Shown piece by piece: positions 1-21,798 of a stretch of 21,798 bases of DNA. This DNA comes from a virus. The position numbers and the translations under genes are program-made. The DNA lies in the IMG/VR virus record IMGVR_UViG_3300043410_001372, positions 1-21,798 of that record, one strand, 5' to 3'. The notes beneath the pieces are model-generated. The model made no database searches and was not told the DNA's origin. It saw nothing but the letters and a program-made list of their open reading frames with translations. How positions within the stretch are numbered: position 1 is the stretch's first letter; each line of letters starts with the position of its first letter.

Positions 1-322
1 TGTTCTTAGCTGTCAAAGGATTATATGGATTTGGTTTGTTGGCTAGATCGTATGCTCGTTTACCTAGGCTGTTTCTTGCTGTGGCGGCAGTGCCTTGTAT
101 TATTTTTCTACCTACTCCTGCTAGAGTCATCAAGAGATCCTCAGGACTGACTGCAGGTTGTTCGAGCCCAGGCTCTATAGGGCGTCCTTGTTCGTCTCTG
201 GGCAAGCTAATGTTCTTGCCGCGATATTCTGCAGGGGGAATATAGCCCTGTGGCATCCAATCTTTCTGCAACTGTCGTCTAACAGCATCAGCGTCTTCGT
301 TTATAAATTCTCTTGCTCTCAT
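1..322 (-). CDS. Partial late protein with capsid-targeting-like N-terminus
   Basis: This minus-strand frame starts with ATG at 322 and stays open to the window edge, so the 3' end is missing. It begins MRAREFINEDADAVRRQ; the fragment is hydrophilic, with a proline-rich stretch and no domain I recognise. The start overlaps the stop of the upstream minus-strand gene as ATGA (319-322), which implies translational coupling. The first ten residues resemble the T4 internal-protein targeting peptide (MKTYQEFIAE), including an I-x-E site, so I infer a virion-packaged protein. The length and function cannot be judged from the fragment. Confidence 0.75.
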   Translation of the reverse strand, partial: MRAREFINEDADAVRRQLQKDWMPQGYIPPAEYRGKNISLPRDEQGRPIEPGLEQPAVSPEDLLMTLAGVGRKIIQGTAATARNSLGKRAYDLANKPNPYNPLTAKN

Positions 323-1644
323 GCTAGGCTCATGTTAGGATCTTGAGCAATAGCCACATCAAACTTCTCTAAACCTTTCATGATATGACTGAGCCATGCA
401 TCTTTCTCTGTTTTGTCCGATGCTGAGGGTTGCGGCTCTGCGGGTTGTGCTTCTGGTTTAGCTGGCCGTGCAGCTTGCGAGGCCGCAGCATCTTGACGTC
501 TCTGTGCAAGACTCTTTTCAACATTACTCTTACGTTGACCCACACTAGGGTAATCTGGATACTTGGGATCAAAGGGTTCACGCTGATAGGCAATGCTAAA
601 ATTATCCCAGGCTTTTTTACGATCATAGCCTAGATCGTAGGCCAAGAATGCACCATAGACATCTGCATCCATTTCATACTTGCGATTCTGACTTGGACTA
701 GCTTTCTTCTTCCAGTAGTCTTTGTTCTTATAGTTGTAGACATGATGTCCTATTTCGTGTCCAATAGTATAGGCTAGGCAGTCATCTGATAAATCCCAGA
801 AACAGCCCAGATCAACTTCAATTATGTTTCTAGTATAGTCTGCTTGAGCCCAAGCACTGATGCCAGTCATGGGCACATCAATCTTGATAGATGCTAGTGC
901 GGGCCTATCTTCTGGGGGCATAACTCGCTGTAATCGGGCATAGATTGATCGACAACGAGCCAACAGTTTCTTTTGGCGATCTCCCCAAATTTTAAAATCT
1001 TCAGGCTTCCAGAATATTTGGTCAGCTTTGCTGGTCTTATACCAGGTGTCAGCGTTTACCTTGAGCAGAGAGGGATCCTTGGGCTGATCAAACTGATCAT
1101 ACTCATCTTCCTTGACAGCCCTACGGCGAGCCAAAGCCTCTTCCTCATCACTGTTTAGATCCGAGCTATAGGCTAACCCCTGTAGAGCAGCGCCAATAGG
1201 TCCCCCTGTAGCCCAGCGTAGGCCTGTGCCCAGCGTTCTACCCAGGGTGGCCAAACGTCCAGATTTAGGTGCTAGTTTTAAGGGCTCCCAAGCACCTGTT
1301 TGAGGATTGCGTATCTCCGCAGCCGCCGCACTGGTAATCTTGTTGGGTTTGACTTGATCGATAGGCACACGCACCTGTGGCTTGCCTGCACCTGATTTAA
1401 ACTCACGCCCAAACACACCCTCAGCATCACCCTTGCTCCACCATTTGACCTGCCCATTCAAAGGCTCAAAACGTCCCCGCTCTAAGACATGTTTGAGTTC
1501 TTCGGGACTCATGTTACGATAAGCATGTGTAACATCAGCAGGTGTAGATGGATAACGCCCGCTCCACTGAGTGACCATGTCTGTAGGGGGTTCTACTAGA
1601 CGATTGACTTCCGGACCAAAATTGAGTATTTCATATACACGCAT
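319..1644 (-). CDS. HExxH metalloprotease-like late protein, possible internal head protein
   Basis: This 441-residue protein has a zinc-metalloprotease signature near residues 296-300 (HEIGH), followed about 24 residues later by E-M-D-A-D, an ExxxD third-ligand motif as in M48/minigluzincin-type peptidases. The substrate is unknown. Residues about 40-100 (a YRNMSPEELKHVLERG stretch, then KWWSKG) look like the front of an ADP-ribosyltransferase-like fold; this is only an inference. The middle is charged and linker-like, and the tail is rich in Ala, Pro and Gln. I chose ATG 1644 (MRVYEIL) over ATG 1659 because it follows a late-type box (GATAAATA) by 5 bases and matches MRVREIL of the gene at 16767-17387. 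It is paralogous to the protein at 18246-18992 and coupled by ATGA to the next gene. Confidence 0.85.
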   Translation of the reverse strand: MRVYEILNFGPEVNRLVEPPTDMVTQWSGRYPSTPADVTHAYRNMSPEELKHVLERGRFEPLNGQVKWWSKGDAEGVFGREFKSGAGKPQVRVPIDQVKPNKITSAAAAEIRNPQTGAWEPLKLAPKSGRLATLGRTLGTGLRWATGGPIGAALQGLAYSSDLNSDEEEALARRRAVKEDEYDQFDQPKDPSLLKVNADTWYKTSKADQIFWKPEDFKIWGDRQKKLLARCRSIYARLQRVMPPEDRPALASIKIDVPMTGISAWAQADYTRNIIEVDLGCFWDLSDDCLAYTIGHEIGHHVYNYKNKDYWKKKASPSQNRKYEMDADVYGAFLAYDLGYDRKKAWDNFSIAYQREPFDPKYPDYPSVGQRKSNVEKSLAQRRQDAAASQAARPAKPEAQPAEPQPSASDKTEKDAWLSHIMKGLEKFDVAIAQDPNMSLA

Positions 1645-1649
1645 AGGAA

Positions 1650-1657
1650 TATTTATC
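1650..1657 (-). promoter_or_regulatory. T4-type late promoter box (GATAAATA)
   Basis: On the minus strand GATAAATA lies 5 bases before ATG 1644. T4 late promoters need only a TATAAATA box about 5 bases before the start of transcription, so the mRNA would begin at or next to the start codon. Confidence 0.55.
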
Positions 1658-1759
1658 ATAGCACAGGCTTTAAAGAAATGTATAATGTGAGTATGGGCTG
1701 CTAGACTAAGCCCTCAAGCCGCGAAGCGGTAAAAGCGCGGTAGCGATTAAATAGTGTGT

Positions 1760-1984
1760 ATGACACCGCAAGAACAAACTAACTGGATTTGGACACACCT
1801 TGAAAGTGTGGCTTATCTACACTATCCTAATAAACCCGAACTGCAACGTGCATGGATCACGGGCTTTATGCTGAGTCATATACGCGAAGGGCTCCAAGCC
1901 GATAGCCTAAACCAAACTAGACTGTTACGTGCGCTAGATGCCGCAGAACAACGAGCACGACAATTGAACCAAAGGATGCAGTAA
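1760..1984 (+). CDS. Small hypothetical phage protein
   Basis: This 74-residue protein is rich in Gln, Trp and Arg (starts MTPQEQTNWIW) and is predicted mainly helical. I do not recognise it. I use ATG 1760 rather than GTG 1754 six bases upstream. No Shine-Dalgarno is visible; TTAAATA lies shortly upstream and could be a weak late box. It is followed after 3 bases by another Gln-rich small gene, so the two probably share a transcript. Confidence 0.65.
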   Translation: MTPQEQTNWIWTHLESVAYLHYPNKPELQRAWITGFMLSHIREGLQADSLNQTRLLRALDAAEQRARQLNQRMQ

Positions 1985-1987
1985 GAT

Positions 1988-2170
1988 ATGACACAACAGA
2001 GCCTAGACCAAATCATGCAGTTGAGCAGGGAAGAACTAGAGCAGATGACTCAAGAGCGGATCGATCAATGGACGGAACAAGAACAACAGTGGTTGATGTC
2101 ATGGCAAAGAGCAGTGCTAGAACAACGAGGACTAGTGCTAATGGATAATCCCTTATGGCCCAAACAATGA
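1988..2170 (+). CDS. Small Gln/Glu-rich hypothetical protein
   Basis: The protein has 60 residues, is highly charged, rich in Gln and Glu and contains four Trp. A short amphipathic helix or coiled coil seems likely. It starts 3 bases after the preceding stop and its TGA overlaps the next gene's ATG (ATGA at 2167-2170), which supports a coupled three-gene unit. No family is recognised. Confidence 0.65.
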   Translation: MTQQSLDQIMQLSREELEQMTQERIDQWTEQEQQWLMSWQRAVLEQRGLVLMDNPLWPKQ

Positions 2171-2343
2171 ATAAGGCTATTGGCCCCGCTGTTAAACCCT
2201 CTAGATATCGTTATCTTTGGTACGATCCTAGCGTAAAGATGCGCCGGGAAGATTGGATCTATATAGCTGTATTGTTGGGCACAAGTGTAGCGGCATTTGA
2301 TTTGGGCCTGCTCATAGGTTGGATCTGGACTAGACTACTGTGA
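2167..2343 (+). CDS. Small single-pass membrane protein
   Basis: This 58-residue protein has a basic, aromatic N-terminal half (RYRYLWYDP) and a C-terminal hydrophobic segment at about residues 33-55, predicted to cross the inner membrane once. I chose ATG 2167 because it overlaps the previous stop as ATGA; an in-frame ATG exists at 2155. Its early codons (A-I-G-P-A-V-K) contain the recurrent 10-mer GGCCCCGCTG. No function can be assigned. Confidence 0.65.
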   Translation: MNKAIGPAVKPSRYRYLWYDPSVKMRREDWIYIAVLLGTSVAAFDLGLLIGWIWTRLL

Positions 2344-2416
2344 TCTATACAGTGGCCCCGCTGCGGTCATAGCGTATATATGTGCATGTGCGCGGCGTGG
2401 GGCAGGGTTTAGAGGG

Positions 2417-2460
2417 GAGAATGGCAGGAGAATGGCGGGGGAATGGCAGGAGAATGGCGA
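2417..2460. repeat. Four tandem 11-bp repeats
   Basis: Four head-to-tail copies of G(A/G)GAATGGC(A/G)(G/A) with strict 11-base spacing, about one helical turn, so a protein binding each copy would sit on one face of the DNA. The array resembles iterons. Confidence 0.8.
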
Positions 2461-2570
2461 GGTTGAGTAACCATTTAAACTATGCCAATCTGCCTGATAC
2501 CCGGAAAATTTTTATCTACCGTTAGGATCCTACCACCAACCTAGATTATGAATCTTTACCTAGGTTCGGC

Positions 2571-2600
2571 CACACTTTATCACACTTTATCACACTTTTC
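2571..2600. repeat. Three tandem 10-bp repeats
   Basis: CACACTTTAT twice, then CACACTTTTC. A further CACACTTTG copy lies at about 2665-2673. The 10-base period again suggests phased protein binding. Confidence 0.8.
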
Positions 2601-2764
2601 AGTACTTTTTTGATCATATGGCCCCGCTGCGCGGCACCTATACGCAAGGTGGGAAGATCTAGATCACACTTTGCACTATACACTAGTACGGCTCACACTG
2701 TGTTTAATACTAGTTAACAGCTAGAACCGTTAAATACTCTTGTCAACTACTCTAGGTTTAATAT

Positions 2765-2989
2765 ATGATCATAAGCAAAGCTCTTATACGACTGCCAGAA
2801 CATGAAGTCAGTGTTCAAATTGAAGACACTGGGCGTATAGTACTATTTAAACAGCGATCTAGTACCAATCAATGTGACTTTGCTGTTTTTCAAAGCGGAC
2901 AAGGTGTTGAAGCTAGTGAATGGGTACATGAGCCCTTGCCCAGTGTACACTATCAAATTACCACAGCTGACGGTGAACAACTACTCTAA
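2765..2989 (+). CDS. Small hypothetical protein
   Basis: A 74-residue protein starting MIISKALIRLPEHEV, with an alternating hydrophobic/polar pattern suggesting a small beta-rich domain. There is no clear Shine-Dalgarno; the AT-rich TTTAATAT directly before the ATG may be promoter sequence. It is the last gene before the early promoter series and is of unknown function. Confidence 0.55.
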   Translation: MIISKALIRLPEHEVSVQIEDTGRIVLFKQRSSTNQCDFAVFQSGQGVEASEWVHEPLPSVHYQITTADGEQLL

Positions 2990-3009
2990 TACTAGTACTC
3001 GACACTGAC

Positions 3010-3038
3010 TTGACACTGTGCCTGTTTGAGCTTACAAT
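3010..3038 (+). promoter_or_regulatory. Sigma-70 promoter, leaderless output
   Basis: TTGACA, 17-base spacer, TACAAT. The ATG of the GIY-YIG gene (3045) starts 7 bases after the -10 box, at the expected +1, so the message should have no leader. Confidence 0.85.
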
Positions 3039-3044
3039 ATGAGC

Positions 3045-3359
3045 ATGAAAAGAACAGCACGATCCGATTCCAATTACGTAATCTATGCCGCAGAACACAA
3101 TGGGTCTGCTTACATTGGTTTGACTCGCAAGGGCAAGGTCAGTGTGCGCAAGGCTGTAAAAGAGCGGTGGCGCCGGCATATCAGTCGTGCTCGTTGCGAA
3201 GATCGCGATTGGGTTCTGTATCGTTACATTACTGCGGGTAATTGGGACGGTTGGACACACGAGATCATCTGCGTTATACGGGGGCGGGCTGAGGCCTATG
3301 CTTACGAGCGGCATTTGGTTAAACTATTTGCTACAGAATTGAACGATCAGTACTTATAA
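3045..3359 (+). CDS. GIY-YIG nuclease-like protein
   Basis: This 104-residue protein carries a GIY-YIG-type core: Y-V-I-Y at residues 11-14, A-Y-I-G at 22-25, then R-W-R-R-H at 41-45 and a helix with A-Y-E-R-H at 86-90 that could give the metal-binding Glu. Such domains cut DNA in homing endonucleases and repair nucleases. It has a single domain and no obvious DNA-binding extension, so it could be a solitary homing-type or host-DNA-degrading nuclease. ATG 3045 is preferred over the in-frame ATG 3039 because the promoter's -10 box ends at 3038. No ribosome-binding site is possible, so translation would be leaderless. Confidence 0.8.
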   Translation: MKRTARSDSNYVIYAAEHNGSAYIGLTRKGKVSVRKAVKERWRRHISRARCEDRDWVLYRYITAGNWDGWTHEIICVIRGRAEAYAYERHLVKLFATELNDQYL

Positions 3360-3367
3360 CCCGCCGG

Positions 3368-3396
3368 TTGACAGGGTCTTGGCTCTGTGCTATACT
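3368..3396 (+). promoter_or_regulatory. Sigma-70 promoter of gp88-like gene
   Basis: TTGACA, 17 bases, TATACT. It is followed by a leader with AAGGAGCG before ATG 3429. Confidence 0.88.
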
Positions 3397-3428
3397 AGAG
3401 GCTAAGTTAAACACAAGGAGCGACACTG

Positions 3429-4154
3429 ATGTTCAAACTGTTAAGTACTGCCAATCCTAAGATCCAAAAGGGCACCAAATTAGGCTATTTGAGCTTTATC
3501 CTGCACCTTGCTCCTGCTGATCTTAGTGGTAAGGAGACTTGCCCTAAGCGGACAGCTGGTTGCACGAGTGCATGCCTTAATACTGCCGGGCGCGGTGGCA
3601 TGTTCCGTAAGGGTGAAACGACCAATGTGATCCAGCAGGCTCGTATACGCAAGACTCGTTACTTCTTTGAGGATAGAGATGCCTTTATGGAGGACTTGGT
3701 CAGTGACATTATGCGGGCGGTTAATTTTGCACGACGCAAGGGCTTGACTCCCGTGTTCCGCTTGAATGGTACTAGCGACTTGAGCTGGGAGAAGTATCCC
3801 ACTCGCTACGGTGCCAAGAACATCTTTGATCAGTTTCCTACACTACAGTTCTACGACTACACCAAAGTGTTGGGTCGTAAGGTTGCAGATATTCCCAACT
3901 ACCACTTGACGTTCAGTGCCGCAGATGGTAACGAAGCTGACGTGCAGAAGGCTATTAATGCAGGCATGAATGTCACAGTCGTGTTTGACAAGATCCCTGC
4001 AGAGTACATGGGCAAGCCTGTGTTCAATGCAGACGAGACAGACCTGCGCTTCCTGGATCCCAAGGGCGTGGTCCTGGGCTTGAAGGCCAAAGGTCGTGCC
4101 AAAAAGGACACTACAGGTTTTGTGCGCCGTACTATTATGATGAAGGTCGCATAA
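3429..4154 (+). CDS. Gene product 88-like conserved phage protein
   Basis: This 241-residue protein matches what I know of the gp88 family first named in mycobacteriophages. It has an N-terminal S-T-A-N-P-K-I-Q-K-G motif, a cysteine cluster (C-P-K-R-T-A-G-C-T-S-A-C-L) near residue 38, R-L-N-G-T-S-D-L near 112, F-Y-D-Y-T-K near 141 and a conserved N-Y-H-L-T-F-S. The biochemical role is unknown; the cysteines suggest metal binding. It has its own promoter and AAGGAGCG site. The stop overlaps the next start (TAATG), implying coupling to the membrane-protein gene. Confidence 0.88.
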   Translation: MFKLLSTANPKIQKGTKLGYLSFILHLAPADLSGKETCPKRTAGCTSACLNTAGRGGMFRKGETTNVIQQARIRKTRYFFEDRDAFMEDLVSDIMRAVNFARRKGLTPVFRLNGTSDLSWEKYPTRYGAKNIFDQFPTLQFYDYTKVLGRKVADIPNYHLTFSAADGNEADVQKAINAGMNVTVVFDKIPAEYMGKPVFNADETDLRFLDPKGVVLGLKAKGRAKKDTTGFVRRTIMMKVA

Positions 4155-4417
4155 TGAAATTAGATACCAACGAAGTACTACAGTGGATCGGCGCTGTGGG
4201 AATTATAGGGGGCCACTCTTGTAATGCTATTGGCAACTCTCTATTGCTCGCAGGCACTGGTCCTAGTATGTTTCCTTATGCTATCCCTTCATTCTTTCTA
4301 GGAACCTTGTGTTTCTTTGTGTGGACTATACGTGTGGCAAATAAACCACAGATGTTAGTTAACGTTGTAGCATTAGCCCTAGGTGTAGTAGGGTTATATA
4401 ACGCATGGCTGCTATAG
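4154..4417 (+). CDS. Small multi-pass membrane protein
   Basis: The 87-residue protein has about three hydrophobic segments (residues about 8-33, 38-58 and 66-86) and little soluble sequence, so it is probably an inner-membrane protein. It starts at the A shared with the previous stop codon (TAATG). The pattern resembles small three-helix phage membrane proteins; no family is named with confidence. Confidence 0.75.
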   Translation: MKLDTNEVLQWIGAVGIIGGHSCNAIGNSLLLAGTGPSMFPYAIPSFFLGTLCFFVWTIRVANKPQMLVNVVALALGVVGLYNAWLL

Positions 4418-4450
4418 GCCCCGCTGTTAAGCAGCCTAGAAACCCTACGG

Positions 4451-4480
4451 TTGACTGGGATATCGAATCTATTGTACAAT
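4451..4480 (+). promoter_or_regulatory. Sigma-70 promoter
   Basis: TTGACT, 18-base spacer, TACAAT. AAAGGAGC follows before ATG 4508. It is the only promoter of the series with an 18-base spacer. Confidence 0.8.
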
Positions 4481-4507
4481 ACAGACACTTAAACAAAGGA
4501 GCACACT

Positions 4508-4780
4508 ATGGACATCAAGCAAATCAACTCTGCTATCATGTTTGGCACTTGGACTGATATTGAGCTTCGTAGCATGATCGATGCAATCAAATGGAATCGA
4601 AGCCAGCTACAGAAACAGATCAAACGTTCGTTGGCCCTAGGTGACACTGTCTCCTTTACCAGCTCTAAGAATGGTGTAACCTATCAGGGCACGGTGAACA
4701 AGATTGCTCAGAAGTATGTGACCGTTAACACTGCCCAGGGCCTGTGGAAGGTGCCTGCTAACATGTTGGAGGTGGTATAA
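4508..4780 (+). CDS. Conserved phage protein with SH3/KOW-like C-terminal half
   Basis: A 90-residue protein with a helical N-terminal half and a beta-rich C-terminal half (G-D-T-V-S-F near residue 45, G-T-V-N-K-I, then W-K-V-P-A-N-M-L-E-V-V). The layout fits a small SH3/KOW-type barrel and resembles a conserved family I have seen in T4-like phages of aquatic bacteria. No activity is known. The stop shares its last base with the next ATG (TAATG). Confidence 0.8.
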   Translation: MDIKQINSAIMFGTWTDIELRSMIDAIKWNRSQLQKQIKRSLALGDTVSFTSSKNGVTYQGTVNKIAQKYVTVNTAQGLWKVPANMLEVV

Positions 4781-5043
4781 TGTATACCGTAGAGGTTTAT
4801 AAGCGGGATGCTCGTACTCGAAAGGGCGAGCGCCTGTATCACAAGGCAGACTATGATACTGACAATCTCAGCATCCTAGAGCATACTGTCAAACACACAT
4901 GGCGGGCCAGCCAAGGCTTCCGTTATGAAATCCACGAGACCTATGTCAAGCGGACCAACTTAATAGGTGGCGCAGAGTTTGTAGAGCGGTACGATACGCC
5001 CTACTATTGCTCACCAAGTTCCGAGACCTACTGGTCAATGTAA
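4780..5043 (+). CDS. Conserved hypothetical phage protein
   Basis: The 87-residue protein starts M-Y-T-V-E-V-Y-K-R-D and ends with the striking Y-D-T-P-Y-Y-C-S-P-S-S-E-T-Y-W-S-M, a tail I recognise from small conserved phage proteins of unknown role. It is coupled to the preceding gene by a one-base overlap. The start needs no separate promoter. Confidence 0.8.
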   Translation: MYTVEVYKRDARTRKGERLYHKADYDTDNLSILEHTVKHTWRASQGFRYEIHETYVKRTNLIGGAEFVERYDTPYYCSPSSETYWSM

Positions 5044-5247
5044 GATCGCTCCGGCACCCCCCAGCCATACGCCCTGCAACACGCCTGGGTAGTCGCTGGG
5101 GGCTCTGCTTGGCCCTGTTACAGATCCGACAGGCACCCTCGACGTCCACCCCCCTCTGTTCGACTGTTCTATTGTATGATCTTTGGGCTAGGCTGTCAAC
5201 AGCGCCGTGGAATAACCCTACGGGATGGTCTAGTACTAAAGTTGCAG
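5044..5247. other. GC-rich structured intergenic tract
   Basis: About 200 bases without a supported gene and with unusually C-rich sequence. It contains an 8-base-pair inverted repeat (5058-5065 with 5095-5102) and, at 5046-5052, TCGCTCC, the complement of the GGAGCGA ribosome-binding motif. A long frame runs through it, but it lacks a ribosome-binding site and the next promoter lies inside it. Confidence 0.4.
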
Positions 5248-5276
5248 TTGACATTTTGGACCCTTTGCGCTATAAT
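5248..5276 (+). promoter_or_regulatory. Sigma-70 promoter
   Basis: TTGACA, 17 bases, TATAAT; it drives the gene at 5298 through an AGGAGC site. It belongs to the TTGACATTTTGGA...GCGC promoter family of the AT-rich block. Confidence 0.9.
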
Positions 5277-5297
5277 ACATTTTTAACAGGAGCTAAC

Positions 5298-5597
5298 ATG
5301 CGTAAACTTGCACAAACACATTTTGTAAAACTACAGTTTTTAATGCTAAAAACTACAGAAGATTATATTAATTGTTTTATAACAGATACAGCAGAACGTA
5401 GTAGTTTGCCCATGTACGCAAAGGACGTACAGCATAACATTAATGCTTTAGTACAGTTTACACAAGACAAACATGTACAAGAATTACACAATAGTATTAT
5501 GTTGCAGGACACTATAGTACGCGAGCACTACATTGAGGTGCTCCGTTACATAGAAAATAATAATTTAATTCCTGCTTACAACTTCTGTTGCAAATAA
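5298..5597 (+). CDS. Hypothetical early protein
   Basis: A 99-residue, mainly helical protein starting MRKLAQTHFVKLQF and ending N-F-C-C-K. No recognised domain. The start is fixed by promoter 5248-5276 and AGGAG at 5288-5292; a longer in-frame start at 5007 would include the promoter and is rejected. It is the first gene of the AT-rich, GATC-free block and is followed by its own terminator. Confidence 0.8.
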   Translation: MRKLAQTHFVKLQFLMLKTTEDYINCFITDTAERSSLPMYAKDVQHNINALVQFTQDKHVQELHNSIMLQDTIVREHYIEVLRYIENNNLIPAYNFCCK

Positions 5598-5603
5598 ACT
5601 AAT

Positions 5604-5628
5604 AACCCTACAACACGTAGGGTTTTTT
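5604..5628 (+). terminator. Intrinsic terminator
   Basis: An 8-base-pair stem (AACCCTAC / GTAGGGTT) with a 5-base loop, followed by further T residues. It ends the transcript of the gene at 5298. Confidence 0.85.
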
Positions 5629-5637
5629 AATTTTGAC

Positions 5638-5666
5638 TTGACATTTTGGACTAAGTGCGCTATAAT
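5638..5666 (+). promoter_or_regulatory. Sigma-70 promoter, repeated cassette copy 1
   Basis: TTGACA, 17 bases, TATAAT. The 48 bases 5638-5685 (promoter, leader and ribosome-binding site) are identical to 6281-6328. Confidence 0.92.
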
Positions 5667-5689
5667 ATGTTTTTTAGTTAGGAGCGTGT

Positions 5690-5914
5690 ATGTTTACAAA
5701 TTGTGTTGCAAAAGCAAAATTGCAGTTTAACAAAAAACTTAAAACCTATAAATTAATTGTAGCGTTTGTTAATAATAACGATAGTATTACACAACGCAAT
5801 GCAAGTTTTGTTAGCGGAGATATGTGTGCTGAAACTTTAAGCACAGATATTGTGCGTGTTTTGCACAATGCACAGCAAACTCTACGCACTAAAAATATTG
5901 TAATAGTAGAGTAA
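5690..5914 (+). CDS. Hypothetical early protein
   Basis: This 74-residue protein has a basic N-terminal third (K-A-K-L-Q-F-N-K-K-L-K) and a more acidic C-terminal part. It appears to be a small alpha/beta domain with no recognised family. It has its own promoter and AGGAGCG site 5 bases before the ATG. High A+T and strings of Lys/Asn codons match its neighbours to 7869. Confidence 0.75.
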   Translation: MFTNCVAKAKLQFNKKLKTYKLIVAFVNNNDSITQRNASFVSGDMCAETLSTDIVRVLHNAQQTLRTKNIVIVE

Positions 5915-5939
5915 ATTAGTCTACTAATACATAGCGCAT

Positions 5940-5968
5940 TTGACTTTTTGAGCTAAGTGCGCTATAAT
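5940..5968 (+). promoter_or_regulatory. Sigma-70 promoter, diverged cassette copy
   Basis: TTGACT, 17 bases, TATAAT. It lies in a near-repeat of 6265-6328 and is flanked by an imperfect inverted repeat (AGCGCATTT / AAGTGCGCT). Confidence 0.88.
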
Positions 5969-5990
5969 TAGTTTTTTAAGAGGAGCACAC

Positions 5991-6260
5991 ATGTTAGAGA
6001 TTACAAAAACCGGTGACAACAGTTTTTTTGCACAAAACAACGACATCCGCAACTGCGAGGCAATTGTGTTTGCAGAAGCAGTACGCACAGGTCGTACAAT
6101 GTTGCAAGTTATTAATTATGTCTTAGAGGAAGACGACAGCGACACTAATTTGCTGTGCGCTTGTGAGACACTACAAGAAGAGATAGTTAATGCTTACACT
6201 AAGCAAATTATTTTTAGCTACTTAGACAATGAGGCTGCAAAATTTGACCCTATGCGCTAA
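5991..6260 (+). CDS. Hypothetical acidic early protein
   Basis: An 89-residue acidic helical protein (starts MLEITKTGDNSFFAQ) with an E-E-D-D-S-D-T patch in the middle. No domain is recognised; small acidic early phage proteins often bind host proteins, but nothing here shows that. It has its own promoter and AGGAGCAC site. Confidence 0.75.
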   Translation: MLEITKTGDNSFFAQNNDIRNCEAIVFAEAVRTGRTMLQVINYVLEEDDSDTNLLCACETLQEEIVNAYTKQIIFSYLDNEAAKFDPMR

Positions 6261-6280
6261 AGGGCTAATACATAGCGCAC

Positions 6281-6309
6281 TTGACATTTTGGACTAAGTG
6301 CGCTATAAT
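6281..6309 (+). promoter_or_regulatory. Sigma-70 promoter, repeated cassette copy 2
   Basis: TTGACA, 17 bases, TATAAT. A perfect 9-base inverted repeat (AGCGCACTT / AAGTGCGCT) spans from before the -35 box to the -10 box, a possible operator or hairpin. Confidence 0.92.
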
Positions 6310-6332
6310 ATGTTTTTTAGTTAGGAGCAGAG

Positions 6333-6515
6333 ATGAAGCAACTAATTTTGCAAAAGCTATTTGAGGCGGAACAGCTAGTGTTAAGCAAAGCAAAAGTAGA
6401 CGGACTTACGCTAGACGAAGCGGAGTTAAACGACGCAAGCGCAGAGGGGTGCTTTGAAGAGATACGCGAAAAATTTAGTATGTTAGCACAAGCAGTTGAC
6501 TACTACATAGATTGA
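6333..6515 (+). CDS. Small acidic hypothetical protein
   Basis: This 60-residue, strongly acidic, helical protein (starts MKQLILQKLFEAEQL) has no recognised family. AGGAGC lies 5 bases before the ATG. Its last codons (A-V-D-Y-Y-I-D) encode the -35 element of the next promoter, and the -10 box lies just after the stop. Confidence 0.75.
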   Translation: MKQLILQKLFEAEQLVLSKAKVDGLTLDEAELNDASAEGCFEEIREKFSMLAQAVDYYID

Positions 6516-6524
6516 GTGTATAAT
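6496..6524 (+). promoter_or_regulatory. Sigma-70 promoter overlapping a gene end
   Basis: TTGACT, 17 bases, TATAAT. The -35 box and most of the spacer are inside the preceding coding sequence. It drives the gene at 6552. Confidence 0.85.
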
Positions 6525-6551
6525 ATGTTTTTTACACAGAAGGAGCGATAG

Positions 6552-6890
6552 ATGTTAAAAGTAAAAAAAGCACATTGGTCTGCAGTAAACGGCACTAGTT
6601 TGCAAGGCTATGCAGACGCAGATTATGCTACACTTGTAGAAGTGTTTGGCAAGGAGCATAGTGACGGCGACGGCTACAAGGTGGACGCTGAATGGGACTT
6701 ACAATTTAGCAACGGCGTGGTTGCTACAATTTACAATTACAAAGACGGCGTTAACTACTGCGGCGAAGACGGCTTGCTTGTAGAAGACATTACAGACTGG
6801 CACATAGGTGGCAAGAGCAGACTTGCGGAGCAGACTGTTAACGACTACATTGCACAGCACTACGCAAAACAAAAAACCTTAACAGCATAA
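6552..6890 (+). CDS. Hypothetical early protein
   Basis: A 112-residue protein with alternating aromatic and charged residues (W-D-L-Q-F-S-N-G-V-V-A-T-I-Y-N-Y) giving a likely mixed alpha/beta fold: a central beta sheet and a C-terminal helix. I recall similar small proteins in other phages (D-W-H-I-G-G-K near the C-terminus) but no activity. It has its own promoter and AAGGAGCG site. Confidence 0.78.
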   Translation: MLKVKKAHWSAVNGTSLQGYADADYATLVEVFGKEHSDGDGYKVDAEWDLQFSNGVVATIYNYKDGVNYCGEDGLLVEDITDWHIGGKSRLAEQTVNDYIAQHYAKQKTLTA

Positions 6891-6909
6891 GGGCTATAGT
6901 GTAGCACAC

Positions 6910-6938
6910 TTGACAAAATGAGCGTGCTATGCTATACT
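6910..6938 (+). promoter_or_regulatory. Sigma-70 promoter
   Basis: TTGACA, 17 bases, TATACT; TAGCAC / GTGCTA arms flank the -35 box. It drives the gene at 6966. Confidence 0.88.
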
Positions 6939-6965
6939 ACACACTTAAACACTTAGGAGCAAACA

Positions 6966-7322
6966 ATGCAAGCAACACAGTTTAATGTTAGCAACAAGCT
7001 GACACTTGTAGGCGTAGAACAAAATGACGACACTACTGTAACAGAATACAAGTGCAAAGTAAAAGTGCAACTAGCAGGCGACAGTATATGGGACTGTAAA
7101 CTTAAGACAGTTACTATTACAGGCATTAGCATTGCAGAGGAAGACTTTGGCGATGGCGACACTTGCATACACATAGGTGTTGTACACACAGGTGGTAATG
7201 GCAGCTGGCGCTTGTACACAGACACAGGCTTTGCAGATGTTGTTAGCGACTTGCTAGGTACTACTGTTAGCTACACAGAGCAGGGTATGCAAGACGACGG
7301 CTATGCTAGCATGGAGCTGTAA
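6966..7322 (+). CDS. Hypothetical early protein
   Basis: This 118-residue acidic protein is predicted mostly beta (many T/V/C-rich strands, for example D-T-T-V-T-E-Y-K-C-K-V-K-V). No family is recognised. Start supported by AGGAGC at 6955-6960. The transcript ends at the fused terminator-promoter just downstream. Confidence 0.78.
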   Translation: MQATQFNVSNKLTLVGVEQNDDTTVTEYKCKVKVQLAGDSIWDCKLKTVTITGISIAEEDFGDGDTCIHIGVVHTGGNGSWRLYTDTGFADVVSDLLGTTVSYTEQGMQDDGYASMEL

Positions 7323-7335
7323 AACAACAAACTAC

Positions 7336-7364
7336 TTGACAGTATAGCATTTTGGTGCTATACT
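7336..7364 (+). promoter_or_regulatory. Sigma-70 promoter inside a terminator hairpin
   Basis: TTGACA, 17 bases, TATACT. The -35 box enters the left arm and the -10 box lies in the right arm of the hairpin at 7339-7366. Confidence 0.88.
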
Positions 7365-7372
7365 GTTTTTTT
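7339..7372 (+). terminator. Intrinsic terminator fused to promoter
   Basis: A perfect 11-base-pair stem (ACAGTATAGCA / TGCTATACTGT), 6-base loop and a run of seven T. It ends the upstream gene and contains the promoter of the downstream one. Confidence 0.85.
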
Positions 7373-7398
7373 ATGTGTAAATTAATAGGAGCGAAACT

Positions 7399-7704
7399 AT
7401 GTTTACAAAAACAACTGCTAGTGTTGCAACAGTAAAGCAATTTGTTAGAAGCATTGCGGATATTACATATACGGACGGCTATTACAGACGCATATGGCAG
7501 GATATGTGCAAAGCGGATACAACTAAACGCTACTTGGTGTTTAGGTTTTGGAATAGCGCAGAAGCAGACAAAGTAGCAAAGGAACTAGAGTGGTACTTGT
7601 TTGCTATGGGCTATGACAACAAGGTTAAGCGTACAAGCAAAGCTAGTTGCTACTATAGCAGAAGCGAAGGCGGCGAGTACGTGCGTGTTAAAGCAGTTTT
7701 TTAA
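7399..7704 (+). CDS. Hypothetical early protein
   Basis: A 101-residue basic protein with many aromatics (Y-Y-R-R-I-W, R-F-W-N-S-A-E-A-D-K-V-A-K-E-L) and a likely alpha/beta fold. The pattern suggests nucleic-acid binding but no family is recognised. AGGAGCGAA precedes the ATG, the exact complement of the loop sequence at 15627-15688. The next small gene begins 9 bases after its stop. Confidence 0.75.
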   Translation: MFTKTTASVATVKQFVRSIADITYTDGYYRRIWQDMCKADTTKRYLVFRFWNSAEADKVAKELEWYLFAMGYDNKVKRTSKASCYYSRSEGGEYVRVKAVF

Positions 7705-7713
7705 GGAGCGACA

Positions 7714-7869
7714 ATGACAAAAGAGACAGCACAGTTTTTGCTAGACATTGTATGGGAGCAGATAGCAGACGCGGAGGCGTATGTTAGCACTGACGACGAT
7801 GAGGACGGTGTGTACAGCGACAGGCTAGTGCAACTGGTACAAGCAGAACAAGCATTGCTTGAAGTGTAA
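7714..7869 (+). CDS. 51-residue acidic hypothetical protein
   Basis: The small frame starts MTKETAQFLLDIVW, is helical and has a cluster of Asp/Glu in the middle (T-D-D-D-E-D-G). It has AAGGAGCG right after the stop of the preceding gene, so it is the second gene of that operon. A terminator hairpin follows 9 bases after its stop. It is the last gene of the AT-rich block. Confidence 0.7.
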   Translation: MTKETAQFLLDIVWEQIADAEAYVSTDDDEDGVYSDRLVQLVQAEQALLEV

Positions 7870-7878
7870 TAACACTAC

Positions 7879-7915
7879 AGCGCACAGGGTCTTTGATTGA
7901 CGCTGTGCGCTTTTT
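7879..7915 (+). terminator. Intrinsic terminator fused to promoter
   Basis: A 9-base-pair stem (AGCGCACAG / CTGTGCGCT), 15-base loop and five T. The loop holds the -35 box of the next promoter and the right arm lies in its spacer. Confidence 0.82.
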
Positions 7916-7925
7916 GCGTTATAAT
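7897..7925 (+). promoter_or_regulatory. Sigma-70 promoter
   Basis: TTGACG, 17 bases, TATAAT. It drives the operon starting at 7953 and is interleaved with the upstream terminator. Confidence 0.82.
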
Positions 7926-7952
7926 ACACACATAGCAACAAAGGAGCGAGCG

Positions 7953-8087
7953 ATGAAAGACTACATTGTTTACACTTGCGAAGGTGTGCTGATCCTAGCA
8001 GCCCCTAACTTGGAAACAGCCTATGAGTTGGCTAACGAGTGGGAACTGGAGTTTGAGAGCATTGAGCTAGCTGAACGTCTTAACTAA
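7953..8087 (+). CDS. 44-residue hypothetical protein
   Basis: A small alpha/beta protein starting MKDYIVYTCEGVLIL, with an acidic C-terminal helix. The start is set by AAGGAGCG; an in-frame start at 7893 would place the promoter inside the gene. It is first of a three-gene unit (7953, 8097, 8246) with tight spacing. Confidence 0.7.
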   Translation: MKDYIVYTCEGVLILAAPNLETAYELANEWELEFESIELAERLN

Positions 8088-8096
8088 GGAGCAAGT

Positions 8097-8249
8097 ATGA
8101 CAGAAGCTGACTACAAGAAGCTAGAAGCCCTAGCTACTCTCAACGATGCTATTAGTCAAATTTATAACATCCCGGGAGATCGTTGGCAACTAGCTTACGA
8201 TGTGCTAGAAGCCGTATTGAGTAACTTAAAGATTGAGGAGCCCCAATGA
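8097..8249 (+). CDS. 50-residue hypothetical protein
   Basis: The small helical acidic protein starts MTEADYKKLEALATL. AAGGAGC sits directly upstream, and the stop overlaps the next start as ATGA (8246-8249). It is not recognised, but spacing, ribosome-binding site and coupling all support translation. Confidence 0.72.
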   Translation: MTEADYKKLEALATLNDAISQIYNIPGDRWQLAYDVLEAVLSNLKIEEPQ

Positions 8250-8503
8250 TTACAGCAGAAACACTACAGCGTCTTATCGCATACAATGCCCCTACCCTTA
8301 ACTCTATGGCCCGTGCTAACGGCTACAAGGGCCCTGCCTTTAGCTCTTGCAAGTTTCTGGGCATAAGCAATGGCGGACAGTTTGTCTACATGGCAGTATT
8401 CCTCGTAGAAGGCGGTACAGATAGTACTAAAGTGTACGTCACTTATGAGGCAGGAAATATTACAGCAGAGGTTGACAAAGTAGAGGTTTGGGCTTATAAT
8501 TAA
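8246..8503 (+). CDS. Hypothetical protein carrying the next promoter in its 3' end
   Basis: An 85-residue protein with a helical N-terminus and a beta-rich remainder (F-V-Y-M-A-V-F-L-V-E-G-G). No named family. Coupled to the upstream gene by ATGA. Its last codons (V-D-K-V-E-V-W-A-Y-N) encode a complete TTGACA...TATAAT promoter for the downstream gene, so coding and promoter functions share the same bases. Confidence 0.78.
   Translation: MITAETLQRLIAYNAPTLNSMARANGYKGPAFSSCKFLGISNGGQFVYMAVFLVEGGTDSTKVYVTYEAGNITAEVDKVEVWAYN
8472..8500 (+). promoter_or_regulatory. Sigma-70 promoter inside coding sequence
   Basis: TTGACA, 17 bases, TATAAT, all within the last 32 bases of the preceding gene. AAGGAGCGAA follows before ATG 8527. 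Confidence 0.88.
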
Positions 8504-8526
8504 CAAATACTAACAAGGAGCGAACC

Positions 8527-8796
8527 ATGTTAAACATCAGCAAAATTGCAAAAGTCTACAACGGTCGAATTGGTTGTATGTGCGGCTGCAAAGGCAAATA
8601 CAGTTACACAGTACACGGGGCAGTAGAAGACGCACCGGGCTATGATGTAAGCGACAGCGTCAACGAACGTAGTGTGCGCATTATTGCAAAGAAGGTGCTT
8701 GCAAACCCAAATGCAAAGTGGGAAGACAATTTGGTCTATGTAGAGGACCGTGCCGCTAACAAAATTCAAGTTGTGTTTTTTAAGGAGCAAGCATGA
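8527..8796 (+). CDS. Conserved phage protein with Cys motif
   Basis: This 89-residue protein has a cysteine cluster near residues 17-22 (C-M-C-G-C-K-G-K-Y) that could bind a metal, followed by a polar alpha/beta region. I recognise the C-x-C-x-C-K-G-K-Y-S-Y pattern from small conserved phage proteins without known role. It ends by ATGA overlap with the next gene, whose AAGGAGC lies in its last codons. Confidence 0.8.
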   Translation: MLNISKIAKVYNGRIGCMCGCKGKYSYTVHGAVEDAPGYDVSDSVNERSVRIIAKKVLANPNAKWEDNLVYVEDRAANKIQVVFFKEQA

Positions 8797-9032
8797 AAGT
8801 ATCTGAGCTGATTGAAGAGTTGCAGTACTTGGACCCTGAGGCAGAAGTCCACTTCTCATACAATTATGGCGACCACTGGCGCACAGAGGTTGCCCCTAAG
8901 GTCACTAATGTGCATGAAGGTGTTGTGACATATAGCGAGTACCACCGCATGGACAAAGTAGCCGATGAGGACTACGACGACGAAGACGAAGTGGAAGTTA
9001 AAAACCAACGCCGGGTTGTAATTATTGAATAA
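8793..9032 (+). CDS. Conserved acidic phage protein
   Basis: A 79-residue protein starting MKVSELIEELQYLDPEAEVH, a pattern common in small phage proteins (helix then a beta segment with F-S-Y-N-Y-G-D). The C-terminal part has a run of Asp/Glu (D-E-D-Y-D-D-E-D-E-V-E-V). The ATGA overlap with the preceding gene supports the start. Function unknown. Confidence 0.8.
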   Translation: MKVSELIEELQYLDPEAEVHFSYNYGDHWRTEVAPKVTNVHEGVVTYSEYHRMDKVADEDYDDEDEVEVKNQRRVVIIE

Positions 9033-9052
9033 CCCGTAGGACTGAAGGGGAT

Positions 9053-9081
9053 TTGACAAAAGTCTCCTTTGGTGCTACAAT
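9053..9081 (+). promoter_or_regulatory. Sigma-70 promoter with long leader
   Basis: TTGACA, 17 bases, TACAAT. It is spanned by an imperfect inverted repeat, and the expected start near 9088 gives a leader of about 120 nt, much longer than its neighbours. Confidence 0.85.
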
Positions 9082-9087
9082 AGAAAC

Positions 9088-9210
9088 AGTTAGAAAGCAA
9101 GGCGGTCCTCAAATGTAAGAACCCACGCAGAAATGCAAAAAGGGTTGTAACCAAGGGACACGAAGCGGGTTTGCGAGACCCGGCCTAAGCAAAACCAACT
9201 AGGAGCGAGC
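9088..9210 (+). ncRNA. Candidate structured leader RNA
   Basis: The leader of the gene at 9211 can fold into a branched structure: closing helix AGGC/GCCT (9100-9103 with 9183-9186), GTCCT/GGGAC (9105-9109 with 9155-9159), AACCC/GGGTT (9120-9124 with 9142-9146) with an inner GCA-GAAA-TGC hairpin, and CGGGT/ACCCG (9166-9170 with 9178-9182). It ends in AGGAGCG. I match it to no known riboswitch; it may be a regulatory leader or a small RNA. Confidence 0.4.
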
Positions 9211-9396
9211 ATGAAGATCACAATCACAATCCCCAAAGAAGCAGTAGAAGTAGTCAAGATCATGGCCAAAGAGGCCACGGGCAAGAAGCCCTCTAAGAAA
9301 CAGCTGATCGAGTTCTTTGTCACTGACATCGAGGGTGTCTATGGCGACACTTTCGAAGACGGTATTGAAGATGCTGTTGAATGTTACTTCTGTTGA
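9211..9396 (+). CDS. Small hypothetical protein with structured leader
   Basis: This 61-residue protein starts MKITITIPKEAVEVVKIMAK and ends in an acidic tail with E-C-Y-F-C. The strand-helix beginning is reminiscent of small regulators of the ribbon-helix-helix type, but no family is sure. AGGAGCG lies before the ATG. Its TGA stop is part of the -35 box of the next promoter. Confidence 0.72.
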   Translation: MKITITIPKEAVEVVKIMAKEATGKKPSKKQLIEFFVTDIEGVYGDTFEDGIEDAVECYFC

Positions 9397-9421
9397 CAGG
9401 GTCTTTATTTGGTGTTATAAT
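9393..9421 (+). promoter_or_regulatory. Sigma-70 promoter; -35 contains a stop codon
   Basis: TTGACA, 17 bases, TATAAT. The TGA of the preceding gene is bases 2-4 of the -35 box. The 30 bases from the -10 box to AGGAGC recur at 10834 and 14273. Confidence 0.9.
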
Positions 9422-9452
9422 TAAGGCTTAAACACACACAGGAGCAAACAAA

Positions 9453-9932
9453 ATGGCTACACGATCAACTATTGCACTTGAATTTGCAGACGGTACAGTT
9501 GGCATGATCTACTGTCACTGGGACGGTTACTTGGATAACAACGGCGCTATCCTGCGCGAGCACTACATGGACCCATTCAAAGTGCGTGAGCTGATTGACT
9601 TGGGTGACCTGTCTAGCCTGCGCCCACAGCTGGGCACACGGCATCCTTTCAGCTCAATTGGCACTATGGACTCCGCTGAGTACGACAAGCTCTACGGCGA
9701 TATGTGTACCTTCTACGGACGCGATCGCGGCGAGACTAACGTCAATGCTCGCTATTTTAAGAACTTTGAGGAATATGCACGAGAGCACCAGCGTGAGGAA
9801 TACGAATACATCCTGCGCAACGTCAACGGCAATGCTCAGTGGTTTGTTGAAATGTATGGCTGTGACGGTGAGTATTTGACCCTTGAGGATGCCTTTGAGT
9901 TCCAAGCAGCTCGCGAAAAGGAAGAAGTATGA
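9453..9932 (+). CDS. Conserved phage protein (MATRSTIA... family)
   Basis: A 159-residue protein beginning MATRSTIALEFADGTV, with Y-C-H-W-D-G-Y at about residue 20 and C-T-F-Y-G-R-D-R-G-E in the middle. I recognise this as a conserved hypothetical family found in many myoviruses and some bacteria; the biochemical role is unknown to me. The aromatic, acidic C-terminal half suggests a compact globular protein. AGGAGC site upstream; a UUCG hairpin follows the stop. Confidence 0.85.
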   Translation: MATRSTIALEFADGTVGMIYCHWDGYLDNNGAILREHYMDPFKVRELIDLGDLSSLRPQLGTRHPFSSIGTMDSAEYDKLYGDMCTFYGRDRGETNVNARYFKNFEEYAREHQREEYEYILRNVNGNAQWFVEMYGCDGEYLTLEDAFEFQAAREKEEV

Positions 9933-9948
9933 CAGGATTCCAAAGCAA

Positions 9949-9964
9949 ACGGGCTTCGGCCCGT
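9949..9964 (+). other. UUCG-tetraloop hairpin
   Basis: A 6-base-pair stem (ACGGGC / GCCCGT) with a TTCG loop directly after the 9453 gene. It has no T-run, so it is more likely an RNA-stabilising or processing hairpin than a terminator. It also argues that 9933-9985 is not coding. Confidence 0.7.
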
Positions 9965-9985
9965 GACAAACTCAAGGAGCACGGT

Positions 9986-10201
9986 ATGAAACGAGTTATT
10001 GTTGAAACAGTATTGATTCAGGAACTTGAAGTACCCGATGACTGGGAACGCGAACACGTCTTCGACTTCCTGGGCGAGTACCAATCATTCCGCACCGCAT
10101 TCCAAGGTGTGAGCAATGAGGATCAAACAGCCCGCATCGTTGATCTTAGTGTTGCGGACGAAGAAGTTAAAGAAATGGGCGAGGAGGCCTTTGATGACTA
10201 A
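9986..10201 (+). CDS. Small conserved hypothetical protein
   Basis: The 71-residue acidic protein starts MKRVIVETVLIQELEV. I chose ATG 9986 because AAGGAGC lies 6 bases upstream and the UUCG hairpin occupies the region before it; the alternative ATG 9929 overlaps the previous stop as ATGA and would give 90 residues. The next gene overlaps its end by 8 bases. Function unknown. Confidence 0.72.
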   Translation: MKRVIVETVLIQELEVPDDWEREHVFDFLGEYQSFRTAFQGVSNEDQTARIVDLSVADEEVKEMGEEAFDD

Positions 10202-10364
10202 AGTAGCAGAACTAGCCTATGACATTGAACAGCTATACATTGAGGGTTACGGTCCTAAGAGCATTGCTGTCCAACTAGGTTGTCCGATTGAAACGGTCTA
10301 TGAGTGGATTAAGAGTGTAGGCTGCGAAGAGGATTATGATCCTCATAATACCGTTAACAGTTAA
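10194..10364 (+). CDS. Helix-turn-helix peptide
   Basis: This 56-residue protein is almost entirely one helix-turn-helix unit: a helix E-Q-L-Y-I-E-G-Y, a turn with G-P-K-S-I-A-V-Q-L-G, then the recognition helix P-I-E-T-V-Y-E-W-I-K. It resembles the homeodomain-like HTH of transposase-type or sigma region-4-like DNA-binding proteins. It could be a small transcription regulator of this early region. GAGGAGG precedes the ATG by 7 bases. It overlaps the preceding gene by 8 bases. Confidence 0.8.
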   Translation: MTKVAELAYDIEQLYIEGYGPKSIAVQLGCPIETVYEWIKSVGCEEDYDPHNTVNS

Positions 10365-10381
10365 CGTTGTATCTATGCCAC

Positions 10382-10420
10382 AAACCCTGTATAGCCCTAC
10401 GGTTGACAGGGTTTTGTTTT
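10382..10420 (+). terminator. Intrinsic terminator fused to promoter
   Basis: A 9-base-pair stem (AAACCCTGT / ACAGGGTTT), 15-base loop, and TTTTGTTTT. The right arm includes the end of the TTGACA -35 box of the next promoter. Confidence 0.82.
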
Positions 10421-10431
10421 GGCTATATAAT
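10403..10431 (+). promoter_or_regulatory. Sigma-70 promoter, leaderless output
   Basis: TTGACA, 17 bases, TATAAT. ATG 10438 begins 7 bases after the -10 box, at the expected transcription start. Confidence 0.88.
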
Positions 10432-10437
10432 AGCGGT

Positions 10438-10581
10438 ATGATGAATAAGAAACCCACTCCAAAAAAGCACAGAGAGCACTTTGTTCTCTTCTGTACTGGC
10501 ACGCCCTTTAAGCCTAAGCGTGTGGAACTTAAGACACGCTATCAACGCAACCCTAAGCACAAAGGAAAAGACAATGATTGA
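10438..10581 (+). CDS. Small basic hypothetical protein, leaderless
   Basis: A 47-residue, strongly basic protein starting MMNKKPTPKKHREHF and rich in Lys/Arg throughout, possibly RNA- or DNA-binding. The start is fixed by the promoter, whose expected +1 is the A of this ATG; an in-frame start at 10336 lies upstream of the promoter. It overlaps the next gene by 8 bases. Confidence 0.7.
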   Translation: MMNKKPTPKKHREHFVLFCTGTPFKPKRVELKTRYQRNPKHKGKDND

Positions 10582-10822
10582 GATCACCCTAAATGGCTTG
10601 AACAAGCGCCAGCAAGTCCTTGCAGACATCCTGTGGAGCTTTGAAGAATGGCCTGAAGTGGATAGGTTTATCAAATCCCTACCCAAGCGTGAACGAGCTG
10701 AAGCAGAGGGCATCGTTGAGATGATGCGTTTGGAATTGGTAGAGGGCTATCGACAAGAAATGGGCATTACTGATAACCCTGAAGCTGACCAGGTTATTAG
10801 CAAGTTCCGGTTGACTAAGTGA
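10574..10822 (+). CDS. Hypothetical helical protein
   Basis: This 82-residue helical protein (MIEITLNGLNKRQQVLADIL...) has an acidic middle and no recognised domain. AAGGA precedes ATG 10574, which lies inside the end of the preceding frame. Its final codons F-R-L-T-K overlap the next gene's promoter -35 (TTGACT). Confidence 0.75.
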   Translation: MIEITLNGLNKRQQVLADILWSFEEWPEVDRFIKSLPKRERAEAEGIVEMMRLELVEGYRQEMGITDNPEADQVISKFRLTK

Positions 10823-10839
10823 GCTTTTGGACTTATAAT
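10811..10839 (+). promoter_or_regulatory. Sigma-70 promoter overlapping a gene end
   Basis: TTGACT, 17 bases, TATAAT. The -35 box encodes L-T of the preceding protein. The leader is the same as at 9416 and 14273. Confidence 0.87.
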
Positions 10840-10867
10840 TAAGGCTTAAACACACACAGGAGCAACG

Positions 10868-11137
10868 ATGAATATCAGCACACTTGAAGCCTATGTAGAT
10901 CAACAAAACAAATGGTCTGCTATGTTTAACAAGAACTACAAACCTCTGAGCTTGCTCAACGCACAAGATCGTCAGCGTATCGCAGAGATGATTGACTGTG
11001 CCCTAAGCCCAGAGAACTTGAGCTGTGATGGTGAACTGCCTACTGCGGAGGTTAACCGTCGCTACCGCCATCTTACTCGTTGTGCTCAGGAACTGCTGAG
11101 CATTGACCCTACTGTTCAAATTTACGAATTCAACTAA
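10868..11137 (+). CDS. Hypothetical protein
   Basis: An 89-residue helical protein starting MNISTLEAYVDQQNKW, with an R-Y-R-H-L-T-R-C segment near its C-terminal third. No family is recognised. AGGAGC site, shared 30-base promoter-leader cassette, and the downstream gene follows after 9 bases, so it forms an operon with the Api92-like gene. Confidence 0.75.
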   Translation: MNISTLEAYVDQQNKWSAMFNKNYKPLSLLNAQDRQRIAEMIDCALSPENLSCDGELPTAEVNRRYRHLTRCAQELLSIDPTVQIYEFN

Positions 11138-11146
11138 GGAGCAAAC

Positions 11147-11734
11147 ATGCCTAATTGGTGCAACAACACAGTGACTATCAGCCACGAGGACCCTGCTATG
11201 ATTGAGCGGGTGCGTAAGGCATTTAACGAGGGCAGACTGCTGGATGAATTTATTCCTGTGCCCAAAGACCTACACATTGTGGCAGGCCGTGTAGGTGCTG
11301 ACGACAACCCTGAGCAGATCGCTCTTGAGGCCGCAGAGAAGAGCAACCGCGAGAAGTATGGATACTCTACTTGGTATGACTTCTGTGTCAACGAGTGGGG
11401 CACTAAGTGGGATGTAGGCGCTGATGGTCAAGAGGCTATTGACAACGGCAACAACACACTGAGCCTGAACTTCGATAGTGCCTGGGCTCCTCCTGTTAAT
11501 GCTTACGAGAAGTTGATTGAGATGGGCTTTAAGATCCTTGCCTACTACTATGAGCCTGGCATGGCCTTTGCTGGCAAGTGGGAAGATGGCAATGATGACT
11601 ACTACGAGTATGGTGGTATGTCAGCAGACGAAATTGCCAACACACTGCCCGATGACTTAGACGAGTGCTTCGGTATCAGTGAAGATGTAGCAATGTGGGA
11701 AGAAGAAAACAAGGAAGAAGAAAATGAAAACTAA
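11147..11734 (+). CDS. Api92/DUF1281-like phage protein
   Basis: This 195-residue protein begins MPNWCNNTVTISHEDPAMIE and contains N-E-W-G-T-K-W-D in the middle, both hallmarks of the Api92/DUF1281 family, which has a ferredoxin-like fold. Proteins of this family are found in many phages and mobile elements and have no established activity. The tail is highly acidic (E-E-E-N-K-E-E-E). AAGGAGC upstream; second gene of the operon from 10811. Its last codons hold the AAGGA site of the next gene, which overlaps by 11 bases. Confidence 0.9.
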   Translation: MPNWCNNTVTISHEDPAMIERVRKAFNEGRLLDEFIPVPKDLHIVAGRVGADDNPEQIALEAAEKSNREKYGYSTWYDFCVNEWGTKWDVGADGQEAIDNGNNTLSLNFDSAWAPPVNAYEKLIEMGFKILAYYYEPGMAFAGKWEDGNDDYYEYGGMSADEIANTLPDDLDECFGISEDVAMWEEENKEEENEN

Positions 11735-11894
11735 TCGAGAAAAGAATACAGCATACGATCGATCCCAAAGGGATCGAGTGCGACCTAAACGAGGCAACTA
11801 CGATTGGGAATCCCTTGATGCAGTAATCCGCCTTTGGGCAAAGGACAGCCGTGAGCGTTCTACACTTCAATTCAAGACCTTGGACAGTATTTGA
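11724..11894 (+). CDS. 56-residue basic hypothetical protein
   Basis: The protein starts MKTNREKNTAYDRSQRD, is basic in its first half and ends L-K-T-L-D-S-I-like (F-K-T-L-D-S-I). AAGGA lies about 8 bases before the ATG inside the Api92-like gene. It also overlaps the following gene by 44 bases in another frame. It is compact and probably translationally coupled on both sides; function unknown. Confidence 0.65.
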   Translation: MKTNREKNTAYDRSQRDRVRPKRGNYDWESLDAVIRLWAKDSRERSTLQFKTLDSI

Positions 11895-12177
11895 TCCGGG
11901 CAATAAGGAACATCGTCACTGGTATAACCAATTTGTTATACAGGGTGGCTGGGGGCGGTGTCCTTACCGGTTCATTGTGCCCGAAGATCATGGGGATTTG
12001 ATTACCATGTGCCAACGAGCTCTAGTCAAATGGTATGTAGACAACGAGTTCAACAGTGTGGCAAAAAAACAACACACTCTGGTTAACCAAAATGTTAAAA
12101 AAACGGTTGACAAAGTGAGTAAAAGGACATACAATAGAGTTAAGTTGGTAACAACCACCAACCTAAACACACAGTAA
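11851..12177 (+). CDS. Hypothetical protein with GTG start
   Basis: A 108-residue protein whose core (W-Y-N-Q-F-V-I-Q-G-G-W-G-R-C-P-Y-R-F) looks like a real globular sequence. The start is GTG with AAAGGA 5 bases upstream, inside the preceding gene. The Lys/Thr-rich last 40 residues overlap the next promoter (12107-12135), so the C-terminus is low-complexity and may be non-conserved. Confidence 0.65.
   Translation: MSVLHFNSRPWTVFDPGNKEHRHWYNQFVIQGGWGRCPYRFIVPEDHGDLITMCQRALVKWYVDNEFNSVAKKQHTLVNQNVKKTVDKVSKRTYNRVKLVTTTNLNTQ
12107..12135 (+). promoter_or_regulatory. Sigma-70 promoter inside coding sequence
   Basis: TTGACA, 17 bases, TACAAT, inside the 3' part of the preceding gene. The leader has a GTTGGT / ACCAAC hairpin and AAAGG before ATG 12197. 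Confidence 0.85.
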
Positions 12178-12196
12178 CTTTTGAAAGGCAATTATT

Positions 12197-12562
12197 ATGG
12201 CTACAGATAAACTCTTTAATGTTGTTGGCGTTTCTAAACTCAACGGTGAGTACAAGGTGCGCTTTGCGACTGATGTAATGCGAGTCAAGGTGCTCGCCAA
12301 ACACGGTCACGAAGACATTCGTCTTGCTGAGTTGGACAAGCCTATGACCAAGTATGATGGTGTTAAGGCTATCCAGAGCATGGATGAGTTCAAGGATGCG
12401 GCTGCTCAGTCAGCTATCGCCGACTACCTCGACGAGAAAGCACCTAAGGCTCCTAAAGCCAAGGCAGGCCCCGCTGTCAAGGCCCCAGCTAAGGCCACTA
12501 AGGTCAAAGCACCTGCAAAGGCCACAGTGCCTGCAACTGAGGACGAAGACGCTCCTTTCTAA
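12197..12562 (+). CDS. Conserved phage protein with Lys/Ala/Pro tail and acidic tip
   Basis: This 121-residue protein has an N-terminal domain (residues 1-80, starting MATDKLFNVVGVSKLNGEYK, an N-terminal pattern I recall from aquatic phages) and a tail of Ala/Lys/Pro repeats like histone tails. It ends T-E-D-E-D-A-P-F, close to the acidic tip of bacterial SSB proteins (D-D-D-I-P-F). The tail suggests nucleic-acid or partner binding; this is inference. It has its own promoter and no AGGAGC motif, unlike most genes here. Confidence 0.8.
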   Translation: MATDKLFNVVGVSKLNGEYKVRFATDVMRVKVLAKHGHEDIRLAELDKPMTKYDGVKAIQSMDEFKDAAAQSAIADYLDEKAPKAPKAKAGPAVKAPAKATKVKAPAKATVPATEDEDAPF

Positions 12563-12574
12563 TTATAACTAAAT

Positions 12575-12595
12575 GCCCGGGTGCAATGCCCGGGC
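12575..12595 (+). other. Hairpin after the 12197 gene
   Basis: A 7-base-pair stem (GCCCGGG / CCCGGGC) with a 7-base loop. Little T-rich sequence follows, so termination would be weak; it may shield the RNA 3' end or act as a processing site. Confidence 0.5.
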
Positions 12596-12607
12596 TATCT
12601 AATCGAT

Positions 12608-12808
12608 ATGACCTGGGAACTCTACGAAGTTTGGGCTCGACACACAGACGGGTTTGAAGAATTGGTAATCACTACCAAAGATCTCAATGAAGCAAAGAAC
12701 GAAGCTAAGGTAACACTAGATGAGGAATCGGTAGACGAGTGCATCATTTACCGTGAAACCGAAGATGGTGACACTGAAGAAATAAGTAGACTATACAAGG
12801 GCCTCTAG
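12608..12808 (+). CDS. Conserved small protein overlapping a tRNA gene
   Basis: The 66-residue protein (MTWELYEVWARHTDGFEEL...) is acidic with I-Y-R-E-T-E-D-G-D near its end, a pattern I associate with small proteins of aquatic phages and proteobacteria. ATG 12608 is preferred to GTG 12581, which lies in the preceding hairpin; neither has a good Shine-Dalgarno. The final codons (K-G-L-stop) are the first ten bases of the tRNA-CAU gene. Confidence 0.7.
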   Translation: MTWELYEVWARHTDGFEELVITTKDLNEAKNEAKVTLDEESVDECIIYRETEDGDTEEISRLYKGL

Positions 12809-12876
12809 CTCATGTTGGTTAGAGCAGTGGACTCATAATCCATTGGTGCGCGGTTCGACTCCGCGGGGGCCCACCA
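12799..12876 (+). tRNA. tRNA with CAU anticodon (Ile2 or Met)
   Basis: A complete cloverleaf: acceptor GGGCCTC / GGGGCCC with one U-G pair, D arm, anticodon stem GTGGA / TCCAT around loop CTCATAA (anticodon 12834-12836), T arm CGCGG-TTCGACT-CCGCG and encoded ACCA end. The acceptor resembles tRNA-Ile2 (lysidine type) more than elongator Met, but sequence alone does not settle this. Confidence 0.93.
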
Positions 12877-12879
12877 ACC

Positions 12880-12954
12880 CTGGCCATAGTTCAATGGATA
12901 GAACAGTAGCCTTCTAAGCTATTAATCCAGGTTCGATTCCTGGTGGCCGGACCA
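12880..12954 (+). tRNA. tRNA-Arg (anticodon UCU)
   Basis: Acceptor CTGGCCA / TGGCCGG with one U-G pair, anticodon stem GTAGC / GCTAT with loop CTTCTAA (anticodon TCT at 12913-12915), T arm CCAGG-TTCGATT-CCTGG and encoded CCA. It reads AGA, common in phage and rarer in many proteobacterial hosts. Three bases separate it from the upstream tRNA, so both are probably one transcript. Confidence 0.95.
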
Positions 12955-12957
12955 AAT

Positions 12958-12985
12958 AGCCCTGCAGTTGACAGGGCTTCTTTTT
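12958..12985 (+). terminator. Terminator after the tRNAs, fused to promoter
   Basis: A 7-base-pair stem (AGCCCTG / CAGGGCT), 7-base loop, then TCTTTTT. The right arm overlaps the TTGACA of the next promoter. Confidence 0.78.
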
Positions 12986-12996
12986 GGCTATATAAT
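12968..12996 (+). promoter_or_regulatory. Sigma-70 promoter
   Basis: TTGACA, 17 bases, TATAAT. It is followed by AAGGAG before ATG 13021. Confidence 0.88.
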
Positions 12997-13020
12997 ACAC
13001 TTACACAGAAGGAGAAGTGT

Positions 13021-13212
13021 ATGGCAGAAGTCAAAGTTACCCAGCTATTCAAAGTCCAAATGACTGAATACGAAAGAGGATGGGGCCAACGCGATATGGG
13101 CACCAAGTTCTTCGACAACGAGCTAGAAGCCAAACGGTTCTGCGATGAGTACAACAAGGACGCAGGAGATCCTGACTGCTACTATCGCGCTTCCTATAGC
13201 AAAGTGGCTTGA
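13021..13212 (+). CDS. Small conserved hypothetical protein
   Basis: A 63-residue protein starting MAEVKVTQLFKVQM, with T-E-Y-E-R-G-W-G-Q-R and F-F-D-N-E-L-E-A-K-R-F in order, a pattern I recall from other phages. It is an alpha/beta mini-domain with no known role. AAGGAG sits 8 bases before the ATG. Its TGA stop is embedded in the next TTGACA. Confidence 0.78.
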   Translation: MAEVKVTQLFKVQMTEYERGWGQRDMGTKFFDNELEAKRFCDEYNKDAGDPDCYYRASYSKVA

Positions 13213-13237
13213 CAGCCCGGGTCCAAAGTGCTATAAT
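13209..13237 (+). promoter_or_regulatory. Sigma-70 promoter, leaderless output
   Basis: TTGACA, 17 bases, TATAAT. The -35 box contains the TGA of the preceding gene, and ATG 13244 lies at the expected transcription start. Confidence 0.9.
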
Positions 13238-13243
13238 ACACAC

Positions 13244-13525
13244 ATGAACAAAACATTCGATCAAGTTTTTAGACAAGTCTATAAGGACATGACAATGATT
13301 ACAGAAAAGACCCGTGAGAACTACGATCAACGACATGGCGGTGCCTTTGACCGTGGTGCCGCAGACAGTTATTATCAGCGTGGCCGCACTCCCCACATGT
13401 ATGAGGGCGGTACAGGCACTAGCCGCAGGATTGAACAGGCGGAGATGACACCCGCTGAAGTACAGGCCTACATCGCAGGCTATCAGTGGAACGAGCAGTT
13501 CGGCGATAAGAAAAGCTGGGATTGA
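13244..13525 (+). CDS. Conserved phage protein, leaderless
   Basis: This 93-residue protein starts MNKTFDQVFRQVYKDM and contains Q-R-H-G-G-A-F-D-R-G-A-A-D-S-Y-Y, a conserved motif of small phage proteins with unknown activity. The ATG is 7 bases after the -10 box, so no leader or Shine-Dalgarno is present; an in-frame start at 13145 would lie upstream of the promoter. The stop TGA is inside the next -35 box. Confidence 0.78.
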   Translation: MNKTFDQVFRQVYKDMTMITEKTRENYDQRHGGAFDRGAADSYYQRGRTPHMYEGGTGTSRRIEQAEMTPAEVQAYIAGYQWNEQFGDKKSWD

Positions 13526-13550
13526 CACCCAGGGCCCAAAGTGCTATAAT
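13522..13550 (+). promoter_or_regulatory. Sigma-70 promoter; -35 contains a stop codon
   Basis: TTGACA, 17 bases, TATAAT. The -35 box includes the TGA stop and sits in the loop of a CTGGG / CCCAG hairpin. It shares CCAAAGTGCTATAAT with the promoter at 13209 (CCCAAAGTGC here). Confidence 0.9.
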
Positions 13551-13579
13551 AGACACATACACACTAAGGAGCGAACCTA

Positions 13580-13789
13580 ATGCGTACACAAACCAACAAG
13601 CTGATCGACATGATGGACGAGGGCATCATCAGTGCCCAAGCTGTTGCAGAAATGGCCTTGTCCTACATGAGCGAGGACGATGTAGCGGACATGATGCGAG
13701 CTAACGATATCCTGGACGAGGAAGAAGACGAGTACGACGGTCAGCCCGACGAAGCCCAAGAGTGGCACGACTTTGATCCTGATTGCTAA
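13580..13789 (+). CDS. Conserved acidic phage protein
   Basis: A 69-residue, very acidic protein starting MRTQTNKLIDMMDEGIIS, with A-L-S-Y-M-S-E-D-D-V-A-D-M-M, a helix-rich pattern I recall from related phages. The C-terminus is an Asp/Glu run. AAGGAGCGAA precedes the ATG, matching the complement of the loop at 15627-15688 exactly. Role unknown. Confidence 0.8.
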   Translation: MRTQTNKLIDMMDEGIISAQAVAEMALSYMSEDDVADMMRANDILDEEEDEYDGQPDEAQEWHDFDPDC

Positions 13790-13799
13790 GAAGGTGGGG

Positions 13800-13828
13800 T
13801 TGACAGAGCCCGCCCAAAGTGCTATAAT
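13800..13828 (+). promoter_or_regulatory. Sigma-70 promoter
   Basis: TTGACA, 17 bases, TATAAT. It is the third member of the CCCAAAGTGCTATAAT promoter group, with AGGAGCGAA before ATG 13861. Confidence 0.9.
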
Positions 13829-13860
13829 CGACGCATACAGTAAACAAACAGGAGCGAAAG

Positions 13861-14190
13861 ATGCAGTTACTGATCACTACGCAATACCAGGAAAACTACG
13901 GTGCCCACGATTGGGACGGCACTGGTGCTTGCCCTCAGTACTGGAAGTTCAAAGGCGGTCAGGATTATAAGTATGACCTAGGCCCTGCAGGCCGCTCCCA
14001 AGAAGCACTCACTGAGTTGGTCATGGCCCTGCGCCCCCAGATCGAAGAAGACAACGACTATGTTCGCAACCACATCATTGATTGGCGTGTGGTTGGTGAT
14101 GATTACCTCACAGAGTTTGAGCGTGATCAATTGGACTGGGAAGGGCGCATCACCTTCCCCGCCCGCAAGCTCTCCTTGGAGACAGCATGA
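13861..14190 (+). CDS. Conserved phage protein
   Basis: This 109-residue protein starts MQLLITTQYQENYGAHDWDG and continues with C-P-Q-Y-W-K-F-K-G-G, a distinctive pattern I recall from conserved phage proteins of unknown function. The rest is acidic and helical. AGGAGCGAA lies 6 bases before the ATG. Its stop overlaps the start of a tiny membrane protein as ATGA (14187-14190). Confidence 0.82.
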   Translation: MQLLITTQYQENYGAHDWDGTGACPQYWKFKGGQDYKYDLGPAGRSQEALTELVMALRPQIEEDNDYVRNHIIDWRVVGDDYLTEFERDQLDWEGRITFPARKLSLETA

Positions 14191-14288
14191 ACAGCATTCT
14201 TAATGCTTTTTTACTAACCATTGAGCTTTGGATCTTTTTGGCTGTCCTGTTGACAGCCCTAGTGATCGAAGCTATAATTAAGGCTTAA
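14187..14288 (+). CDS. 33-residue transmembrane peptide carrying a promoter
   Basis: The frame starts M-N-S-I-L-N-A-F and is almost wholly hydrophobic (about residues 5-31), with a final K-A, consistent with one membrane helix. ATGA overlap with the previous gene supports translation. The complete promoter of the next gene (14250-14278) is encoded inside it, so the same bases serve both. Whether the peptide matters is not shown. Confidence 0.5.
   Translation: MNSILNAFLLTIELWIFLAVLLTALVIEAIIKA
14250..14278 (+). promoter_or_regulatory. Sigma-70 promoter inside coding sequence
   Basis: TTGACA, 17 bases, TATAAT. The -35 box overlaps a GGCTGTC / GACAGCC hairpin. The leader is the shared 30-base cassette of 9416 and 10834. 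Confidence 0.9.
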
Positions 14289-14309
14289 ACACACACAGGA
14301 GCGAAACTT

Positions 14310-14660
14310 ATGACTACAGCAACACAAGAGTTCAATGCGGCACTGGTACAAGATGCCTGCAACGAAGCCGCAATCCAAGCCCGTACAGCCGCCAAAGACT
14401 TCTTCCAGAAGCACGGTGATCGTGACCTATGCGGCTTTGCCTGGGTCAACGTCTGGGGTGTGCGTTCAAACAGCCGCTTGGGCAAGACACTACAATCATT
14501 TGGTTTCCGCAAGAGCTACGATGGTAGCCTCCAACTGTGGAACCCAGCAGGTGCAATGACACAGAGTGTCAGCATCGTAGAAGCAGGTGCCGAAGCCTAC
14601 GCTCGGGTGCTGACAGAAAAGCTGGGCATCAAAGCCTACGCAGGTAGCCGATTGGATTGA
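14310..14660 (+). CDS. Conserved phage protein
   Basis: A 116-residue protein starting MTTATQEFNAALVQDAC, with C-G-F-A-W-V-N-V-W-G-V-R-S-N near residue 52 and K-A-Y-A-G-S-R-L-D at the end; I recognise the combination from T4-like phages of aquatic bacteria. Activity unknown. AGGAGCGAA precedes the ATG. Its TGA stop is bases 2-4 of the next -35 box. Confidence 0.82.
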   Translation: MTTATQEFNAALVQDACNEAAIQARTAAKDFFQKHGDRDLCGFAWVNVWGVRSNSRLGKTLQSFGFRKSYDGSLQLWNPAGAMTQSVSIVEAGAEAYARVLTEKLGIKAYAGSRLD

Positions 14661-14685
14661 CCTACAGGGCGCAAGCCCTTATAAT
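14657..14685 (+). promoter_or_regulatory. Sigma-70 promoter of the AAA+ gene
   Basis: TTGACC, 17 bases, TATAAT. The -35 box contains the preceding TGA and the spacer holds an AGGGC-GCAA-GCCCT hairpin abutting the -10 box. Confidence 0.87.
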
Positions 14686-14711
14686 AGAGTTTTAATTAAT
14701 CAAGGAGCGAC

Positions 14712-15605
14712 ATGCCTAAAGTAATCACAGTTGACAACCTGCCCAGCAAAACAGAAGTGCGCAGTTTGGCCACAGACACTAGTCTAGAACGCAAGAAAGA
14801 ATTGGCACTGGCCAATCAAACAGACGAAGAAATCATGACCCGTCTAGCTGATCGTTTTGAGATCCTAGAGGACATGACACGTGCCTGTAAAGGCGGCAAG
14901 GTTCGTGCCATGATCGTAACAGGCCCTCCAGGTGTGGGCAAGAGTTACGGTGTTGAGCGAGTACTAAGCAAGCACGATGTGTTCGCTGATGTTGCCAACG
15001 ATGGCAAGCTCAAAAAGTACGAAGTGGTCAAGGGCGCGATGTCAGCGATTGGCCTGTACAAGAAGCTGTATGAGTTCAGTGATCGCAAGAGCATACTGGT
15101 GTTCGATGACTGTGATTCAGTACTGCTGGACGACCTTAGCCTTAACATCCTAAAGGCTGCGCTAGACACTAGTAAGAAGCGTACCATACATTGGAACACG
15201 GACAGCCGCTTGCTACGTCAAGAGGGTGTGCCCAACTCATTCGAGTTCAATGGTGGCTGCATCTTTATCACCAACATCAAGTTCGATCACGTGCGCTCAA
15301 AGAAGCTTAAGGATCACTTGGAAGCCATTGAAAGCCGTTGCCATTACTTGGATCTAACCATTGATACAACACGTGAGAAGCTGTTGCGCATACGACAAGT
15401 TGTACGTGACTGTGGCATGTTGGATGCATATGATCTAGAGGATGCAGCCAAGGCAGAGGTAGTAGAGTTTGTAGAAGCTAACAAGGATCAACTGCGCGAG
15501 CTAAGCCTGCGCATGGTGCTTAAGATAGCAGACCTGCGTGTTAGCTTCCCCCACAAGTGGGCTAGCGTAGCCGCAGTAACATGTATGCGCGGCAGCGGCG
15601 CATAA
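14712..15605 (+). CDS. AAA+ ATPase
   Basis: This 297-residue protein has a Walker A motif G-P-P-G-V-G-K-S at residues 71-78, a Walker B-like strand I-L-V-F-D-D-C-D at about 128-135 and a sensor-1 type strand I-F-I-T-N ending at residue 188, in the usual AAA+ order. The N-terminal 70 residues are charged and helical. Such phage ATPases act in DNA replication, recombination or remodelling of protein complexes; the target is not indicated. It is the last gene of the plus-strand early region. AAGGAGCG lies before the ATG. The two-hairpin RNA at 15610-15707 is its 3' untranslated region. Confidence 0.9.
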   Translation: MPKVITVDNLPSKTEVRSLATDTSLERKKELALANQTDEEIMTRLADRFEILEDMTRACKGGKVRAMIVTGPPGVGKSYGVERVLSKHDVFADVANDGKLKKYEVVKGAMSAIGLYKKLYEFSDRKSILVFDDCDSVLLDDLSLNILKAALDTSKKRTIHWNTDSRLLRQEGVPNSFEFNGGCIFITNIKFDHVRSKKLKDHLEAIESRCHYLDLTIDTTREKLLRIRQVVRDCGMLDAYDLEDAAKAEVVEFVEANKDQLRELSLRMVLKIADLRVSFPHKWASVAAVTCMRGSGA

Positions 15606-15707
15606 GGTTAACAGGATCAGCCCTAGTCCGATTCGCTCCCGGCCGCTGACTCTGTTCATCCCCTGACATAAATCCGATTCGCTCCCGGTGGTCAGGGGAT
15701 TTTTTTT
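15606..15707 (+). ncRNA. Two-hairpin candidate sRNA with anti-Shine-Dalgarno loops
   Basis: Hairpin 1: AACAGGATCAG (15610-15620) pairs with CTGACTCTGTT (15646-15656), 11 positions with one G-U and one mismatch. Hairpin 2: ATCCCCTGAC (15658-15667) pairs perfectly with GTCAGGGGAT (15691-15700) and is followed by eight T. Each loop contains the same 16 bases (15627-15642; 15673-15688) with TTCGCTCC, complementary to GGAGCGAA found before many genes here. No promoter is visible directly upstream, so it may be cut from, or terminate, the AAA+ gene's mRNA. The trans-acting role is inferred. Confidence 0.55.
15658..15707 (+). terminator. Strong intrinsic terminator
   Basis: A perfect 10-base-pair stem with a 23-base loop and a run of eight T. 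It ends the plus-strand early region. Confidence 0.9.
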
Positions 15708-15975
15708 GACCTCGGGGTGGGAAAAAGAAATTGAAATGGTTGAGGGGGTCGGGGCATATAGATATTATTATCCTACAAACTGCTAAAAGCGCATGGGTAC
15801 CGAGGTTAAAATCACCCCACTAAACGCCAAGTACTTCTTTTATTATTTTCGCGCGGCTATTTTTTTTGACCCTAGGACCCATTCTGCCCTAGCCGATCCC
15901 CCACCAAATCCCTAAGTACTTGCCAAATTTTTTTTGCGCGGTATTTTTTTATCAGTGCAGACCCATTCTGGGCTC
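15708..15975. other. Non-coding junction between early and late blocks
   Basis: About 270 bases where plus- and minus-strand transcripts meet. It contains two diverged copies of a block of GCGCGG(C)TATTTTTTT followed by GACCCATTCTG (about 15851-15890 and 15936-15972) and T-runs for plus-strand transcripts. No gene is supported. Confidence 0.55.
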
Positions 15976-16770
15976 TTATTTAAGATAGCCTTTTAACCCC
16001 ACAGTAAACTGAGGTTGTCCTTGTCCGTGTATAGGTGTACTCACGCCTGCGTTTGCAGTCCAATCTTTACTCAAGGTTTTTTCCAAATTTAGACCAGCAC
16101 TATTCGCACCCTGTTGATTACGATTAACTGCTACTCCTGCTCTAACTCCATTGTCAAATTGATGTTGATATGCCAACTGTTGTGCATTCTGCCCAAGGTC
16201 CGCAGTCCACTTACTGCCACTTTGATTGTCCAATTCTGCTCGCATTGATGGAGCCATATAGTTGTCAGGGCCACTGCCTAAACTTGCTCCAATACTCAAA
16301 TCTGTACCTGCCACACGGCGTGTACCTGCGGTTTTGTTCCAGTCTACAGGTGTAGCCATTGGGTCTATACTAGCGGGTGCGCTTTTTGTTCCAGTATCGC
16401 TTTTTGTTCCAGTATCACTTTTTGTTACGGGCTTTTTCCAAGCTACTGCTGTGTCATGTTTGCTGTTTGCTTCGTCTTTGTCTGTTGGACCTTCACCACG
16501 AGTTTTAGATCGATCAATTATGCCTTGTACAGTGGCAATCTTATGTGAAAATGTAGTTGGGTCTGCTTCTTTGCCCGCTAAACGAAGCATGTGCATTTCG
16601 TTATCGCTGTATTTGGCCACTGCTACTTCCCATCCACCTGCGGGTGTTCCACCGCGTCTAACAGTTTCAATGTCTCTAACTATTTCAGGAGCATCTGCAG
16701 GTATTGGTGGCGGTGGCGGGTTTTCTTCATTGAGAATGTCTAGATACTTTCTCATTAAACCAACACTCAC
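15976..16770 (-). CDS. Late protein with beta-barrel-like C-terminal half
   Basis: This 264-residue protein has three parts. The N-terminus (M-S-V-G-L-M-R-K-Y-L-D-I-L-N-E) resembles a capsid-targeting peptide and the start of the protein at 17427. Pro-rich and charged linkers follow, with repeated T-K-S-D-T-G. The C-terminal ~110 residues alternate polar and hydrophobic residues in repeated strands ending F-T-V-G-L-K-G-Y-L-K, like an outer-membrane or porin-type barrel. GTG 16770 is preferred to ATG 16755: it has AAGGA 8 bases upstream, overlaps the previous stop (GTGA), and gives an N-terminus like its counterpart. Possibly a virion or envelope-interacting protein. Confidence 0.78.
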   Translation of the reverse strand: MSVGLMRKYLDILNEENPPPPPIPADAPEIVRDIETVRRGGTPAGGWEVAVAKYSDNEMHMLRLAGKEADPTTFSHKIATVQGIIDRSKTRGEGPTDKDEANSKHDTAVAWKKPVTKSDTGTKSDTGTKSAPASIDPMATPVDWNKTAGTRRVAGTDLSIGASLGSGPDNYMAPSMRAELDNQSGSKWTADLGQNAQQLAYQHQFDNGVRAGVAVNRNQQGANSAGLNLEKTLSKDWTANAGVSTPIHGQGQPQFTVGLKGYLK

Positions 16771-17387
16771 GGCATCTGTCCTTCAGTGTAGGGTATTTTA
16801 AGCGGGTTTAGATCGTGCATGATATTGCCGCCGCCCATACCGCCTCCTCCTCCCATAGGCAACGGGCCTTTAAATGAGCCGCTACCGCCTCCGCTTCTTG
16901 CGGGCGCCGTTGGCGCTGGTGCTTTTGGTGCTGTGCTCTTACGATTCAACACAATGCTCATGTTTTCTGCACTCTTGGGCACATTCAACGGTTCTGTAAC
17001 AGTTAGGCCCAATTCAGGTGCTAGTCGATCAACCATCTTGCGATACAGTTGAACTTTTTTAGCATCATCGTCAACTCGTCCTATAGCCAAGTGTGTGACT
17101 TCAGGATGAGTGCTCATGTATTCTTTGGTCACTGCTATCACTTGTCCCATTATGCCAGTAGTGCTGGCACCACCTGTGCCCGTGCGACCTTGACTCCATT
17201 TGCCCTGTTGATTTGTTCGTGCAAAGCCTACTTCCACAGTGTCCGGTGCTAGCTGTTTAAATCCCACTGCCATTTCACCACCCGTAGGATCACGAAAGTA
17301 CGCATTGATTTGTCCTTTCTTTTGTTCCCACTCTATGTTGGCAGGCACGTCTGTGTCAAACGCTTCTAATATTTCTCTTACTCGCAT
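16767..17387 (-). CDS. Late protein with acetyltransferase-like region
   Basis: The 206-residue protein starts MRVREILEAFDTDVP, a capsid-targeting-like peptide with an I-L-E site. Residues about 40-135 form an alpha/beta pattern with G-T-G-G-A-S-T-T-G and L-A-I-G-R-V-D-D-D-A-K-K-V-Q-L-Y-R-K-M, which looks like GNAT-type or related phage folds; this is only tentative. The last 50 residues are Gly/Pro-rich and flexible. TATAAATA lies 4 bases before the ATG. It is first of a two-gene operon with the gene at 15976. Confidence 0.78.
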   Translation of the reverse strand: MRVREILEAFDTDVPANIEWEQKKGQINAYFRDPTGGEMAVGFKQLAPDTVEVGFARTNQQGKWSQGRTGTGGASTTGIMGQVIAVTKEYMSTHPEVTHLAIGRVDDDAKKVQLYRKMVDRLAPELGLTVTEPLNVPKSAENMSIVLNRKSTAPKAPAPTAPARSGGGSGSFKGPLPMGGGGGMGGGNIMHDLNPLKIPYTEGQMP

Positions 17388-17391
17388 CGTG

Positions 17392-17399
17392 TATTTATA
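17392..17399 (-). promoter_or_regulatory. T4-type late promoter (TATAAATA)
   Basis: A perfect TATAAATA on the minus strand, 4 bases before ATG 17387. No Shine-Dalgarno can fit, so the message is probably leaderless. Confidence 0.75.
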
Positions 17400-17400
17400 G

Positions 17401-17408
17401 CATAAATA
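17401..17408 (+). promoter_or_regulatory. Late promoter, divergent (CATAAATA)
   Basis: CATAAATA on the plus strand, one base away from the minus-strand TATAAATA. It serves the gene at 17427, which has a GAGG site. Confidence 0.6.
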
Positions 17409-17426
17409 CTCAATGAGGACCAGACC

Positions 17427-18221
17427 ATGAGTGACCCACGATTTTTTAGAAAATACATAGATATCTTAAAAGAAGCTGAAATTCCGGCTCCAACACAACC
17501 CGTTGCTCCTACACAACCAACTGCTCCTACAGCACCTGCTGCTCCAACACCACCAACACCACCCCAATCGAAAACTACTACTGCTCCTACACAACCAGGG
17601 GCGAGTGCGCAAGGTGCGCAGCCAGCACAAAAATTACCTAAACTAGTAACTCCTACTGCTGAACAGCTCAAAGCCACATACAAGGATCTATCTGCATTTG
17701 GTAACGGTATAACCAGTCAAGGTCGCAGTCCAGAAGAACAAGCACAGGATAAGGCCAAATGGGATCAAGCTATTGCTCGATACACTGCTTCTATTGAAGC
17801 ACTACGTCAACAGGGCAAGGCAGCAGCCGCTGATCTAAAGCAGAAACAAGTGGATCGACTCAAAGCACAGGCTGAAAAAGAATCTGATCCTGAATACTTT
17901 GGCAAACACGATCCTGACGCAATTGGCACAATAGCACAAAGTTATCCGTTTGCTCGCCTAGTTGATGCTGTGCGTGGACAAACAGGCCCAGCTTATACAG
18001 GCAAAGATGTTGACATGAGTGACGCTCCTGCAGAAAGCGGCTGGGTCAGCATAGCCAAAGCATTGACCTATCCTGCAGGACAAGCTCTGTTCTTAAACGG
18101 AGATGTAGCTCCATCACTGCTTTACAAGTTAAATCCTTGGGCTACAGATGCCGGGTTGGCGCATCAGGTTCTAGATACCCTACCAAACATTAACGACATT
18201 CGCAAGGGCAATATTGGTTAA
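17427..18221 (+). CDS. Late protein with Pro/Ala/Thr-rich segment and coiled coil
   Basis: The 264-residue protein begins M-S-D-P-R-F-F-R-K-Y-I-D-I-L-K-E, nearly matching M-S-V-G-L-M-R-K-Y-L-D-I-L-N-E of the opposite-strand gene at 15976. A Pro/Ala/Thr-rich repeat region (about residues 20-75) follows, then a charged helical coiled-coil region (about 90-155) and a C-terminal globular part. The targeting-like start plus disordered linker fits an internal head or structural protein, by inference. GAGG precedes the ATG by 9 bases. Confidence 0.8.
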   Translation: MSDPRFFRKYIDILKEAEIPAPTQPVAPTQPTAPTAPAAPTPPTPPQSKTTTAPTQPGASAQGAQPAQKLPKLVTPTAEQLKATYKDLSAFGNGITSQGRSPEEQAQDKAKWDQAIARYTASIEALRQQGKAAAADLKQKQVDRLKAQAEKESDPEYFGKHDPDAIGTIAQSYPFARLVDAVRGQTGPAYTGKDVDMSDAPAESGWVSIAKALTYPAGQALFLNGDVAPSLLYKLNPWATDAGLAHQVLDTLPNINDIRKGNIG

Positions 18222-18245
18222 GCACCAAGCAGCTTGGAATATCAT

Positions 18246-18992
18246 ATGACTCCAGCAGAAGAATATCGCGCATTGGCCAATCGCTTACAGGCGCTATCCG
18301 AAGCAACACCTGCTCCTCCCAGCAGCTCTATTCCCAATATTGCCACAGGACAAATGCCCGCAAGTGGCCCTGTTAGCACACCCGATCCTGCCAAGAGCCG
18401 AGCCATGCAACAACTACGTGGTCGTTGTGAATCTGTAATCAAGCGTTTGGCTGGCGCTACACAGGGTTTTGAACAAGAAATTATAGGCATGATTGAAGTA
18501 CAGGTAGCAGATGATCCCGACGATGACGATCTCTACAGTTATGCTAGACTAGCTCGCATAGTAGTAGACTACAATCAATGGGACGATGCGCCCGACAATG
18601 TGCTAACGTGGAGCCTGGCCCACGAAGTTGGACACATAGTCATGGACCACAGAAAACCCCAGTCGCCACAGCATAGTCAACAGCAGGAATTGGCCGCAGA
18701 CGCTTATGCCACACGCTTGTGCCTTAGTCTGGGTATTACACGAGCCCCAGCATTTAAATGGGCCAACGACAAACGTGATCGCTTGCGTAAACAACAGGAT
18801 ATAGGCACATTACATAAGAATAAACTGGATCAGATGAACGATCCTGCCAACGCTGACTTTTATCGTGATCAGGCCAGTCATCCCACTTATCAACAGCGTT
18901 TTGATCGTGCTGGCGAACAGGGTTTTGAATTAAGCAAGGCAGATACAGATCAGTTAGATCGTTTCCTTGCACACATGTCAAATACTGCATAA
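18246..18992 (+). CDS. HExxH metalloprotease-like protein (second copy)
   Basis: This 248-residue protein has H-E-V-G-H at residues 126-130 and E-L-A-A-D (ExxxD) at 148-152, like M48/minigluzincin-type zinc peptidases. It shares R-C-E-S-V-x-x-R-L and the motif spacing with the protein at 319-1644, so they are paralogues. The first 20 residues (M-T-P-A-E-E-Y-R-A-L-A-N-R-L-Q-A-L-S-E) contain an L-x-E site as in packaged head proteins. ATG 18246 is chosen over the in-frame TTG at 18234. It follows the gene at 17427 closely and probably shares its late transcript. Confidence 0.82.
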   Translation: MTPAEEYRALANRLQALSEATPAPPSSSIPNIATGQMPASGPVSTPDPAKSRAMQQLRGRCESVIKRLAGATQGFEQEIIGMIEVQVADDPDDDDLYSYARLARIVVDYNQWDDAPDNVLTWSLAHEVGHIVMDHRKPQSPQHSQQQELAADAYATRLCLSLGITRAPAFKWANDKRDRLRKQQDIGTLHKNKLDQMNDPANADFYRDQASHPTYQQRFDRAGEQGFELSKADTDQLDRFLAHMSNTA

Positions 18993-19005
18993 AGGAAAAA
19001 CTATT

Positions 19006-19170
19006 ATGACCACTGTTTATGTGCTGTTTGTACTTTGGCTAAGCACTGGGGAAGAGCGGGAATGGAAGAGTTACACACGCTTTGAAGAGTGCTGGGAAGT
19101 GGCCACACTCATTGTAAAAAATAAACCTGATCTAGTGGCTCGATGTGTGGCCCGTGATGTTTCGCCATAA
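19006..19170 (+). CDS. 54-residue protein with N-terminal hydrophobic segment
   Basis: The protein starts M-T-T-V-Y-V-L-F-V-L-W-L-S, a short hydrophobic stretch that could be a signal or membrane anchor, followed by a soluble acidic/basic part with two Cys (E-E-C-W near residue 28 and A-R-C-V). AAGGA precedes ATG 19006, whereas the upstream in-frame ATG 18967 lies inside the metalloprotease gene. Role unknown. Confidence 0.65.
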   Translation: MTTVYVLFVLWLSTGEEREWKSYTRFEECWEVATLIVKNKPDLVARCVARDVSP

Positions 19171-19199
19171 TCAGTAGCACTAGGTCGTGCGCACCGCTA

Positions 19200-19217
19200 C
19201 CGCTCTGCGGCTTTTTT
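19200..19217 (+). terminator. Short intrinsic terminator
   Basis: CCGC-TCT-GCGG stem followed by C and six T, about 30 bases after the gene at 19006. The same CCGCTCTGCGG recurs at about 19233 at the end of the convergent minus-strand gene. Confidence 0.65.
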
Positions 19218-19232
19218 GCGCTTCGCGATTTT

Positions 19233-19427
19233 CTAATCTTTTCCGCTCTGCGGCTCTAATCCCCACTTGAGTTTCAACCACGCACGCTCATGCGCATAGT
19301 GCGCTAGTGTCATCCAAATATTGATCAGTATAGCGCCTGATAGGCCTGTGAATGCTGCCGTTACCAGTGTGGCCACTAGGCGCCAGCTTATGGCTCTGAT
19401 TATGGTTCTGCGGTGTGTTTCTGTCAT
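19233..19427 (-). CDS. DUF2061-like small membrane protein
   Basis: A 64-residue protein starting MTETHRRTIIRAISWRLVAT, with A-I-S-W-R near the start, about two hydrophobic segments, and H-E-R-A-W-L-K-L-K-W-G near the end. This is the pattern of the DUF2061 membrane proteins of bacteria and phages. It probably sits in the inner membrane; the function is unknown. GAGG precedes the ATG and an intrinsic terminator lies just upstream, so it may be read from upstream only by read-through. Confidence 0.8.
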   Translation of the reverse strand: MTETHRRTIIRAISWRLVATLVTAAFTGLSGAILINIWMTLAHYAHERAWLKLKWGLEPQSGKD

Positions 19428-19438
19428 AATTTTTCCTC

Positions 19439-19465
19439 AAAAAAAAGCCCTAATTTATTAGGGCT
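19439..19465 (-). terminator. Intrinsic terminator, minus strand
   Basis: On the minus strand AGCCCTAA / TTAGGGCT (8 base pairs), 4-base loop, then eight T. It ends transcripts from the genes at 19610 and 19570. Confidence 0.85.
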
Positions 19466-19570
19466 GGGTTATTCGGGACCGTCCCGATAATGTATTTTTC
19501 GTCATTGATTACTGCAACATCAGTTTGGTGGATTTTCCAAATGACACATTTTACGGGTGCGCTTATACAT
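19450..19570 (-). pseudogene. Possible frameshifted small gene
   Basis: ATG 19570 has GGGAGG upstream and a CATAAATA late box at 19596-19603. The frame starts M-Y-K-R-T-R-K-M and stops after 16 residues (19520-19522). The +1 frame from the same region stays open and reads V-I-W-K-I-H-Q-T-D-V-A-V-I-N-D-E, then K-Y-I-I-G-T-V-P, to a stop at 19450-19452. Removing one A of an AAAA run would join them into about 39 residues. It may be a mutation, a sequencing error or a programmed shift; a 16-residue peptide alone is also possible. Confidence 0.4.
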
Positions 19571-19595
19571 AGTATTTCCTCCCTTGTTGCATACT

Positions 19596-19603
19596 TATTT
19601 ATG
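19596..19603 (-). promoter_or_regulatory. Late promoter box (CATAAATA)
   Basis: CATAAATA on the minus strand, 25 bases before ATG 19570, which has a GGGAGG ribosome-binding site. Confidence 0.5.
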
Positions 19604-19609
19604 TTTTAT

Positions 19610-19915
19610 TCAAGTACTGTACCGACTTTTGATCTTGTGGCTAGTACGTTCTCCTACTGCTAGAACACACACTATGCGCTCATCCATTATTTCTATCAAG
19701 GTCCAAGCGCCCGTTTCGGCATTTTCCGTTAGCACAAGATCAGTTTTTTGACTAGGGCTGTGACCGGTCCAAACTGGTACTTCATTAAACTTTTCACTCA
19801 ATGCGCCCAATATTGCGTCACGTTCATCACAGACTAAGATTTTGCGCATTTGAAATTCAGCGTTGGTGCTGGCCATGGGTAGCGCAAAGGCCATGGCTAA
19901 TAAGAGTTTTTTCAT
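19610..19915 (-). CDS. Secreted or periplasmic protein with signal peptide
   Basis: The 101-residue protein starts M-K-K-L-L-L-A-M-A-F-A-L-P-M-A-S, a textbook signal peptide with likely cleavage after T-N-A (about residue 19). The mature part is a small alpha/beta domain with C-D-E-R-D and a second Cys near the end (R-I-V-C-V) that may form a disulfide in the periplasm. A late-type box lies upstream. A role in the cell envelope is likely; the partner is unknown. Confidence 0.82.
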   Translation of the reverse strand: MKKLLLAMAFALPMASTNAEFQMRKILVCDERDAILGALSEKFNEVPVWTGHSPSQKTDLVLTENAETGAWTLIEIMDERIVCVLAVGERTSHKIKSRYST

Positions 19916-19936
19916 GATTATGTTCCCAGTGCCAGT

Positions 19937-19944
19937 TATTTATA
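19937..19944 (-). promoter_or_regulatory. T4-type late promoter (TATAAATA)
   Basis: Perfect TATAAATA on the minus strand, 21 bases before ATG 19915. It overlaps the plus-strand box at 19941. Confidence 0.7.
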
Positions 19945-19948
19945 AGTA
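19941..19948 (+). promoter_or_regulatory. Late promoter, divergent (TATAAGTA)
   Basis: One mismatch to TATAAATA, 4 bases before ATG 19953. This gives a probable leaderless start and a second overlapping divergent pair. Confidence 0.5.
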
Positions 19949-19952
19949 ATGT

Positions 19953-20156
19953 ATGACTGATACAAATCCTATCAACGACCCCCGGTATTCTGCACCTAGC
20001 CCTGACGCCGACTGGCGCAGACACTTTGAATTCAAGCCCTGGTTTACTGAGCCTGCTCCGGTGTTTCAATTAGACCCGTTGTTAGTATCAGTTAAGCCTG
20101 AATGGCAAATAGACCCTGTACTGCACAAGTGGTCAAGCCCATTGAAGAAGAAATAA
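19953..20156 (+). CDS. Small hypothetical protein
   Basis: A 67-residue Pro- and Trp-rich protein starting MTDTNPINDPRYSAPSPD, with F-K-P-W-F-T-E-P in the middle and a Lys tail. No family is recognised. There is no ribosome-binding site; a late-type box lies 4 bases before the ATG. It overlaps the end of the convergent gene at 20133 by 24 bases. Confidence 0.55.
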   Translation: MTDTNPINDPRYSAPSPDADWRRHFEFKPWFTEPAPVFQLDPLLVSVKPEWQIDPVLHKWSSPLKKK

Positions 20157-20378
20157 TGTGCGATGTTTGTCCCAGCGAAAGGCCACACATGCTTCGCTGG
20201 CTTTTTGTAGTTCTGTTTGAGCCCAAGTCCATTTGACCCAGTGTGCGCCCACATATTGATTTAGCCAATTCTCTAGCAATTGACTGTTGTTGATCCAGTC
20301 AACTTGGCTGTCATAATTGGGCCAGGGCACTACTGCCAAGTGCTCAAATATAGAATATTCGGGGAACATTCTCTGCAT
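20133..20378 (-). CDS. Aromatic-rich small phage protein
   Basis: This 81-residue protein starts MQRMFPEYSIFEHLAVV, is rich in Trp and other aromatics and ends with L-F-L-L-Q-W-A, a final beta-strand pattern that I recall from small T4-like phage proteins. AATAAATA lies 4 bases before the ATG, so it is probably a leaderless late transcript. Role unknown. Confidence 0.68.
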   Translation of the reverse strand: MQRMFPEYSIFEHLAVVPWPNYDSQVDWINNSQLLENWLNQYVGAHWVKWTWAQTELQKASEACVAFRWDKHRTLFLLQWA

Positions 20379-20382
20379 CTAA

Positions 20383-20390
20383 TATTTATT
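20383..20390 (-). promoter_or_regulatory. Late promoter box (AATAAATA)
   Basis: AATAAATA on the minus strand, 4 bases before ATG 20378; one mismatch to the T4 consensus. Confidence 0.5.
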
Positions 20391-20404
20391 AGCACAGGAA
20401 TTTT

Positions 20405-20845
20405 TTATTCTTTGGTGTAGTACTCGTAGTTAACGCTGGTAGTATTTTCTCTACGTACCTTAGCACCATTTTTCAAATGAAAGCGTCGAGCCATTTCAGT
20501 TTGAGGGCTGAGCGTAACTATATTTTTTAAGTTAGGAAAGTCTTTGACCAACCAATCAGCTGCTTCGCGTAACAGTCTAGCACCGGCACCTGGAGCATAT
20601 GACCAAATGGTGTAAAAAACTGCTGTTGTGGCTTCTTGCGGTTTTTGTTCTAGGTCTTGTTCGTCTTCGGGTACTGCATCGGTCCAGGTCATACAGGTAA
20701 CGGCCAACACACGTTCTGCTTCACGTAACATTAATATTTCACTGCGATCGTTAACACGCTGTTCAATAGGAATGTGAGGACGAACTGGATCATTTTTAAC
20801 ATGATCAATAAGAGGGTCAGTGGTAGTGCGTAGATGGTACAACAT
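20405..20845 (-). CDS. GNAT-like acetyltransferase family protein
   Basis: The 146-residue protein has an alpha/beta layout with a motif-A-like Y-A-P-G-A-G-A-R-L-L (about residues 83-92) and a later M-A-R-R-F-H-L-K-N-G-A, which fits a GNAT acyl-CoA-binding fold. It is encoded next to the replicative helicase gene, a neighbourhood I recall for similar proteins in T4-like phages. The substrate is unknown. No good Shine-Dalgarno is seen; TATATAAT lies about 20 bases upstream. Confidence 0.75.
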   Translation of the reverse strand: MLYHLRTTTDPLIDHVKNDPVRPHIPIEQRVNDRSEILMLREAERVLAVTCMTWTDAVPEDEQDLEQKPQEATTAVFYTIWSYAPGAGARLLREAADWLVKDFPNLKNIVTLSPQTEMARRFHLKNGAKVRRENTTSVNYEYYTKE

Positions 20846-20865
20846 GATAAGTGTTTCTTTGGGTT

Positions 20866-20873
20866 ATTATATA
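20866..20873 (-). promoter_or_regulatory. Possible promoter -10 element (TATATAAT)
   Basis: TATATAAT on the minus strand, about 20 bases before ATG 20845, with no convincing -35 box at the usual distance. It may be a middle-type or late-type promoter. Confidence 0.35.
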
Positions 20874-20894
20874 CGTACTTATCAATTGCTGGTA

Positions 20895-20914
20895 AAAACC
20901 GTCAAAAACAGTTT
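20895..20914 (-). terminator. Weak hairpin terminator after the helicase gene
   Basis: Minus strand: AAACTG / CGGTTT stem, loop TTTTTGA, then T residues. It overlaps the helicase stop codon. Confidence 0.4.
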
Positions 20915-21798
20915 AGACTTCAGTGGTAGGCAAGTTGTTTAACAAATCTCTAAGTTTACTACTGCCAACTTCACTGCGTACCTTTGGTGCAGCTCCAAGG
21001 CTGTTAGGATTAACTTCACCTGTTGAAGGATCGACTGTGGCACGTTGTTTAATCTGATTGAGTAAGGTAGTGCCTGCACTGCTAGGAGCATTACTGTGAT
21101 CTTCAACAAGGTCAGTGATGCGTAGTGTATCAATGTTAAACTCTAGGTCAATCTTTTGACCAACACCACTTGAACTACGTGTCTTCATTAGTTGTATTTG
21201 ATAGCGTCCACGCTCGCGCATAGCACGTGACGTAAAGATACCAAACACATTATCTGCTGTTTGAATCTTACTTAATCCGCCTGAAATATGACTGTGATCA
21301 AATTCAACTTCTTCAACTGCACCACGATTTAATTGTGCCGCAGTAACTAGTACACAGTTCTTTTCAACTGCTAGATTACGCAATTCTTCTGATACAAATT
21401 TGTCTTTGATAAAGAGATTTTCTGCTGAAATTTTACGGCTTATAGGCATAAGCAAATCCAAGTAATCAACTAATAGTATGTCGATTTTACGCCCTAGTTT
21501 AATTTCATATTCTTTCAAGTACGCACGAATGTCGTTGACAGTTTTACCGCTAGGCATATATTTGACCTGTAGTTGGCCTGATTTTTTACCTATCATTTTG
21601 ACTTTCATTTCTACATCATCAATGCTTTTAAAAATCTCTCTAGTAGGCACTCCAGTTACCATTGCGTCGATACGCATACTGACAAGTTCTTCACTAAGTT
21701 CTAATGTTAAGTAAAGTACATTTAATCCGCTAAGAGCATAATTGACACCAAGATTAGCCAAAAATAAGGATTTACCAGCACCTGAACCGCCCGCCCAA
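20913..21798 (-). CDS. Replicative DNA helicase, T4 gp41/DnaB-like (partial)
   Basis: The window holds the C-terminal ATPase domain; the N-terminus lies beyond 21798. The frame reads A-G-G-S-G-A-G-K-S at 21768-21794, a Walker A motif. It then shows D-I-L-L-V-D-Y-L-D-L-L (Walker B), V-T-A-A-Q-L-N-R-G-A (sensor with the Q-L-N-R motif) and a late K-T-R-S-S-S-G-V-G (arginine-finger region) of RecA-fold, DnaB-family helicases, then a variable tail. Such a helicase moves along the lagging strand 5'-3' as a hexamer with the phage primase. The truncated frame starting at 21761 reflects the window edge, not a true start. Confidence 0.9.
   Translation of the reverse strand, partial: WAGGSGAGKSLFLANLGVNYALSGLNVLYLTLELSEELVSMRIDAMVTGVPTREIFKSIDDVEMKVKMIGKKSGQLQVKYMPSGKTVNDIRAYLKEYEIKLGRKIDILLVDYLDLLMPISRKISAENLFIKDKFVSEELRNLAVEKNCVLVTAAQLNRGAVEEVEFDHSHISGGLSKIQTADNVFGIFTSRAMRERGRYQIQLMKTRSSSGVGQKIDLEFNIDTLRITDLVEDHSNAPSSAGTTLLNQIKQRATVDPSTGEVNPNSLGAAPKVRSEVGSSKLRDLLNNLPTTEV

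Follow-up and report, generated by a model that had tools for sequence, protein, structure and literature searches.

Tandem hairpins downstream of a phage AAA+ gene

The window, a 21.8-kb virus record analyzed over its whole length (21,798 nucleotides), codes for an AAA+ ATPase that belongs by homology to the NrdC.10 AAA+ family, whose T4-like homologs are annotated nrdC.10, and the 3′ untranslated region (3′UTR) of this gene houses two tandem hairpins (Table 1). A 16-mer, TCCGATTCGCTCCCGG, is present on the + strand at 15627-15642 and again at 15673-15688, with no other copy in the record, and RNA folding gives both hairpins a 9-nt apical loop, ATTCGCTCC, closed by CCG/CGG. The second hairpin has a GC-rich stem followed by T8, and it is the only one of the two with the features of an intrinsic terminator. 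A sequence-only reading of this DNA had described tandem hairpins sharing an identical 16-base loop sequence downstream of the AAA+ gene, the second of them a terminator, and the fold, the two exact copies, and the stem with its T8 run bear out both descriptions. The fold by itself is only mildly unusual (z = −1.72), and the fold of a single sequence is therefore insufficient as proof. We found no prominent promoter inside the 3′UTR, the nearest candidate (15406-15434) being a weak 9/12 match, and no Rfam family matched the element in either the window or five related loci.

Table 1. Host gene, hairpins, and loop-complementary ribosome-binding sites (RBSs) in the window
Feature	Position	Strand	Basis
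AAA+ ATPase gene, T4 NrdC.10 homolog	14712-15605	+	phrog_1250, E = 3.9e-83 (PHROG)
Hairpin 1	15610-15656	+	RNA fold; apical loop AUUCGCUCC at 15631-15639
Hairpin 2 and T run, intrinsic terminator	15658-15707	+	RNA fold; stem 15658-15700, loop AUUCGCUCC at 15677-15685
RBS GGAGCGA, gene 3429	3417-3423	+	7-nt complement of loop
RBS GGAGCG, gene 5690	5681-5686	+	6-nt complement of loop
RBS GGAGCGA, gene 6552	6542-6548	+	7-nt complement of loop
RBS GGAGCGAA, gene 7399	7388-7395	+	8-nt complement of loop
RBS GGAGCGA, gene 7714	7705-7711	+	7-nt complement of loop
RBS GGAGCGA, gene 7953	7943-7949	+	7-nt complement of loop
RBS GGAGCGAA, gene 8527	8517-8524	+	8-nt complement of loop
RBS GGAGCGA, gene 9211	9202-9208	+	7-nt complement of loop
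RBS GGAGCGAA, gene 13580	13568-13575	+	8-nt complement of loop
RBS GGAGCGAA, gene 13861	13851-13858	+	8-nt complement of loop
RBS GGAGCGAA, gene 14310	14298-14305	+	8-nt complement of loop
RBS GGAGCGA, AAA+ gene 14712	14704-14710	+	7-nt complement of loop

The loops are complementary to ribosome-binding sites of the early cluster

The unpaired, pyrimidine-rich apical loop AUUCGCUCC is the exact complement of the RBS consensus, and thus of a Shine-Dalgarno (SD) sequence. Twelve RBSs in the window match it, five over 8 nt, six over 7 nt, and one over 6 nt, all of them lying where the sequence-only reading had placed them (Table 1); about a dozen start sites have just 5 nt (GGAGC) in common with the loop. 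The 8-nt form, GGAGCGAA, occurs seven times in the window against 0.45 expected, as the five RBSs and, on the opposite strand, the two loops, and GGAGCG has 19 matches against 5.9 expected, a number reached by none of 100 shuffles. Duplexes between the loop and the 7- and 8-nt sites are predicted at −12.3 to −13.3 kcal/mol, and those of the generic 16S anti-SD on the same sites are weaker, at a predicted −6.5 to −9.1 kcal/mol. Pairing of the RNA with the phage start regions had been put forward as a check, and it favors the loop: its mean predicted binding to 28 start regions is matched by only 2 of 300 shuffled loops.

At the AAA+ loci, the commonest 8-mers upstream of start codons are AGGAGCGA (223 of 1,278 distinct contexts) and GGAGCGAA (183 of 1,278), and inside coding bodies (585 kb) they have only four and five copies, respectively; GGAGCGA is the most frequent RBS of these phages, and we refer to the loop-complementary RBS extension as the tag. 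Over whole contigs, GGAGC RBSs gather in the 10-20 kb adjoining the hairpins, a region rich in sigma-70-like promoters, and are scarce elsewhere; in one contig (G007), GGAGC is present in 24 of 31 GGAG RBSs at 20-40 kb versus about 6 of 37 elsewhere, and two others (G001 and G004) have a similar concentration. This clustering beside the hairpins is therefore no general property of host translation, and we discarded a host-wide RBS preference. The tagged genes are probably early, as their host-type promoters suggest. Also in the window are two adjacent tRNA genes within the early cluster (12799-12952; Rfam tRNA) and a GP88 family gene (3429-4154; PF17338, E = 7.6e-40) whose RBS is tagged.

Conservation of the hairpins in uncultured relatives

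The nearest cultured relatives of the AAA+ protein are in PA5oct-like jumbo phages (48-49% identity), and a DnaB-like helicase in the window also has strong matches in the PA5oct-like group (57%), but no cultured phage gave a DNA match to the AAA+/3′UTR region or to the hairpin. Relatives are abundant in IMG/VR, with contigs of up to 383 kb, and the group occurs widely in freshwater and in the sea, with no cultured member found in this analysis. That the RNA stems from the host or a prophage was also considered and rejected, the two-copy loop pattern having no match among 84,980 genomes of bacteria and archaea. One 5.9-kb contig binned as a Flavobacteriaceae metagenome-assembled genome (L254; PKDU01000070.1) resembles a fragment of a phage from this group.

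The exact 16-mer is present in at least 119 viral contig stretches, and of the first 80 AAA+ relatives listed, nearly all have hairpins with the ATTCGCTCC loop in the AAA+ 3′UTR, usually as a pair of which the last is usually a terminator; hairpin 1 of these relatives is often not one. The loop is constant across dozens of viral contigs, and the stems vary yet remain paired, with different closing pairs (CCG/CGG, ACG/CGG, GTG/CAC, and CTG/CAG) under a fixed loop. Pairing in hairpin 2 was judged by a flank-permutation test, the stems being out of register in a gapless alignment; across 38 distinct homologs, the mean longest helix formed by the flanks is 11.1 bp, versus 6.4 bp with the 3′ flanks permuted among loci, and the loop AUUCGCUCC is wholly unpaired in 29 of the 38 minimum free energy folds. 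Automated scanning for hairpins near RBS complements gave many weak folds at opposite-strand RBS sites and was left out.

Loop and tag covary among lineages

Covariation of loop and RBS had been set beforehand as a test of the sequence-only reading, and we examined it over several hundred loci reached via distant AAA+ relatives, with the tally made on deduplicated loci and the freshwater and marine labels taken from apparent sample origin. The outcome is three cognate pairs with no discordant locus among those classed. In freshwater, loop UUCGCUCC is paired with RBS GGAGCGA, and the 121 loci with this loop have GGAGCGA 484 times, GGAGCAA 33 times, and GAGGGCA once. A mainly marine clade has two to four 3′UTR hairpins with the loop UGCCCUC (often GUGCCCUC) and the RBS GAGGGCA(C), sites of which likewise cluster beside the AAA+ gene; here, 34 loci give GAGGGCA 139 times, GGAGCAA 11 times, and GGAGCGA three times. 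A third lineage (L406) has three 3′UTR hairpins with UUGCUCC loops, and its RBSs are GGAGCAA in 18 instances with none of the others. Counting only loci whose loop could be classed and that have three or more tagged genes, 85 + 24 + 1 = 110 are concordant and none is discordant. The UGCCCUC class (marine, 100/99) and the UUCGCUCC class (83/80) form separate clades in the AAA+ tree; the switch of loop from UUCGCUCC to UGCCCUC took place once or a few times, and the many concordant loci are therefore not independent.

Loss of the loop is also mostly accompanied by loss of the tag. Relatives without the loop mostly have no tag, and in the nested no-loop groups L264-L287 and L314, L320, and L326, the tag has gone too; L324, which lies inside the second of these groups, has kept both. 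Neither tag nor loop is present in the 150 kb covered of the outgroup phage PA5oct. At some tagged loci, the stretch retrieved contains no loop, and several of the contigs concerned are short. There are also exceptions to exact pairing: L302 has the loop UCGCUCC with RBSs that are mostly GGAGCAA, L364 has AUCGCUCC (which keeps UCGCUCC) with GGAGCA or GGAGCGC, and L386 has AAGGGGCA; L254 and L417 have GAGGAGCAC, which carries one extra A relative to the perfect complement and pairs only with that A bulged (GAGG-A-GCAC). In L320, we found no hairpin complementary to its recurrent RBS, ACGGAGAAAC, and either the system has been lost or its loop went undetected. The L320 contig (G019, 259 kb) has a very regular early RBS, ACACAACGGAGAAACAAAATG.

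L320 shows that a recurrent RBS cassette can occur with no matching loop, which speaks for a reading in which the hairpins are ordinary terminators with the loop conserved as a protein-binding site, and the RBS likeness arises incidentally as a promoter-RBS cassette spreads. Hairpin 2 is indeed a terminator, and the early genes share promoter-RBS layouts; however, a protein site leaves the occurrence of loop-complement RBSs in three sequence classes unexplained, and the frequent lack of terminator features in hairpin 1 does not suit the terminator reading, so that we consider this account very improbable. Pairing of the loop with 16S rRNA, which presumably has an internal GGAGCGAA-like stretch, was dropped, since the changed loop tracks the RBS rather than the rRNA. 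Base pairing between loop and RBS is thus strongly backed by the sequence comparison, and we regard it as highly probable.

The pairs are lineage specific and mutually exclusive, as might be expected of an immunity code, and the RNA of a resident phage could silence early genes in an incoming phage that bears a matching tag. There is a precedent in the c4 antisense RNA of phages P1 and P7, a contributor to their immunity that blocks a phage RBS through complementary segments in its loops (PMC12197685). Such phage-phage exclusion is compatible with the repression of a phage's own early genes, but a single code is common to very diverse freshwater lineages and would resolve self from non-self poorly, and there is no sign of lysogeny; as an explanation of the element, it seems quite unlikely.

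Hairpins behind other genes and loop complements in late leaders

The loop is found not only behind the AAA+ gene, but also downstream of a winged-HTH (HTH_39) gene and of a small-protein gene homologous to window positions 12197-12562 (these alternative sites include L083:5562, L086:4380, L113, L130, and others), and some contigs have more than one hairpin site. Where the hairpins follow the AAA+ gene, 51 of 57 distinct AAA+ genes of the first, freshwater set are tagged themselves (GGAGCG), and at most marine loci the AAA+ RBS bears the new tag. Behind the HTH_39 gene and behind the third gene, the RBS of the preceding gene is tagged in 0 of 17 and 0 of 11 cases, respectively, and in both contexts the AAA+ gene and many separately promoted genes are still tagged. 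In the HTH_39 context, the hairpin lies just ~0.8-0.9 kb behind the AAA+ gene, and it is possible that the two share a transcript. The gene hosting the RNA is thus separable from its presumed targets, which favors action in trans.

These arrangements bear on a suggestion of the sequence-only reading, that the element is a 3′UTR control of its own mRNA. The loops would then fold back onto the RBS of the AAA+ mRNA and autoregulate that gene or operon only, and both the frequent tagging of the AAA+ gene and the presence of its RBS and the loops on one transcript are in keeping with this. However, because the hairpins also follow two genes that never have a tagged RBS of their own (0 of 28 outside the AAA+ context), and because some contigs have multiple sites, we do not favor control in cis as a general account and think it rather unlikely.

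In several contigs (L150, L153, L189, L087, L212, L217, and L218, as well as L210 and L211), the 16-nt reverse complement of the loop sequence, CCGGGAGCGAATCGGA, or its 9-nt core lies between TAAATA, a T4-type late-promoter-like sequence, and a start codon. In these leaders, the loop complement serves as the RBS, often within a small CCG/CGG hairpin. The presumably late genes behind them code for a product that is either CsgF-like (Pfam CsgF, E = 1e-10) or 93 aa long and hydrophobic at its N terminus. One contig (G004) has the hairpins together with such a leader. The late leaders may be the strongest targets of the RNA, or they may be decoys. As possible decoys, with their 9-16 nt of complement in a small hairpin, they accord with a role in which pairing sequesters the hairpin RNA or shields the tagged mRNAs, for example, against a RegB-like nuclease that cuts GGAG, with activation or buffering as the net effect. 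T4 RegB cleaves GGAG in early RBSs and so inactivates early mRNAs post-transcriptionally (PMC3014915). We think a sponge or protective role unlikely, however, since the pairing lies over the SD itself and is more readily explained by repression.

A candidate phage-encoded anti-RBS RNA

We propose that the 3′ end of the AAA+ (nrdC.10-like) transcript gives rise to a phage-encoded anti-RBS RNA of which the hairpins are the active part. The apical loops AUUCGCUCC would pair with the lineage-specific tag GGAGCGAA, which overlaps the SD of many early-cluster genes, and because the pairing covers GGAG, it should compete with the ribosomal anti-SD and reduce translation. As the RNA accumulates, translation of the tagged genes would fall, giving either a collective shutdown or a damping of the early genes. 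The 3′UTR could be released or accumulate as a small RNA, as precedents such as CcsR suggest, and the overlap with the SD, together with known loop-SD small RNAs such as RNAIII, points to repression in trans. Such an RNA, of about 100 nt if stable, might also drive the early-to-late switch raised in the sequence-only reading.

The sequence-only reading is supported in part. The idea at its core, an RNA directed against the phage's own early RBSs, finds strong support in the complementarity and the covariation. To judge from the sequences, it is very likely that the phage controls its own early protein synthesis through these loops, and the best explanation, which we think probable, is that an anti-RBS RNA from the AAA+ 3′ end represses the tagged early genes. 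We lean slightly toward a broader interpretation, that this is a translational regulon with a private code, in which the SD extension is the code and the 3′UTR hairpins are the anti-code, the two co-evolving as the pairs GGAGCGAA/UUCGCUCC, GAGGGCA/UGCCCUC, and GGAGCAA/UUGCUCC.

Known anti-SD small RNAs have a generic motif and reach their targets by extra pairing. Among these, the CcsR or alphaproteobacterial "cuckoo" RNAs have tandem hairpins with identical C-rich anti-SD loops, built on the generic motif CCUCCUCCC. They differ from the phage element in being host-encoded stress RNAs with no known matching RBS tag, and instead of a CCUCCUCCC loop behind an alphaproteobacterial host gene, we find AUUCGCUCC, UGCCCUC, and UUGCUCC loops behind phage genes; we saw no sequence relation between the two, and no Rfam match. 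The Rhodobacter RNAs CcsR1-4 are processed by RNase E from the 3′UTR of a protein gene (PMC8307010). In Staphylococcus aureus, loops 7 and 13 of RNAIII repress coa through pairing of a C-rich loop with the SD (PMC2837412). RNAIII and the Rsa RNAs are similar to the phage element in that a single RNA offers C-rich loops on several hairpins to the SDs of many mRNAs; they are, however, bacterial and chromosomal, and combine a generic anti-SD motif with target-specific pairing, whereas the phage early RBSs bear a dedicated extension, and loop and extension have changed together.

The c4 RNA (RF01695) is likewise a phage RNA with loop complements of a phage RBS, here evident as complementarity and covariation, but the likeness is one of analogy only: c4 has one mRNA target and acts in prophage immunity, whereas many early genes are tagged here. 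The c4 covariance model gave no match in the window at E values up to 1, and none at gathering score in five related loci. T4 is a related type of phage, the AAA+ protein of the window being NrdC.10-like, and its early mRNAs are also targeted at GGAG RBSs, but RegB is a protein nuclease, whereas recognition here would be by an RNA loop.

In the literature, we found no description of the element, and no account of any phage regulon that combines tagged RBSs with a cognate loop evolving alongside them. The parts have analogs in RNAIII, CcsR, and c4, and there is a real chance that the whole deserves its own class of anti-SD RNA control. If the proposal is correct, these genomes carry a code for translational control in which the targets are tagged and the regulator keeps pace with the tag as it changes. 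The element would then be the RNA analog of a multi-operator repressor, acting on the translation of early genes in large aquatic phages. The question of how large lytic phages coordinate early genes post-transcriptionally would gain a new answer, and the cognate sets would be ready-made orthogonal loop/RBS pairs.

Additional structural features

Two features outside the apical loops recur in relatives. Many copies of hairpin 1 (in L005, L012, L018, and others) share a conserved internal loop immediately beneath the apical stem (CCAA opposite GYAA), and a UAAR-U bulge is conserved in hairpin 2 in the AAA+ 3′UTR of relatives; both may be protein-binding or tertiary features.
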